Positions 1-64,000 of a stretch of DNA of 64,000 nt are shown here, in pieces. The DNA lies in the NCBI RefSeq assembly GCF_011009015.1, contig NZ_CP048878.1:795501-859500 (forward strand), written 5' to 3'. The DNA comes from Spartinivicinus ruber (lineage in GTDB: Bacteria; Pseudomonadota; Gammaproteobacteria; Pseudomonadales; Zooshikellaceae). Numbering within the stretch: position 1 is the stretch's first letter; every line of letters begins with the position of its first letter. Position numbers and translations under genes: made by a program. A model generated the notes under the pieces. It saw nothing but the letters and a program-made list of their open reading frames with translations, was not told where the DNA came from and searched no databases.

Positions 1-2
1 AA

Positions 3-584
3 ATGACTAGCTTCAATGAACTTCCTGTTGTTAAACAAAATGATTTTCAAGTAAACAAAGCCTCAGTAATGACTAAACGGCTTCGGTTTGAAAGCCCTGC
101 TGAAGAAGCCTTATTGCGATTTATTCAGCTTGAAGCCCATGTTATGGAAACAGACACAAATATTAATACTGCGTTATTGATTATGCATAATAGTCATGAC
201 TGTCTTAAATTTGTTGTAAGTAAAAATGATGATATTCTTGGCATTATTACTACTGCAGACTTAGAAGGACGTAAAGTCTTGGCTATTGCTAATAAAATGA
301 ATAAGCAGCGGCAAGAATTAACTGTCAAAGATATCATGGTACCAATTGAGCAATTGGGAATTTTAAAGTATTCTGATATTTGTCATGCTAAAGTTGGTAA
401 TCTAGTAAAAACCCTTCAGCAACAAGGGGCCCAACATCTTCTAGTGGTGGCGGGCGATGCAATGATTGGTGTGGTATCTGCAGCTTATCTATCAAGAGTC
501 ACTGACACTGCTTTAAATATTCCAGAAAAAGCACAGAACTTTTCTGATATTTTTAATGTGGTGCATAATAAACAAGCTCTTTAA
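3..584 (+). CDS. CBS-domain pair protein
   Basis: A 193-residue soluble protein made almost only of two CBS repeats, at roughly residues 42-92 and 105-165. The second begins with the typical VKDIMVP signature, and both end in a 'GI/V(I/V)(T/S)xAxL' strand-helix motif. CBS pairs bind adenosine nucleotides and act as energy or ligand sensors, usually on a partner protein; no catalytic domain is visible here. The ATG lies at the third base of the window, so its ribosome binding site and any longer N-terminus cannot be judged. It ends just before a strong terminator. The specific role is unknown. Confidence 0.8.
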   Translation: MTSFNELPVVKQNDFQVNKASVMTKRLRFESPAEEALLRFIQLEAHVMETDTNINTALLIMHNSHDCLKFVVSKNDDILGIITTADLEGRKVLAIANKMNKQRQELTVKDIMVPIEQLGILKYSDICHAKVGNLVKTLQQQGAQHLLVVAGDAMIGVVSAAYLSRVTDTALNIPEKAQNFSDIFNVVHNKQAL

Positions 585-599
585 TAGTCGTTTAACAAA

Positions 600-634
600 A
601 AAAGGGGCAAATTTGATTTTGCCCCTTTTATTTT
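600..634 (+). terminator. Rho-independent terminator after the CBS gene
   Basis: A 12-bp perfect stem (600-611 with 618-629; core GGGGCAAA/TTTGCCCC) with a 6-base loop ends in a T-rich tract. The A-rich 5' flank also gives a U tract on the minus strand, so it could serve the convergent HEAT-repeat gene as well. Confidence 0.9.
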
Positions 635-661
635 GCCTTTCTTTAATCACTACTATCCAGG

Positions 662-1783
662 TTAAGGCGCCATGATGTCATCCCCGCCGGGATTGTAGTC
701 ACTGGCTTCAAACATCACCGCGCGTTGATCATCAAACTCTTTAAAAGCCTGATATTGCTCTTTATTCATAGGTATGTCAGCAAGTGCTTGCCAGGCAAGC
801 TCGCGTACAGCCCAGTCTTCCTCTGTGTCTTGCAGAGTACTGACTAGTGCACTGGTGGCCGAGTCATTAACAAAGCGAGAACGTGCCAAGGCGAATGCGG
901 CACCAGCGCGAACATCTACAGAGCTATCATTTAAGGCAGTTACTACGGGTTGAAGCTGGTCAATGTCAGATGCCCAGTCGGCAATTGCGATTAAAGAGCG
1001 CCTTCTTAACTCTGGGTTTGGATGTTGGCTCAATGATTGGAAACTATCCATTATTAAGCGGGAATCATCAGGGCTGGTAGGGTGTTTCTGCATAGCAAAA
1101 ATAGCAGCACCCAATACTTCAGGGTCAGTTTCACTATTAATTACATTAAGAATTTTGTCTCGCTGTTTTTGCTGGAAAATACCAAGGCGGCTCATTAATT
1201 CTAACCCAGCAACTTTTTCTGATTTAACAGTGCTTCCAGTCAGCTCTAAAGAAAGCTCTTCAACTTCCGGGTCCTGGATGGTGCCTAATAATACGCCCAG
1301 CATCTGCCCAGGGATCGAGCTTAAGTTAGAGCGGAACTTGGCAATAGCCCACTTTAATGCTGCTGGATTTTGCTGTATTTCTTGTAACAATTTTGCTTCT
1401 AATTGTTGCTGTAACCCTTCAGCAAAAGGAGTTGGATGTTCAGCTAGTGATTCTAGTTTGGCAAACAAATCAATAATTGCTTGTTCGGGACGTGTTTTAA
1501 CGATTTCGCTGTTTTCACCAGACTTATTTTGCTCTGAGGTTTCTTCAGCTGCTAATTCTTGATTTTCTTGGGCAGGAGAGACTGTAAATGGATTGTCTTC
1601 CATAGTCGACTTGTCATTTTTAGTGGTGTCTGTATTTGTTAGCTGAGTGACCGGTACAACTGTATTATGTTGTCCAAGTGAATAACCCAAAGCGCCACTG
1701 ATTAGGCTAGAAAGACAAATACCAATAAAAAGTTGTTTTTTTAGTTTTTGCTCTGTTTGAGTAATAAGACCTGTAACGTCCAT
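662..1783 (-). CDS. Membrane-anchored HEAT-repeat protein
   Basis: About 373 residues. One N-terminal membrane segment (about residues 18-37, hydrophobic with GALGYSLG) is followed by an acidic, Gln/Glu-rich linker and then helical HEAT-type repeats from about residue 190 to 345, with repeated 'DPEVLGAAIFAM', 'NPELRRRSLIAIADW' and 'DVRAGAAFALAR' helices. HEAT arrays bind proteins; no enzyme motif is seen. The ATG at 1783 lies 5 bases after the stop of the upstream endopeptidase gene; an in-frame GTG at 1792 would instead overlap that stop by 4 bases. Either way the two genes look cotranscribed, suggesting a role in peptidoglycan or envelope maintenance, which is inference only. Confidence 0.65.
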   Translation of the reverse strand: MDVTGLITQTEQKLKKQLFIGICLSSLISGALGYSLGQHNTVVPVTQLTNTDTTKNDKSTMEDNPFTVSPAQENQELAAEETSEQNKSGENSEIVKTRPEQAIIDLFAKLESLAEHPTPFAEGLQQQLEAKLLQEIQQNPAALKWAIAKFRSNLSSIPGQMLGVLLGTIQDPEVEELSLELTGSTVKSEKVAGLELMSRLGIFQQKQRDKILNVINSETDPEVLGAAIFAMQKHPTSPDDSRLIMDSFQSLSQHPNPELRRRSLIAIADWASDIDQLQPVVTALNDSSVDVRAGAAFALARSRFVNDSATSALVSTLQDTEEDWAVRELAWQALADIPMNKEQYQAFKEFDDQRAVMFEASDYNPGGDDIMAP

Positions 1784-1788
1784 ATATA

Positions 1789-2781
1789 TCACTTAATACG
1801 TAGGTGAAAGTGATCGTGGTGGTTAGGCCAGCACATCACATAGGCAACACCTGTTGCCCCTGGTTTTTTCCGGCAGTCGCCATAGCGTTTACCTGAGTGT
1901 GACGGTAGCATGCTAAACACTTTATTATCATTAAAGAAAATTAAATCAACTTCAAAGTGTTTTTTTAGATATTTTTTAATGTACTCAAGGCTTCGTTTGC
2001 TAGAGTAGTTTTTTTGGTAAATGGTAGTTCCTTTTGAAGCACCATCTCTGCGAATAAGTCTAATATCAACATCTTCTCCGCGCTGGTGGCTGACATGGCC
2101 TGATATTCGACCACCGTGTTTAAGCGACAGGTCGCCAATTCCAATTTTGCCCCAATTGGAGTGATCCCGGTGCCAGGCTAAAGAGGATTTTTGTAAGCCG
2201 TAAACTAAGCGAGGCAAGCCCCAAGAACGGTTGGCGGGCTTTGTAGAATAAAACCCTTTTCCTTGTGCAGGTAGCTGAATGAAACCAGCGTTAGATTTTG
2301 GTGGTCTGGGTGGGTTGGGGTTATTTAGAAATTTTCCATAAATCCAGCGCTGATTGCCTCCAAAGTAAATTTTATCCCATCCTCCACGAGTTTCGGCCAC
2401 TGCCCACTCTGCATTACGAGAAGTTTGGCCTACAGTTCGATAGTGAGTACCAGGGCCACTTCTGATATTGAGTGAGCCCACTTTGACTTTTTTGGACTTT
2501 CTGCTGGCTTGGCTGACATAACTGTTGCTTATCCAGCCAGTGCGACTATCAAACCAAATTCTTCGCCAGCCACTTCGGTTATCAATGCTTACATAAACCT
2601 GACCCGCCGTAACAGTACCAATAATGCTAGCTTGGGTACTGGGGTTGGCACGAACATTAAGTGTATCTACTTTAATGCGAACTGTTTGGCTTGCAATTGC
2701 GGCGCTACTGAAAATGGTGCCCATCAGACAAAGCAATAGACCACACCATTGGTATAGCTTTGTGCTGATTGATTGGGTCAT
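1789..2781 (-). CDS. mepA: Murein endopeptidase, MepA (peptidase M74) family with two SH3b repeats
   Basis: A 330-residue exported protein. A signal peptide (about 1-31, cleavage near AIASQ) is followed by two bacterial SH3 domains (about 33-92 and 97-155, each with 'LNVRANPS' or 'LNIRSGPG') and a C-terminal M74 metallopeptidase domain. Its metal-site motifs are GHVSHQRGEDVDIRL (His232 and Asp239) and the terminal HHDHFHLRI. MepA enzymes cut D-Ala-mDAP cross-links in murein and are insensitive to penicillin; E. coli MepA lacks SH3 domains, so these probably add wall binding. I chose the ATG at 2781 because GGAG sits 7 bases upstream and the signal peptide then starts normally; an ATG 48 bases further upstream is less likely. 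Followed immediately by the HEAT-repeat gene. Confidence 0.85.
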   Translation of the reverse strand: MTQSISTKLYQWCGLLLCLMGTIFSSAAIASQTVRIKVDTLNVRANPSTQASIIGTVTAGQVYVSIDNRSGWRRIWFDSRTGWISNSYVSQASRKSKKVKVGSLNIRSGPGTHYRTVGQTSRNAEWAVAETRGGWDKIYFGGNQRWIYGKFLNNPNPPRPPKSNAGFIQLPAQGKGFYSTKPANRSWGLPRLVYGLQKSSLAWHRDHSNWGKIGIGDLSLKHGGRISGHVSHQRGEDVDIRLIRRDGASKGTTIYQKNYSSKRSLEYIKKYLKKHFEVDLIFFNDNKVFSMLPSHSGKRYGDCRKKPGATGVAYVMCWPNHHDHFHLRIK

Positions 2782-3371
2782 CCAGTTGCTCCTATTATTC
2801 TTCATGAAAACGCTGTTTATGTATTCCAATGTTGTTTAGGTGATATCAAATGTTTATTGACAGTGATCACAAATTTAGTTTGTTTTCTGTCAATGTTATT
2901 TGTATAACAGCTCATCTTATTAAATACGCCTTTTGTTTTTTGCTGCATTTCTCATACAGCTGGTAAAAAATGATTGCTTCTATAAAAGGCGTTTTAAATA
3001 AAATACTCACGCTAGTTTTTTTATCAACCATTAGTCATTTAATACTTTGAATAATTCCAAGGTTTTAGTTAGATTTATATTTTGCGTCGCGTATAATTTT
3101 TTATTGAATGTAAAATTGGTCAAGGTTTGTTTATTTTTATAATTTATGAAATAGTTCAGTTTTTTTGGTTTGCAGAATATATTCTAAAGTTGTAGGTAAA
3201 GCAGTGGATTTTTCGTAAGCAGTCTAGCAGTCAGTTATTCTAGTATATTGAGCTTAAATGATGACTGAACAAACTTGTCTAAATCTAGTGGTGATAACTG
3301 AATTTGATACTAAAGATAGGTAGTAGCGTATTTTGTCAGATTATTTTACATATGCATGGTTTTATTTTTGG
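2782..3371. other. AT-rich intergenic region of 590 bp
   Basis: No credible gene was seen. The region is strongly AT-rich with many short T runs. The one clear structure is an inverted repeat, TTGACAG (2857-2863) with CTGTCAA (2887-2893), enclosing a second inner pair ACAAA/TTTGT (2869-2873 and 2879-2883). It lies about 80-110 bases upstream of the endopeptidase start and could be an operator or mRNA leader hairpin. Downstream of the HDOD gene (3340-3371) there is no recognisable terminator. Confidence 0.5.
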
Positions 3372-5030
3372 TTACCGCTGTTTTTTTCGTTGCGCCATTT
3401 CCAGTAAAGTGACTCGGCAGGCGTTACCTAAGGCTTGCATATATCTAAAATCAGCTACTTTAAATAGGCTATTTGAGTGGGCCATATCCATATATAACAT
3501 GCCAATTGCTTTGTTTGGCATAGTGAGCGTCTGTAGCATAAAGTGGTCGTGTCCTACGGCTTTTTTAAAAGGACCTGGTATTTTTGCCCAAATATCCGGC
3601 TGCTCTTTGCCTTTTACCCAAATGGTTTGCTGTTTTTTTAATAAATCATTTAAAAAAGGCGCGGTTGCTAAAACTATTTCAAATTCCACTTTTTCAGTTT
3701 TGGGATGGCAACGAAATACTTTTAATCGGGTCCTTTCTTTGTTGGTTAAAGCAATGACTAGCCGCTCGTAGGCTAAAGCTTCCATAATGGCTTCAGTTAA
3801 TATATCAAGCAAAGAAGCAAGTGTAGGGTATCTTTCTGGCTGATTCTTTAGATTTTCTACAATTTGTTTGAAATGCTCAATATTGCCATGTTTTTCAGCA
3901 ATGCTTTGTGGTGTGGGTGGAGCAGTTTTTATGGCTGGCTCAATAGTGATTTTGGTTTCTTCTGTTGGTGCTGGGAGAGGTTCGCTCGCTTTACTAACTA
4001 GTTTTGCCAGCTTTGGTTCATGGTAAAGCACTTCGGGGTTAACCAGGCCTGTGGCTGGTGCTGGGCCATAGCCATAGGTTAGCTTATGAGAAAGATGGAC
4101 GGCTTCTTGGTGGATAGCTTGGGTGGTTTTATCCCAGCCCCTATTCAACAACGCAGCCATTATCCCGCTAAGTCGGTTGTTACTCAGGCTAAACCAACTA
4201 TATCGACTGCTCTGAGCCAACGCATTTGCCCAAAATACAAATGCCGCAGTAGTACCCAGCAAAAGCCTAAACTGAGGGTCTTGTTCTTTTTTTTGTTGAA
4301 ATCGTCTTTCTGCTCGTTGGCTAGCCAGTGTATACCCATGTTCTGGTTTCTGCCTGCCAAATCGGCTCATTGCAATCCAGCTAGTTGACTTGGTTTCCCT
4401 CAACTGCTCCCATGCATGGTGGCTAATTCCTGGTAGTGCCCAATAGTCATCGAGTGCCAATTGCAGCGTTGAGATGGTACAGCCCAAAATTTGGCGTTCT
4501 ACTGTCAATGCATGTTTACCACCGTACTGTTGAATCGTCTGCATTTTTTCTGGGCTATGTAACGCCATAGCCCAGCGGGTGACGTTAAAGAAGAGGGCTG
4601 CCCAAAAAACTTCTTCGCTGGTTTTATGGGTTTTTTGTTTGAACCAATATTGGGCTTGGTGGGCAGCATGCAGGCTGTTGGTTACTTCTTTGATAAAACA
4701 GCTAACCTTTAAATTATTACTTAACGGATCAAAGGCTTTAACTGACTTGATAAATGCTTTAATGGCATCTACACCAAGCATGGCCATAGCATGTTCAAGG
4801 CTTTTTACTCGTGTGTCATGAGTAATGTCGCGGTTTTTATTGGCTTGGTGAAACATATGGAAAGCAGTCAGCGGGCAGTGTCGGATAATAGCAACCAACG
4901 GTGGCAAGGTATTATCTCCAGCTATAGCCTCTAATAAGGCAGCTTTTGTTGTTTGTGGAATAGGCAAAGCTTTTTTTTTCAACAGCTGTTGCCATGCAGC
5001 TACTCCATGCACGGGTGGTGTCGTTTCCAT
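3372..5030 (-). CDS. HDOD-domain signalling protein
   Basis: A 552-residue cytoplasmic protein with an N-terminal HDOD domain (about 15-270; 'LPPLVAIIRHCPLTAFHMFHQAN' and 'HAMAMLGVDAIKAFI' are characteristic helices). A Pro/Thr-rich linker (about 330-380) is followed by a GAF-like C-terminal region (about 385-545, ending in 'FRYMQALGNACRVTLLEMA'). HDOD domains are HD-like folds without the full metal-binding HD set and act as non-catalytic scaffolds in signalling, motility and cell-cycle control. The gene is divergent from motAB, a position also seen for an HDOD gene near motAB in Pseudomonas. No Shine-Dalgarno sequence is obvious at the ATG. Function remains unassigned. Confidence 0.75.
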   Translation of the reverse strand: METTPPVHGVAAWQQLLKKKALPIPQTTKAALLEAIAGDNTLPPLVAIIRHCPLTAFHMFHQANKNRDITHDTRVKSLEHAMAMLGVDAIKAFIKSVKAFDPLSNNLKVSCFIKEVTNSLHAAHQAQYWFKQKTHKTSEEVFWAALFFNVTRWAMALHSPEKMQTIQQYGGKHALTVERQILGCTISTLQLALDDYWALPGISHHAWEQLRETKSTSWIAMSRFGRQKPEHGYTLASQRAERRFQQKKEQDPQFRLLLGTTAAFVFWANALAQSSRYSWFSLSNNRLSGIMAALLNRGWDKTTQAIHQEAVHLSHKLTYGYGPAPATGLVNPEVLYHEPKLAKLVSKASEPLPAPTEETKITIEPAIKTAPPTPQSIAEKHGNIEHFKQIVENLKNQPERYPTLASLLDILTEAIMEALAYERLVIALTNKERTRLKVFRCHPKTEKVEFEIVLATAPFLNDLLKKQQTIWVKGKEQPDIWAKIPGPFKKAVGHDHFMLQTLTMPNKAIGMLYMDMAHSNSLFKVADFRYMQALGNACRVTLLEMAQRKKQR

Positions 5031-5251
5031 GGTTAGATTTGTCTAAAACAGTCTAATGGCCTTTACTTGATTATAGTCAGTCGCTATTAAATGTTAGTGA
5101 ATTTTGGCTTTTTTGCTTAAACAATAATGACAAGGGAATGAGTGCAATAAGATTCACTACGTTGGTTATTTTACGCAGTGTCAAAATATAAAGTAATGAT
5201 TATTAATTTATTACCAGGTGGTTTTTTTTTAACCTTAGGGCTTAAGCGAAG

Positions 5252-6103
5252 ATGTTTAAGATCATAGGTATTTTGATTGTCATCGGCAGCGTGGCTGGTG
5301 GTTATGTACTTTCTCATGGCGAGTTAATGGCGCTGTGGCAGCCTTTTGAAGTACTGATAATATGTGGTGCGGCGCTAGGTGCTTTTTTTATTGCGAATCC
5401 TTTTTCTACATTTACCCATGTACTAAAACAAATTCCTACTGTCTTATTTGGTTCAAAATTTAATAATGATTTTTTTATGGATCTGCTGGGGCTTTTATAT
5501 GAGCTTTTAAATAAAAGTCGTCGTGATGGGATGATGGCAATTGAAGCTGATTTGGAAGATCCTTCTGGCAGCGCTATTTTTACTCGTTACCCTACAATTT
5601 TACGTGATCATCATTTGACAGAATTTATTGCTGATTATTTACGGTTGATGTCGTCTGGTAATATGGCGCCTCATGAGCTGGAAAGCCTGTTTGATATGGA
5701 AATTGAAACCTTGGCTGAAGAACTTGAGCACCCTTTTCACGCGGTCACTAAAGTGGCTGATGGCCTTCCTGGTTTTGGGATTGTCGCTGCGGTTTTGGGA
5801 ATTGTTATCACCATGAAAGACCTTGGGGGGCCTGCTGAGCAATTGGGTGCTCATGTTGCTGCTGCATTGGTTGGGACATTTTTAGGTATTTTATTTGCCT
5901 ACGGTTTTGTAGGGCCGATGTCTCAGGCAATGGAACATAATGTACAAGAAGAACTCAATGCTTATGAGTGCGTAAAAGCCTGTCTGGTTGCGTCTTTAGG
6001 GGGGATGCCACCAGCGCTATCCGTTGAGTTTGGTCGTAAAGCACTTTACGCACATTCTCGTCCATCCTTCCTAGAGCTGGAGCAGCATATTAGATCACGG
6101 TAG
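5252..6103 (+). CDS. motA: Flagellar motor stator protein MotA
   Basis: A 283-residue inner-membrane protein of the MotA/PomA family. Two N-terminal membrane helices (about 4-22 and 30-50) precede the large cytoplasmic loop with the conserved 'ESLFDMEIE' region that contacts FliG. Two further helices follow (about 170-190 and 205-225, 'LPGFGIVAAVLGIVITM' and 'VGTFLGILFAYGFVGP'). It forms the ion-channel stator with MotB and drives flagellar rotation. Length and the closing 'VEFGRKALYAHSRPSFLELEQHIR' are as in E. coli MotA, pointing to the proton-driven type. motB starts two bases after the stop, so they are translationally coupled. No sigma-28 promoter was recognised upstream. Confidence 0.96.
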   Translation: MFKIIGILIVIGSVAGGYVLSHGELMALWQPFEVLIICGAALGAFFIANPFSTFTHVLKQIPTVLFGSKFNNDFFMDLLGLLYELLNKSRRDGMMAIEADLEDPSGSAIFTRYPTILRDHHLTEFIADYLRLMSSGNMAPHELESLFDMEIETLAEELEHPFHAVTKVADGLPGFGIVAAVLGIVITMKDLGGPAEQLGAHVAAALVGTFLGILFAYGFVGPMSQAMEHNVQEELNAYECVKACLVASLGGMPPALSVEFGRKALYAHSRPSFLELEQHIRSR

Positions 6104-6105
6104 TT

Positions 6106-7074
6106 ATGGAACGTGAAGAATCTATAGTCATCAAGCGGGTCAAGAAAGGCGGGCATGGTCATCATGGTGGTTCATGGAAGATAGCTTTTGCCGACTTTGC
6201 TACTGCAATGATGGCATTTTTTCTGGTGTTATGGTTGATTTCTCAATCTACTGAGGAGCAAAAAATAATAATTGCAGGTTATTTTCAAGACCCTACTGGC
6301 CAAAGTGATAAAGCCAGCCCTTATGCAATCGATTTAGGTGGAAGCCCAGTAGTTTCCAATCAAAGTGGTATCGGCTCACCTAAGCAACACAAAACTCAGC
6401 AGGATGAAACGGATGAATTAACTGAAGTGGGCGCTAAGACCACGTTGGCTGATCAATTGGAACAACAAAGGCTGGAAGCACTGTTAGCGGTGCTAAAGAA
6501 AAAAGTTAACGAAAACCCGGTATTAAACAAATTTAAAGACCAGTTGATTATGGATGTTACACCAAATGGTTTGCGCATCCAGATAGTTGATGCTGACAAA
6601 AAACCAATGTTTGCCAGTGGTAGTGCCGAATTAAAATTTTATTTTGAAGATATTTTATTAGAGCTAGCCCCTATGATCGCGTCGGTACCCAATAAAATCA
6701 GCATCAGTGGGCACACAGACGCGACGCCATTTGGTACTAGGGATGACTATGGCAACTGGGAGTTGTCTGCTGACCGGGCTAACACGGCCCGCAGAACTCT
6801 AATATTTGGTGGTGTGAAAAAGCAGCAAGTGGCTCAAGTGGTTGGGCTGGGTGATTCTGTACTTTTTGATGCTAAAAAACCAAGAAGTCCGGTTAACCGT
6901 CGCATTGATATTTTAATTTTAAGTAAACAGGCAGAAACGAACTTATCAAGAGTTTCAGGTAAATCTAAAGAGGCTGAGAAAGGGTCTCCCAGTCCTCAAC
7001 AGCCGCTACTTGATCGAAAGCGGCTGAATATATTCGATGCTCGAGAAAAAGCGAAACAAAACCAGCTTAAATAA
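6106..7074 (+). CDS. motB: Flagellar motor stator protein MotB
   Basis: A 322-residue protein. A short basic cytoplasmic N-terminus (KRVKKGGHGHHGGSWK) leads into a single membrane helix whose plug-and-helix motif contains the essential ion-binding aspartate (Asp30 in 'AFADFATAMMAFFLVLW'). A periplasmic OmpA-like peptidoglycan-binding domain follows at about residues 165-280 ('ISGHTDATPFG', 'ELSADRANTARR', 'NRRIDILIL'). It anchors the MotA/MotB stator to the cell wall. The Ser/Lys-rich C-terminal tail is unremarkable. Second gene of the motAB pair; rsgA converges from the other side with only 5 bases between stops. Confidence 0.96.
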   Translation: MEREESIVIKRVKKGGHGHHGGSWKIAFADFATAMMAFFLVLWLISQSTEEQKIIIAGYFQDPTGQSDKASPYAIDLGGSPVVSNQSGIGSPKQHKTQQDETDELTEVGAKTTLADQLEQQRLEALLAVLKKKVNENPVLNKFKDQLIMDVTPNGLRIQIVDADKKPMFASGSAELKFYFEDILLELAPMIASVPNKISISGHTDATPFGTRDDYGNWELSADRANTARRTLIFGGVKKQQVAQVVGLGDSVLFDAKKPRSPVNRRIDILILSKQAETNLSRVSGKSKEAEKGSPSPQQPLLDRKRLNIFDAREKAKQNQLK

Positions 7075-7079
7075 TACTC

Positions 7080-8108
7080 TTAGCTACTTTCTTCTAATGA
7101 ACGAGCAATGTGTTTAAAGCTTGCCATCCGGTTGGGGTGAATTTTTCCCTCTTCAACTGCTTGGCGGAGAGCACAGTCAGGTTCCTGTTCATGTTTGCAG
7201 TCGCGGAATTTGCATAACCCCAGTATTTCTTTGAACTCTTTAAAGCCTTGTGCCAGGGTAGCGCGATCCATGGACCACAGGGCAAACTCACGAATGCCGG
7301 GTGAGTCAATCAGCTTACCCCCGGTGGGGAAATGAAAAAGAGTGGCTGCAGTAGTGGTGTGGGTACCCTTACCTGTGATGGCAGATAAATCGCCCACTCT
7401 AGCTTCTACATCAGGTAATAAAGCATTCACCAAAGAGGACTTTCCTACCCCCGACTGACCAACAAATACGCTAGTATGGGCATCTAGTAGTGAAGTTAGT
7501 TGATCCAAACCGTGTTCACGCGTTGTAGATGCATGTAAAACTTGGTAGCCAATCTGACGGTAAATATTCAGCATATCTGTCAGAGTGCTTTCAAACTCAG
7601 GCTCATCAGTAAGCAAATCGGTTTTATTAAGGAGAATAACAGGTTCTATGTCACTGAGTTCAGCAGCAACCAGATAACGGTCAATCAAATTAGCGTAGGG
7701 GGTGGGCCGTGGAGCAACTACAATCACAATATAGTCTATATTGGCAGCGACGGGTTTTAGTTGGCCACGGCTATCTGGGCGAGACAGCAGTGAGTTCCTT
7801 GGCAGGCTAGCGACAACGACCCCGGATTGATTGGCTCCTGCTCGCCAGACTACCTGGTCTCCTGTTACCAGGGCTGGTAAATTAGCTCGAATATGGCAGC
7901 GATAGCGGGTACCTGGTTGGTCTAATGGCTCGACATCAATTTGGGCGCCATAGTGAGTAGTAATCAGTCCATGCTGTTCAGGCCCTAGTTTGCCTGAAGT
8001 CAGTTGCTGTTCTAACGAGTCGCCTTTTCTTTCGGCTCGCTTGGCTCGTTCTTGCTGAATTTTTTCAATACGCCAAGCTTGGCGGCGGTTTAGACGGCGT
8101 TTACTCAT
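7080..8108 (-). CDS. rsgA: Ribosome biogenesis GTPase RsgA
   Basis: A 342-residue circularly permuted GTPase that checks 30S subunit maturation. A basic N-terminus and OB-fold (about 1-115) come first. The GTPase motifs follow in permuted order: G4 'LLNKTDLL' (about 160), G1 'GQSGVGKSS' (about 217) and G3 'DSPGIREF' (about 268). A C-terminal zinc-binding region carries the Cys/His set of 'LCKFRDCKHEQEPDC'. Length is normal for the family. It is divergent from orn, as in many gammaproteobacteria. No clear Shine-Dalgarno sequence precedes the ATG. Confidence 0.96.
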   Translation of the reverse strand: MSKRRLNRRQAWRIEKIQQERAKRAERKGDSLEQQLTSGKLGPEQHGLITTHYGAQIDVEPLDQPGTRYRCHIRANLPALVTGDQVVWRAGANQSGVVVASLPRNSLLSRPDSRGQLKPVAANIDYIVIVVAPRPTPYANLIDRYLVAAELSDIEPVILLNKTDLLTDEPEFESTLTDMLNIYRQIGYQVLHASTTREHGLDQLTSLLDAHTSVFVGQSGVGKSSLVNALLPDVEARVGDLSAITGKGTHTTTAATLFHFPTGGKLIDSPGIREFALWSMDRATLAQGFKEFKEILGLCKFRDCKHEQEPDCALRQAVEEGKIHPNRMASFKHIARSLEESS

Positions 8109-8177
8109 AAAAGTGGTTTTTCATAATTCCAAACAGTTTGCTAGAAGCCATAAATCGGCATTATCATTGAGCGAAAT

Positions 8178-8207
8178 TTGCGAATCAATACTATCACTAT
8201 GTATTAA
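8178..8207 (+). promoter_or_regulatory. Candidate sigma-70 promoter for orn
   Basis: TTGCGA (8178-8183) and TATTAA (8202-8207) are separated by 18 bases, about 50 bases upstream of the orn start. Moderate match by eye. Confidence 0.4.
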
Positions 8208-8257
8208 GGCGCGTTTTAATTAAATGTAAGCCGCTTTATCCGATTAAGGATGCGTTG

Positions 8258-8824
8258 ATGTCGAAAGCTGAAAACCTGATCTGGATTGACCTCGAAATGA
8301 CAGGGTTAGACCCTGAGCAGCACCGTATTATAGAAATAGCGACCATAGTCACTGATCAGGATTTAGAAGTTATTGCTGAAGGCCCTGTGTTTGCGATTCA
8401 TCAGCCTGACGCACATATGCTGACAATGGACGAGTGGTGTACCACTACCCATGGCCAAACAGGGCTATCCGAGCGAGTAAAAAACAGCAATATAGATGAG
8501 GCCCACGCAGAAAAGCTCACTATCGAGTTCTTGCAGCAATATGTTGAGGCAGGGGTTTCACCTATGTGTGGTAATACTATCGGTCAGGATCGTCGTTTTT
8601 TAGTTAAGTACATGCCTAAGCTAGAAAAGTTTTTTCATTATCGCAGTATTGATGTCAGCACGCTTAAAGAGCTAGCCCAGCGCTGGACCCCGGAAATTCT
8701 AAAGCATATTAACAAGAAAAATTCCCACCTTGCCCTTGAAGATATTCGTGAGTCGATTGAAGAGCTACGTTATTATCGAGAGCACTTTATTCGCCTGGAT
8801 GCTAAGTCCAAAGAGCCAAGTTAG
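8258..8824 (+). CDS. orn: Oligoribonuclease
   Basis: A 188-residue DEDDh 3'-5' exonuclease that degrades short RNA oligonucleotides and pGpG, the last step of c-di-GMP breakdown. ExoI motif '[14 protein letters not shown]', ExoII '[12 protein letters not shown]' and the ExoIII region '[14 protein letters not shown]' are all present. The ATG at 8258 has AAGGA 7 bases upstream; an in-frame TTG three bases earlier is not preferred. Its stop overlaps the convergent queG end by a few bases. This activity matters for the c-di-GMP genes near 48-54 kb because pGpG build-up inhibits phosphodiesterases. Confidence 0.97.
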
Positions 8825-9900
8825 TCTTTAGCTTGCGGATTTAGGTGCTGCTCCAAGGCCCACTCGATATGTTCTCTAACTAGCTCAGAACTATCCTCTA
8901 AGCGGCTCTTCAGAGCTTCTAATATCTTTGTTGAAGTGGGGGCATTGCCTAACCCAACGGCTAAGTTTCTTAGCCAGCCTTGGTAGCCTGAGCGCCGAAT
9001 AGGCGAGCCTGCTGTTCGGTTGAGAAACTCTTCTTCAGTCCATAAAAACAGCTCCACTAGCGATGAGCTATCCAGCTTATGGCGAGGTAAAAAGTCGGTC
9101 TCCTGAGTGGGTTTGGCAAAGCGATTCCAAGGGCAAACTAGCTGACAGTCATCACAGCCAAATACTCGGTTGCCCATTTTTTTTCTCAACTCAATGGGGA
9201 TTGCCCCTTTCAACTCAATAGTTAAGTAGGAAATGCAGCGTCTTGCGTCCAATTGATAAGGCCCGACAAACGCATCGGTTGGACAGATATCCAGGCAGGC
9301 TGTGCAGCGACCGCAATGATTTTTATCGGTGGGAGTGTCAGCAGGTAATGGCAAGTCGGTAAATAACTCACCCAGGAAAAACCAGGAGCCAGCTTTTCGG
9401 CTAAGTACCAGAGTGTTTTTACCTATCCAGCCTAGCCCAGCTTGCTCTGCGATGGCTTTTTCTAAGACTGGGGCACTGTCTACGAAGGCACGATAGCCAA
9501 ACTCGCCAACCGCGTCGGTGATCTTTGCGGCAAGCTTGGCTAGGCGTTTACGAATCACTTTATGGTAGTCCCGCCCAAGTGCATAGCGAGAGATATAGGC
9601 TTGATCAGGCTCATTAAGAATACGTACGGTTTCCGTGTCACCTGGCAGATAGTCCATTCTGGCACTAATTACCGTTAAAGTGCCGGGTACCAGCTCTGCA
9701 GGACGGCTGCGTTTGGTGCCGTGGGCTGCCATATAGTCCATTTCGCCATGATAGCCAGGCTCCAGCCAATCTCTTAAATGCTGCTCGTGGGGGCCTAAAT
9801 CGACACCACTGATGCCAATATCTTGAAAGCCAAGTTCTCTCCCCCAGCGTTTGATGTCGGTTGCCAGTAAATTCAGTTTGGCTTCAGGTAACTGCTTCAT
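8821..9900 (-). CDS. queG: Epoxyqueuosine reductase QueG
   Basis: A 359-residue cobalamin- and iron-sulfur-dependent enzyme that reduces epoxyqueuosine to queuosine in tRNA. It shows the two ferredoxin-type [4Fe-4S] motifs '[12 protein letters not shown]' (about 197) and 'CDDCQLVCP' (about 250). The N-terminal QueG domain and a C-terminal HEAT-like helical region ('[17 protein letters not shown]') are also present. Full family length. Convergent with orn and divergent from nnr. Confidence 0.96.
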
Positions 9901-10025
9901 AATAGGGGAATGACTTGTCTACAACTATTGGGAACTTGAATATATCGCTATTGGTCAAATTAATGTTTTTGCCTAGTGATCTTGGCCTGTTTGTAACAGG
10001 TGTAGCCCCTTGAAATTAGCTCGCA

Positions 10026-10054
10026 TTGGTGACAGAAGATAGCTGACGTATAAT
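10026..10054 (+). promoter_or_regulatory. Sigma-70 promoter ahead of nnr
   Basis: TTGGTG (10026-10031), 17-base spacer, TATAAT (10049-10054). A perfect -10 and close -35 place the start of transcription about 50 bases before the nnr ATG. Likely head promoter for the nnr-tsaE-amiB-mutL-miaA string. Confidence 0.65.
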
Positions 10055-10112
10055 TGCTAAATACACTTAATAATCTCAACATTCATTGGAGTGACTTGTA
10101 CTGACAACGCTT

Positions 10113-11648
10113 ATGGCCAACAGTTTATCACAACCGCTTTACACTGCAGAACAAGTAAGGCAACTGGATCACTATGCGATTCATCAGCAGGGGATTCCTG
10201 GCTATACCCTAATGGAGCGTGCAGGCAAAGCCACATTCAAGGTACTGCAGCAACAATGCCTACAGTGGTTTGGCAAAGCGGGTTATAGCCTGCAAGTGCT
10301 TTGTGGTTCAGGCAATAATGCAGGTGATGGCTATATCGTGGCAGGCTTGGCCAAGCAGAAGGGTGTTGAGGTTGAAGTTATTGCAGTGGGTGACCCAGGT
10401 AAGTTAAAGGGAGATGCTCTTACTGCCTATCAGTGGTGCCTGAAGCAGTTAGTACCAATAATCCCCTGGCAAGAAAAACATGAACTAACTGCAGATGTGT
10501 TTGTTGATGCGTTACTGGGGACTGGGCTAACTGGCTCGGTTCGAAATACCTATGCTCTTGTTATTGAAACACTTAACGTAACTGAGAAGCCGGTCATAGC
10601 TGTTGATATCCCCTCTGGGTTATGTGCGGATACTGGGGCTGTATTGGGGGTAGCAGTTAAAGCAGAGAATACGGTCACTTTTATTGGCCGTAAGCGAGGC
10701 CTGTATACCCACCAAGGGCCTGAATTTGCGGGTGACGTTAGCTTTGCTGGTTTGGGGGTGCCTGAGCTGGTTTACCATGCGACCCCTTGCAATAGCCATT
10801 TGCTTGATCCAGCCTGTTTTTCAAATGCTTTACCCATACGTCGTCAAAACAGTCACAAAGGTCTTTTTGGTCACTTGCTGCTAATTGGTGGTGACCACGG
10901 TATGGCGGGTGCCATTACCATGGCTGCCGAAGCTGCTCTTCATACCGGAGCTGGATTAGTTTCAGTGGTGACTCGTCCAGCTTATATTTCTGCTATACAG
11001 GCACGCTGTCCGGAAGTAATGGCAGTTGGCTGTGATAACCCAGATCAGATTGCACGGGTGCTGGCGGGTAAAACTGCTATTGTGGTAGGCCCAGGACTAG
11101 GCCAAAGCCATTGGTCTCGACAGTGTTTGTTAGCTGCTATTAATTCAGGTTTACCCTTAGTAATTGATGCCGATGGATTGAATTTAATGGCTGTAGAGCC
11201 CACTTTGCTAGAGCAAAAGCAAAGCGACTGGTTATTGACACCTCACCCAGGAGAAGCCGGCCGGTTGATGGGGGTATCTACCCAAAAAATACAGCAAAAC
11301 CGTTTTGCTGCTGTAGAGCTGCTGGCTGATCAATATAACAGCACCATTGTACTGAAAGGGGCAGGTAGCCTGGTTTGTACTAAAGGACAGATTCAGCTGG
11401 CTAATGTTGGGAACCCAGGCATGGCGGTAGGTGGTATGGGGGATGTGTTAAGTGGCTTGCTTGGCGCCTTACTGGCACAGGGGGTAAGCACAGTAGATGC
11501 TGCTGGCTTAGGTACCTGGCTGCATAGCCATAGTGCTGACCAGTTAGCAGAGTTGATTGGCGGCTACTATGGGTTGAGGGCAACGGAGCTTATTCCCCTA
11601 ATCAGAAAACAGATAAACCAGATGGCAGTGAAGAGTGGGCATGGTTGA
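10113..11648 (+). CDS. nnr: Bifunctional NAD(P)H-hydrate epimerase/dehydratase
   Basis: A 511-residue fusion. An N-terminal YjeF_N epimerase domain (about 1-220; 'LCGSGNNAGDGYIVA') is joined to a C-terminal ribokinase-like ADP-dependent dehydratase domain (about 235-500; 'LTPHPGEAGRLMG' and 'NPGMAVGGMGDVLSGLLGALL'). The pair repairs hydrated NADH and NADPH. Length and domain order are as in E. coli Nnr. The ATG lacks a strong Shine-Dalgarno sequence, but the homology starts nearby. tsaE begins inside its last codons (8-base overlap), so the two are translationally coupled. Confidence 0.95.
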   Translation: MANSLSQPLYTAEQVRQLDHYAIHQQGIPGYTLMERAGKATFKVLQQQCLQWFGKAGYSLQVLCGSGNNAGDGYIVAGLAKQKGVEVEVIAVGDPGKLKGDALTAYQWCLKQLVPIIPWQEKHELTADVFVDALLGTGLTGSVRNTYALVIETLNVTEKPVIAVDIPSGLCADTGAVLGVAVKAENTVTFIGRKRGLYTHQGPEFAGDVSFAGLGVPELVYHATPCNSHLLDPACFSNALPIRRQNSHKGLFGHLLLIGGDHGMAGAITMAAEAALHTGAGLVSVVTRPAYISAIQARCPEVMAVGCDNPDQIARVLAGKTAIVVGPGLGQSHWSRQCLLAAINSGLPLVIDADGLNLMAVEPTLLEQKQSDWLLTPHPGEAGRLMGVSTQKIQQNRFAAVELLADQYNSTIVLKGAGSLVCTKGQIQLANVGNPGMAVGGMGDVLSGLLGALLAQGVSTVDAAGLGTWLHSHSADQLAELIGGYYGLRATELIPLIRKQINQMAVKSGHG

Positions 11649-12108
11649 AAATATTACTTTTGTTCTGGCAAACGAAGCAGCAACCGTCGATTTTGGTAAG
11701 CAGCTTGCATTAGCTGCTGACGGTAAAGGTATTTTTTATTTAGAGGGTAATTTAGGGGCAGGAAAAACCACATTATGCCGTGGTGTGTTACAAGCATTGG
11801 GTCATCAAGGCTCAGTAAAAAGCCCTACCTACACCATTGTCGAGCCTTATGAGCTGGATGAGTATAAAGCTTACCATTTTGATTTATATCGGCTAGGAGA
11901 ACCTGAAGAGCTGGAATTTTTAGGGGTAAGAGATTATTTGCTGGACGACAACTTATGTCTAATTGAATGGCCAGAAAGAGGGGAAGGTTTTTTGCCCCAG
12001 GCAGACCTTACTGTCACACTGAGTTATCAGGGGCAAGGGCGTACGGTCAAGCTTGCTGCTCACACTGAAAAAGGCCGACAGGTTTGTCACAGAATAACGA
12101 ATAAATGA
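11641..12108 (+). CDS. tsaE: tRNA threonylcarbamoyladenosine biosynthesis ATPase TsaE
   Basis: A 155-residue P-loop protein with Walker A 'GNLGAGKTTLCRG' (about 37-49), the 'KSPTYTIVEPY' segment and 'LIEWPERGE' near the C-terminus. TsaE works with TsaB and TsaD to make t6A37 on ANN-decoding tRNAs. I chose the ATG at 11641, which overlaps the nnr stop by 8 bases and follows GAAGAG; a GTG at 11635 is possible but adds only two residues. Confidence 0.95.
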   Translation: MVENITFVLANEAATVDFGKQLALAADGKGIFYLEGNLGAGKTTLCRGVLQALGHQGSVKSPTYTIVEPYELDEYKAYHFDLYRLGEPEELEFLGVRDYLLDDNLCLIEWPERGEGFLPQADLTVTLSYQGQGRTVKLAAHTEKGRQVCHRITNK

Positions 12109-12189
12109 CGACAAGTGCCTTGCAAAACACTATTGCACATGACATTTTGCATGGCCACTAATAAATGATCATAAGGAGTCATCAGATAG

Positions 12190-13509
12190 ATGAGACTCAG
12201 TAGTCTTTTTGTTTTGATCTGGTTTTGCTTGGGGGTAGCAAGCAGTCAGGCGGCAACAGTTGAGGGGGTTCGGGTTTGGCCGGCACCTGACAATACTCGG
12301 CTGGTATTTGACCTGTCAGGCCCTATTGAGCACAAAGTATTTAAGCTGGAAAACCCTGATCGGCTGGTGATTGACTTAGAGTCAGCAAGCTTGAGCACAT
12401 CTCTTGATAAACTGGATGTGAGTAAAACCCCTATTGCCAGGATTCGTTCAGGCGCTCGCAATCAGCGTGACCTTCGGGTGGTACTGGATTTAAAGCAGCC
12501 ATTAAAACCAAAAAGCTTTGTGCTAAAGCCAAACGAAACCTATGGTAATCGGTTGGTCATTGATTTGTTCAATCAAATTAAAACCCCCGCAAGGTCTGTT
12601 GATCAAGTGGCCAAAGCGACTGCCCCTATTGGTCAGCGTGATGTCATCATAGCCATAGATGCTGGGCATGGTGGGGAGGACCCCGGCGCCGTTGGCTTTG
12701 GCCGATTGCGAGAAAAAGACGTGGTGCTTTCAATTGCCAGAAAGTTGGCGTACCTGTTGGAACAAGAACCTGGTTTTAAGCCGGTGTTGTTACGAAAAGG
12801 CGATTACTACATTGGCTTACGGCGCAGAACTCAAATGGCCAGAGAAGCCAACGCAGATATGTTTATTTCAGTTCATGCAGATGCCTTTAAAAACCGGCGT
12901 GCTTATGGTGCTTCTGTGTTTGCACTATCCCAGCGTGGTGCCACTTCAGAAACGGCTCGTTGGCTGGCCAGTCGGGAGAACAATGCTGACTTAATTGGTG
13001 GGGTTGGCAGCGTCAGTTTGGATGATAAAGACAAAGTGCTAGCAGGTGTGTTGTTAGATTTATCAATGACTGCCAGCTTAACCGCTAGCTTGGATGTAGG
13101 AAGTAAGGTATTAAGACGTATAGGAGGCTTTAATCGCTTACATAAACGGCATGTGGAGCAGGCAGCTTTTGTGGTGTTGAAGTCACCGGATATTCCTTCG
13201 ATACTGGTGGAAACTGGCTTTATTTCAAACCCCTCTGAATCAAAAAAGCTGGCCAACAGGTCTCATCAACGGCAATTGGCTAGAGCGATTTTTTCAGGCA
13301 TTAAAGAGTACTTTGATGATCGGCCACCACCAGGTACACTACTGGCTGCTCGAGTCAGTCGTGATCTTACTCATTACGTCATTCGCAGAGGGGACACCCT
13401 TTCTACCATTGCTGCTCGTCACAATGTATCGGTTGCCAGTATACGCCGAGCCAATAAATTGGCAGCTGATGTGATCCGTGAAGGGCAGGTGCTGCAAATT
13501 CCCAACTAA
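12190..13509 (+). CDS. amiB: N-acetylmuramoyl-L-alanine amidase AmiB with LysM
   Basis: A 439-residue exported amidase that splits septal peptidoglycan during daughter-cell separation. It has a signal peptide (1-21), an AMIN domain (about 24-125) for septal targeting and an Amidase_3 catalytic domain (about 150-370). The zinc and catalytic motifs are 'AIDAGHGGEDPGAVG', 'FISVHADAF' and 'SILVETGFISN'. A C-terminal LysM repeat (about 393-437, 'YVIRRGDTLSTIAARHNVS') is present, as in the Pseudomonas protein and unlike E. coli AmiB. AAGGAG lies upstream with an 11-base spacer. Amidases of this type are activated by EnvC/NlpD-type LytM proteins, not encoded here. Confidence 0.95.
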   Translation: MRLSSLFVLIWFCLGVASSQAATVEGVRVWPAPDNTRLVFDLSGPIEHKVFKLENPDRLVIDLESASLSTSLDKLDVSKTPIARIRSGARNQRDLRVVLDLKQPLKPKSFVLKPNETYGNRLVIDLFNQIKTPARSVDQVAKATAPIGQRDVIIAIDAGHGGEDPGAVGFGRLREKDVVLSIARKLAYLLEQEPGFKPVLLRKGDYYIGLRRRTQMAREANADMFISVHADAFKNRRAYGASVFALSQRGATSETARWLASRENNADLIGGVGSVSLDDKDKVLAGVLLDLSMTASLTASLDVGSKVLRRIGGFNRLHKRHVEQAAFVVLKSPDIPSILVETGFISNPSESKKLANRSHQRQLARAIFSGIKEYFDDRPPPGTLLAARVSRDLTHYVIRRGDTLSTIAARHNVSVASIRRANKLAADVIREGQVLQIPN

Positions 13510-13547
13510 ATGCTTGTAATAAAACTAGTCGCTTGATCTAACGCTGT

Positions 13548-15443
13548 ATGAAACGAATTCAATTATTAAGTACTCGCTTAGCTAACCAGATTGCGGCTGG
13601 TGAGGTTGTGGAAAGGCCTGCATCAGTTGCTAAAGAGTTGTTGGAAAATGCCATTGATGCCGGTGCGAACCGAGTTGATGTTGAAGTAGAGCAAGGTGGT
13701 ATAAAGCTGCTTAAAGTGCGCGACAATGGCTCTGGCATAATGAAAGATGACTTGCCATTATCGCTAAGTCGCCATGCCACCAGTAAAATTACTGAGCTTG
13801 AAGACCTTGAGGCGGTTGCCAGTCTTGGTTTTAGAGGAGAGGCACTGGCAAGCATCAGCTCGGTTTCCCGATTAACGTTGACCTCTGCAGTTAAAGGCCA
13901 ATCCAGTGCCTGGCGTGTGCAAACTGAAGGACGGGATATGCAGCCAGTGGTTGCGCCTTCTGCTCATCCGGTGGGCACTACGGTTGAAGTTCGGGATTTG
14001 TTTTTTAATACCCCGGCCCGACGGAAGTTTCTCAAAACAGAAAAAACTGAGTTTGGTCATTTGGAAGAAGTGGTCAAACGGTTAGCCTTAAGTCGCTTTG
14101 ATGTCAGTTTTAATTTGCGTCATAACCAGCGTACTATTCATCAGCTTAAAGTAGCTAAAACCCAGCAAGAAAAAGATCGCAGGGTGGCTCAGGCCTGTGG
14201 CCCTGAATTTATTGAAAATGCCGTTTGCTTGGATGTTGAGTCTGCTGGAATGCGTTTATGGGGTTGGGTAGGGTTGCCCACTTATTCTCGTAGTCAGGCT
14301 GACTTACAGTACTTCTTTGTAAATGGTCGGGTGATTCGTGATAAGTTGGTGAGTCATGCAGTTCGTCAGGCCTATCGAGATGTGCTCTATAATGGGCGAC
14401 ACCCAACCTTTGTTTTGTATTTGAGCGTTGATCCTGCCACAGTCGATGTTAATGTTCATCCAACCAAGCATGAAGTACGGTTTCGAGATAGTCGCACTGT
14501 CCATAATTTCTTGTTCAGTACATTGCATCATGCATTAGCTGAAGTACGCCCTGGCGATCAGCTATCTTCTACTGTTCAGCCATCAGCTATTGAGACTCGT
14601 TCAAGTGCTTCTACAGGCGCTGAAGCGGGTGAGTTTAAACAGCAAGAGCAAATCCGTTTTAATCAGCCTGCAGCTAGTCAGTCGATTTTTGGTAGTCAGC
14701 CTCAAACATACTCTCAACAACCTAATAGGTATCAAGTAGCTGAACAGCTGGCGGGTTATGGGAAGCTGGCCGAAGCTGCAGATGAAATTATTGCAGCACA
14801 GCCAGGGGTTTTATCGGAGCCTATAGTCGATGCTGGAAGTGAGCATAATGAGCCAGAAATACCACCATTGGGTTACGCATTAGCACAGCTAAAAGGAATT
14901 TATATTCTGGCTGAAAATCAACATGGCCTTGTGCTGGTAGATATGCATGCAGCTCATGAGCGAATTACTTATGAGAGGATGAAGCAGTCTTATCAGGCTG
15001 AAGGAATAAAGTGCCAGCCAGTATTGGTGCCAGAATCCATGGCAGTGAGCCAACGAGAAGCGGACTGTGCAGAGGAGTTCCAATCACTATTTGCCAGCCT
15101 TGGTTTTGAGCTGCTCCGGATGGGGCCAGAAACGGTGGTGGTTAAAGCTATTCCAGCACTGTTGAAGCAGGCTAATGTCAGTCAGCTTGTCCATGAAGTG
15201 TTGTCTGATTTGCTGGAGCATGGTACCAGTGATCGGATTCAAGCACATATCAATGAAATTTTAGCCACCATAGCTTGTCATGGCTCGGTGCGGGCTAATC
15301 GAAAACTCACTCACCCTGAAATGAATGCGCTGCTTCGAGACATGGAGCAAACTGAGCGTAGTGGTCAGTGCAACCATGGCCGACCGACTTGGACTCAGCT
15401 TTCTTTAGCAGAATTAGATAAGCTGTTTTTGAGAGGGCGTTAA
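13548..15443 (+). CDS. mutL: DNA mismatch repair protein MutL
   Basis: A 631-residue protein with an N-terminal GHKL ATPase ('[11 protein letters not shown]', 'DNGSGI', '[14 protein letters not shown]', all within the first 105 residues). A variable Gln/Ser-rich linker (about 345-435) leads to a C-terminal dimerisation domain. The C-terminal domain holds '[12 protein letters not shown]', which fits the DQHA(X)2E(X)4E endonuclease motif with Met for Gln. E. coli MutL lacks this motif, whereas Pseudomonas-type MutL has it, so this MutL is expected to nick DNA itself and repair need not depend on MutH. Sits between amiB and miaA as usual. Confidence 0.97.
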
Positions 15444-15484
15444 GTCTTTTTAATGTTTGTTTCTGACTTGAAGTGTAGTGTGTA

Positions 15485-16462
15485 GTGGACCGCATCGAAA
15501 ATACTGAGAAAAAAACGACTAGCCAGCCTAAGCCTGCGGTTATTTTTTTAATGGGGCCAACGGCATCGGGTAAAACTGATTTAGCAATAGAAATAGCGAA
15601 GCATCTACCCTGTGAGTTAATTAGTGTAGATTCGGCTCTGGTATACAAGGGAATGGATATTGGGACAGCAAAGCCAGCCCCTGAAATATTAGCTGAGTAT
15701 CCACATCATTTAATTGATATAAAAGATCCTGCAGAACCTTATTCTGCTGCTGATTTTCGTTCTGATACATTGCAATTAATAGCAGACATTGTTGCCAGAA
15801 AAAAAATACCTTTACTGGTTGGTGGCACCATGCTTTATTTTAAAGCGCTTAAAGATGGGCTTGCGGAAATGCCTGCTGCTGATGACGCAATTAGACAACA
15901 GATTATGGCTGAAGCGAGCCAACATGGATGGGCTTATATTCATGCCCAATTAGCAGCAGTTGACCCTAAATCTGCGCAACGGATTCATCCAAATGACCCG
16001 CAAAGGTTGCAGCGGGCGCTAGAGGTTTATCAAAGCTCTGGCAAAACCATGACTCAGTATCGTCAGGAACAGCAACTTCAACAGCTGAGTTTTCCCTACC
16101 GGGTTATTAGTATGGCAGTTGCGCCACAAGAACGGAAAGTTTTACATCAGCGGATAGAAAAGCGGTTTTTACAGATGGTTGACCAGGGATTGTTGGCAGA
16201 GGTAGAGGCCCTTCGGGAACGCTCTGACCTTAACCCTAACTTGCCTTCTATTCGCTCAGTAGGGTATCGCCAGGCTTGGGAGTATCTGGCGGGGGAACTA
16301 AGCTATGAAGAGATGATCGAAAAAGGCATTGTTGCTACACGTCAGCTGGCGAAGCGTCAATTTACCTGGTTACGCAGTTGGCCTGGGCTCCATTGGTTCG
16401 ACAGCCTTGATCAGGATTTAACTGCTCAGGCCTTGAAATTTCTGGAGCAGGAACTTATATAG
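15485..16462 (+). CDS. miaA: tRNA dimethylallyltransferase MiaA
   Basis: A 325-residue enzyme that adds dimethylallyl to A37 of tRNAs reading UNN codons. The P-loop is '[13 protein letters not shown]' (about 24-36). '[16 protein letters not shown]' and the tRNA-binding '[13 protein letters not shown]' are conserved. The start is a GTG (15485), chosen because it gives an N-terminus of normal length before '[14 protein letters not shown]'; the first internal ATG would remove the leading beta strand. Shine-Dalgarno pairing is poor. hfq follows after a 231-bp gap. Confidence 0.94.
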
Positions 16463-16693
16463 AGCTTAGGTTTTAATTTTAAGCTATCATATACAGCTAC
16501 TATTATTATTGTTTGGTTTGCGCTTATCGCTGCTAACGCTGGAAATGACAGGTATAGAACTTTAACTAAAGCGATTGGCTTTTGCTAAAGCTGTTGGCCT
16601 TACTTCTAGGTTTGAAGTTTTGTAAGCGGATTATTTTATTTATTAGTAAGCATTTTTTTAATTTTTTTGATATTTAATTAAAGGAGTACAGCA

Positions 16694-16948
16694 ATGTCAA
16701 AAGGGCATTCTCTACAAGACCCTTACTTGAACGTGTTGCGCAAAGACCGTATACCTGTTTCCATTTATCTGGTTAATGGTATTAAGCTACAAGGGCAAAT
16801 TGAGTCATTTGACCAGTTTGTTATTTTGCTGAAAAACACCGTCAGCCAGATGGTATATAAACATGCTATTTCTACAGTGGTTCCCACCCGTGCCGTTAGA
16901 TTACCAATGCAAGGGCAGGAGCAAAGTGGCGAGCCTGGTAATAATTAA
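16694..16948 (+). CDS. hfq: RNA chaperone Hfq
   Basis: An 84-residue Sm-fold protein that pairs small RNAs with mRNAs. Sm1 '[27 protein letters not shown]' and Sm2 '[14 protein letters not shown]' are intact, including the YKH proximal RNA-binding motif. The C-terminal tail is short (about 12 residues), as in Pseudomonas and unlike the longer E. coli tail. AAGGAG (16680-16685) gives a strong ribosome binding site. The upstream leader (16640-16680) is extremely U-rich, which could offer Hfq a site on its own mRNA. hflX follows after 11 bases. Confidence 0.97.
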
Positions 16949-16959
16949 GGAGTTTGTCG

Positions 16960-18255
16960 TTGTTTTTTGAACGCCATCAAGGTGGCGAGCAAGCGGTATT
17001 GGTACATCCTGAGTTAGTCAGTGATCAAGATAGGGAAGACCCCCGTGAATTTAAAGAGCTTGTCAGCTCTGCGGGGGCAAACCCAGTAGCCTTTCTAACC
17101 ATCCCCAAGCAGCAGCCTAATCCAAAGTATTTAGTTGGTACCGGTAAACTTGAAGAAATTCGTCATCAGGTTAAAAGCCATAAAGCTGAACTGGTGATTT
17201 TTAACCATGCACTCAGCCCCTCTCAGGAGCGTAATCTGGAAAAAGAATTACAGTGTCGAGTACTTGATCGTACTGGACTGATTCTGGATATTTTTGCCCA
17301 GCGTGCACGCACCCACGAAGGAAAGCTGCAGGTCGAGTTGGCTCAATTGCAGCACATGAGTACTCGCTTGGTTAGAGGCTGGACCCACTTGGAAAGACAA
17401 AAAGGTGGTATTGGTTTACGGGGGCCTGGTGAAACTCAGTTAGAAACAGACCGACGCTTGCTTCGCGCAAGAATTAAGTCAATTACCAAGCGTCTCGATA
17501 AGGTTCGTAAGCAGCGAGACCAAGGGCGCAGAGCCCGAAAAAGAGCGGAAGTACCCAGTATCTCGTTTGTTGGTTATACCAACGCAGGTAAGTCGACTTT
17601 ATTTAATTATTTAACTTCAGCAGAAGTTTATGCGGCTGACCAGTTATTTGCCACACTGGATCCAACATTAAGAAAAATTAAAGTGCCTGATTTAGGTCCT
17701 GTTGTTTTAGCTGATACGGTAGGTTTTATTCGGCATTTGCCGCATAAGTTGGTAGAAGCATTTAGAGCAACTTTAGAAGAAACCGTAATGGCTGATCTGT
17801 TAATTCATGTAGTTGATGTTAGTGACCCTAATTATCAGGATAACATTGAACAGGTTGAAGCGGTTTTAGAAGAAATCGGTGCTAATGAGTTGCCTTGCCT
17901 TCAGGTATACAACAAGATTGACCAATTATCTGATGTACGGCCACGAGTGGATTATAATGAAAAAGGTGTACCCACCAGGGTTTGGTTATCTGCTCAACAA
18001 GGCAATGGCACAGAGTTACTAATCAAGGCAATTGCTGAGCAGATGGGGGATCAGCTGGTTCAGCAAACAATTACCTTAACGCCTCAGCAAAGTCGTTTAA
18101 GAGCACAGTTCTATGAGCTGGGGGCGGTGCAATCTGAGACAGTAGATGCTGCGGGTAATACGCTAGTAAAAATCAGAATGCCTAAGCAAGACTACGACAG
18201 GTTGTTAGGTCGCTCAGGAGTGAGTCCTGAAGCGTTATTATTGGCAACTCATTAA
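16960..18255 (+). CDS. hflX: GTPase HflX
   Basis: A 431-residue ribosome-associated GTPase that splits stalled or hibernating ribosomes. It has an N-terminal HflX domain, a coiled-coil/loop region with 'GGIGLRGPGETQLETDRR', and a G domain with G1 'GYTNAGKSTLFN', G3 'DTVGFI' and G4 'YNKIDQL'. The start is a rare TTG. I prefer the TTG at 16960, with AAGGAG ending 7 bases before it and giving the family-typical N-terminus MFFERHQGG, over the TTG at 16954, which sits almost on the Shine-Dalgarno sequence. Part of the hfq-hflX unit. Confidence 0.93.
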   Translation: MFFERHQGGEQAVLVHPELVSDQDREDPREFKELVSSAGANPVAFLTIPKQQPNPKYLVGTGKLEEIRHQVKSHKAELVIFNHALSPSQERNLEKELQCRVLDRTGLILDIFAQRARTHEGKLQVELAQLQHMSTRLVRGWTHLERQKGGIGLRGPGETQLETDRRLLRARIKSITKRLDKVRKQRDQGRRARKRAEVPSISFVGYTNAGKSTLFNYLTSAEVYAADQLFATLDPTLRKIKVPDLGPVVLADTVGFIRHLPHKLVEAFRATLEETVMADLLIHVVDVSDPNYQDNIEQVEAVLEEIGANELPCLQVYNKIDQLSDVRPRVDYNEKGVPTRVWLSAQQGNGTELLIKAIAEQMGDQLVQQTITLTPQQSRLRAQFYELGAVQSETVDAAGNTLVKIRMPKQDYDRLLGRSGVSPEALLLATH

Positions 18256-18267
18256 TCTTTACTGTTG

Positions 18268-18289
18268 AAGGCGGCAACTGCCGCTTTTA
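18268..18289 (+). terminator. Short terminator-like hairpin after hflX
   Basis: GCGGCA (18271-18276) pairs with TGCCGC (18279-18284), extended by A/T and G-T pairs, and is followed by TTTT. The short loop and U tract suggest a weak or partial terminator before hflK. Confidence 0.5.
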
Positions 18290-18392
18290 CAATGCACAGT
18301 CGTAGATTTATCCAAATTAACAAGTATTATAGCCATAACAAGAACTTTGTTAATCAGCCTACTAATCCAACACTGGTGTAATGGAGAAGTTT

Positions 18393-19571
18393 ATGGCCTG
18401 GAACGAACCGGGTGGTAACGGAAATGATAAAGATCCCTGGGGCAGCGGGGGGAAACGTGGTAATAATAACCAGGGCCCTCCTGATCTGGATGAAGCTTTC
18501 CGTAAATTAAATGAAAAAATTGGCAGCCTGTTTGGTGGTAAAGGGGGCGGCCAGGGCGGCAGTAGGTCGTCTGGCTCAGGTGCTGGCGGAATTTTTCCAT
18601 TAGCATTTGTTTTGCTTGGCATTTTATATTTTTGGAATGCTGCTTTTACCGTAGATGAAAAAGAGCAAGTGGTTATTTTGCGTTTTGGTGAGTACAAAGA
18701 AACCGTAGGGCCTGGCTTGCACTTTTATTTTCCTCCTATTGACTCAAAATATCAGGAAAATGTGACTGAGCTGCGTACCTACAATGTAAGACAGAAGATG
18801 CTGACTGAAGACGAAAATATCGTCGAGGTGTCTTTGTCCGTTCAGTACAACGTTTCCAATCTGAAAGACTATGTGCTGGAAATTGCCGACCCAATTAGTA
18901 CTTTAGAACAGGCAACACAAAGTGCTTTACGGCATGTGGTGGGTACTTCAAAAATGCACTCGGTTTTAACCGAAGGCCGTAGCCTTATTGCTACTGAAGT
19001 AGCAGAAAGGCTTCAGACATATGTGAATGACTATAAGTCTGGTCTTTATATCAGCAAGGTCAACGTAGAAAGTACTCAGCCACCCCGAGAAGTACAAGCT
19101 GCGTTTGATGATGTGATTCGTGCTAGGGAAGACCGTGAGCGGGTGCAAAACAAGGCAATTGCATACCGTAATGCGATTATTCCCCAAGCAAAGGGTAAAA
19201 GTAAGCGGATAGAAGAAGAGGCTCAGGCTTATAAAGCAGAAATAATTGCTAAGGCAAATGGTGAAACTGCTCGCTTCAAGCAAGTGTTGGTTGAGTACCA
19301 AAAAGCGCCAGAAATTACCCGCAGCCGGATGTATATAGAAGCTATCCAAGACGTGTTAGGTGAAACCAACAAAGTCATTGTTGATGTAGAAGGTGGTAAC
19401 AACCTGATGTATTTGCCACTTGATAAACTGATGGGAGCTAACTCAGCTTCTGCCTCTTCATTAGGTCAGCCTGGGCTTACCCAGCAAGAAATGAATGAGA
19501 TTGCTGACAAAGTAGCGGACCAATTGCGTAAGCGTACTTCTTCTAGCCGGACGGGGAGGGTTGCAAGATGA
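18393..19571 (+). CDS. hflK: HflK, FtsH-modulating SPFH protein
   Basis: A 392-residue membrane protein. A Gly/Asn-rich cytoplasmic N-terminus (MAWNEPGGNGNDKDPWG) precedes one membrane helix (about 70-90) and a periplasmic SPFH/Band-7 domain (about 95-270). A coiled-coil region rich in Ala/Glu/Lys follows. HflK and HflC form the cage around the FtsH protease and limit its access to membrane substrates. The ATG at 18393 is chosen because GGAG sits 6 bases upstream and the N-terminus matches E. coli HflK; an ATG 12 bases upstream lies in the ribosome binding site. The stop overlaps the hflC start by 4 bases. Confidence 0.95.
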   Translation: MAWNEPGGNGNDKDPWGSGGKRGNNNQGPPDLDEAFRKLNEKIGSLFGGKGGGQGGSRSSGSGAGGIFPLAFVLLGILYFWNAAFTVDEKEQVVILRFGEYKETVGPGLHFYFPPIDSKYQENVTELRTYNVRQKMLTEDENIVEVSLSVQYNVSNLKDYVLEIADPISTLEQATQSALRHVVGTSKMHSVLTEGRSLIATEVAERLQTYVNDYKSGLYISKVNVESTQPPREVQAAFDDVIRAREDRERVQNKAIAYRNAIIPQAKGKSKRIEEEAQAYKAEIIAKANGETARFKQVLVEYQKAPEITRSRMYIEAIQDVLGETNKVIVDVEGGNNLMYLPLDKLMGANSASASSLGQPGLTQQEMNEIADKVADQLRKRTSSSRTGRVAR

Positions 19572-20644
19572 CAGGTAAAAGCTTAGCAACCATTATTATT
19601 GCGCTGGCTATTGTTATTGTTGGCTGGGAGTCTGCTTATATTGTTAGTGAGCGTGAGCGAGCAGTGGTTCTGCGGTTTGGGCAGGTAAAAAAACCGGACG
19701 TACCTGCTGGCTTGCACTTTAAATTTCCTTTTATTGATAAAGTGAAAATTTTTGATGGTCGATTACTGACATTAGATGCGGCGCAAGAGCGCTTTTTTAC
19801 TCAAGAAAAAAAGGCGTTAGTGGTTGACTCTTTTGTGAAATGGCGAATTGCTGATGTGCAGCGCTTTTATACAGCAACATCTGGCAATATTGTTCAGGCA
19901 AATCGACTGCTGGCACAATTAATTGAATCTGGCTTACGTAACTTAATTGCTCAATGCGAGCTGAAAGAAGTGGTTTCAGGTAAGCCTAATATGAAAAAGC
20001 GCTCTCGTTTTAAGTGTGCTCAAGAAACTTTGGTGCTTGATAACACTGCTGTTCAGCTGGCTTCTGGAGTTGAGGTTAAAATAGAGGAGCAAAAAGCTTC
20101 TCAAAAACAACAAGCAGCTTCTAGTACGCCTGAAGAGGAGCCTGCAGATCTGCGTGATCGGTTGATTTTCAGTATTAAAAAGAGCCTGAATGAGCAGGTT
20201 AAAATCAAAGAAAAGTATGGTATTGAAATCGTTGATGTACGCTTCAAGCGTATTGATTTACCAGAGCAGGTCAGTGACTCTGTTTATGAGCGGATGGTAA
20301 CTGAAAGGGAAAAAGAAGCTCAGGAGATTCGCTCTTATGGTAAGCAAAAGGCAGAAGAGATTCGTGCAGAAGCAGATCGTGAACGCCGTGAGTTGCTGGC
20401 GAAGGCTTACCAAATAGCAGAGCAGTTGCGAGGTGAAGGTGATCAGGAGGCCGCTGCCACCTATGCAGAAGCCTACGGCAGTAATCAAGAGTTTTATAAC
20501 TTTTATCGTAGTCTGCAAGCTTATCGCCAAGCGTTTAAACAGCAGGGTGATATTATGGTGTTAAAGCCTGATAGTGATTTCTTTAAGTACTTAAAAGCAC
20601 CTAATGGGGCGGCAAATACTTCCAGTGCAGTAAGTAGTCAGTAA
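19568..20644 (+). CDS. hflC: HflC, FtsH-modulating SPFH protein
   Basis: A 358-residue partner of HflK. A single N-terminal membrane helix (about 5-25, 'LATIIIALAIVIVGWESAYIV') leads into a Band-7 domain ('ERERAVVLRFGQVKKPDVPAGLHFKFPF') and an Ala/Glu-rich coiled coil. The end is 'VLKPDSDFFKYLKAP', as in E. coli. It is about two dozen residues longer than E. coli HflC; the mid-protein variable segment (about 130-205) has a charged Glu/Pro/Gln-rich insert and two cysteines. The start overlaps the hflK stop in an ATGA, implying coupled translation. Confidence 0.95.
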   Translation: MTGKSLATIIIALAIVIVGWESAYIVSERERAVVLRFGQVKKPDVPAGLHFKFPFIDKVKIFDGRLLTLDAAQERFFTQEKKALVVDSFVKWRIADVQRFYTATSGNIVQANRLLAQLIESGLRNLIAQCELKEVVSGKPNMKKRSRFKCAQETLVLDNTAVQLASGVEVKIEEQKASQKQQAASSTPEEEPADLRDRLIFSIKKSLNEQVKIKEKYGIEIVDVRFKRIDLPEQVSDSVYERMVTEREKEAQEIRSYGKQKAEEIRAEADRERRELLAKAYQIAEQLRGEGDQEAAATYAEAYGSNQEFYNFYRSLQAYRQAFKQQGDIMVLKPDSDFFKYLKAPNGAANTSSAVSSQ

Positions 20645-20769
20645 GCTGAATAGCTGTAGAAATCAATAAGCTGCTTGTATTCACTTGATTAAAAACGGGG
20701 GCAGGTAGCTGGGAGCAAGCTGGTTGAAATCGCTTCAATTTTGCTGATAAATCATGTTAGTATCATCCA

Positions 20770-20796
20770 AACCGGGTCATCACCCGGTTTTTTTAT
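20770..20796 (+). terminator. Rho-independent terminator between hflC and yjeT
   Basis: An 8-bp stem AACCGGGT/ACCCGGTT (20770-20777, 20782-20789) with loop CATC is followed by seven Ts. It ends only about 15 bases before the yjeT start, so yjeT must rely on read-through or a start site very close to its own gene. Confidence 0.85.
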
Positions 20797-20811
20797 TGCC
20801 TAAGGGAAATC

Positions 20812-21006
20812 ATGAGTTTTTGGCACGAGTTATTAGTTGCATTTTGCCTGATGTTGGTGATTGAGGGGATAATCCCTTTCTTATATCCCAACCGTTGGCG
20901 AGACTTAGTGGCAAAGTTAGCAACCTTTGAGGATCGCCAGTTACGATTGGCAGGCTTGATCAGCATGTTAGTAGGAACTGGTTTGTTATATCTAGTTAAC
21001 TCGTAA
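20812..21006 (+). CDS. yjeT: DUF2065 (YjeT-type) small membrane protein
   Basis: A 64-residue protein with two hydrophobic segments (about 4-22, ending in 'IEGIIPFLYPNRWR', and about 45-62). This is the DUF2065 signature. Function is unknown; the gene sits between hflC and hisZ/purA as in E. coli (near hflC) and Pseudomonas. AAGGGA lies upstream as the ribosome binding site. Confidence 0.88.
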   Translation: MSFWHELLVAFCLMLVIEGIIPFLYPNRWRDLVAKLATFEDRQLRLAGLISMLVGTGLLYLVNS

Positions 21007-21037
21007 ATACATCAAGAAGTATTTCCCTAATCATGAA

Positions 21038-21066
21038 TTGTAAGTGTGCGCTAATTAAGCTAAATA
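21038..21066 (+). promoter_or_regulatory. Candidate sigma-70 promoter for hisZ
   Basis: TTGTAA (21038-21043), 17-base spacer, TAAATA (21061-21066), about 115 bases upstream of hisZ. Reasonable match by eye only. Confidence 0.45.
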
Positions 21067-21180
21067 AGTTGGTAGTTTGATTTTATTAAAGCAATTTAAG
21101 TTAAAACAGCTTAAAAGGCAGCAACAAATTAATTCTTAAAAAATTAAGAGAGACACTATCCATAAAAGGCCGGATATAAC

Positions 21181-22353
21181 ATGACAGTTGCAGATCGTTG
21201 GTTATTGCCGGACGGTATAGATGAAGTGTTACCGCCTGCAGCAATGCAAATTGAACAGCTAAGGCGTCAACTCCTAGACCTATACCATTGCTGGGGATAT
21301 GACCTGGTTATTCCTCCTCACCTTGAATACCTGGAATCCCTCCAAGCTGGGGCAGGTCATGACCTTGACTTACAAACCTTTAAAATAATTGATCAGCTGA
21401 CAGGCCGTTTATTAGGGCTTCGTGCGGATACTACGCCTTCTGTAGCAAGAATGGATGCTCATACTTTGAAACGGGAGGGTCCTGTCAGGCTTTGTTATGC
21501 AGGCAGTGTATTTCATACTAAGCCTTGCTCTCTTGCAGCTTCGCGTAGTCCTATTCAGGTGGGTGCAGAGCTTTATGGGCATAGTGGCATAGCCAGTGAT
21601 GTTGAGGTTATTAGTTTATTGTTAGAGACACTCAACAGCTTAAATATCCAAAATGTTTATTTGGATATGGGCCATGTGGGTATTTTTCGTGGTTTAGTGG
21701 CCCAAGCTCAACTATCTGAAGAACGTCAGCAAGAATTATTTGATATTTTACAGCGTAAAGATGCTACGGAGTTAACTAGCTTTGTGGCTAATTATGTTGA
21801 TGATGTTGATGTTGCCAATATGTTATTGGCGCTGCCTGAGTTAGCAGGTGATTTTGATGCTTTAAATCAGGCAAGAAAAGTTTTATCGAATGCCAATGAA
21901 AACGTGCACAACGCTATTCGCACACTTGAACAAGTGGGCTTAGCTATTCATCAATTTAGCCCGTCATTATCTATTTATTTCGATCTCTGTGAATTAAGAG
22001 GTTATAACTACCATACTGGGATTTTATTTGCGGCTTATGTTCCAGGTCAGGGGCAGGCAGTAGCTCAAGGTGGTCGCTATGATGGAATAGGTAAGGTTTT
22101 TGGGCGCTCTCGCCCTGCAACTGGGTTTAGTTCTGATTTGAAAGTATTACTTGATTTAATAACGCCAGTTGAGCCTGCTGATAATGCTATTTGGGCACCT
22201 ATTGATGTGACACTGGAAGTTATTCAGGCATTACGAGCCCAAGGAGAAAGGGTAATCAGAGAACTGCCTGATCAAATTCAGCAGCCAAAAGAGATGGGCT
22301 GCAACCGAACAATGCAGCTTATCGATGGCAACTGGCAAGTGGTTGCACTGTAA
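21181..22353 (+). CDS. hisZ: ATP phosphoribosyltransferase regulatory subunit HisZ
   Basis: A 390-residue HisRS-like protein without tRNA synthetase activity that pairs with short-form HisG in the first step of histidine synthesis. Class II features include 'LLPDGIDEVLPPAAMQIEQLRRQLL', 'LRADTTPSVARMDAH' (motif 2 region) and 'YYNYHTG'-like 'GYNYHTGILFAAYVPG'. The anticodon-binding domain of true HisRS is missing, as expected. The gene lies before purA, as in Pseudomonas. The Shine-Dalgarno sequence is weak. Confidence 0.93.
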   Translation: MTVADRWLLPDGIDEVLPPAAMQIEQLRRQLLDLYHCWGYDLVIPPHLEYLESLQAGAGHDLDLQTFKIIDQLTGRLLGLRADTTPSVARMDAHTLKREGPVRLCYAGSVFHTKPCSLAASRSPIQVGAELYGHSGIASDVEVISLLLETLNSLNIQNVYLDMGHVGIFRGLVAQAQLSEERQQELFDILQRKDATELTSFVANYVDDVDVANMLLALPELAGDFDALNQARKVLSNANENVHNAIRTLEQVGLAIHQFSPSLSIYFDLCELRGYNYHTGILFAAYVPGQGQAVAQGGRYDGIGKVFGRSRPATGFSSDLKVLLDLITPVEPADNAIWAPIDVTLEVIQALRAQGERVIRELPDQIQQPKEMGCNRTMQLIDGNWQVVAL

Positions 22354-22394
22354 GCTTTAAATAGGTAACTGATTGAATAGTTATTAAAAGGTGA

Positions 22395-22418
22395 CTCTAA
22401 AAATTGCTATTTTTAGAG
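22395..22418 (+). promoter_or_regulatory. Hairpin in the purA leader
   Basis: CTCTAAAAA (22395-22403) pairs with TTTTTAGAG (22410-22418) across a 6-base loop, 47 bases before the purA start. No U tract follows, so it is a leader hairpin rather than a terminator. Its role is unknown. Confidence 0.45.
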
Positions 22419-22438
22419 GTGTCCTGAAAGTTAATTGA

Positions 22439-23758
<1,320 letters not shown>

Positions 23759-23965
23759 GCTACCCTCAGTTTTTTAATAAATAGTGCTACCTTGCTCTGC
23801 GTTATTAGATAAGCAAGGTAGTATTTAAATGGATGAATCCGTTAAATTGTAATTGTTAAGCAGTAGTGAAGTAGTCAGCAAATAAATATAAAAGCAAAGA
23901 TAACGCTAGCCCGCCAAGTAAATCCTCTCAATTTTGAATAGCTATAGTGCAGGGTATATTCTTTA

Positions 23966-24111
23966 GGAATACTCGTGAAATAACTCGAGAATTTTTTGTC
24001 CCCGAAGTGCTCGCATCGCAAAGTGCAAAAGTGATGACACGTCAAGCATTTGCTATATAGCCAGGCGAGGTGGATTTGAGGGGAAAATTCAAGTTAGTTA
24101 TTGAGAGTTCC
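23966..24111. mobile_element. MITE-like element with imperfect terminal inverted repeats
   Basis: The left end (23966-24003) and the reverse complement of the right end (24080-24111) share the same ordered blocks: GGAA, CTC, TAACT-GA, ATTTT, CCCC. The element is 146 bp and has no coding capacity. The flanks TTTA and TTAG leave a possible short target duplication that is not clear. It could be a non-autonomous derivative of an insertion sequence; no second copy is visible in this window to confirm mobility. Confidence 0.4.
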
Positions 24112-24132
24112 TTAGTTGACGATAAGTGCTGT

Positions 24133-24243
24133 ATCCTATAAACAAGGATGCAATACGACACATTGCTCACCGACAATATACATTTAGGTTTTTAATCGCA
24201 GAGGCTACGCTTTGTCGGTTTAAAGGTCATCCGTAATCCTTGT
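24133..24243 (+). repeat. Nested inverted-repeat block upstream of rnr
   Basis: Outer arms ACAAGGAT (24142-24149) and ATCCTTGT (24236-24243) enclose inner arms ACCGACAA (24169-24176) and TTGTCGGT (24212-24219). A small hairpin GCAAT/ATTGC (24150-24154, 24162-24166) sits between them, giving a three-way-junction-like fold. The left outer arm can instead pair with ATCCT at 24133-24137. It may be a structured RNA, an rnr leader element or a degraded transposon end. Confidence 0.4.
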
Positions 24244-24358
24244 TACGACAAGTACAGACCTTCATCAAAAAGGAGGTTTTGAACTAACTTAAAGGGTCTA
24301 ATCAGTGCTAAGTTGAAGCTGTTAGCCCATAATATTTTAGGAAAAAGAAAGTAATAAT

Positions 24359-26884
24359 ATGCCTGAATGGTGGAAAGAAAAAGATCCGCAAGCAGCGGAA
24401 GAAGCAGAAAAATACGAAAACCCAATTCCTAGTCGAGAACTTATTATGGAGTTACTCGACCAACGAGGAGCGCCTGCAAGCCATGCTGCGCTTTGTAAAG
24501 AGCTCGACATAATCTCTGACGAGCATAAAGAAGCCCTACGCAGAAGATTACGTGCTATGCAGCGGGATGGCCAGTTATTGCAAACCCGTCGAGGTGCATT
24601 TGGGCTAGCTGCAAAAATGGACTTAGTCCAGGGGTTGGTAATGGGCCATCGAGATGGTTACGGCTTTTTAATCCCACAAGATGGCAGTGATGATTTATTT
24701 TTATCTGCCAAGCAAATGCGTCAGGTATTGGATGGTGACCGGGTTATGGCTCGGGTTGCCTCAGTAGATCGCAAAGGAAAAAGGGAAGGGGTGATTGTTG
24801 AAGTGTTGGAACGCAACACCCATCAATTAGTTGGCCGCTATTTCACTGAAAGCGGTGCATCTTTTGTAGTACCAGATAACAAACGAATTAATGTTGATAT
24901 TCAAATAGAGCCAGGCTCACTCCAAGCGGCACATGGTCAATATGTCATAGTTGAGCTGGTTGAGCAGCCTTCTCTGCACCGACAACCTATCGGTATTGTT
25001 AAGGAGGTGTTGGGTGATCATATGGCACCAGGCATGGAAATTGACGTGGCCATTCGTGCCCACAATATTCCTCATCAATGGCCGGAACAAGTAATTGGAG
25101 ACATTCAGCAATTTACTGATCATGTTGATGAGGCCGATAAAAAAGCGCGCCATGACTTACGACAGCTGCCTTTTGTTACCATTGATGGTGAAGATGCAAA
25201 AGATTTTGATGATGCTGTCTACTGTAAAACCAAGAGAGGTGGTGGTTGGCGACTATATGTAGCTATCGCTGACGTATCTCATTATGTAAAGGTGGATAGT
25301 GCTTTAGATAAAGAAGCATTTTTGCGAGGAAATTCGGTTTACTTTCCAGAGCATGTTGTGCCGATGTTGCCTGAAGTATTATCTAATGGCTTATGTTCGT
25401 TAAACCCTAAAGTCGACAGACTGGCAATGGTTTGCGAAATGACGGTGAGTGCTAAAGGAAAGCTAAGTGGTTACAGCTTTTATGAGGCAGTGATTCATTC
25501 CCATGCCCGACTAACCTATAACCAAGTTAATAAAATGTTGACCCAGGCTCGCTCTCGGGAAGGTCAATCACTTTGCAAGCAATTTGCCTCAATCCTGCCA
25601 GATTTGCATAGTTTGTTCGATCTGTACCATGTGCTACGTGAATCCCGAGAAAAGCGCGGTGCTATTGATTTTGAAACGACAGAAACACAAATTATTTTTG
25701 GTGAAAACCGTAAAATTGAGCGAATAATTCCAGCGGAACGTAATGAAGCTCATAAGCTAATTGAAGAGTGCATGTTGTGCGCTAACGTTGCCACTGCTAG
25801 GTTTTTGGAAAAACATCAATTGCCGGCTTTATATCGTGTGCATGAGGGGCCAAAGTCGGAAAAGCTGCTTAATTTAAAGAGCTTTTTAGGTGAGTTGGGG
25901 CTGACCTTAAAGTCAGCCAAACCCAAGCCAGCTGACTATCAGCATTTAATGGAACAAATAGCTGATCGGCCTGATGCCCATATTATTCAAACCATGCTGT
26001 TGCGCTCATTAAGTCAGGCGGTTTACCAGCCAGAAAATAAAGGTCACTTTGGTTTGGCTTATCAGGCGTATACCCATTTTACTTCGCCTATTCGCCGATA
26101 TCCGGATTTGCTGGTGCACCGTGCCATTCGTCATGTGATTCGCAGTAAAAATGACTCTGTGAATGTACAGCGAGTAAAAGGCGCTCGAGTGATCGCCAAG
26201 AAAAATATATTTCCCTACCAGCCAGCTGATATGATGGCTTTGGGTGAGCACTGTTCAATGACAGAAAGGCGTGCGGATGATGCCACTAGAGATGCTGTCG
26301 ATTGGTTGAAGTGCGAATTTATCCAAGCTCATATAGGTGAAACTTATCCTGGAGTAGTCTCTGCAGTAACTGGGTTTGGTATTTTTGTTGAGTTAACTGA
26401 TTTTTATATTGAAGGCTTGGTACATATTAGTAATTTGCCAGGTGATTATTATCATTTTGACCCTGCTCATCAGCGTTTGCGAGGAGAGCGTACAGGTGTC
26501 ACTTACCGTTTGGGTGACTCTATTAGTGTTACTGTGGTACGGGTTAATTTAGATGATAAGAAAATTGACTTTGAGGTGGCTGAATTTACTCCATCTAAAC
26601 GTAAAGGAAAGCGGAAAGGAAAAAATAAGGAAATAAAATTAACCAGTAAGTCAACTAAAAAAAACGCTAAAAGAAAATTTCACACGAAAGATTCAGAAGA
26701 AAAGACTCGGCGTGGCAAAAATAAACGTAAACCTACTAAAACTGAATTGGATAAAACGGGTAAAAAGAAAAAGCCTAAACATAAAATTAAAAAGTCAGCT
26801 AAAAAAGCGGCTAAACAAACAGAGTTTCGTCAGGCTGTGCCTGCAGATAATGTTAAAATGCCGAGAAAACGGCCTACTAAGTGA
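24359..26884 (+). CDS. rnr: Ribonuclease R
   Basis: An 841-residue 3'-5' exoribonuclease able to degrade structured RNA. An N-terminal winged-helix domain and cold-shock domains (about 20-230) precede the RNB catalytic domain (from about 255) with the metal-binding aspartates of 'DGEDAKDFDDAVY'. An S1 domain (about 655-735, 'GVVSAVTGFGIFVELTDFYIEGLVH') follows. The tail from about residue 743 to the end is almost entirely Lys/Arg-rich, a feature tied to helicase and ribosome binding in E. coli RNase R and rather long here. The Shine-Dalgarno sequence is weak. rlmB follows, as in E. coli. Confidence 0.96.
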   Translation: MPEWWKEKDPQAAEEAEKYENPIPSRELIMELLDQRGAPASHAALCKELDIISDEHKEALRRRLRAMQRDGQLLQTRRGAFGLAAKMDLVQGLVMGHRDGYGFLIPQDGSDDLFLSAKQMRQVLDGDRVMARVASVDRKGKREGVIVEVLERNTHQLVGRYFTESGASFVVPDNKRINVDIQIEPGSLQAAHGQYVIVELVEQPSLHRQPIGIVKEVLGDHMAPGMEIDVAIRAHNIPHQWPEQVIGDIQQFTDHVDEADKKARHDLRQLPFVTIDGEDAKDFDDAVYCKTKRGGGWRLYVAIADVSHYVKVDSALDKEAFLRGNSVYFPEHVVPMLPEVLSNGLCSLNPKVDRLAMVCEMTVSAKGKLSGYSFYEAVIHSHARLTYNQVNKMLTQARSREGQSLCKQFASILPDLHSLFDLYHVLRESREKRGAIDFETTETQIIFGENRKIERIIPAERNEAHKLIEECMLCANVATARFLEKHQLPALYRVHEGPKSEKLLNLKSFLGELGLTLKSAKPKPADYQHLMEQIADRPDAHIIQTMLLRSLSQAVYQPENKGHFGLAYQAYTHFTSPIRRYPDLLVHRAIRHVIRSKNDSVNVQRVKGARVIAKKNIFPYQPADMMALGEHCSMTERRADDATRDAVDWLKCEFIQAHIGETYPGVVSAVTGFGIFVELTDFYIEGLVHISNLPGDYYHFDPAHQRLRGERTGVTYRLGDSISVTVVRVNLDDKKIDFEVAEFTPSKRKGKRKGKNKEIKLTSKSTKKNAKRKFHTKDSEEKTRRGKNKRKPTKTELDKTGKKKKPKHKIKKSAKKAAKQTEFRQAVPADNVKMPRKRPTK

Positions 26885-26905
26885 AAAACTGTAAATTAAT
26901 AACAT

Positions 26906-26929
26906 AGCCAGCTTTTTAACGTGCTGGCT
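26906..26929 (+). repeat. Hairpin between rnr and rlmB
   Basis: AGCCAGC (26906-26912) pairs with GCTGGCT (26923-26929) across a 10-base U-rich loop, just upstream of the rlmB start, which lacks a good Shine-Dalgarno sequence. There is no U tract, so it is more likely an mRNA processing or translation-control hairpin than a terminator. Confidence 0.4.
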
Positions 26930-26952
26930 GCAAAGTAGTTGATTGTAAAAAT

Positions 26953-27714
26953 ATGTCAAAACCTGATTGGGTAATAGGAATACATGCAGTTCAAGCGTTA
27001 CTTGAACAACATCCTGAGCAAGTGGTTGAGTTAAACATTCAACGAGCTAAAAAACTTCCAGAGCGATTAGTTAAACTGACTGAGTTGGCTCATGGTCATG
27101 GTGTTCGAGTCAGTTATCCTGATAAAGACTACTTTCGGGATATTACTGGTGTGCATCAAGGGGTGTTAGCAAAAGTAAAACCGATTACTGCTGCTGGTGA
27201 AAAAGAGCTAACAAGCTTTTTGCAAAATTTATCCCATGAGCCGCTGCTGTTAATTCTTGATGGAGTGACTGATCCCCATAATTTAGGAGCCTGTTTACGT
27301 ACTGCTGATGCTGCAGGCGTTGATGCGGTTATCATTCCTAAAGATAAATCCGCTGGTTTAAATGCTACGGTTCGAAAAGTGGCCTGTGGGGCCGCAGAAG
27401 TAATACCATTATTTTCTGTTACCAACTTGGCGAGAACTCTTAAGCAAATTCAAGAAAATGGTGTTTGGATTGTAGGTACAGCAGGAGAAGTACAACAATC
27501 GATTTATGAGGTTGAATTGAAGGGCGCAATTGCATTGGTTATGGGGGCTGAAGGCAAGGGTATGCGTCGTTTAACCAGAGAGCACTGTGATTTTCTAGTC
27601 AATATTCCAATGGCGGGCGCTGTATCCAGTCTTAATGTGTCAGTTGCCACTGGTGTTTGTTTATTTGAAGCGGTTCGCCAGCGTCGATTACAGCAAAAAT
27701 TAACTGTGGAGTAA
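26953..27714 (+). CDS. rlmB: 23S rRNA (guanosine-2251-2'-O)-methyltransferase RlmB
   Basis: A 253-residue SPOUT methyltransferase that 2'-O-methylates G2251 of 23S rRNA. It has an N-terminal RNA-binding domain ('WVIGIHAVQALLE') and a C-terminal trefoil knot with motif 1 'DPHNLGACLRTADAAGV', motif 2 'LVMGAEGKGMRRL' and motif 3 'IPMAGAVSSLNVSVATGVCLFEA'. Normal length. Downstream of rnr; a 2-hydroxyacid dehydrogenase begins 6 bases after the stop. Confidence 0.96.
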   Translation: MSKPDWVIGIHAVQALLEQHPEQVVELNIQRAKKLPERLVKLTELAHGHGVRVSYPDKDYFRDITGVHQGVLAKVKPITAAGEKELTSFLQNLSHEPLLLILDGVTDPHNLGACLRTADAAGVDAVIIPKDKSAGLNATVRKVACGAAEVIPLFSVTNLARTLKQIQENGVWIVGTAGEVQQSIYEVELKGAIALVMGAEGKGMRRLTREHCDFLVNIPMAGAVSSLNVSVATGVCLFEAVRQRRLQQKLTVE

Positions 27715-27720
27715 TAGTTC

Positions 27721-28686
27721 ATGAAAGGGATTATTCTTGATGTGGCTTCATTAGCACCGGATGATCTCAACTTGCAGCCAATTACCCAACAATTGCTAGA
27801 GTGGTGGTGTTATGAGCAAAGCACTGGTCAGCAACTCAATGACAGGTTGGCAGGTGCAGAGATTGTCTTAACCAATAAAGTTGCGATTACTGAACAAACT
27901 TTAAAAGATAATCCACAAATTAAGTATATTGGAGTACTAGCAACAGGCACTAATAATATTGATTTAGCGGCGGCAAAAGCACATCAAGTTATTGTAAGCA
28001 ATGTGCGGGGGTATGGAACTCAAAGTGTTGCTCAACATACATTAGCGTTAATACTTAACTTAGCTACCCGTCAGCCAGATTATTTAATTGCGGTTAAACA
28101 GGGGCTGTGGCAACAAAGCGAGCACTTTTGTTTGCTAGATAAGCCTATTTTAGAGTTGGCTGGTAAAACCTGCCTTATTGTTGGTTTGGGCGAGCTAGGC
28201 CAGGCTGTTGCTGCATTGGTAAAAGCATTTGGCATGCGGGTAGTTGCAGCTACTTTTGAGGGGCACCAAAGTCAGCCAGTAAAGGGAATTGAGCGGTTGC
28301 CATTTGAAATGGCTTTACCATTGGCTGATGTTATTTCTTTGCATTGCCCGTTAACTGAGCAAACCGAATATTTATTTAACCGCCATACTTTACGTTTGGT
28401 TAAACCAGGTGCTTTGCTGGTCAATACTGCTCGTGGTGGGCTAATAGAAGAGCAAGCGCTGATAGATGCTTTAAAAGTGGGGTTACTGGGTGGGGCAGCC
28501 TTGGATGTGGTGAGTGAGGAGCCTCCACCCTTGGAGCATTTATTATTTAAGCCTGATATCCCTAATCTCTATATTACCCCGCATAATGCCTGGGGAACTC
28601 AAACTGCTCGACAAGCCTTAGTGAATATGGCTGGTGAAAACTTAGCGGCTTTTTTGGCAGGAGAACCAATTAACCAGGTCTGTTAG
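27721..28686 (+). CDS. D-2-hydroxyacid dehydrogenase (hydroxypyruvate/glycerate type)
   Basis: A 321-residue NAD-dependent dehydrogenase. The Rossmann motif is 'LIVGLGELGQAVA' (about 157-169). The catalytic set is Arg in 'VNTARGGLIEEQAL', Glu in 'VVSEEPPP' and His in 'ITPHNAWGT'. It is closest in feel to glycerate dehydrogenases (HprA), which reduce hydroxypyruvate to D-glycerate, but exact substrate cannot be read from sequence. It starts 6 bases after rlmB and is probably cotranscribed. Confidence 0.85.
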   Translation: MKGIILDVASLAPDDLNLQPITQQLLEWWCYEQSTGQQLNDRLAGAEIVLTNKVAITEQTLKDNPQIKYIGVLATGTNNIDLAAAKAHQVIVSNVRGYGTQSVAQHTLALILNLATRQPDYLIAVKQGLWQQSEHFCLLDKPILELAGKTCLIVGLGELGQAVAALVKAFGMRVVAATFEGHQSQPVKGIERLPFEMALPLADVISLHCPLTEQTEYLFNRHTLRLVKPGALLVNTARGGLIEEQALIDALKVGLLGGAALDVVSEEPPPLEHLLFKPDIPNLYITPHNAWGTQTARQALVNMAGENLAAFLAGEPINQVC

Positions 28687-28784
28687 CACCTTTCTAATAT
28701 AGATTGTCACTAAAAGGGACTTCTCTTGCCTCTATAGCTTGATAATAGCCACCAGTAGCAAATTCAGGCTAAGCTTGTAGTTGC

Positions 28785-28813
28785 TTGCAAGTTGTGCCCA
28801 GCTTCACTAGAAT
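28785..28813 (+). promoter_or_regulatory. Sigma-70 promoter of the rpsF-rpsR-rplI operon
   Basis: TTGCAA (28785-28790), 17-base spacer, TAGAAT (28808-28813), followed by a GC-rich GCGCGG discriminator as expected for a growth-rate-controlled ribosomal promoter. The start site would be near 28820, giving a leader of about 170 bases. Confidence 0.7.
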
Positions 28814-28870
28814 GCGCGGTTCACTTAAGCCTGGATATGCTTTCAACAATCAATTCAGGCTAACCAGTTA

Positions 28871-28906
28871 AGTTGCTTTAAAGCATTGAAATGCTATTAA
28901 GCAACT
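28871..28906 (+). promoter_or_regulatory. Leader hairpin 1 of rpsF
   Basis: AGTTGCTT (28871-28878) pairs with AAGCAACT (28899-28906). An inner AGCAT/ATGCT pair closes a TGAA loop (28882-28895), with a 3/3 internal loop between the stems. No U tract, so not a terminator. Confidence 0.55.
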
Positions 28907-28930
28907 ATTTAGCTCCTTGCCTTACTGCGG

Positions 28931-28983
28931 TTAATAGCAATAGTGCTGTTGGCTTGAGCAGAAGGCTATTAATCCGAAAGGAG
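28931..28983 (+). promoter_or_regulatory. Candidate S6:S18 autoregulatory leader element
   Basis: TTAATAGC (28931-28938) pairs with GCTATTAA (28965-28972), enclosing an inner TGCT/AGCA hairpin. CCG (28974-28976) follows directly before the AAGGAG ribosome binding site. In many bacteria an rpsF leader hairpin with an exposed CCG binds the S6:S18 complex and represses translation. Position and CCG agree with that motif, but the match was made from memory. Confidence 0.45.
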
Positions 28984-28988
28984 ATGCT

Positions 28989-29390
28989 ATGCGTCATTAT
29001 GAAATTGTGTTTCTCGTTCACCCTGATCAAAGTGAACAAGTTGGCGCCATGGTCGATCGCTATACCAAGCTGATTGAACAGGGTGAAGGTAAGATCCATC
29101 GTTTAGAAGATTGGGGACGTCGCCAGCTTGCTTACCCAATTCAGAAAGTTCATAAAGCACACTATGTGATGATGAACGTTGAGTGTGGCAATGAAGCTCT
29201 GGATGAATTGCAAAACTCTTTCCGTTTCAACGATGCAGTTATTCGCCATATGGTGGTACGTCGTAACGAGGCAATTACTGAGCCTTCAATTATCATGAAG
29301 CCAGAAGATACTCGTGAGCAGCGTCGTGATGATCAGTCAAAAGCTGATCAAGTTGATCAAACCGAAGAAGTTGATCAAGCGGAAGATTAA
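28989..29390 (+). CDS. rpsF: 30S ribosomal protein S6
   Basis: A 133-residue S6 with the typical start '[18 protein letters not shown]' and '[26 protein letters not shown]', forming the ferredoxin-like fold that pairs with S18 on the 30S platform. The C-terminal tail is acidic and Gln/Asp-rich, like the E. coli tail that is modified with glutamates by RimK. AAGGAG is 5 bases upstream. First gene of the rpsF-rpsR-DUF2232-rplI operon. Confidence 0.98.
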
Positions 29391-29431
29391 TTCACCTGGG
29401 TTTTTCCTAACATTTTATAGGAGACGTTGCT

Positions 29432-29656
29432 ATGGCACGTTTTTTTCGTCGCAGAAAGTTTTGCCGCTTTACCGCTGAAGGCGTAAAGGAAATCGATTAC
29501 AAAGATACCAATACCCTGAAAGCTTATATTTCTGAAACTGGCAAGATCGTTCCAAGCCGGATTACAGGTACTAAAGCGAAGTATCAGCGACAACTGGCAA
29601 CTGCCGTTAAGCGCGCACGTTATATCGCATTATTGCCATACACTGATCGCCACTAA
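29432..29656 (+). CDS. rpsR: 30S ribosomal protein S18
   Basis: A 74-residue basic protein, full length, with '[12 protein letters not shown]', '[32 protein letters not shown]'. It binds 16S rRNA together with S6. AGGAG lies upstream at about 29419-29423. Confidence 0.98.
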
Positions 29657-29696
29657 TTATTAGCCGGCGACAGTTGTTTAGTGTAAAGGAAACATA

Positions 29697-30578
29697 ATGC
29701 GAGGCCTGGCTGAATTTATCATGCGTAGCCCTAAGCACGCAGCGGGTGTAGCCGCTGTGTCTGCTATAGTGCCTTTCACTTATTGGTTAAGTGCGGCTAC
29801 GGTAGCCTTGATTATTTTACGTCGAGGTTGGCAGTCAGGCAGCATGATTTTGGCTTGGGGCTTGATGCCTGCTGTGGGGTTGGTTGTCTTTCGACAGGAC
29901 TTCAGCCCATTGATAACTATCCTGGGTGCTAGCTTGTTAGCTGTGGTATTAAGGCGCTCAATGTCTTGGTTGCTGACTTTATTAGTCAGCATCTTGATTG
30001 GGCTGGCAATGATGTTAGTGTTACTAACATTTCAAGCAGACCTTTTAAAGACTATTGCTGATCAGCTACACCAAGTACTCACCCAGGCGGGCTTTTATAA
30101 GCAGCTCGATAAGCAGGGTGGTGCAGCAATAAGCCAGCAGTTTCAAGCGTTGTTATTGAAGGTGGTTGCTGGTGCTAATGCTTGGCTACATCAGCTGTTA
30201 GCCGTAGCTGCATTAATGCTAGCTCGGTGGTGGCAATCAGCACTCTATGTGCCCGGTGGGTTTCATAAAGAGCTGTTCCAGTTACGGATTCCTCCTAAAT
30301 TGGCTATCGCAATACTGTTGATAGTAATAGTAGGGATGAATATCAACGTGGGCTTTGCTACGGTACTGCTGATTGGTTTAACACCCCTGTTTTTTTCAGG
30401 GCTGGCGATGTTCCACTCGATCATTGCTTTACAGAGTAATAGTGCCTTGGGTTTAGCCGTGTTCTACTTGATTCAGGTGGTTTTTGCCCAAGTTATGTTT
30501 CCTTTTACGGTTTTAGTTGCCCTCTTAGATAGCTTTATTGACTTTCGACGCCGAATGAATAAGCCAATAGGCCGCTAA
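29697..30578 (+). CDS. DUF2232-type polytopic membrane protein
   Basis: A 293-residue membrane protein with about seven to eight hydrophobic segments (for example about 15-40, 50-68, 75-115, 155-180, 205-225, 228-250, 255-280). Pseudomonas carries a similar gene between rpsR and rplI, and the family is DUF2232 (YybS-like). Function is unknown; the conserved place inside a ribosomal operon suggests a role linked to growth or to membrane assembly. AAAGGA is the ribosome binding site. Confidence 0.8.
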
Positions 30579-30606
30579 GAGGGATAAAAATCTTGAGGTA
30601 AGCAAG

Positions 30607-31053
30607 ATGGAAGTGATTTTGTTAGAAAAAATTGCCAATCTTGGCAATTTAGGTGACAAGGTTTCAGTTAAGCCAGGCTATGGCCGAAACTTTCTGATTC
30701 CTTTCAATAAAGCGGTTCCAGCCACTAAAACGAATGTGGCTGAGTTTGAAGCTCGTCGTGCTGAGCTGGAAAAAGTTGCAGCAGAAAACTTAACTGCTGC
30801 ACAAAAGCGGGCCGAGGCTATCAGCGAATTGGCGCTGACCTTAACTGCGAAAGCCGGCGACGAAGGCAAACTATTCGGATCTATTGGTACTCGTGACTTG
30901 GCTGATGCTATTTCTGCAGCTGGTGTTGAAGTCAGTAAGAGTGAGATCCGTCTTCCTGAAGGGCCGTTGCGTCACATAGGTGAGTTTGATGTAAGTATTC
31001 ACTTGCACACAGATGTTGATGCAACTCTGAAGGTTTTCGTAGAAGCTGAGTAA
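30607..31053 (+). CDS. rplI: 50S ribosomal protein L9
   Basis: A 148-residue L9: the N-terminal domain begins '[32 protein letters not shown]', followed by the long connecting helix and a C-terminal rRNA-binding domain ending '[16 protein letters not shown]'. Normal length. Last gene of the operon before a strong terminator. Confidence 0.98.
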
Positions 31054-31080
31054 TTTAATAAAATTAATTACTCAGTATGT

Positions 31081-31121
31081 AAAAAGCACTCGCACCCATT
31101 GCAATTGCGAGTGCTTTTTAT
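31081..31121 (+). terminator. Rho-independent terminator after rplI
   Basis: A 14-bp stem AAAAAGCACTCGCA/TGCGAGTGCTTTTT (31081-31094 with 31106-31119) and an 11-base loop. The T-rich 3' arm and A-rich 5' arm make it a symmetrical, efficient terminator. Confidence 0.92.
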
Positions 31122-31142
31122 TCTGTGTTATAAGCACTTTTC

Positions 31143-31182
31143 TATAATTCAATCTAACTACACTGCTTGTAGTGTATAGATT
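31143..31182 (+). promoter_or_regulatory. dnaB promoter -10 and overlapping palindrome
   Basis: A perfect TATAAT (31143-31148) with no good -35 is followed at once by a two-part inverted repeat: AATCTA/TAGATT (31151-31156, 31177-31182) enclosing TACACT/AGTGTA (31159-31164, 31171-31176). The palindrome covers the expected start site. It could be an operator or a 5' mRNA hairpin. Confidence 0.5.
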
Positions 31183-31223
31183 AATTATCTATTCCCTATC
31201 TTAAGCTGAATACCGAGTAGGCA

Positions 31224-32618
31224 ATGGATCAAGGCCCTTCGCTAGAAACTGAACAAGCTGAACAGACAACCCTATCACTGCGGGAGTCACCTCACTCTTT
31301 AGAGGCCGAGCAGTCCGTCATTGGTGGGCTGTTATTAGATAATAGTGCCTGGGACTCTATATCAGACCGCATTACCTCTGTCGATTTTTATCATCGTCCC
31401 CATCAACATATTTTCCGCATTATTGCCAGTGCTGTAGCAGCTGGGAAGCCTTTTGACCCCGTCACCATAGTAGAAGAGCTAACTCAGCTTGACCAATTAG
31501 AGGGTAGTGGAGGCTTAGCCTATTTAACCGATTTGGCACAAAACACACCCAGCACCGCAAATATTCGTGCTTATGCCGATATTGTTTATGAACGGTCAAT
31601 TTTGCGTCGACTGATCAAAGTTAGCCAGGGGATTGCTGATCGGGCTTATAACACTGGTGGGCGATCCAGTAGCGAAATTCTTGATGAGGCCGAGCGTGAA
31701 GTTTTTCAAATTGCAGAAGACAGGCCGAAAGATGGTGGGCCAGTTGGAGTAAAAGAACTACTGAATAAAGCTATTGATAGAATTGATGAGTTATTCAATG
31801 CAGGTGACAGTTTAACAGGTATCACCACAGGTTTTACTGATCTGGATGAAATGACTGCAGGGTTACAGCCTTCAGATATGGTGATCGTGGCAGGTCGTCC
31901 ATCGATGGGTAAAACGACCTTTGCAATGAACCTGGTAGAGAATGCATTGCTTAACTCTGACAAATCAGTTTTGGTTTTTAGTTTAGAGATGCCAGCAGAG
32001 CAGTTGATGATGCGGATGCTGTCCTCACTTGGGCGAATTGACCAGACCAAAGTACGTACTGGTAAGCTGGAAGAAGATGATTGGCCAAAGCTGGCGGCGG
32101 CAGTAAACATGGTCAACGAGAAGAAATTGTTTGTGGATGATACGGCAGGTATCAGCCCAACTGAAATGCGCTCAAGAGCGCGGCGCATTGTTCGGGAACA
32201 TGGTGACTTAGGCCTGGTGATGGTGGATTACCTGCAGCTGATGCAGGTACCTGGTAGCTCTGAAGGTCGTACCAACGAAATTTCTGAAATTTCCCGATCC
32301 TTAAAGGCGCTGGCCAAAGAGTTTAATACTCCAGTTGTTGCTCTTTCTCAGTTGAATCGGAGCCTTGAGCAGCGGCCTAACAAACGCCCAGTTAACTCCG
32401 ACTTGCGGGAGTCGGGAGCGATTGAGCAGGATGCTGACGTAATCATGTTTGTTTACCGGGATGAAGTCTATAACCCTGATACTGAGCAAAAGGGAGTAGC
32501 AGAAATCATTATTGGTAAGCAGCGGAATGGTCCCATAGGGGCCGTTAAGCTAGCCTTTATTGGCAAGTACACCCGGTTTGAGAATTTAGCGCCTGGGGCT
32601 TATGAGGGTTTTGAGTAA
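31224..32618 (+). CDS. dnaB: Replicative DNA helicase DnaB
   Basis: A 464-residue hexameric helicase. The N-terminal DnaG-interacting domain (about 20-125; 'PHSLEAEQSVIGGLLLD') and linker precede a RecA-like domain with Walker A 'GRPSMGKTTFAMN' (about 224). Walker B is 'LVMVDYLQLM', and 'LRESGAIEQDADVIMFVYR' near the C-terminus is conserved. No intein. Follows the rplI terminator, so it has its own promoter. Confidence 0.97.
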   Translation: MDQGPSLETEQAEQTTLSLRESPHSLEAEQSVIGGLLLDNSAWDSISDRITSVDFYHRPHQHIFRIIASAVAAGKPFDPVTIVEELTQLDQLEGSGGLAYLTDLAQNTPSTANIRAYADIVYERSILRRLIKVSQGIADRAYNTGGRSSSEILDEAEREVFQIAEDRPKDGGPVGVKELLNKAIDRIDELFNAGDSLTGITTGFTDLDEMTAGLQPSDMVIVAGRPSMGKTTFAMNLVENALLNSDKSVLVFSLEMPAEQLMMRMLSSLGRIDQTKVRTGKLEEDDWPKLAAAVNMVNEKKLFVDDTAGISPTEMRSRARRIVREHGDLGLVMVDYLQLMQVPGSSEGRTNEISEISRSLKALAKEFNTPVVALSQLNRSLEQRPNKRPVNSDLRESGAIEQDADVIMFVYRDEVYNPDTEQKGVAEIIIGKQRNGPIGAVKLAFIGKYTRFENLAPGAYEGFE

Positions 32619-32714
32619 ATAGGCATGGTTTTAGTCCCTTGCAGCTGAAATAGCTTTAGCTCTGACTGTTATTAGTAAACCATCTAACCACCAGTAAAAT
32701 AACCTGACTGGATA

Positions 32715-32723
32715 TGCTATAAA
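32715..32723 (+). promoter_or_regulatory. Candidate extended -10 promoter
   Basis: TG-C-TATAAA (32715-32723) is an extended -10 element without a clear -35, 38 bases before the start of the Asn/Gln-rich gene. Confidence 0.35.
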
Positions 32724-32760
32724 ATGGGTATCAGCCAAGGTTAATGGTGGGGCTTATACT

Positions 32761-33630
32761 ATGGAAGTGGGTCATACTTCATCACTGGCGTCAAATAGGT
32801 TGCTTCAGCGTCCTGAGCTAAATCAGGAGCAACAGCAGCGGGAAGCCAGGGTACAGCAACCAGCAGGTATTGAAGTACAAATCAGCCGGGAAGCACGTAA
32901 TACATTTGCCTCGCAAGCAAATTTAGCAACTCAACCAATCACCCTTTCAGAGCCGCCTCCCCCTAGTGCCCAGTCCACTGCTGTGGATGGACCACCTGTG
33001 ACAGTCAGGCTGAATAATGAGCCACAGCAGGCTCAAGTAGCGGTCAGTAATGATGTTAGGGCAGATGAGTCTGGTGCCGCTACGCAGCCAAGAGAGACTT
33101 TGCAAGCACCACAGCAGCAGGTGCAACAGACTGATGCTGAGAGCCCCAATTCAACTACCGCTAATCCACCACCTGTACAGAACAACTTAACCACTCAGCA
33201 ACCTACGGCAAATCAAACCTCTCTCAATACCTCAGCTAACAACAATAATAATGAAGTTGTGTTAGCAGTTGATATTCGGGAAGTCGTTCCTGATGCTGAC
33301 GAAAATAATCAGGCACAACAAAATCAATCTAACACAGCTGAACAAAGTCTTAATGTGAGTGCTAATGTAGATAATGAAATAACAGCTGCCAATGAGAATA
33401 ATATTCAGGCTAATAACGCAGATGTGGTGGCCATCCCTAATCCGAACCAGTCAGCTAACGCAAATAATCAGGTGACAGCTGACCAGGCTAACAGCAATAC
33501 GGCTGATGCAGTTGTGGCCAATGAAGCAGAAGAACCAGTAGCAACAAATACGTCAGTTGCTATTGACCAGTTCAGGCAAGTAGCATTAAGTGATCAAGAG
33601 CGACAGATTATCGAGTCATTTGATGTTTAA
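32761..33630 (+). CDS. Asn/Gln-rich low-complexity protein of unknown function
   Basis: A 289-residue protein not assigned to any family. A short N-terminal segment ends in 'IEVQISREARNTFASQA' (about 39-55), similar to short N-terminal motifs in some flagellar or secreted bacterial proteins. The bulk (about 60-265) is a low-complexity stretch dominated by Asn, Gln, Ala, Thr and Val, without signal peptide or membrane segment. The end, 'DQFRQVALSDQERQIIESFDV', looks folded and charged. Composition suggests intrinsic disorder. The gene stands alone between dnaB and a convergent kinase gene. The ATG is preceded by GGTGGGG; codon use looks like that of a real gene. Confidence 0.6.
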   Translation: MEVGHTSSLASNRLLQRPELNQEQQQREARVQQPAGIEVQISREARNTFASQANLATQPITLSEPPPPSAQSTAVDGPPVTVRLNNEPQQAQVAVSNDVRADESGAATQPRETLQAPQQQVQQTDAESPNSTTANPPPVQNNLTTQQPTANQTSLNTSANNNNNEVVLAVDIREVVPDADENNQAQQNQSNTAEQSLNVSANVDNEITAANENNIQANNADVVAIPNPNQSANANNQVTADQANSNTADAVVANEAEEPVATNTSVAIDQFRQVALSDQERQIIESFDV

Positions 33631-33639
33631 TAAGAGAGG

Positions 33640-36456
33640 CTAGCTTTCGACCACAGGTTCTACTCTGGGTAATGCCCAGACTTGTAGAGTTTCCTGAAGT
33701 GCGACCAGTTCAAGAGGTTTAGTGAGCTGGCCATTCATGCCTACTGCAGCAATCCGCTGCTTTTGATCCTGTATGCCATGGGCGGTAAGGGCAATAATTG
33801 GAGTAGGGGGCAAACTATGCTGTTGTTCCCATTGGCGGATGCGCTCGGTAGCCTCGAAGCCATCCATAATAGGCATTTCACAATCCATAAAAATAATTTG
33901 GAAACGTTGATTTTTAAACGCTTCAACGGCCTCATTGCCATTGGTTGCCACTTTAGGTGTGACATTCAACTTGGCAAGCATTCCTTTAATGACTTTGGTA
34001 CTGGTAGGATTATCTTCAACCACTAAAACTTTTAAGTTTTGTGGAAGCTCATGATGAGTGAGGAAATCTTTAGCCATCATGCTTGACTGTGGCTGGAATT
34101 TAACTAGCTCCTCTTTTAAGGCACTTTCCAAGGTATAGTGAGCAATAGGTTTGGTTAGAATTCGTTTAACCCCGGCATTTCTGGCTTCAATAATACTAGG
34201 CATGTGGCTGACGCCAGTAAGCATGATTACCAATACATCATTACTAATATTGGGGTCTTCTTTTATTTTGGCCGACAGTTGTAGCCCATTCATAACCGGC
34301 ATATTTTGATCTAAAATAACCAAGTCATAATGTGCTTGTAAGTTCGCTTTGGTTCGCAATAAAGCTAATGCTTCTTTACCATTTTTGGCAGAAGTAACAT
34401 CCATGCCAAGGCTAAGACATTGCTGGGTCAGTACTTTACGACAAGTTTCATTATCATCAACCACAAGCACACGAACCCCTTTAAAGTCAAACTCCTGTTG
34501 AGGTTGTTTAGCTTGTTTGACAGGCGCAAGCGGCAGGGTAAAACAAAAAGTGGTGCCAATGCCGATTTCACTGTTAATACTAAAGGTGCCGCCCATTTGT
34601 TGAATCAAGGCTTTAGCGACAATAATTCCAATGGCAATATCAGGCTGGTTGCTGTTAAGTAATTCAGTTGTTGTCACTTTTTTACTTAGCAACTGTTGTC
34701 TTTCAAATTGGCTCATGCCATCGCTGGTATCTTTGACAACAATACGTAACTGTTGGCCTTGCTCGTATTGTTCGGCCGTACCTGCCAGTAATATTTCGCC
34801 TGCAGTGGTTTGTTTAAATGCATGGTTTAGCAACGAAAGCAAAATTTGCTGAAGCCGGTTGGGGTCGCTATTAATAATAGCTGGAACATCTGGCTGCAGA
34901 TAGCTGATCAGCTCAATACTGCGTTGCTCAGCTGTTAGTCGGAACATATTAACGCAAGCTTCGATTAATCCTGGCAATTCAAAATCAGTGTTTTCCAGCT
35001 GTAATGCATGCTGTTCTAAGCGACTGATATCGAGCATTTGGTTTAGCTGGTTTAGTAGCTCATTACCTGCATGGTAAATCGTATTGGCATAGTCTTGCTG
35101 TTTGGGGGTGAGGCTGGTATCCATCAGTAATTCGCTCATCCCTAAAATTCCATTCATTGGGCCACGTAACTCATGGCTGATCTTGCCCAGAAAGTCGGCC
35201 TGATTAAGCTGGTTATTTGGGCGTCTGGCAAGTTGTTCTACAGCGGCCAGCTTTTCTTTTGCTTGTATATGAAACTGCAAACTGAACGCGTAGGATACAC
35301 CAAACAAGGTTAAACTAGTGATACTAAGCAATAACCAGTCTGCTTTATAAGGCGCTAGCTGAATAATATTTAGAGTGAGAGCGATATTGATTAAAATAGC
35401 TAATGCACAAGGAGACTGGGCAGCTAGCATGAAACGGGCGCATTTATCTCCTTGCTTGAGGAAATACAGTGAGCAGCCAAAAATATTAAATACGATAAAG
35501 CTGGTTAGCCATAGGCTGAGTTTAGCTGGCTGCCAGGCAGGAAAAAGAGTACTAAATAGTGTGGCAAGCAGGCAGGCACCACAAAGCCAGGCAAAATAAA
35601 GGTCAAGTTTAGGGTGGTCGATCCCTATTTGATAGTAACGTCGATTCAAGTGGCTGGCAAAAGCGCAGCCAAGTAATAGGGCGATATCACTAAGCTGTGA
35701 TTGTGAGGCAAAGGATAGGGAACTGAATTGGCTGAACACTCCTTGCCAGGAACCTTGGAATATTAGGGAGCAGCTAACTAAGGCAAACATATACAAAAAG
35801 TTGCGTTCTTTTAAGTGAAAAAACGCCAGCAAGTTATAAATAGCGACACAACAAAACAGGCCAAATAATAAGCCGCTTAACCATTGACTGCGGTTGCTGC
35901 TTACTAGTGCCTGGGCAGGTGACTTTAAGTAGCTGGTAAAGTTGAGGGACTGCTGTGACTGAACGCGTAAGAAGACCACTGCTGTTTGATTAGGGGCCAA
36001 GTGTAGTGGAATCAGCAGGCGGTGGTGGCTGGCTAATTGGCCATCTAACAGCTGTTGGTCTCCTGTATTCACTTTTTTTAGTTGGCTGTCCTGTTCAACA
36101 TAAGCATCAAGCCAATTGATATCAGCACCTAGTAAAGTGATAAAAGGAGATTGAGCTGTGGCTGTGTTGTTATGAATCGTTGTACGAAGCCAGATTGCCG
36201 AATGGCTTTGATCAAACTGGAAAAATTTTTGCCGGTAGGGTGAAAATCGATGAGTGTAAGCTTCTGATCTTACCTGCTCAATAGTTAGCAGTGCCTTTTT
36301 GTCTTCATAAAATTCAAAATAATTGGCAAGGTCAACTTGGTAGTTGGTGTTTTTGATAACAACTTCGGCTGTTGCAGGAAGGCAAACCCAGAGCAATATC
36401 GCGAGCAGGCATCGGAGTATTTTGTGGCGGCTAGCCTGTACTTCAGACCTGTGCAC
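33640..36456 (-). CDS. 7TMR-DISM hybrid sensor histidine kinase with two receiver domains
   Basis: A 938-residue membrane kinase. A signal peptide (about 1-30) is followed by a periplasmic 7TMR-DISMED2 sensor domain (about 35-175) and a seven-helix 7TMR-DISM region (about 190-398). HisKA carries phospho-acceptor His428 in 'FLGKISHELRGPMNGILGM', then a HATPase domain. Two receiver domains follow: REC1 (about 672-790, 'VLVVDDNETC', 'VILDQNMP') and REC2 (about 815-930, 'VLVVEDNPTS', 'IIFMDCEMP'). There is no Hpt domain, so phosphate must pass to a separate Hpt protein. DISMED2 domains are thought to bind carbohydrate-like ligands. No cognate regulator is adjacent. Confidence 0.9.
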   Translation of the reverse strand: MHRSEVQASRHKILRCLLAILLWVCLPATAEVVIKNTNYQVDLANYFEFYEDKKALLTIEQVRSEAYTHRFSPYRQKFFQFDQSHSAIWLRTTIHNNTATAQSPFITLLGADINWLDAYVEQDSQLKKVNTGDQQLLDGQLASHHRLLIPLHLAPNQTAVVFLRVQSQQSLNFTSYLKSPAQALVSSNRSQWLSGLLFGLFCCVAIYNLLAFFHLKERNFLYMFALVSCSLIFQGSWQGVFSQFSSLSFASQSQLSDIALLLGCAFASHLNRRYYQIGIDHPKLDLYFAWLCGACLLATLFSTLFPAWQPAKLSLWLTSFIVFNIFGCSLYFLKQGDKCARFMLAAQSPCALAILINIALTLNIIQLAPYKADWLLLSITSLTLFGVSYAFSLQFHIQAKEKLAAVEQLARRPNNQLNQADFLGKISHELRGPMNGILGMSELLMDTSLTPKQQDYANTIYHAGNELLNQLNQMLDISRLEQHALQLENTDFELPGLIEACVNMFRLTAEQRSIELISYLQPDVPAIINSDPNRLQQILLSLLNHAFKQTTAGEILLAGTAEQYEQGQQLRIVVKDTSDGMSQFERQQLLSKKVTTTELLNSNQPDIAIGIIVAKALIQQMGGTFSINSEIGIGTTFCFTLPLAPVKQAKQPQQEFDFKGVRVLVVDDNETCRKVLTQQCLSLGMDVTSAKNGKEALALLRTKANLQAHYDLVILDQNMPVMNGLQLSAKIKEDPNISNDVLVIMLTGVSHMPSIIEARNAGVKRILTKPIAHYTLESALKEELVKFQPQSSMMAKDFLTHHELPQNLKVLVVEDNPTSTKVIKGMLAKLNVTPKVATNGNEAVEAFKNQRFQIIFMDCEMPIMDGFEATERIRQWEQQHSLPPTPIIALTAHGIQDQKQRIAAVGMNGQLTKPLELVALQETLQVWALPRVEPVVES

Positions 36457-36596
36457 GAGCGATATCCCTTCTAGATTAAATTAGCATTATAACGAACGTT
36501 AAAAGGTTGTCTAACCTGAGTATTTCATAAAGTTATTTAGTCAGGGCCTGTTGGCATTTGTTTGTATAGTGAGCAAGTGTCAACAGGCTCTTTTGA

Positions 36597-37883
36597 TTAT
36601 GACTTAGCTTGTTCTCTGGCAATAGCCTTGTGACCAATATCTTTTCGATAATAAGCATTATTCCAAGAAATTTGCTCGATTGCCTGATAAGCCGCATCTT
36701 GGGCTTGTTGAACAGTCTTACCTAAAGCCGTTACGCATAATACTCGGCCACCATTGGTAACAACCTGGCCATCCTGCTGTTTGGTGCCTGCATGAAAGAC
36801 CTTAACATGGGTGAGATTATCCAGGCCGCTAATTATATCGCCTTTGGCATAGCTTTCTGGATAACCACCTGCTGCCATCACCACACCTAAAGCGACTTGC
36901 TCGTCCCATTCGCACTTGGCTTGATTCAGCTTGCCTTCAATAGCAGCGAGGCAGAGCTTGGACAGGCTAGACTTTAGACGCATCATGATGGGTTGCGTTT
37001 CTGGGTCGCCAAACCGGCAGTTGTACTCAAGCACTTTGGGGGTTCCGTCGCTGGCAATCATCAAACCAGCATATAGAAAGCCTCGGTAGCGGTTACCTTC
37101 GGCAGTCATGCCCCGAACTGTTGGCATGATCACTTCTTCCATGGCTCGCTGGTGAATTTCTGGAGTGACGACTGGAGCGGGTGAATAAGCACCCATTCCA
37201 CCAGTATTAGGGCCTTTATCACCATCATCGCGGGCCTTATGGTCTTGTGAAGAGGCCAAAGGTAATACCTGTTCGCCATCAACCATTACGATAAAACTGG
37301 CTTCTTCTCCTTGTAAAAACTCCTCAACCACCACTCGATGGCCGGCTTCACCAAAGGCATTACCTGCCAACATATCTTCAATAGCGGCAAAAGCTTCAGC
37401 TTCAGTTTGGGCAATGATAACGCCTTTACCAGCAGCTAAGCCGTCGGCCTTGATCACTATAGGGGTACCTTTTTCTTGGATATAAGCTTTGGCTGGCTCA
37501 ATTTCAGTGAAGTTTTGGTATTCGGCGGTAGGAATCTGGTGTCTTGCTAAAAAGTCTTTGGTAAAGGCTTTTGAGCCTTCCAGTTGGGCTGCTCCTTTAG
37601 TGGGGCCAAAACAGGCTAAACCTGCTGAATCAAAGGCATCTACGACACCTGCCACCAATGGCGCTTCAGGCCCAACAATGGTAAGACCAATATTCTTGGC
37701 TTGGGCAAATGCTATGAGTTCATCAATAGCTAAGACGTCAATTGCCACGTTGGTCAGCTTAGGCTCCAGTGCTGTACCTGCATTACCTGGGGCAACAAAC
37801 ACTTCAGTGACTTGCTCACCTTGAGCTACTTTCCAGGCGAGGGCATGTTCACGCCCACCACTACCAATAATTAATACTTTCAT
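36597..37883 (-). CDS. purD: Phosphoribosylamine-glycine ligase PurD
   Basis: A 428-residue ATP-grasp enzyme (GAR synthetase) of de novo purine synthesis. '[20 protein letters not shown]' opens the N domain. The ATP-grasp core has '[18 protein letters not shown]', '[13 protein letters not shown]' and '[13 protein letters not shown]'. Full length. It lies 14 bases after purH, giving a purHD operon. Downstream, an inverted repeat (GCCTGTTG arms near 36547 and 36582) lacks a U tract on this strand. Confidence 0.97.
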
Positions 37884-37897
37884 TCTGTTACCTAACC

Positions 37898-39475
37898 TTA
37901 GTGGCGGAAGTGACGAACACTAGTAAACACCATAGCCATACCTGCTTCGTTAGCAGCTTGGATGACTTCTTCATCACGCATCGAACCACCGGGCTGAATC
38001 ACGGCAGTAATGCCAGCAGCAGCTGCGGCATCAATGCCATCTCTGAAAGGGAAAAATGCATCAGACGCCATTACTGAGCCAGCAACGGTTAAGTTTTCAT
38101 CTTTGGCTTTAATGCCTGCAATTTTAGCGCTGTACACCCGGCTCATTTGTCCTGCACCTACGCCAATGGTTTGGCCGTTTTTGGCATAAACGATGGCATT
38201 GGACTTCACAAATTTCGCTACATTCCAAGCAAACTTCAGATCAGCTAACTCTTCTTCTGTGGGAGCGCGGTCAGTAACAACTTTTAAGTCTTCCATACGA
38301 ACCTGATGGATATCGCTGTCTTGAACTAGCAGGCCGCCGTTTACCCGTTTGTAGTCAAGCTGAGGGCTAGGCACTGTAGGTAGATCACCACATACCAAGA
38401 CACGTACATTTTGTTTTTGGTTAAGAACGGCAAGTGCTGGCTCATCTATGGCTGGAGCAATAATCACTTCAACAAATTGACGCTCAATAATCGCTTGAGC
38501 AGTGAGAGAATCTAATGGTCGGTTAAACGCAATGATGCCCCCAAAGGCAGAGGTTGGATCAGTTTGGTAGGCTAGGTTATAGGCCTGCAAAATATCGCTG
38601 CTTACCGCGACACCACAGGGGTTAGCATGCTTAACGATGACGCAGGCTGGCTCTACAAAGGCTTTAACACATTCTAATGCGGCATCTGTATCAGCTACAT
38701 TGTTGAAGGATAGCGCCTTGCCTTGCAACTGTTTGGCGGTGGAGACACTAGCCTCAACTGGAGTGGCTTCTACATAAAAAGCGGCTTGTTGGTGAGGATT
38801 TTCCCCATAACGCATGTCTTCTACTTTATTGAGCTGCAAATTCAATGTGCGAGGGAACGCAGTTGACTGGTCACCAGTCTGCAAGATCTGTTTGCCTAGA
38901 TAGTTGGCAATAGCTGCGTCGTAACCAGCTGTATGTTCAAAGGCTTTTACTGCCAGGTCGAAGCGAGTGCGGTCATTCAAACTATGGTTGTTTTCAGCCA
39001 ACTCTTCTAGTATGGCTGAATAGTCGGTGCTGTTAACGATGATAGCGACATCTTTAAAGTTTTTCGCTGCTGCTCGCACCATAGTTGGGCCACCGATGTC
39101 GATATTTTCTATCGCATCTGATAGCAAGCAGTCTGGCTTGGCAACAGTTTGTGAAAATGGATAGAGATTGACTACAACCAGGTCAATGGGCTTAATGCTA
39201 TGTTCAGCCATCACCTGGTCATCTTGGCCTCGTCGGCCTAAGATAGCGCCATGTACTTTTGGGTGTAAGGTTTTTACTCGGCCATCCATCATTTCAGGAA
39301 AACCTGTGTAATCAGAAACCTCAACAGCAGGAATTGAGTTTTCCTTAAGCAGCTTAAATGTGCCACCAGTGGAGAGGATTTCAATACCTTGTTGGTGAAG
39401 TGCAGTGGCAAACTCTACAATGCCAGTTTTATCAGAAACACTGATTAAAGCGCGTTGAATAGTTGGGGTGTGCAT
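37898..39475 (-). CDS. purH: Bifunctional AICAR transformylase/IMP cyclohydrolase PurH
   Basis: A 525-residue enzyme for the last two steps to IMP. An MGS-like cyclohydrolase domain (about 1-195; '[16 protein letters not shown]', 'STGGTFKLL', '[17 protein letters not shown]') is followed by the AICARFT domain (about 200-525; 'LRYGENPHQ'-like '[14 protein letters not shown]' and '[10 protein letters not shown]'). Full length. First gene of purHD; the Shine-Dalgarno sequence is weak. Confidence 0.97.
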
Positions 39476-39512
39476 AGCGATATTACAGGGTGGCAGATTT
39501 TTTAAGTTAAAT

Positions 39513-39538
39513 AAAAAAGGCGGATAAAATCCGCCTTT
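39513..39538 (-). terminator. Rho-independent terminator after fis
   Basis: A 10-bp stem (39516-39525 with 39529-39538) with a 3-base loop. On the minus strand the 3' arm runs into a U-rich tract. It separates dusB-fis from purHD. Confidence 0.88.
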
Positions 39539-39552
39539 GTTTTTTGAACTAA

Positions 39553-39873
39553 TTATAGCAGGCCATACTGCTTTAGCTTTTTCCGAAGTGTGCCTCGGTT
39601 CAAGCCAAGAATCTGAGAAGCTTTGGTTTGGTTGCCTTTGACGTAGCCCATGACCACTTCCAGCAGTGGAGCCTCAACCTCAGAAAGTACCATTTGATAA
39701 ACGTCAGTTACTGTCTGGCCCTCGAGGTGAGAAAAATAATTACTTAGAGCTTTTTCTACACTGTCACGTAATGTCTGTGACTCTTGCTCCGGACTTGTCA
39801 AGTGTTGACGAAGCTCATGGTTTTCAGTTGCAGAGTGAGCTTGTTCTTGAGAAGTAGTTTCAGATGCAGTCAT
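39553..39873 (-). CDS. fis: DNA-binding protein Fis
   Basis: A 106-residue nucleoid protein. The N-terminal region is variable and Gln/Glu-rich; the C-terminal helix-turn-helix '[26 protein letters not shown]' is nearly identical to E. coli Fis. It bends DNA and activates stable RNA promoters in fast growth. The start ATG overlaps the dusB stop in ATGA, with GGAG inside the end of dusB, so it is translationally coupled in the classic dusB-fis operon. Confidence 0.97.
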
Positions 39874-40859
39874 GCCGCAATGTCCTCTCCGTTAATTAAA
39901 CGTTCAAAATACTCCTGAACGCAGGCGCGCTGAGCACTAATTGTTTCAAGCTGGTTAAACTGTTTGCGAAAACAGCTTCCACCAGGTTGCGCTGCCAGGT
40001 ACCAGCCGACGTGTTTTCTAGCAATACGTATCCCCATATAGTCGCCATAAAACTGATATAGGTGATCCAAATGTGTGAGCAGTATTGCTTTGATTTCACT
40101 GAGGCTGGGAGGCGGTAAATGTGAGCCTGTTTGCAGGAAATGGTTAATTTCTTGAAAGAGCCAGGGTCGCCCTTGAGCAGCCCGGCCGATCATTACCGCG
40201 TCAGCACCGGTGTAATCTAAAACCGCTTTGGCTTGTTCAGGTGATCGAATATCTCCATTAGCAATAACAGGGATACTCATCGATTGTTTGATTGCTGCGA
40301 TTGTGTCGTATTCAACTTCGCCTTTATAACCACAGGCCCTAGTTCGGCCGTGGACAGCCAGCGCCGCGATACCACAATCCTCAGCAATTTTAGCAATGGT
40401 TGTACCATTACGGTTTGCTTGATCCCAACCGGTGCGGATTTTCAGGGTGACCGGTAGGGGGACAGCCTGAACAACCGCTTTTAAAATAGCTTCTACTAAT
40501 TGTTCGTCTTTCAGTAACGCTGAACCTGCCGCTTTATTGCATACTTTTTTAGCGGGGCAACCCATATTAATATCAATGATTTGAGCGCCTCGATCAGCGT
40601 TCATGGAGGCAGCTTCCGCCATCATCTTTGGGTCACCACCCGCAATTTGCACTGAGCGAGGCTCTGTTTCGCCAGTATGATCCAAGCGAAGTTGAGATTT
40701 TCGACTGTGCCATAAGCGGGTATCAGACGTTACCATTTCAGACACAACCAGGCCGGCCCCCATGCGTTTGCATAGCTGCCTAAAAGGCCTGTCGGTTACA
40801 CCTGCCATGGGTGCAAGTACAACAGGCGGCTCAATTGTATAAGGGCCAATTTGGAGCAC
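39870..40859 (-). CDS. dusB: tRNA-dihydrouridine synthase DusB
   Basis: A 329-residue FMN enzyme with a TIM barrel ('[20 protein letters not shown]') and catalytic Cys in '[21 protein letters not shown]'. The FMN-binding '[13 protein letters not shown]' and '[13 protein letters not shown]' are present. It reduces specific uridines in tRNA. Normal length, coupled to fis downstream. Confidence 0.96.
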
Positions 40860-41147
40860 ATTTAGCCTTTAGTGTCTGATTAATATTTAAGCAAATCGCG
40901 CCATCAATCAAACATATCAGATAATATTGACTGAATGAATAGCGATTAGGTTTTAGGGTTCGTCTTCACTGATTGGAAGGGGTGGCTATCATACTCTGTT
41001 GCTGGCTATGGATAAAGCACCTGAAAGAAAAAATTGTTTGTTTTAAAGTCAGTAATCGGCTGGAGGTGAATTTCTGGGTTAAGTAATCACTATAAGCCAG
41101 TCAGATTATTATGATTTATTGGGTGAGTCATTAGTTGATAGCAATGG

Positions 41148-42455
41148 TTAGTTAGGGCTTGGAGAAAAGCTAATATTGTAGTTAACCGCAGTGGGGCCAG
41201 GATCAACCACATCAAGTGACAAGCGTACAGGCACATTGGAAGGGATCATGGTTAACCCGGCTGCTTCTCCAGATAAGTACTCATCGGGTTGAAATTGCCG
41301 GGAGGCAACCAGCCGGCCACTTAAATCAGAAAAGCTGAATTCAATAACAGGGAAAGGCTGCTTAAACTGGGCTTTGTTGACAATGACAGTATCAATAATG
41401 AGTGCATTTTGAAATTTGGGGTGGCTCCTGACAATTAGTTTGCGACTCACGATTTTATCCACATCAACCAGTGGAGGAAGCTGACAGCCAACTATCTTAC
41501 AAGCAGTTGCATAGTAAGGTCGCCAGCTTAATTTGGTGGCATATTCATCAAAGTTGTACCAGGCCAGTTGAGCCACAATAGCAAAAATGGCAATTAGGTT
41601 AACTGATAGCCAGCCAAGTCTTTTGAACCAAGCAAATTTACTGGGGTAAATTAGCTCAATAGGGTCTGCTTTAAGATCTCCTAATAAATCGTGATCATGG
41701 CTAGCAGCTAAGGCTTCCTTTGTTGGCCGTTGCTCTTTTTCATGGGCATCTATTGTAGTGTCAGTGGGTGGTGATATAGATACCACAGACTTTTGGAGGG
41801 CAGCTGCTTTATCATCGGTAACAGGCTGTTTAGCAGTAGGTTTATTAACAGCGCTTTTTGCACTTTCTGTCTGTGATTGTATGGGCTGAGCTGGTGACGC
41901 TGAGCCAGCTTGAGCGGATTTAGCTAGAGGCGGCTGATGAGAGCGTGTGAACTTGTGCTCCTTCGCTTTTTTTTGAGCACTATGCTGGTTAATGACTTCT
42001 GCTTCCCGCTGCTCTTCTTGCTCCAGCTCTTCCAATAAGGCTAGTGCCCATGACTCATCAGTATTGTTTTTCTGCTCTGGGCCTGTAGCAGGTTTTTTGC
42101 TTGGTGAAGGGCCTGCATTGGGCTTACTGCTTATCGACAGAACCTCATCACTCAGCTCAATGTTTTCGCCGTCATCATCATCCATATCATCATGAATGAG
42201 TAGACCATTATCATTGTTTTCATGATTATTTGTGGAAGGAATAGCAGGCTGGCTGGGCTTGGTGCTACTTGCGGGTGGTTTCGGGGTAGAGGGCTGTTGA
42301 GAAAACTGCTTATCACTAATCAGGTAGTTGGTTGCTAGAAAAACGTGCAAGCAGGAGCCACAACGTACTGAGCCGTTGGCTGCATTAAGTTGGCTTTTGG
42401 TTAACCTAAAGGAGGTGCCACATTGAGGACAGCGGGTTACCCAGGTTTCTGCCAT
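41148..42455 (-). CDS. Zinc-ribbon / DUF3426 membrane protein
   Basis: A 435-residue protein. An N-terminal MJ0042-type zinc ribbon has two CxxC pairs ('CPQCGTSF' and 'CGSCLHVF'). A long disordered Ser/Pro/Lys/Gln-rich region (about 45-275) is followed by one membrane helix (about 278-297, 'LGWLSVNLIAIFAIVAQLAWY') and a C-terminal DUF3426 domain (about 300-435). Pseudomonas carries a similar gene next to prmA and accBC. Zinc-ribbon/DUF3426 proteins resemble parts of gliding or agglutination factors, but function is unproved. Confidence 0.8.
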   Translation of the reverse strand: MAETWVTRCPQCGTSFRLTKSQLNAANGSVRCGSCLHVFLATNYLISDKQFSQQPSTPKPPASSTKPSQPAIPSTNNHENNDNGLLIHDDMDDDDGENIELSDEVLSISSKPNAGPSPSKKPATGPEQKNNTDESWALALLEELEQEEQREAEVINQHSAQKKAKEHKFTRSHQPPLAKSAQAGSASPAQPIQSQTESAKSAVNKPTAKQPVTDDKAAALQKSVVSISPPTDTTIDAHEKEQRPTKEALAASHDHDLLGDLKADPIELIYPSKFAWFKRLGWLSVNLIAIFAIVAQLAWYNFDEYATKLSWRPYYATACKIVGCQLPPLVDVDKIVSRKLIVRSHPKFQNALIIDTVIVNKAQFKQPFPVIEFSFSDLSGRLVASRQFQPDEYLSGEAAGLTMIPSNVPVRLSLDVVDPGPTAVNYNISFSPSPN

Positions 42456-42697
42456 AGTTCGCGTAACTTCCCAGCGACTGAATTGGTCGTAATACCCTTG
42501 GTGAGTGGTTAAACCCTACACATTGGGTATATCTTAACTAATGATTAATAATAATAGCCAGTATTGTGTAGGTATTCGTAGTTTTTATGTTGCTCTATAG
42601 GCGCCAAACTACTTGCTTTGGCTAAAAATATGACCTCGAATCTGTAAGGTGCTTCCATAAAGGTTTAAATTTTTAGCGACTGATTAGCCAGCTCCTA

Positions 42698-43582
42698 CTA
42701 ATACTTCTTAACGCCACAAATGCATACCCAGTCATCTTTGATAACAGGCGGTTTCATTGTAAACCACTGGCTATAGCATTCTACTACTGCTTCAGCTTGT
42801 TCTTTGAGAATGCCAGAAAGCACAATTTTACCACTAGTTTTGGTTAATAAAGCTAACCGTTCGGCAAGATTGATTAATGGGCCTGCTAATATATTGGCTA
42901 ACATAATGTCGGCAGGTTGATCTGGAGCTTGTTCTGGTAAAAAAGTTTTTAAGCGGTCTGGTGCTATTTTGTTGCGCTGGCCATTAGCAATAGTAGCCTC
43001 TAATGCTTGCGGGTCATTATCAATTGCAGTGACATTCGTTGCACCCAAAATTAAAGCAGCAATACCCAGGATGCCAGAACCACAGCCGTAATCGATCACT
43101 TGCTTGGAAGTGACTTCGTGGTTACCCAGCCACTCTAAACAAAGCGCTGTAGTGGGGTGAGTGCCTGTACCAAATGCCAGGCCTGGGTCCAAAATCAAGT
43201 TGGCTGCATTTGGGTCGGGGATTTCTCGCCAGCTAGGACATACCCAAAGTCTTTTACCAAACTGAATAGGGTGATAGCTGTCCATCCATTCCCGCTCCCA
43301 GTCCTTATCTTCAACAATCTCTACTTTATAATTCGGCAGTGGCTGAGGGCTAAGCTCATTAGCTAAAAACGCCATGACCAGGTCAATTTCTGTATTTGCC
43401 TCAAACAAACCAACAACTTGGGTGTGGTCCCAGAGTGGTGTGGTGCCTAAGGCTGGCTCAAACACCGGCTGATCTTGACCATCTTGTAGCGTAACCGCCT
43501 TAGCGCCAATAGCCAGTAGTAAGTCTTCCAGCATTTCACTTTGGTCGCGGGTTGTATCCAGTTTGACTTGAATCCAGGGCAT
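42698..43582 (-). CDS. prmA: Ribosomal protein L11 methyltransferase PrmA
   Basis: A 294-residue SAM-dependent enzyme that trimethylates lysines of L11. It has an N-terminal substrate-recognition domain ('MPWIQVKLDTTRDQSEMLEDLLL'), SAM motif I 'VIDYGCGSGILGIAALILGA' and motif IV 'DIMLANILAGPL'. Full length. Unusually, the bases before the ATG on this strand are CTTTCCTCTC, with no Shine-Dalgarno-like purine run. Confidence 0.95.
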   Translation of the reverse strand: MPWIQVKLDTTRDQSEMLEDLLLAIGAKAVTLQDGQDQPVFEPALGTTPLWDHTQVVGLFEANTEIDLVMAFLANELSPQPLPNYKVEIVEDKDWEREWMDSYHPIQFGKRLWVCPSWREIPDPNAANLILDPGLAFGTGTHPTTALCLEWLGNHEVTSKQVIDYGCGSGILGIAALILGATNVTAIDNDPQALEATIANGQRNKIAPDRLKTFLPEQAPDQPADIMLANILAGPLINLAERLALLTKTSGKIVLSGILKEQAEAVVECYSQWFTMKPPVIKDDWVCICGVKKY

Positions 43583-43614
43583 GAGAGGAAAGTTTTTAGC
43601 TTGATTGATGAAGG

Positions 43615-43640
43615 GAGGCGAGCTTAGTAAAGCTCGCCTC
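43615..43640 (-). repeat. Strong hairpin without U tract between accC and prmA
   Basis: A perfect 11-bp stem (43615-43625 with 43630-43640; core GGCGAGC/GCTCGCC) and a 4-base loop. No run of Us follows on the minus strand, so it may be an mRNA stabiliser or processing hairpin limiting read-through to prmA rather than a true terminator. Confidence 0.6.
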
Positions 43641-43656
43641 AGTCGCTATCTGTTAG

Positions 43657-44997
43657 TTATTGAGATAATTTCTGTTCTAGATAATGAATGTTAACCCCAC
43701 CTTTGGCGAAGTTAGCGTCTCTTACTAGCTCAGCATGTAGTGGCGCATTGGTACGAATGCCATGAACTACCAGCTCGTCCAGTGCGTGACGCATTCTAGC
43801 CAAAGCAACTTCTCGGGAGTCGCCATAACTAATGACTTTGGCGATTAGTGAGTCGTAATAGGGAGGAACGCTGTAGCCACTGTATAAATGAGAGTCAACT
43901 CGAATCCCAATACCACCAGGGGCATGGAAGTGCTTTATTTCTCCAGGTGATGGCATAAAGGTTTTAGGGTCTTCTGCATTGATTCGACACTCAATTGCAT
44001 GGCCTTTAATGGTGATATCTTCCTGTTTGATACTTAAAGGTTGGCCGCTTGCAATCAATAGTTGCTCTTTGACGATATCGACACCAGTTACCATTTCTGA
44101 AACTGGGTGCTCAACCTGAACCCGTGTGTTCATTTCAATGAAGTAGAACTTGCCATCTTCATATAAAAATTCAAAGGTGCCTGCGCCACGGTAACCAATT
44201 TCGATACAAGCATTAACGCAGCGCGTTGCAATATCATTGCGTGCTTCTTCAGGAATGCCGGGTGCAGGAGCTTCCTCTATAACCTTTTGGTGGCGGCGCT
44301 GTAGAGAACAGTCACGATCACCCAGGTGAATAGCATTACCCTGGCCATCAGCTAATACCTGAACCTCAACATGGCGTGGGTTTTCCAGGAATTTTTCCAG
44401 GTAAACCATTTCATTACCAAATGCAGCCAAGGCTTCAGACTGTGTAACATTAATGGCGCTAAGCAAGTGAGCTTCACTGTGAACAACTCGCATACCGCGG
44501 CCACCACCACCGCCGGATGCTTTGACAATAACGGGGTAGCCAATATCTCGGGCAATGGCGATAGAGCGCTCTTTGTCACCCGTAAGTGGGCCATTAGATC
44601 CAGGTACAGTGGGCACGCCTGCTTTTTGCATAGCTTTGATGGCTGACACCTTATCACCCATTAATCGGATTACATCAGGTGATGGGCCAATAAAGGTAAA
44701 TCCACTGTTTTCAACTTGCTCTGCAAAGTCGGCATTTTCGGCTAAAAAGCCGTAACCAGGGTGGATTGCAACAGCATCAGTCACCTCTGCGGCACTGATG
44801 AGTGCTGGAATATTTAAGTAACTTTCGGCGGGGTTGTTAGGACCAATACAGACGCTTTCATCTGCAAGACGCACGTGCATTAGTGATTCGTCTGCCTTTG
44901 AATGAACGGCAACGGTTTTAATGCCAAGCTCTTTGCAGGCCCGTAAAATCCGTAGTGCAATTTCCCCGCGATTGGCAATGAGTACTTTCTCAAGCAT
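43657..44997 (-). CDS. accC: Acetyl-CoA carboxylase, biotin carboxylase subunit
   Basis: A 446-residue ATP-grasp biotin carboxylase: '[26 protein letters not shown]', glycine-rich ATP loop '[15 protein letters not shown]', '[12 protein letters not shown]'-like '[21 protein letters not shown]' and catalytic '[20 protein letters not shown]'. It carboxylates the biotin on AccB in the first step of fatty acid synthesis. Full length, AGGAT upstream, 29 bases after accB. Confidence 0.98.
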
Positions 44998-45026
44998 GGT
45001 GGGTATCCTGCTACTATCGAGTCAGT

Positions 45027-45491
45027 TTAAACAATGGTAAATAGCGGTTGATCAAACTCGACAGGCTGACCATTTTCCACCAGAATTGCTTCGATTGTAC
45101 CGGTTTTATCTGCTTCGATTTGGTTCATCATTTTCATTGCTTCGACGATACAAAGCACGTCACCGGCTTTAACATGTTGGCCGACTTCAGCAAAAGCTGG
45201 CGAGCTAGGTGAGGGCGCGCGATAAAAAGTACCAACCATGGGTGATTTAACTTGGTGGCCGGTTGACTTTGCTGGTTCTTCTTTTGTCTCGGTTGAAGCG
45301 GCAGGTGCACTAGCTGCAACAGGTGCGGGTGCAGCAGGAGCAGCAGGCATAGCATATTGAGCAGGTGCCATTACCGGAGAGTTAGAGTGCCGGCTAATCC
45401 GTACAGACTCTTCCCCTTCTTTTATTTCCAACTCGTCAATGCCTGATTCTTCAAGTAACTCGATTAGCTTTTTTACTTTTCTAATATCCAT
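45027..45491 (-). CDS. accB: Biotin carboxyl carrier protein AccB
   Basis: A 154-residue carrier. An N-terminal helix region ('[34 protein letters not shown]') is followed by an Ala/Pro-rich linker (about 40-75). The biotinyl domain carries the biotinylated Lys in '[16 protein letters not shown]'. Start of the accBC operon; the region upstream is a 156-bp gap after aroQ. Confidence 0.98.
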
Positions 45492-45647
45492 AGTGTCATC
45501 TCGGATAAATTGAACTTATTGTTAAAACAGTGGCAAAACAGCGAGAACTTGCTGCTATAAAGCATCCTCGCGGTTGTTACCTATACTCTGGTCTTAAATT
45601 TTGTCAGGGGCTAAAGGGGCTAAGTAGTAGCGATTTAGCATACTTTT

Positions 45648-46088
45648 TTAGCCTTTAAGGTGCTTGATGGCTGCTTGAAGCGCAAGCTCATAGCCTTGTG
45701 CTCCCAGCCCACAAATCACGCCAACAGCAACATCTGAAAAGTAAGAATGATGCCGAAAAGGTTCACGTTGATAGACATTAGAAAGGTGAACCTCAATAAA
45801 AGGTATGGCTACCCCTAATAATGCATCGCGCAATGCCACGCTCGTATGCGTAAAAGCCGCAGGATTAAAAATAATAAAGTTAACCCCTTCACGCTTTGCG
45901 TCATGAATCCGTTCGATTAACTCGTATTCTGCGTTACTTTGCAGCGTCTGTAAGTGGTGACCATGATCAACGGCCTGAGTAGTCAGAGTACAGTTGATAT
46001 CATCCAAAGTCGTCGAGCCGTAAACGGCCGGCTCTCGAGTACCTAATAAATTTAAATTAGGTCCGTGCAGTACTAAGATAGTTGCCAT
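45648..46088 (-). CDS. aroQ: Type II 3-dehydroquinate dehydratase AroQ
   Basis: A 146-residue dodecameric type II dehydroquinase of the shikimate pathway. Catalytic loop '[18 protein letters not shown]' has the active Arg and Tyr, followed by '[10 protein letters not shown]'-like '[17 protein letters not shown]' and '[17 protein letters not shown]'. The place upstream of accBC is the usual one in Pseudomonas-type genomes. Confidence 0.97.
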
Positions 46089-46364
46089 AATTTAAGGCTC
46101 TCAGAGTTTGCGCTGTCTCTGCTTGTACTACAAATCTTACCGATTGTGGTCACACTCAGCTGCTACCAGAAACGGGTAATGACAGAGTCAATGATCAAAA
46201 ATGTAACGGCCGATTGTGCATAAAATGGCAGCTGCTGTCCACTATTTGCATGATTAAAGACTTTAAAGGCAAAGTCTCTAATATTAGTTGCAAGATCGCG
46301 TAACTTTATCCAATTTATAAGCTGAACTTGTAATTATAGAAGCAAATGTCAAAGTTTTCAGAGT

Positions 46365-48239
46365 TTAGCTGCGATTTAGCGTTGATCTTAAATGATTTTC
46401 CAGGGAGTTTGCGGTGATTTCTCCCTGAACACGGAGGTTTGGCAGTTCTTCACCTGTCTTGTTAAAGAATAACAGGGCAGGCGGGCCAAAAATTGAGTAT
46501 TTTTTGAGTAATTGCTGCTGTTCGTGATTAAAAGCAGTGATATCCAGCTTGATCAACGAAAATTGTGTGAGAAGAGGCTTTACGTTTTCTGCAGGAAGCA
46601 CTTCTCGCTCTATAACTTTACAGGAAATACACCAGTCAGCGTATAGGTCAACCATTACTGGCTTTTGCTGACTTTTGGCTAATGCCAATGCTTGCTGTAG
46701 CTCTTGAGCTGTGTAGATTTTGGTAAAAATTTGATTGCTGCTGGAATTAGAAGCAGTGCTTGCACTGACCTTACTAGCAAAAGACAGGGGGCGAAGCGGG
46801 TCTTGCTGGCCTTGAGCAGCACCAATAATCAGGCAGAAACCATAAACCATCATAACAATGCCAAGGGATTGCCATAAGGCAGGCCAGCCTTTGGTTCTTT
46901 CAAATTGAAGTGCTCCCATATAAACAGCGCTACCAATTAAAAGCGCTGCCCAAAGCACCAGTGTAACAGGGCCTGGTAGGACTCTTTCTAGCATCCATAC
47001 GGCTACTGCTAGCAGCATAACACCAAATACATTCTTGACTGAGTTCATCCAAGCGCCAGCTTTAGGTACTAAGCTGCCAGCTCCAGCACCAATTAAAATC
47101 AAAGGAAGGCCCATACCAATGCTTAAGCTAAATAAAGCTACACCCCCAATCAGTGGGTCGCCGGTTTGGCTGATATAAGTTAATGCGGCTATTAAGGGAG
47201 CAGATACACAAGGGGATACCATTACGGCGGATAACATGCCCATGATAAAAACCCCAGTAAAAGCCCCTGCTTTTTGCTGTTCGCTGATGGCGTGAATTTT
47301 TGCCTGTAGTGCCTGGGGTAAGTTCAAGGTATATAAGCCAAACATGCTTAACGATAAAACGGCAAAGAAAATAGCAAAGGGGACCAGCACCCAGGCGGAC
47401 TGTAGTTTTGCAGGTAAGTTGAAGCTAATACCTAGCAACCCGACTAATACACCAAGAGCGGTATAAACTAGGCTCATACCTGCTACATAAGCAACACTTA
47501 GCCAGAAGTTTCTACTGTGAGAAGTAGAGTGCTTCTGTTGGCCAATAATTAGGCTAGATAAAATTGGTACCATTGGCAGTACGCAAGGGGTAAAGCTCAG
47601 AGCAATCCCACCTGCAATGAATGAGAAAATAATCAGTACCCAACTACCAGATGAAAGTAACGAATAGAGCTGTGACTCTTCGGAAGGAGGCACTGCAGAG
47701 ACTTGTCTGGCAGACTTATTAGTTGATTGAAGCGCATTGGTAGTAGTTGAGGCTTCTGCCGATGAAGTGTTACCAGGTGTTAAGGCTAAATTAATGGTAT
47801 GGGGTGGGTAACATAAACCAGCATCCGCACAGCCTTGAAAAGTGACAGCTACTTCTAAAATGTCTTTGGATTGGCTGAGGGGAAGTTTTACTACGACATC
47901 TGTTGGATATACTTCCAGATCTTTTTGTGCAAACTGGTCAAATTTAAGTTTCCCTTTGGGAAAGATTGGCTCTTTTAGGCTTATTCCTTCTGTGAGAGAC
48001 TGAAAGCGAAAGCGTTCTTTATAGAGGTAATGCTCTGGAGTGACTTTGACAGTAATCAATGCTTCTTGATTAACGATCTGGCCGCTTACCTGAAAAGCTT
48101 CTTCAACAGGTAAAAATTCAGTATCACCAAGGTAGGCTGCTGGGTCGTCATTACCTCCGAATAAATCATCAAGCCCTGCCTGCAAATTAACTGAAAAGAA
48201 ACTGAAAAAAATAACAAAAACAAGAGAAAGCCGGTGCAT
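46365..48239 (-). CDS. dsbD: Thiol:disulfide interchange protein DsbD
   Basis: A 624-residue inner-membrane reductase that passes electrons from cytoplasmic thioredoxin to periplasmic DsbC and DsbG. A signal peptide (about 1-21) and N-terminal periplasmic domain with Cys in 'FQGCADAGLCYPP' precede eight membrane helices. These carry 'FTPCVLPMVPIL' and 'VSPCVSAPLIAAL'. A C-terminal thioredoxin-like domain has the CxxC 'DLYADWCISCKVIE'. All six functional cysteines appear present. It also supplies cytochrome c maturation in many species. Confidence 0.96.
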   Translation of the reverse strand: MHRLSLVFVIFFSFFSVNLQAGLDDLFGGNDDPAAYLGDTEFLPVEEAFQVSGQIVNQEALITVKVTPEHYLYKERFRFQSLTEGISLKEPIFPKGKLKFDQFAQKDLEVYPTDVVVKLPLSQSKDILEVAVTFQGCADAGLCYPPHTINLALTPGNTSSAEASTTTNALQSTNKSARQVSAVPPSEESQLYSLLSSGSWVLIIFSFIAGGIALSFTPCVLPMVPILSSLIIGQQKHSTSHSRNFWLSVAYVAGMSLVYTALGVLVGLLGISFNLPAKLQSAWVLVPFAIFFAVLSLSMFGLYTLNLPQALQAKIHAISEQQKAGAFTGVFIMGMLSAVMVSPCVSAPLIAALTYISQTGDPLIGGVALFSLSIGMGLPLILIGAGAGSLVPKAGAWMNSVKNVFGVMLLAVAVWMLERVLPGPVTLVLWAALLIGSAVYMGALQFERTKGWPALWQSLGIVMMVYGFCLIIGAAQGQQDPLRPLSFASKVSASTASNSSSNQIFTKIYTAQELQQALALAKSQQKPVMVDLYADWCISCKVIEREVLPAENVKPLLTQFSLIKLDITAFNHEQQQLLKKYSIFGPPALLFFNKTGEELPNLRVQGEITANSLENHLRSTLNRS

Positions 48240-48484
48240 GGTCAGGTTATTCCAGTATTTTTTGGTGGCTGATGATTAAATGACGTTTGACTAAGCTTTT
48301 CAGTCGAGGTTCCTGCATCTGTAATTAGAGCTGTCACTAATAAGTATTGCTCTTTATCTACCAGAGCTGCTGATGAAAGAAAAACTTTCAGATAAGCATT
48401 ATTTCCTTAATGTTGGGGAAAGAGGATAACACGGGATAAGGAACGGGTAGAAAATTTTCTAATCCAATCAAGTGAACTGCATGT

Positions 48485-50119
48485 TTAACTACCTTGATAC
48501 ACTTTTACGCAGTTTCGTCCTGCATGCTTGGCTTCATATAATGCCTTATCTGCCTGAACTGAGAGTTGCTCACCGTTACTGCCATTAAACATAGCCAAGC
48601 CACAGCTAAAGGTTACCTGCAAGTCAGTAGGGTGAGCAGGTTGTTTCATTTGTGAAAAGTGCTCACGAATATCGTCAAGAAGCCCAAGTGCAGCTTGTTG
48701 TTCTGTATTAGGTAAAATGATTGCGAACTCCTCTCCACCATAACGGCCAATGGTGTCTGTTTTTCTTAGGCGCTGTTTTAGGAACAGGGCAAGGCTTTTG
48801 ATCACTCGGTCACCCATGGGGTGGCCGTAAGTGTCATTAACGCTCTTAAACTTATCGATATCAATCATGGCAAAGGCTAAAGGGTGTTTGTACTCTTCTG
48901 AGCGCATTACCTCAGTCTGTAACTGTTGTAAGGTATAGGTGTGGTTGTATAAACCAGTTAAACTGTCGCGAATCATTCGTGATAGCAATGTTCTAGCTCG
49001 CTCACCACGGTTGCGTACAGTCATTATCAAGTGACGGGGTTTAATAGGTTTGGTTAAAAAATCGTCTCCACCTTCACCCATTGCGGCGAGCTGCTTGTCA
49101 ATATCTCCTTCTGCCGAAAGATAAATAATAGGGATACTAACGTACTTTTCCTGCTGCCTAATGACTTTTGCCAGCTCCATACCATTACAGTCGGGCATGT
49201 ACATGTCCATGATGATCAAGTCAGTATCAAATTTTTCTAATACATCCAGTACTTCTAGCGGTTTAGTGACAACTTGAGTAATAATACCTGCCTTATTTAA
49301 GGTGCTTTGGGTGAAATATGCCTGGGCTTTGGAGTCATCAACGATGAGCACTCGATAAGGGTCGTTTAAGGTAATGCGAGTAAGTTGCTCAACTCGCTCG
49401 ATTACATGGCCTGCTTCCAGTCCATGGGTGTAAAATTCGCAGCCATTTGCTCGGGCAGCGGCTAGGCGGGTGAGGATGTCATCTTCTTCCTCATGACAGT
49501 AAAACAAAATGGGGATAGGGGTTTCTTTTTGAGCTTGGATATTATTGATTAGCTCAATGCCAGCACGTTTTTCACCTCCGAAATCAACATCCATAACGAT
49601 AACGGCAGGATGGCGGTTTTCAAACCCTTTCATAAACTCATCATGAGTGTGAAAAACTTTGGCCCTTAAGCCAAAATACTCCATTTGCTTTAGTAGTTTA
49701 GTGGCCATACTGAAGTGGTTTAGGCTGATATAAACGGGCTTACTGGTTGGGATAGAAGTGATTTGTACAGTGGTGTCGCCTTTGCGCAGGGCAGTATAAC
49801 TGAGCTTGATAATTAAGTCGTTTAAGTGACGAATAACGTCGCTGTCAGGGGCTTTTTCTTTATTGAAGTTATGTAGTACATCACTGATTTGTTTGGCAAT
49901 GTCAGAATGGGCTTGCTGTTTAAAGCGTTCAGCATATTTAAGTAGCTTTTCATTAGCGCGTTGAAACTCAGTTAGCCACTGTTTAGACCAGTGCTCAGTA
50001 TTGAGTCGATGCCAGCACTCAATAACCTGGCGGGCACGGTTTGTTACGCGTTGAGCAAAATGGTCCTTTAAACGTGCTGTTTGTGAAGTGGTTGATGGCT
50101 TTACTACAAGCTCAGTCAT
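48485..50119 (-). CDS. REC-REC-GGDEF diguanylate cyclase, GcbA type
   Basis: A 544-residue cytoplasmic response regulator. A helical N-terminus (about 15-115) is followed by REC1 (about 127-245, 'VIVMDVDFGGEKRAG' with Asp177/179 but an atypical start lacking the DD pair). REC2 (about 255-370) has 'VLIVDDSKA' and phospho-acceptor Asp305. The GGDEF domain (about 380-540) has an active 'GGEEF' (461-465) and an allosteric RxxD I-site (452-455), so c-di-GMP synthesis and product inhibition are expected. The architecture and place next to dsbD match GcbA of Pseudomonas, which promotes attachment through LapD; that makes it a natural partner of the lapGD genes 1-3 kb away. Confidence 0.88.
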   Translation of the reverse strand: MTELVVKPSTTSQTARLKDHFAQRVTNRARQVIECWHRLNTEHWSKQWLTEFQRANEKLLKYAERFKQQAHSDIAKQISDVLHNFNKEKAPDSDVIRHLNDLIIKLSYTALRKGDTTVQITSIPTSKPVYISLNHFSMATKLLKQMEYFGLRAKVFHTHDEFMKGFENRHPAVIVMDVDFGGEKRAGIELINNIQAQKETPIPILFYCHEEEDDILTRLAAARANGCEFYTHGLEAGHVIERVEQLTRITLNDPYRVLIVDDSKAQAYFTQSTLNKAGIITQVVTKPLEVLDVLEKFDTDLIIMDMYMPDCNGMELAKVIRQQEKYVSIPIIYLSAEGDIDKQLAAMGEGGDDFLTKPIKPRHLIMTVRNRGERARTLLSRMIRDSLTGLYNHTYTLQQLQTEVMRSEEYKHPLAFAMIDIDKFKSVNDTYGHPMGDRVIKSLALFLKQRLRKTDTIGRYGGEEFAIILPNTEQQAALGLLDDIREHFSQMKQPAHPTDLQVTFSCGLAMFNGSNGEQLSVQADKALYEAKHAGRNCVKVYQGS

Positions 50120-50313
50120 AATAAAATTGAAGGCCCTTACAATAGCATCTAACTAACTGGCAATTTCTTGGTGAGTAAGCGACATGTTTTAATGTTAAGG
50201 TTTTCTTGTAAGTTATAGGTTATAGCTTGGTTTGACTCAACTATTCGCCTGCTTTCAATACCAGAAACAATACAATAGCTTAAATTAGATAAAGCAACTG
50301 GATACTTATTACT

Positions 50314-50757
50314 ATGCTGCATAACGTAGTACATTTTTGGCTGTCAGTCGTCATGATAATTAGTCTCACTGGTTGTCAGCCGTTGGTTGAATATGCTGAT
50401 GCTCAACAAACTGATAGCGATCAACCAGAGCAAGAGCAGAGTAATCTTCAAACCCAAATAGCTTGGCTTTTACTTGAAGCAGAAGATGCCTTCAAGGAAC
50501 GACGTCTAACTACACCAAAAGGTGATAACGCTTTAAGTTATTATCGTGAAGTAATTCGCTTACAACCAGATAATGTTGAAGCAAATCAAGGGATAGCACG
50601 GATTGTAGAACAATACTCTGCTTGGGCTTATCGGGCAGCTAAGCAACAGCGTTGGGTTAAAGCGAAAGAGTATTTGAACAAGGCTCAGCAAATCCAACCA
50701 GACCATCCCAGTTTACAAGAAGTCGCCGACCTAATTAAGCAAGGCCAGGCTAAGTAA
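50314..50757 (+). CDS. TPR-like lipoprotein
   Basis: A 147-residue protein with a lipoprotein signal (lipobox LTGC, Cys at about 21). An acidic Gln/Asp/Glu-rich stretch (about 25-45) is followed by paired helices with TPR character (about 50-140: 'ALSYYREVIRLQPDNVEANQGIARIVEQYSAWAYRAAKQQRWVKAKEYLNKAQQIQPDHPSLQEV'). Likely an envelope scaffold. It is divergent from the diguanylate cyclase and precedes lapG by 192 bases. No family name can be given; the Shine-Dalgarno sequence is weak. Confidence 0.65.
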   Translation: MLHNVVHFWLSVVMIISLTGCQPLVEYADAQQTDSDQPEQEQSNLQTQIAWLLLEAEDAFKERRLTTPKGDNALSYYREVIRLQPDNVEANQGIARIVEQYSAWAYRAAKQQRWVKAKEYLNKAQQIQPDHPSLQEVADLIKQGQAK

Positions 50758-50853
50758 TGTTTGAAGAGTGATTAATTAATAAACGACATTTAGTAACCTA
50801 CCTGTATGAAGCGCCTTAATCTTTCCCTCCTCTCTTTGACTATGCTTACTATA

Positions 50854-50887
50854 GTGGTGTAACTCACTTGTAGTTACACCACATTTC
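50854..50887 (+). terminator. Terminator-like inverted repeat after the lipoprotein gene
   Basis: A perfect 11-bp stem GTGGTGTAACT/AGTTACACCAC (50854-50864, 50872-50882), loop of 7, followed only by ATTTC. The U tract is poor, so it may be a weak terminator or a regulatory hairpin before lapG. Confidence 0.5.
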
Positions 50888-50907
50888 ACTGATAACAAAA
50901 AACCGGA

Positions 50908-50930
50908 CTAGCCCGGCAAATCTGGGTTAG
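50908..50930 (+). promoter_or_regulatory. Hairpin in the lapG leader
   Basis: CTAGCCC (50908-50914) pairs with GGGTTAG (50924-50930) with one G-T pair across a 9-base loop. It is followed directly by a G6 run and the lapG ribosome binding region, so pairing could influence translation. Confidence 0.4.
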
Positions 50931-50949
50931 GGGGGAATGGGTGGAATGA

Positions 50950-51633
50950 GTGGTAACAATAGGAATTACCGCGAGATTTAAGCGCCAGCTAGGCACTTTC
51001 CTACTGATTACCAGCCTGCTGAGCATAACTTGGGCAAATGAATTGAGCTTGTCTCAGGAGCTTTTGCAGCAGGTTAAAAGTGGTTATGGTCAGTCAGCGG
51101 TTAACCGATTAAAGCAATGGCAACAGTTAGTAACAAAAAGCCAGAATTTATCTGAGTCAGAAAAGCTTGCTGCCGTTAATAGATTTTTTAATCAGCTACG
51201 CTTTGTTAACGATATTGATCATTGGAAAAAAGAAGATTATTGGGCGACACCTGTTGAGTTTATGGCATCTGGGGCAGGAGATTGCGAAGACTTTTCCATT
51301 GCAAAATACTTCACTTTGCGCCTGTTAGGAGTGCCAGATAAGAAAATGCGCATTACCTACGTTAAAGCTTTAAGCCTTAATCAAGCCCATATGGTGTTGA
51401 GCTATTTTCCTGAAGGTCAACGTATTCCCCTCATACTAGATAATTTAATTAGTGAAATAAAGCCTGCCTCTACGCGTAAAGACTTGTTACCTGTCTATAA
51501 CTTTAATGGTGACGGTTTATGGTTGGCCAAACAGCGTGGTGAAGGTAAACGGGTCGGTAAATCCACACGAATTAGTTTGTGGGTAGAGTTAAGAGAAAGG
51601 ATGCTAAAACAGCAGCAAGGTGAAAAGTTGTAA
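50950..51633 (+). CDS. lapG: LapG-type periplasmic cysteine protease
   Basis: A 227-residue transglutaminase-like cysteine peptidase (BTLCP/DUF920 family) with a signal peptide (about 1-30). The catalytic triad is Cys112 in 'GAGDCEDFS', His147 in 'NQAHMVLSY' and Asp164 in 'LILDNL'. The DCE triplet around the Cys is the calcium-binding site known in LapG. LapG cuts the N-terminal anchor of giant RTX-type adhesins and frees cells from surfaces; LapD holds it back when c-di-GMP is high. The start is a GTG; no ATG exists in frame nearby, and a G-rich GGTGGA lies just upstream. lapD follows after 83 bases. Confidence 0.92.
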   Translation: MVTIGITARFKRQLGTFLLITSLLSITWANELSLSQELLQQVKSGYGQSAVNRLKQWQQLVTKSQNLSESEKLAAVNRFFNQLRFVNDIDHWKKEDYWATPVEFMASGAGDCEDFSIAKYFTLRLLGVPDKKMRITYVKALSLNQAHMVLSYFPEGQRIPLILDNLISEIKPASTRKDLLPVYNFNGDGLWLAKQRGEGKRVGKSTRISLWVELRERMLKQQQGEKL

Positions 51634-51716
51634 CTGGTGCTACACCCTATAAATAGTAAGCCCTTTAAATTGCTGAAAGCCATTTATTTATAGGGAAGCT
51701 AATAAGGAGCCCTGAA

Positions 51717-53660
51717 ATGACGGTGTTAAGGCTGTTACTGATATTTTTAACCCTAATTATTGTCGTGCTATTTTCAGCCAACTTTTTGTTGAATGTCTAC
51801 GATGCCCGCTCCTATTTGCAAGAACAACTTGAGTCTCATGCCCAGGATACAGCGACGTCATTGGGGCTTTCAATTGCAGCTGTTGAAGGTGGGGATATTG
51901 CTACAATCGATTCGATGATAGATGCCATCTTTGACCGTGGCTATTACCAACAAATTATTTTTACTGATATTGATGGCAAGGTATTAGTAAATAGTCAGCA
52001 ACCTGTTCGGCTGGAAGGTGTACCTAAATGGTTTGTTAATTGGATTCAATTGACTGTACCAACAGCAACATCTGAAGTTAACCAGGGCTGGGTAATGTTG
52101 GGTAAATTGGCGGTTACCAGTCACCCTGGTTTTGCATACCGAAATTTATGGCATAAAGCTAAATCAAATTTAGTATTGTTTGCTTTGGTGGCATTGGCTT
52201 CCTGGTTGGCGCTTACGCTTTTATTGAGATTAATATTAAGACCATTGTCATTGTTGGAAAAACAAGCCAAGGCTATTTGTGAAAAACAATTTGAAGTACA
52301 ACCGCAGTTACCTAAAACCCGTGATTTAAGGCGAGTGGTTGAGGCCATGAATAACATGGCTAAACGTCTGCAATATCTATTTAATGAGCAGGTCGAGGTT
52401 ATCGAAAGATTAAGAGATCAGTCTCATCGTGATTCTGTTACTGGGCTGCCAAACCGACAAGCATTTGATAATCGAGTCGGTGCTTGGATGGAGTCGGAGC
52501 AGGGAGAGTCAGGGGGTGGGGTTGTGTTGTTACAAATAAGGCACTTGCAGCAGCTGAATTTAGAGCAGGGCAGGGAAGCGGGTGATGCATTAGTCAAGCA
52601 AGTGGCGGAACAATTACAAGCTGTATTTCATGACTACCCAGGCAATGTATTAAGCCGACGCAGCGGAGGTGATTTTGCCGTATTTGTACCAAGGGTTTCA
52701 ATAGAGTTACTGCAAAGCTTAACGGAAACCCTTTATCGTCAGCTAATAGGTTTGCAATTACTAGAAAGTATTCATGCACCAGATACCTTGCATGTGGCAG
52801 CAGTGTTGCGGCTAAATCGTTGTTCTTTGGTGCAGCTGTTAACTGATGCAGATATTAGTTTACGACAGTTGCAATCTAAGGGCGCAAGTGGCTGGTCTTG
52901 CAGTAAAGTCGAAGTGGAGCAGGCTGATTATATGGATTGGCCAGCAAACGAATGGCATCAGCAGTTACAAACAGTGTTAGCGAGTAAATCTCTGATACTT
53001 TATGGACAACAAGTGTATGACAATAAACGACAGTTAATACAAAAAGAAGTCTTGGTCAGAGTTAAATTAAACAGCGATATAGTCTCTGCAGGGGTGTTTT
53101 TGCCTATGGCAGAGCGTTTTGGTTTAGCAGAGGAATTTGATAAATTAATTGTTGAGCTGGTTATTCAGCATCTGCAGCAACAATCGGCAGACTGCCCTTA
53201 TTGTGTGAATCTGTCTCCCAGGTCGCTACAGAGTGAAGCGTTTAGTAACTGGTTACTTGATAAGTTTGAGCAGCATCGACAGTTATTATCGCAACTAGTA
53301 TTTGAAGTACCGGAATATTGTGTACAACTTGCGTTGCCTGTTATGCAACAATTAGCAACCAAGCTCAATAAGTTGGGAGGAAGCTTTAGTATTGATCACT
53401 TTGGCGTGGGGGCCAATGCATTTGCTTATTTACAAAGTCTCTCAGCTCATTACCTTAAAGTGGATAGTAGTTATTTAAAACAGTTGCTGGAGAGTAAAGA
53501 CAATCAGTTTTTTATTCAGTCGTTGGTACAAATTGCCCATAGTCGAGATATTACTATTTTGGCAGAAGGAATTGAGTCAGAAGAAGTATGGGAGTTGTTG
53601 ATAAGTTTGGGGATTGACGGTGGTCAGGGATATTTATTACACCGACCAGAGTCGCTTTAA
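51717..53660 (+). CDS. lapD: LapD-type c-di-GMP receptor with degenerate GGDEF and EAL domains
   Basis: A 647-residue inner-membrane receptor. A first membrane helix (about 5-25) leads into a LapD_MoxY_N periplasmic domain (about 27-148) with the conserved GW at residues 124-125, the Trp that contacts LapG. A second helix (about 150-172), HAMP and a signalling helix follow. The degenerate GGDEF domain (about 237-395) has SGGDF at 316-320. The degenerate EAL domain (about 405-645) has EVL in place of EAL. Catalysis is not expected; c-di-GMP binding to the EAL domain would make the periplasmic domain sequester LapG. It forms a pair with lapG. Confidence 0.92.
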   Translation: MTVLRLLLIFLTLIIVVLFSANFLLNVYDARSYLQEQLESHAQDTATSLGLSIAAVEGGDIATIDSMIDAIFDRGYYQQIIFTDIDGKVLVNSQQPVRLEGVPKWFVNWIQLTVPTATSEVNQGWVMLGKLAVTSHPGFAYRNLWHKAKSNLVLFALVALASWLALTLLLRLILRPLSLLEKQAKAICEKQFEVQPQLPKTRDLRRVVEAMNNMAKRLQYLFNEQVEVIERLRDQSHRDSVTGLPNRQAFDNRVGAWMESEQGESGGGVVLLQIRHLQQLNLEQGREAGDALVKQVAEQLQAVFHDYPGNVLSRRSGGDFAVFVPRVSIELLQSLTETLYRQLIGLQLLESIHAPDTLHVAAVLRLNRCSLVQLLTDADISLRQLQSKGASGWSCSKVEVEQADYMDWPANEWHQQLQTVLASKSLILYGQQVYDNKRQLIQKEVLVRVKLNSDIVSAGVFLPMAERFGLAEEFDKLIVELVIQHLQQQSADCPYCVNLSPRSLQSEAFSNWLLDKFEQHRQLLSQLVFEVPEYCVQLALPVMQQLATKLNKLGGSFSIDHFGVGANAFAYLQSLSAHYLKVDSSYLKQLLESKDNQFFIQSLVQIAHSRDITILAEGIESEEVWELLISLGIDGGQGYLLHRPESL

Positions 53661-53773
53661 ATTACCCACATCGTTATGTAAATAACCCTTTGGGCCTTTC
53701 TAAGTGTTATTCAAATCAGGTTATACGATATATAATCTAGCTCTGTCGCGCTAAGTATGGAAGAGAAGCCAAT

Positions 53774-54820
53774 ATGTCAATTGATTCAGCAAAATTGAGT
53801 TTATTTAGATTTGTAGAAAAGGTCCCTTTGGTGAGAGGTAAACTGGCAAAAACGGTTATTGCTGTTGTTGTAGTGCTGGCTATTGTGAGCTTTGCAATAG
53901 GCAGCTATTGGAGTATTGAGCCAGACCTGTTTGATGTAAAGGAAGCAGCTAAACAAAAAGCTGCAGAATTGCAAATGGAAGTTGTGCCTGGTTTCACTAC
54001 ATCGACTACTTTATCAAAAGTTACAGGAACACTATTAAATAAGCCGGGCGGCTATCTTTCTAACGATGTGATGGTACCTGGGGTACTCTTGGATAATATT
54101 CCAAGTTGGGAATTTGGAGTATTAGTTCAGGTTCGTGACTTATCAAGAGCCATGCGAAAGAGTTTTAGTCGCTCTCAATCCCAGTCTGTTGAAGATAAAT
54201 TATTAGCAAAAGCAGAACCTAAGTTCAGTTTCGATAATAAAAGCTTTATCTTGCCCAGCACTGAAAGTAAATATAAAGAAGGCTTGCAGCTGTTAAATAA
54301 ATATATTGAAAAGTTGGCAAACCCAAGTGAGCCTGATGCACAGTTTTATACCCGTGCAGATAACTTGAATGACTGGTTGCAAGATGTATCAAGTCGACTA
54401 GGTAGCATGTCACAACGACTAAGTGCCAGTGTAGGGAAAGCCCGATTAAATACATCACTTGCTGGTGATCCTGATGCAGAAAGTGCAACTTACCAACAAA
54501 CTATAGAACAAAAGAAAACGCCCTGGTTTGAAATTGATAATGTATTTTATGAGGCAAGAGGTGCTTCTTGGGCTTTGATTCACTTTTTAAGAGCAGTAGA
54601 AGTAGATTTTGCTGGTGTACTGAAAAAGAAGAATGCGTTGATCAGTTTGCAGCAAATAATCCGTGAACTAGAAGCCACCCAGGAAACCGTTTGGAGCCCA
54701 ATGGTGCTTAATGGTGGTGGATTTGGTTTTTGGGCAAACCATTCATTGGTGATGGCATCTTATATTTCTAGAGCTAATGCTGGTATTATTGATTTAATGG
54801 ACTTGTTACAGAAAGGATAA
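53774..54820 (+). CDS. DUF2333 family membrane protein
   Basis: A 348-residue protein with one N-terminal membrane helix (about 26-45, 'TVIAVVVVLAIVSFAIGSY') and a large periplasmic or cytoplasmic helical domain with conserved 'GGYLSNDVMVPGVLLDNIPSWEFGVLVQVRD'. This is the DUF2333 family of unknown function, common in gammaproteobacteria. It lies 113 bases after lapD with a possible own promoter (TATAAT at 53731-53736, poor -35) and is closed by a strong terminator. The link to adhesion is only by position. Confidence 0.8.
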   Translation: MSIDSAKLSLFRFVEKVPLVRGKLAKTVIAVVVVLAIVSFAIGSYWSIEPDLFDVKEAAKQKAAELQMEVVPGFTTSTTLSKVTGTLLNKPGGYLSNDVMVPGVLLDNIPSWEFGVLVQVRDLSRAMRKSFSRSQSQSVEDKLLAKAEPKFSFDNKSFILPSTESKYKEGLQLLNKYIEKLANPSEPDAQFYTRADNLNDWLQDVSSRLGSMSQRLSASVGKARLNTSLAGDPDAESATYQQTIEQKKTPWFEIDNVFYEARGASWALIHFLRAVEVDFAGVLKKKNALISLQQIIRELEATQETVWSPMVLNGGGFGFWANHSLVMASYISRANAGIIDLMDLLQKG

Positions 54821-54845
54821 ATTTAGTTTAGATTAAACTTTTGTC

Positions 54846-54880
54846 AAAAAGCCGTGTCAAAACCACGGCTTTTTTGTTTG
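54846..54880 (+). terminator. Rho-independent terminator after the DUF2333 gene
   Basis: An 11-bp stem AAAAAGCCGTG/CACGGCTTTTT (54846-54856, 54864-54874) with a 7-base loop and continuing T tract. Confidence 0.92.
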
Positions 54881-55608
54881 TTATTTTTACAAGGCTTGTA
54901 GTTTATAACCAATATAAAATTTTAAGCTGCTGATTTATATCATATTCTAAAGCTGGTTTAAGAATTGCTTATTTACCGCAAATGATAACTGCTTAAAGCT
55001 AAGGTATTTTTAGGTATCGGCAGAGTATAACCCAGTTGTTTATCTCGGTTTATAGATAACTACGGTAGTATGCTTAGGTATTACAATTTGGGTGTCGTAT
55101 GACTATACATACGTTTTAGAAAAAAGTAGAAGTTGAAAGAAGGAAATAATCAACCCGATTATTTATGAACTTCTTCACATTATAGCGTATTTGCTTATTG
55201 GGTATTAGGGTATAAACTGTCGTCTTTTTTTGGTTGCAGTAAGCTCAGGGCGAATGGTAACGATTGTTACAGCCAGAGTATTGTCGTTATGTCCAATGCA
55301 GCTATACCCACAATGCGAAGGATATGTGTATGAAGGGCAAATAGCCAATCTATGATTAGTACGAACGTTCTCGCATATAATAATAGGGAAGTGAACAAGT
55401 AGCAATTTATTTGTTAATAATTACTTATCTTTTGGATGTGCTTTATAGGCTGCTTATTAAAATTAAGCAATGAAAAGTTTGCAATGTTGATTATGAACTG
55501 TAGCCACACGGTCATTGAAGTATACAGTCGTGCTTCATTTTTAGATGTAGAACCAATAGCAGGAATACTCACGGCGAAAGGTGTAACTAGTAGGAGAGAG
55601 TTGAGCTG
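54881..55608. other. Long AT-rich non-coding region before the CsrA-like gene
   Basis: More than 700 bp without a convincing gene. It contains a strong hairpin at 55129-55173: inner AAATAATC/GATTATTT (55144-55151, 55157-55164) and outer GAAGTT/AACTTC (55129-55134, 55168-55173). A TTATC/GATAA pair lies near 55040-55060. GGA trinucleotides are present but not enriched. An sRNA or an unusually long 5' leader of the CsrA-like gene is possible; no terminator was found directly before that gene. Confidence 0.45.
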
Positions 55609-56088
55609 ATGTTAAAATTAACCATTAAAAAAGGTCATGCTATTTGTATCGGGGATGATGTTCGAATTGAATTTGAACCTGAGCATTATAAAGATAAAAT
55701 TCATGTTAAAACGAAAATATTTGCACCTGATGAGGTGCCAGTAAAGCGCTTAGAGATTTATGAAAATAGGGAAGAGATAGAAAAAGATTTAAATGATTAT
55801 TTTAAGCGTGTTAAGAAAAATAAACAGAAAAAACAGCTGGTTAAAGGAAATAACTTTAAAAATAGTCCGCTAAAAAGCTCTAACTCGCCACAGTTTGGTA
55901 ACTATAGAACTAAAAGTGTTCACTTACCTTTTATGGAGGAAACAAACACTAGCTTTGAAAGCGAAGCTCAAGAGAATAAAAAACAACCTAAAATTATTTT
56001 CAAAAAGAAGCGGGCATATAGTCATTTAGAAACCACTAAGCCAACTCGGCAGGCTCCTCAGCTTGAAGCAGAAACATCAAGTAGCTGA
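55609..56088 (+). CDS. Divergent CsrA/RsmA-family protein with long basic C-terminal extension
   Basis: A 159-residue protein. Residues 1-60 align with CsrA: 'MLKLTIKKGHAICIGDDVRIEF' for strands 1-2 and 'IFAPDEVPVKRLEIYENREEIE' for strands 4-5 and helix. The key Leu4 and Arg44 equivalents are kept (Leu4, Arg47), with a 3-residue insertion between strands 2 and 3; E. coli Arg6 is Ile here. CsrA binds ANGGA in mRNA leaders and controls translation. Unlike the usual 60-65 residues, this one adds about 95 residues rich in Lys, Asn, Ser and Thr, likely disordered and RNA-binding. AGGAG lies 12 bases upstream. Probably an accessory paralogue; the housekeeping csrA is not in the window. Confidence 0.75.
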   Translation: MLKLTIKKGHAICIGDDVRIEFEPEHYKDKIHVKTKIFAPDEVPVKRLEIYENREEIEKDLNDYFKRVKKNKQKKQLVKGNNFKNSPLKSSNSPQFGNYRTKSVHLPFMEETNTSFESEAQENKKQPKIIFKKKRAYSHLETTKPTRQAPQLEAETSSS

Positions 56089-56098
56089 GTTTATCAAA

Positions 56099-57049
56099 CT
56101 ATATATCCAAATCTAACTCAAGTAGCTCCGCCACCTTACCTGTAGAGGGCTGACTATTTAAAGCACGAAAGCTAATGGGACGACTAAAATTAGTTGAAAT
56201 GGTTAGTTGGGCTGGGTTATCAATAAAACTTTTTAAGGCATCAAGCCAGTCCTGGGCATTACGTTTGACAACTTGTTGTGACTCTAACTGTGTTAGCAGT
56301 TGCTGATAATGTGGCTCTGAAAGTAATTCAATAATCGTAGAGTCAGGGGTTTTGACTTGGGCCAATTGGAACCATTGTTGAAATTTGCGAATAAAGCCCT
56401 GATCCAGATAAGTCGCTTGCAGTTGCGTTAAGCGAACACTTTCCCAGTCTGTTTGGTTACTAAACAGGTTAACAATATTTAATTGTGCAGCGGCTGTCTC
56501 AAGTAGTGAAAGCCTATCTAAGGATAATTTGGCATTAATTTCGCCTAACTGATTTGCACTCGTTTTAAGGTTGAGTGTTAACAAGTCTTCAGCTTGATTG
56601 TAATTCCAGTCAACATGAAAATTAATGGGTAGTTTGTCATAGCCCATTGCAACCAACATATAAACAAATTGGTTATCACCAATAGTGCGGTATAAATCGG
56701 CGTCTTCAATTAGTTTGGCTTTATAGCCGGTTATCGCTAATTCACCTTGCTGTAAATGGGTAATGTCTTGCAGCTGGGTAAAGCTGGTTTGTAATGTTTC
56801 AGCCTCTAAATTAAAAGCGGGCAAGTTACCCCATTTACTTGCTCCACCTTGGTGTTTTAACACAGGTTTGGTTAATGTAATAACACCAGTGATAGGGTTC
56901 ATTGATATGCTTTGATAGCTGAGATGTTGATCTAGCTCTATGTCTATTAAAGCCTTTTCAAACTGCTGTACAGCATTGAGTTGCAAATAAAACCAGCCAC
57001 CAGTAAGAATACCAATAACACAGCCGATAATTATTAAAACTCTAATCAT
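56099..57049 (-). CDS. Membrane-anchored envelope protein of unknown function
   Basis: A 316-residue protein with one N-terminal membrane anchor (about 3-22). The rest is a presumed periplasmic domain alternating beta strands ('YQSISMNPITGVITLTKPVLKH', 'GELAITGYKAKLIED', 'EDLLTLNLKTSANQLGEINAKLSLDRL'). The general pattern resembles AsmA- or DUF945-type proteins, but I cannot assign a family. It ends 10 bases from the convergent CsrA-like gene and lies 18 bases after the next envelope gene, so they are probably cotranscribed. Confidence 0.6.
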   Translation of the reverse strand: MIRVLIIIGCVIGILTGGWFYLQLNAVQQFEKALIDIELDQHLSYQSISMNPITGVITLTKPVLKHQGGASKWGNLPAFNLEAETLQTSFTQLQDITHLQQGELAITGYKAKLIEDADLYRTIGDNQFVYMLVAMGYDKLPINFHVDWNYNQAEDLLTLNLKTSANQLGEINAKLSLDRLSLLETAAAQLNIVNLFSNQTDWESVRLTQLQATYLDQGFIRKFQQWFQLAQVKTPDSTIIELLSEPHYQQLLTQLESQQVVKRNAQDWLDALKSFIDNPAQLTISTNFSRPISFRALNSQPSTGKVAELLELDLDI

Positions 57050-57067
57050 GCATCAATCCCTATGGGG

Positions 57068-58732
57068 CTATTGCCACTCGGTCATTTGGTAGCGTTCGAG
57101 TACTAAATGAGTGACATCATTGTATTCACGGCAGGCTTCTTGCTCGCAAGCTTTGACTTTATCGACAAATATTTGTGGAATAAGAAAACCACTGGGGGAA
57201 ACTTTATTGGGGTTTCCTCTAACTTCTCCCCAAACCAAAAACCAACCCAGTTTATTAATATTGTTTGTGTTATGTAATTCGATAGGGTAGGGCCAGTCTA
57301 CGGTGGCAGGGTTGCCAACTTTATTAACTTTAACCAAAACAAATGTTTTTAGTTTGTTTTGGGTGTAGAAAAATTGTGCTGCCTGTAATAACGGGTTGCT
57401 GATTTTATCGACATCATCATATAAATAAGTCAGCCGATCTTCTAAGGCTGCTTTTTTCAGTCGCTTAGTGTCTTGTTGAATGCGGCTAGCTAAGGAACCT
57501 TGTGATAGGGCTGTTTGAGTTGCTTGGTTAATATTACCTGCAATATAATTTTTGATAGTATCGTCAGCAGTCTGCCACTGTTCATTTTGCTTGGTAAACT
57601 GTGCACTATACATCATGTTACTATCTTGTTTAATAGGTAATTCAAGCTGATCCATTACGTATAGGTTATAGTTATTTGTTGCATGACTAATAGCGGCTGC
57701 TTTGGCACTGACAGCTTTTTCAAATTGTTTAATTAGGCGAGTATTTTGAAATAAAGATTTATTTTGGGTAAGAGCAATAACAGCGCCATTACTAAAACTC
57801 CAGCCCTGGTTGGTGTGAAATAAAACACCAATTAATTGTGTATCAAAAACAGGTAATTCACCAAGATAAAAGGAGAGGGCTTCTCTTTTATCAATACGGG
57901 AGCGATGAAGCAAAAACTTTTTATTTATTGCAACGGTATAGTCAAAATGGTAACCCAAATAAAAATTACCTTTTAACTGTTCGTAAGTTCGCCCGTCATA
58001 GAAGCTAATATTAGCGACACCTTGTCCATAGGCTAGGCGATTTTCATCACAGCCTAACCCTTGGGGTTTGAGCACAAGTAGTTTTTGTTCACGAGGATTA
58101 TTTAGCTGATTAATTTTAAGTTTACAACGCCAGTCGTTTGTTGATATTTCAAAGTCTTGCGCGCCTGCTGAATATTTTATTGGCGGTTGTGATTTAGGAG
58201 GCTGCCAGGCTGCTACTGTTGTTTTTTTGCTTGGCTTAGCTTCTTCTGCAACCAGGGTGTTGGTGTCAGGCTGAGCAGTAGGAACCGTTGGTTGACTGGG
58301 TTCAACGGCGGTAGGGGCTGTTTTTAAAATAGTCACCTGCCAGGCAATTTGGTCTTTAGTGCTGGCTTCTGCAGTAAAGTGCAATTGGTTCTGCTGATCT
58401 TTACCCTGTATGTTTAACTGGTGGGCTTGCTCGCACTCTGTAGGCAACACAGCTCCTATTTTTTTAATAAATGCACTGATGTTAGGAGACTTAAAAATAG
58501 CTGGGTTGTTTGCTTTTAGCTCAATGTTAACAATAGGGTTACACCAACTTTTACCTTGGTATAAGGCAAAAACTTCAATACCAAACTTTTTTGAATAGGC
58601 AACGCGTTTTGTTTTCTCGCTAGCGTGTGCTAGCGAGAAAACAGCAGTTAAAAAGATACATAAAGCGAGCTTGGGAACATAACTAAAATGTGGGGGCTTG
58701 GTAGCTCGAGACCACTTTAAATAATTTCCCAT
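57068..58732 (-). CDS. Exported protein of unknown function
   Basis: A 554-residue protein. A basic N-terminus leads to a hydrophobic signal sequence (about 20-38, 'VPKLALCIFLTAVFSLAHAS'). A first domain (about 40-140) with two cysteines precedes a Pro/Thr/Val-rich linker (about 142-180) and a large C-terminal region. That region has 'NWYNG'-free but Tyr/Phe-rich strands such as 'ISFYDGRTYEQLKGNFYLGYHFDY'. No family recognised. Its start overlaps the end of the upstream SH3 lipoprotein gene by 16 bases, implying coupled translation and a shared envelope role. Confidence 0.6.
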   Translation of the reverse strand: MGNYLKWSRATKPPHFSYVPKLALCIFLTAVFSLAHASEKTKRVAYSKKFGIEVFALYQGKSWCNPIVNIELKANNPAIFKSPNISAFIKKIGAVLPTECEQAHQLNIQGKDQQNQLHFTAEASTKDQIAWQVTILKTAPTAVEPSQPTVPTAQPDTNTLVAEEAKPSKKTTVAAWQPPKSQPPIKYSAGAQDFEISTNDWRCKLKINQLNNPREQKLLVLKPQGLGCDENRLAYGQGVANISFYDGRTYEQLKGNFYLGYHFDYTVAINKKFLLHRSRIDKREALSFYLGELPVFDTQLIGVLFHTNQGWSFSNGAVIALTQNKSLFQNTRLIKQFEKAVSAKAAAISHATNNYNLYVMDQLELPIKQDSNMMYSAQFTKQNEQWQTADDTIKNYIAGNINQATQTALSQGSLASRIQQDTKRLKKAALEDRLTYLYDDVDKISNPLLQAAQFFYTQNKLKTFVLVKVNKVGNPATVDWPYPIELHNTNNINKLGWFLVWGEVRGNPNKVSPSGFLIPQIFVDKVKACEQEACREYNDVTHLVLERYQMTEWQ

Positions 58733-59589
58733 GCACCATCAGCTCCTTTACAGGCGTTGAAGGTTTCTGTGGTTTCTTGTCCTTTATTGGTTATTTTGTA
58801 ATCCACATTTCTACAGTCAGTTTGGGCAACGACTTTATCTTCTACCAGTTCGATATCGTCTAGGTTAACGCTGTCCAGATCAATTGCGCCAGACTGGTCT
58901 TTTTTCACTTGCTCCAGGGTAACGCCACCATCACGCATGGCGACTGCTTGATAGTCTCCTGATGAAGATGCAGCACTGTGAGGTTTTAGGAAAGAGCCAC
59001 TGACGTAGCCAAGGGTGATGTTATTTTTTGCCACTAAAATCCAGCCACTTTTAGTGCGACCGACAGCAGTAATTACATCCCCAGAGTTAAGACCACCCAC
59101 TTTATTGCCGATGGTACTGGGCATATTACGGATATTTACGCTTTTTACGACTTTATAAGGCTTGCCAATGAGTGTCATATTAGCAACAGGCTCTACCCGC
59201 TTATCTCTAACGATTGAAACAGGGCGATTTTCACTGCGGCTATTGGAAGGTGTAATCGTCGCTGAAGCGTCTGTTTTCTCGCTCTTCCATACAACAGGTT
59301 GGTTATCTTTGGTTTGGTTAAGTACTTCTACTGAGCGTTGTTGTAATGCGATACGATCTTGTTCATCTAGGTGAGCACCAATTCGATTACCGATATAAGC
59401 ACCTAGTACAGCACCCGTTAAAATGGCTATTTTTCGACCTTTACCTTTGCCAATTTGAGAGCCAGCTAAAGCACCTGCAACACCACCTATCGCTGTACCA
59501 AGCGACTCTTTATTTAGATTCATGTTTTCGCAGCCAGAGCTAAAAGCAAGACTGGTGCAAATGGCGCATGCCAATAGTTTTTTCTTCAT
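58717..59589 (-). CDS. Glycine-zipper 2TM / SH3 lipoprotein
   Basis: A 290-residue outer-envelope lipoprotein with lipobox 'FSSGC' (Cys at about 20). A glycine-zipper 2TM segment (about 30-72, 'LGTAIGGVAGALAGSQIGKG' and 'AILTGAVLGAYIGNRIG') precedes a bacterial SH3 domain (about 138-205, 'SVNIRNMPSTIGNKVGGLNSGD', 'TKSGWILVA') and a short acidic C-terminal domain with two cysteines. Related SlyB/17-kDa-antigen-like proteins stabilise the outer membrane. I chose the ATG at 59589 because it gives a proper lipoprotein signal and has AGGGA upstream. Confidence 0.8.
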   Translation of the reverse strand: MKKKLLACAICTSLAFSSGCENMNLNKESLGTAIGGVAGALAGSQIGKGKGRKIAILTGAVLGAYIGNRIGAHLDEQDRIALQQRSVEVLNQTKDNQPVVWKSEKTDASATITPSNSRSENRPVSIVRDKRVEPVANMTLIGKPYKVVKSVNIRNMPSTIGNKVGGLNSGDVITAVGRTKSGWILVAKNNITLGYVSGSFLKPHSAASSSGDYQAVAMRDGGVTLEQVKKDQSGAIDLDSVNLDDIELVEDKVVAQTDCRNVDYKITNKGQETTETFNACKGADGAWEII

Positions 59590-59650
59590 GTCATGTTCCC
59601 TGTACTTCTCTCTAAAGTCATTTGAGAAGGATATGTCTAATCTGGGACCA

Positions 59651-59679
59651 ATAATAACGATAGTTTTACTATGGTCCAA
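59651..59679 (-). promoter_or_regulatory. Sigma-70 promoter with palindromic spacer
   Basis: On the minus strand TTGGAC (59679-59674), a 17-base spacer and TATTAT (59656-59651) make a good promoter about 60 bases before the SH3 lipoprotein start. The spacer holds a palindrome ATAGT-TTT-ACTAT (59660-59672). GGACCA/TGGTCC (59645-59650, 59672-59677) flank the -10, which suggests repressor control. Confidence 0.6.
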
Positions 59680-59967
59680 AGCATAACCCAAAAAATGTGC
59701 CAATTGATCAAGGATATGTGATTTTCCTCAAACCCATTATTGTCTGAAAACAAAATGATGGGCTTACAATGCACATACAGCCTTATGTAAACATAGCTCT
59801 TTACCCAGGCTTTGACTGTTCATTTAGCTAGCGGTAATGCTGAACAGGATGCAGCATCAGCCGGTAACTTTAACCTGTGAATAGCTATTATGCTATTAGC
59901 CAAATTGGCAATTGGTATTTACTGATTAGTTGATCAAACTATTCCGGTTTCATTAAATGAGTAATTA

Positions 59968-61518
59968 TTAACTTGGTAGATCTGACGTGGTGGCAGCTGT
60001 TGAGTGATGACTTGGCACTTTATCGGTGGCGATGATATTCGGATGTAATTGATCCAGTGGTATGGAAAGGCCGTTATCGGTTACTACGCGGGCATGATAG
60101 CGTTTTAGCTGGCGAGGTTCTTTCACTCCGCAAGAGTGTGCAATGACGCCAACGTAATGCTCCATGTTTTTTGCGTAGTTGGCAACACGTGTTGTTTTGT
60201 CCATAACGACTAGGCCTTTTTGTAACCTCGGGTTGTGAGTGGTGATGCCTGTGGGACAAGTATTTTTGTTGCATTGAAGTGCTTGAATACAGCCTAATGC
60301 AAACATAAAACCGCGTGCTGAGTTTACAAAGTCTGCGCCTAAGCTCAATGCCCAGGCAACATCTGCTGCATTAATCAATTTACCCGATGCAATAACTTTT
60401 ACTCGGTCACGTAAGCCGTATTCTACAAGTTTATCTACAACTAGAGGTAAGCTTTCCCTTAATAGCAGCCCCATGTAGTCCATTAAGCTCATGGGGGCTG
60501 CACCGGTACCACCATCAGCGCTATCGATAGTGATAAAGTCTGGGGCGCTTTCAATGCCTCGCTGATTAATTAGTGCAAATAAGTCGTCCAACCAGCCATA
60601 GGCACCAATAACGGCTTTAAAACCAACGGGTTTGCCAGTTACTGTGCGAATCCGGTGAATCATATCCAATAAGTCGGCAACGGTTTTTATATCAGGATGG
60701 CCATTAGGGCTAATTGAACTTTGCCCTTCAGGAATGCCTCGAATGGCTGCAATTTCGGAAGTGACTTTAACGCCAGGTAATATTCCCCCTTTACCCGGTT
60801 TAGCCCCTTGGCTCATTTTAATTTCAAACATTTTGACTTGCTGATGAGCAGCGATTTCTTGAAGTTTTTCATCACTTAACTGTCCATGTTCATCTCTTAC
60901 GCCGTATTTGGCTGTACCAATTTGAAAAACCAGATCACAGCCACCTTCTAAGTGATAAGGGGATAACCCTCCTTCTCCAGTATTTAGCCAGCACCCAGCT
61001 GTCTTGGCGCCGCGGGATAATGCTTGCACTGCAGGTTTGGAAATAGCCCCATAACTCATTGCAGATATATGAAAAAAACGCTCTGTGGTGTAGGGGTGGT
61101 GTGAGTAAGGGCCAATGGTGATAGGCTGGGGGGAAACTGCATCCTCTTCTAATGTTGGAAATGGACAGTTAACAAATAAGACCGTACCAGGAGTACTCAA
61201 GTTGCGAGTTGATCCAAAAGCAATTGTAGAGTCTACGTTTTTGGCGGTGCGATACACCCAGCTACGTTGAGCCCGGTTAAAGGGAAGCTCTTCTCTGTCC
61301 ATAGCAAAAAAGTACTGGCGGAAGAATTCTCCTAGGTGTTCAAAAAAATAGCGAAACCGACCAATGACAGGGTAGTTACGGCGTATAGCATGCTTGGTTT
61401 GGGTAATATCAATGATATAACAAACAATAGTTATAATAATGAGAGAGATAATTGCGACTAAAATAACGGCAATAATAAAATCACTACCAAGTGTGAAAAT
61501 TTCTTGCGAAGTGTTCAT
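59968..61518 (-). CDS. Membrane-anchored FMN-binding glutamate synthase-like protein
   Basis: A 516-residue protein. An N-terminal membrane helix (about 13-37) precedes a GltB-type FMN/TIM-barrel domain (about 95-480). Motifs include 'SAMSYGAISKPAVQALSRGAK', 'NTGEGGLSPYH', 'QGAKPGKGGILPG', 'TIDSADGGTGAAPMSLMDYMG' and the 3Fe-4S cluster Cys pattern C-x5-C-x4-C in 'CIQALQCNKNTCPTG'. It lacks the glutaminase and the C-terminal GXGXG beta-helix domains of full glutamate synthase, so it may oxidise or reduce another 2-oxo acid/amine substrate with an unknown donor. The substrate is not known for this family. TATAAT on the minus strand (61576-61571) and a GCGTA/TACGC palindrome (61536-61548) precede it. 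Confidence 0.85.
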   Translation of the reverse strand: MNTSQEIFTLGSDFIIAVILVAIISLIIITIVCYIIDITQTKHAIRRNYPVIGRFRYFFEHLGEFFRQYFFAMDREELPFNRAQRSWVYRTAKNVDSTIAFGSTRNLSTPGTVLFVNCPFPTLEEDAVSPQPITIGPYSHHPYTTERFFHISAMSYGAISKPAVQALSRGAKTAGCWLNTGEGGLSPYHLEGGCDLVFQIGTAKYGVRDEHGQLSDEKLQEIAAHQQVKMFEIKMSQGAKPGKGGILPGVKVTSEIAAIRGIPEGQSSISPNGHPDIKTVADLLDMIHRIRTVTGKPVGFKAVIGAYGWLDDLFALINQRGIESAPDFITIDSADGGTGAAPMSLMDYMGLLLRESLPLVVDKLVEYGLRDRVKVIASGKLINAADVAWALSLGADFVNSARGFMFALGCIQALQCNKNTCPTGITTHNPRLQKGLVVMDKTTRVANYAKNMEHYVGVIAHSCGVKEPRQLKRYHARVVTDNGLSIPLDQLHPNIIATDKVPSHHSTAATTSDLPS

Positions 61519-61714
61519 GGCTCTCTCTCATAAGGGCGTATTTTACGCGAATGAATAGTTTATTAGCTTAATTATAGGGGGCATATATAGCCAAAGTGAA
61601 TGGTCCACTCAAGAAGGGTATAGTTATTGGTAGGTTAATACAGCAGTTGCTTGGGCTATTATCCCAGGTAAAATCTATGATTTAGATTACCCAGTATGTA
61701 GAGTGTATCCCCAT

Positions 61715-62059
61715 ATGACAAAACGTGAACCATCTGATAATAGTCGACTAGTGTATTCTACTGAACAAGGTCGGGTCAAACCAGAAAAGGTAACTGATAC
61801 GGCGCCAGAAGTGTTTGCAGATGGGATTGCAAGAGTGCGCCGAGAAGTGAAAGGTAGAGGGGGAAAAACCGTAACCACTATCCAAGGTTTGACGCTGACA
61901 GGTAATGACTTGAAGGCATTAGCGAAAAAATTGAAACAACGTTGTGGCACTGGTGGAGCAGTAAAGCAGGGAGTGATTGAAATTCAAGGTGATCATTGCG
62001 ATACCCTGGTGGATGAGCTGAATAAGTTAGGGTATCCGGCTAAACGGGGTGGGGGTTAA
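61715..62059 (+). CDS. yciH: SUI1/YciH family translation factor
   Basis: A 114-residue eIF1-like protein with the SUI1 fold ('GRGGKTVTTIQGLTLTGNDLKALAKKLKQRCGTGGAVKQGVIEIQGDH'). YciH can discriminate initiation codons or tRNAs and is thought to act in stress translation. I prefer the ATG at 61715 (MTKREPSDNSRLVYST) over a GTG four codons earlier. The next gene begins around its stop. Confidence 0.93.
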   Translation: MTKREPSDNSRLVYSTEQGRVKPEKVTDTAPEVFADGIARVRREVKGRGGKTVTTIQGLTLTGNDLKALAKKLKQRCGTGGAVKQGVIEIQGDHCDTLVDELNKLGYPAKRGGG

Positions 62060-62066
62060 GCACCCA

Positions 62067-62786
62067 GTGGATAAGAAAATACTAATAGCAGATGACGACC
62101 CGCATATTCGCCAGGTTATAGTGTTTGCGTTAGAAAAGGCGGGTATGCAGCCAGTGGAAGCAAAGGATGGTCGACAGGCGTTACAGTTGTTTGAACAACA
62201 TCAGCCTGACTTGATTGTTTTGGATATTAATATGCCGGAACTGGATGGATTGGAAGTCTGTAAGGCTATTAGAAAAACCTCGGAAGTGCCGATTTTATTT
62301 TTATCCTCACGGGATGATGAGGTAGATAAAATCATTGGTCTGGAAATAGGGGGTGACGATTATGTCACTAAGCCCTTTAGCCCTAGAGAGCTGGTTGCCA
62401 GAGTCAATGTGATTTTAAAACGGGTACAGCCAACCAGTGCTGATCAACAGCAAACGCTATCTCAACAAGCAGATGAATATGAAAAGTTAACTTATGGCCT
62501 ATTAGTGCTTGAGCCAGAAACTCATCAAGTGTTTTGGAGCGGTAAGCTGGTTAAGCTGACAGCAATGGAGTTTTCGATTATCCATAGCTTTATACGTCGC
62601 CCAGAAAAAGTGTTTGATCGTGATAGCATCATGAATGCTGCTTATGATATGAATATCCACGTCAGTGGCCGTACTATTGATAGCCATATTAGGCACATAA
62701 GAAACAAGTTTCAGCAAGCTGGGTGTGAATTAATTATTGAAACAGTTCATGGTGTGGGCTATCGGTTAGCCAAAAAAACATGCTGA
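62067..62786 (+). CDS. OmpR/PhoB-type response regulator
   Basis: A 239-residue regulator. The receiver domain (about 3-115; 'ILIADDDPH', phospho-acceptor Asp in 'LIVLDINMPELDG', Lys in 'DYVTKPFSPRELVARV') is joined to a C-terminal winged helix (about 140-237; 'FSIIHSFIRRPEKVFDRDSIM', 'HIRHIRNKFQQAG', 'VHGVGYRLA'). The start is probably the GTG at 62067, giving MDKKILIADDDPH; a GTG at 62049 inside yciH is an alternative. It overlaps the kinase gene by 7 bases. Confidence 0.9.
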   Translation: MDKKILIADDDPHIRQVIVFALEKAGMQPVEAKDGRQALQLFEQHQPDLIVLDINMPELDGLEVCKAIRKTSEVPILFLSSRDDEVDKIIGLEIGGDDYVTKPFSPRELVARVNVILKRVQPTSADQQQTLSQQADEYEKLTYGLLVLEPETHQVFWSGKLVKLTAMEFSIIHSFIRRPEKVFDRDSIMNAAYDMNIHVSGRTIDSHIRHIRNKFQQAGCELIIETVHGVGYRLAKKTC

Positions 62787-64000
62787 CAGATGGCAAGCAA
62801 TACCGAGGTAGGCTGCAATTACGAACGGTGTTTCTTATTGTCAGTTTGGCGGTGCTGGTTTTACCTTTGGGGAGTATATTTTTCTTTAGAATTTATGAAA
62901 ACGAGTTGGTCAGGCAAACAGAATTATCGTTAATTTCTCAGGCGGCGGTAATTGCTGCTAGCTATAAACATCAAGTGTCGAGTTTATTGCTGGATAAATC
63001 TAATTATGGAATAAAAGTAACCAGCTATATTAAACAGAAAATTGATAATTATTATACACCTGTTTACCCGCAAATTGATTTGGCTAATAATCAGTTATTT
63101 CCTCCTAGGCCAAATGGAGTAACACCACAATCCCCTGCAGATGCATTAGCTGTTCAAGTTGGCAACACTTTATCAACCGTATTGCGAGATTCGCAAAAAA
63201 CCACTCTTACAGGCATCCGGCTATTGGATTATCAAGGTAATGTGATTGCAGGGCAGCGAGAGGTTGGCTTGTCCTTTGCCCACTTGCATGAAATAAAATC
63301 TGCAATGGAAGGGCGTTACACCAGTGTTATCAGGCAACGGATTTCCGATGAACCACCACCTGCATTGGCTTCGATCAGTCGAGGCACTGGCATTAGGGTA
63401 TTTGTCGCTTTTCCTATAATTCAAGGTGAACAACTGTGGGGGATTGTTTATTTGTCCCGAACCCCTAAAAATATTCTAAAACATTTATATGCAGAAAAAG
63501 ACAAGGTGATTTTAGCGGGTATAACCATCATTGTTTTAACATTCCTGTTAGCACTTTTTACTTCTTATACTATCTCACAGCCAATTTATCGGTTAATTAA
63601 AAAAACGACCAAAGTCTCGGAAGGTGATCATCAGTCAATGGAGCCATTGGAATACCCTGTTACCAAAGAGCTGGAGCTATTATCAAAAAGTTTTTCGAAA
63701 ATGGCTAAGTCATTGCATGAGCGATCAGAATATATCCGCGAATTTGCTGCCCATGTCTCTCATGAATTAAAAACACCGCTAACCAGTATTCAAGGTGCAG
63801 CGGAGTTGTTAATGGATCACATGGATGAAATGGAGCCTGCCACTAAGCAACAATTTCTTTCAAATATTCAGCAGGATACAGACAGGCTAAAGCGTTTGGT
63901 TACCCGTCTGTTGGAATTAGCTAGAGCAGACAGCCAAACAAGTGATAATGAAACGGCTGATTTAATAGCAATATTGAACAAATTGGCGCCACGCTATCGA
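62780..64000 (+). CDS. Sensor histidine kinase, cut by the right edge of the window
   Basis: Open from the ATG at 62780 to the last base with no stop, at least 407 residues. A membrane helix (about 15-38, 'VFLIVSLAVLVLPLGSIFFF') precedes a periplasmic sensor region (about 40-235). A second helix (about 248-270), a HAMP linker ('IYRLIKKTTKVSEGDH') and a HisKA domain with phospho-acceptor His in 'FAAHVSHELKTPLTSIQGAAEL' follow. The ATPase domain lies beyond the window. It partners the response regulator it overlaps; together they form a CreBC/ChvGI-like pair whose signal is unknown. Confidence 0.88.
   Translation, partial: MLTDGKQYRGRLQLRTVFLIVSLAVLVLPLGSIFFFRIYENELVRQTELSLISQAAVIAASYKHQVSSLLLDKSNYGIKVTSYIKQKIDNYYTPVYPQIDLANNQLFPPRPNGVTPQSPADALAVQVGNTLSTVLRDSQKTTLTGIRLLDYQGNVIAGQREVGLSFAHLHEIKSAMEGRYTSVIRQRISDEPPPALASISRGTGIRVFVAFPIIQGEQLWGIVYLSRTPKNILKHLYAEKDKVILAGITIIVLTFLLALFTSYTISQPIYRLIKKTTKVSEGDHQSMEPLEYPVTKELELLSKSFSKMAKSLHERSEYIREFAAHVSHELKTPLTSIQGAAELLMDHMDEMEPATKQQFLSNIQQDTDRLKRLVTRLLELARADSQTSDNETADLIAILNKLAPRYR

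Follow-up and report, generated by a model that had tools for sequence, protein, structure and literature searches.

The variability of CsrA C termini and the existence of accessory CsrA paralogues are already established (PMC7366521, in the portion of the article available). The same portion describes the C-terminal extension as highly variable, which contradicts the first-pass annotation of the DNA analyzed here, where CsrA had been presented as normally strictly conserved. Several core residues have been linked to RNA recognition: in RsmE, the side chains of Thr5, Arg6, and Glu46 contact RNA (PMC4005645, accessible sections), and Arg44, located at the end of beta5, is essential for RNA binding in RsmA/CsrA (PMC7366521, accessible sections). 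The equivalent of Arg44 in RsmN is dispensable in some assays (PMC3791407, available part). As far as the available text of PMC7366521 goes, direct protein partners in the CsrA superfamily are described as lacking experimental evidence, FliW and CesT being the cases named. CsrA paralogues present in one cell may split targets, mix dimers, or recruit different partners.

We analyzed a window of 64,000 nucleotides from Spartinivicinus ruber (genome G000) that contains a gene for a protein of this family, termed P0001. The features of the gene and its surroundings are compiled in Table 1, together with eight further CsrA-like genes of the same genome.

Table 1. Features at the P0001 locus (window positions) and further CsrA-like genes of G000 (locus:positions)
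Feature	Position	Strand	Details or basis
CsrA-family paralogue P0001	55609..56088	+	159 aa; PF02599 match; syntenic orthologues; purifying selection
Shine-Dalgarno AGGAGA	55592..55597	+	11 bases 5' of ATG
Intrinsic-terminator-like hairpin	54846..54874	+	3' of upstream DUF2333 gene; conserved in gap alignment
Candidate -10 element TATAAT	55376..55381	+	tentative; gap alignment only, absent from listed site predictions
CsrA core, residues 1-53	55609..55767	+	Pfam range; family alignment; structure model
3-residue insertion, about residues 26-28	55684..55692	+	gap placement in alignments; exact residues alignment-dependent
Extended C-terminal helix, residues 54-80, predicted	55768..55848	+	structure model
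Linker, residues 81-122, low-confidence, probably disordered	55849..55974	+	pLDDT about 50; amino-acid changes
Conserved basic motif near C terminus, residues 123-135, NKKQPKIIFKKKR	55975..56013	+	codon comparison within genus
CsrA-like gene of G000	L029:2999-3334		
CsrA-like gene of G000	L030:2742-3077		
CsrA-like gene of G000	L031:2899-3204		
CsrA-like gene of G000	L032:2778-3107		
CsrA-like gene of G000	L033:2709-3044		
CsrA-like gene of G000	L034:3028-3363		
CsrA-like gene of G000	L035:2860-3189		
CsrA-like gene of G000	L036:3256-3561		

Gene, core, and predicted structure

P0001 is a genuine member of the CsrA family and a real gene. The Pfam profile PF02599 (CsrA) matched residues 1-53 with 38.4 bits (cut-off, 27 bits; E 1.2e-9), and residues 1-60 alone scored 42.3 bits, which bears out the family assignment made at first reading. 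The scores with the csrA equivalog models were far under the cut-offs (28.1 versus 73 bits for NF002469 and 22.7 versus 70.1 bits for TIGR00202), and P0001 is therefore a CsrA-superfamily paralogue and not a csrA orthologue. A normal csrA of 61 aa was found elsewhere in the same genome, and the remaining four genomes of the family have one each. Residues 61-159 alone had no match in Pfam or NCBIfam, and residues 118-159 had none among the PDB sequences.

No other open reading frame (ORF) of at least 60 aa overlaps that of P0001 on either strand. The gap of 788 bp upstream of the gene, reported in the first-pass annotation, is real (54821-55608). Intrinsic-terminator-like sites numbered 2, with 0.9 expected; since such a hairpin follows the upstream DUF2333 gene, P0001 probably has its own transcript. 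Two blocks of the gap, 55150-55235 and 55360-55425, are conserved in three species of the genus, the latter containing the TATAAT-like element, which has one mismatch in L039. These blocks could be a promoter or an untranslated leader; no regulatory RNA family of Rfam scored above its gathering score in 54500-56500. The gene had further been placed next to c-di-GMP/adhesion genes, regarded as classic Csr targets. Genes for LapD, LapG, and a GGDEF response regulator do occur nearby, with the DUF2333 gene and the gap in between, but LapD and LapG are absent from the regions retrieved around the orthologue of both Zooshikella genomes, and this neighborhood is thus weak evidence on targets. A mobile origin of P0001 was considered and rejected: tblastn gave no match in 50,697 phage and 72,556 plasmid records and none was confirmed in viral contigs, a result that excludes close relatives only, because ordinary CsrAs were not retrieved either, so that the synteny in five genomes described below is the better argument.

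The core pattern noted at first reading was found in full, namely, (i) the ORF and its length, (ii) the MLKLT start, IGDDV, and APDEVPV-R-EIY, (iii) Leu4 and the equivalent of Arg44, which is Arg47, and (iv) the loss of Arg6, which is replaced by Ile6. Thr5 and Glu49, the equivalent of Glu46, are kept as well. Arg47 and Glu49 are invariant in the family members (7/7). Arg47 is also invariant in the 43 rows of a wider CsrA-like alignment (43/43), a count that proves nothing because most rows had been picked with a pattern in which R-x-E is mandatory at this place. Nor is the retention of Arg47 proof of function, since the Arg44 equivalent of RsmN is not needed in every assay (PMC3791407, available part). 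The insertion of 3 residues exists, but alignments and model strands place it in the beta3-beta4 turn, which is the KGNQ loop of CsrA, and not between beta2 and beta3 as had been thought. Similarly, the CsrA pattern is kept over the first 60 residues as claimed, but the conserved part is longer: residues 1-70 are identical in all three species compared within the genus, and the predicted helix continues well past residue 60. The initial idea of an accessory CsrA-family protein stands: a normal csrA is also present, and the set of RNA contacts is altered, with Arg6 lost, the beta3-beta4 loop changed, and Thr5, Arg47, and Glu49 kept.

The structure of the P0001 monomer was modeled with 43 aligned CsrA-like proteins, which replaced a 7-row model (mean pLDDT 45.9). 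The model had a pTM of 0.36; its core was confident, with block means of 74-92 pLDDT up to residue 70, and the tail was of low confidence. Strands were predicted at residues 11-14, 18-27, and 30-38, corresponding to beta2-beta4, followed by the helix; beta1 and beta5 were not assigned as strands. In a Foldseek search with this model, two CsrA chains took ranks 1-2, namely 5z38 (prob 1.00, E 0.012) and 2bti (E 0.041), and no match was as good as E 0.001. VIA-align listed exclusively CsrA/RsmA/RsmE at ranks 1-7 (Z 4.6-3.9). Unrelated chains, with a metallo-beta-lactamase first, come next at Z 3.6, no more than 1 below the top rows. The scores of both searches are modest. P0001 probably forms the usual dimer of CsrA, in which five-strand subunits would swap beta1 and beta5.

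Orthologues and selection on core and tail

A search with P0001 returned strong matches (E 2e-15 or better) at 7 loci in 5 of 56 genomes, including its own. These five, two from Zooshikella, are the family genomes returned by the search. All five share synteny at the locus, with the DUF2333 gene upstream and two opposite-strand genes downstream. At the Zooshikella locus, one extra ORF lies between the DUF2333 gene and the orthologue, and the two downstream genes are only 25-30% identical. Both Zooshikella genomes contain, in addition, a second, shorter P0001-like copy (97 and 107 aa).

Over residues 1-70, the comparison of G000 with its congeners G001 and G002 revealed 0 nonsynonymous changes and 21 and 23 synonymous changes, respectively, and the two Zooshikella orthologues likewise differ by 0 nonsynonymous and 22 synonymous changes. 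For the tail, omega was 0.15 versus G001, whereas dS was saturated versus G002; the same comparisons gave an omega of 0.015-0.07 for three neighboring genes. The tail evolves faster than the neighboring genes, yet it is constrained.

The first-pass annotation had described a basic tail rich in Lys, Asn, and Ser. The basic extension is present, with this composition and a net charge of +10, but the description has to be corrected for a conserved motif close to the C terminus. The peptide KIIFKKKR lies in it, and we defined the motif as [IV]-x-[FVI]-K-K-[KR]-[RK]. In the block of 13 codons that covers the motif there are 0 amino-acid changes and 6 (G001) or 5 (G002) silent ones, whereas the 52 codons before it (residues 71-122) have 18 and 21 amino-acid changes, respectively. 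Between G001 and G002, amino-acid changes amount to 0/13 in the motif block and 6/52 upstream. The motif blocks of the two Zooshikella orthologues differ by one amino-acid change (Arg/Lys) and 3 silent changes. The motif is also found in the longer of the second copies in Zooshikella, and in the shorter one it is cut short. Selection acts on the core and on the motif of P0001, and the motif recurs in a second group of CsrAs. As the tail holds a constrained motif, the early suggestion that it adds contact with RNA or the ribosome is plausible.

Distribution of the motif and of related CsrA-like genes

The second group consists of CsrAs from four genomes of family f29, genus g92 (L075-L078), which have near-normal cores (PF02599, 85.6-90.3 bits) and tails of 55-80 residues ending in a P0001-type motif. 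Such proteins occur in 4 of 5 g92 genomes, corresponding to 4 of the 15 genomes returned for f29. In a core tree of 58 columns, a strong branch (100/98) sets the P0001 group apart from the rest, and the f29 group (89/83) falls among the normal CsrAs; that the two motif-bearing groups fail to make up a single clade is tentative because of the few columns, the long branches, and possible false joins.

Among 146 distinct CsrA-like proteins collected, 10 have the motif, all from the P0001 family and f29, and this set is biased, in that the loci were gathered largely by profiles that include the tail and the proteins were picked by a pattern requiring R-x-E at the place of Arg44. Outside these 10, L042 carries a truncated form (KIHFKKR followed by a stop), and the remaining 135 lack the motif. 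A similar pattern at 80 viral loci gave only 46 CsrAs, 0 of which had the motif. In shuffled sequences, the motif appeared with frequencies of 0.0004-0.0021 for the ten proteins, values that overstate its rarity because it was defined after the sequences were seen. A DNA pattern of the motif, without Ile at the third motif position, occurs at 6 places in the 6.7-Mb G000 genome (control, 3), and P0001 is the only one of them in an open frame of more than 42 codons. Among the matches listed outside the family, only G309, G292, and G681 (with an internal stop) extend past profile position 110. The tailed CsrAs of G151 and G327 came to light only when their frames were read; profile searches may have missed further tailed CsrAs.

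In a phylum-wide sample, 18 of 397 other genomes had matches at E up to 1e-6, and 16 of these are in family f246, which we take as zetaproteobacterial since the protein at L238 is identical in sequence to the one in the named record L048. The six P0001-type homologues of f246 that were read are 75-81 aa long without a long tail. Acidithiobacillus has similar cores (AICIGDD). At L236 and L237 of f246, a stretch of 3 kb contains two different CsrA-like genes, one of the AIHIGDD/RLEIY type and the other nearer normal CsrA.

The eight further CsrA-like proteins of G000 are 101-111 aa long. They look like either single-chain CsrA pairs, with beta1-4 followed by a second half ending in APxxxxIxRxELE, or CsrAs with an insertion of about 40 residues; in L031, Pfam reported two CsrA stretches, and the profile alignment favors one CsrA with a long insertion. 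Seven of the eight directly precede a small ORF and an integrase-like gene, the integrase being confirmed by Pfam at three loci (L030, L031, and L035), and the surroundings of L029 were unreadable. Two IMG/VR contigs from a single source contain identical copies of three of the eight. They are probably regulators of mobile elements. In another genome, G010, a CsrA is fused to a cold-shock domain (L127:308-709; PF02599, 2e-24; PF00313, 4.4e-14), and the same contig has a second match of equal score and open-frame length.

Explanations and comparison with known systems

We lean toward P0001 being an accessory RNA regulator of the CsrA type, one whose target choice is altered and whose tethered basic peptide contacts RNA or a partner. 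Its core would form a CsrA dimer that binds GGA-type sites through Leu4, Thr5, Arg47, and Glu49. With Arg6 gone and the beta3-beta4 loop remodeled, its choice of targets should be distinct from that of the normal CsrA with which it shares the cell. In each subunit, the long helix and a flexible linker would lead to the constrained peptide. This peptide most probably serves as a second, tethered point of contact, be it with RNA beside the site bound by the core, with the ribosome, or with some other partner in RNA processing. We infer the dimer, its RNA binding, the altered target choice, and the contact made by the motif. The loss of Arg6, an RNA contact in RsmE, speaks against a role as an RNA regulator. 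Of all readings, that of a decaying or functionless csrA duplicate, with a low-complexity tail drifting in an AT-rich genome, is hardly credible: the divergent core and the fast-changing tail would fit it, but the silent changes without any amino-acid change over 70 codons argue strongly against it, as does the synteny in five genomes.

Contact with RNA and docking of a protein are equally compatible with the evidence on the motif, which could dock a protein instead. It may be a short peptide on which a protein partner such as an RNase, a helicase, or a chaperone docks; the core would then deliver RNAs to this partner or be switched off by it, in the way that FliW and CesT act on other CsrAs. 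We regard this as a reasonable, less probable alternative that overlaps with the accessory-regulator reading, which leaves the partner open. A short conserved motif behind a variable linker has the usual look of a docking peptide, but a strongly basic motif fits RNA equally, and no FliW was found in G000: PF02623 had 0 matches at E up to 10 in this genome, listed as 100% complete, and was above the cut-off in 2 of 14 named control genomes. Control of P0001 by FliW is therefore unlikely. RsmZ-type sponge RNA had a best E of 2.0 in G000, under the cut-off, a limit at which 12 of 14 control genomes also match, with 0 over the cut-off, which deprives the result of weight. It is unlikely, too, that P0001 antagonizes or modulates normal CsrA, lowering or redirecting its activity through heterodimers or competition for sites. 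The hydrophobic core positions, which we take to be the dimer-forming positions of CsrA, are kept in the alignment while Arg6 is lost, and a P0001-type protein and a normal CsrA coexist in all five family genomes searched. Heterodimers of paralogues are plausible, though not demonstrated (PMC7366521, in the portion available). However, Arg47 and Glu49 are kept in all seven family members, the core is frozen and not relaxed, and a pure antagonist has no obvious need for a conserved basic motif about 70 residues past the core.

Beyond P0001 itself, a recurring CsrA architecture is conceivable though rather doubtful, in which a dimer with two tethered basic arms would dock a conserved partner, the ribosome or the RNA-decay machinery, thereby making a delivery factor out of a sequence-specific RNA binder. 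The motif would tentatively have been gained or moved more than once, because the two motif-bearing lineages form no single clade in the core tree. In the literature titles and beginnings of abstracts searched, from which subscription papers are largely absent, there was no description of a P0001-type motif, and a search with the same coverage of subscription papers found no mention of CsrA together with Zooshikella. A frozen core joined to a short, separable, conserved peptide offers a clean test case for the function of CsrA C termini.

P0001 shares with CsrA/RsmA/RsmE (PF02599), whose chains are at the top of the structure lists, the core pattern, Leu4/Thr5, and the equivalents of Arg44 and Glu46, and it differs from them in (i) Ile in place of Arg6, (ii) a beta3-beta4 turn that is 3 residues longer, (iii) Leu in place of Glu45, (iv) an extended helix, and (v) a tail of about 100 residues. 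RsmN/RsmF of Pseudomonas aeruginosa is likewise an accessory CsrA paralogue with an insertion, next to a normal RsmA (PMC3791407, accessible sections). According to the same sections, RsmN lacks the C-terminal helix and has a helical insertion of 16 residues between beta2 and beta3, whereas the insertion of P0001 lies between beta3 and beta4, is 3 residues long, and is accompanied by a longer helix followed by a tail; the site and size of the insertion and the predicted helix 54-80 set P0001 apart from the RsmN/RsmF type. RsmM, RsmH, and RsmL resemble P0001 in having a longer C terminus on a CsrA core, but their extensions consist of extra helices, plus short strands in RsmM and RsmL (PMC7366521, available portion), and not of a long helix followed by a low-confidence tail with a basic motif. 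The FliW-regulated long CsrAs of Bacillus and Campylobacter also have a C-terminal extension as a possible interaction surface, whereas the genome of P0001 has no match to FliW. The best core matches outside the family are zetaproteobacterial and Acidithiobacillus CsrA-like proteins (L048, L049-L055, L236-L238, and L241-L243), which have the same [AV]I[CHR]IG[DN]D core type as P0001, with AICIG in L238 as well as L048-L055; those of zetaproteobacteria also have RLEIY. Unlike P0001, these proteins are 75-88 aa long where read, have no long tail, and have kept Arg6.
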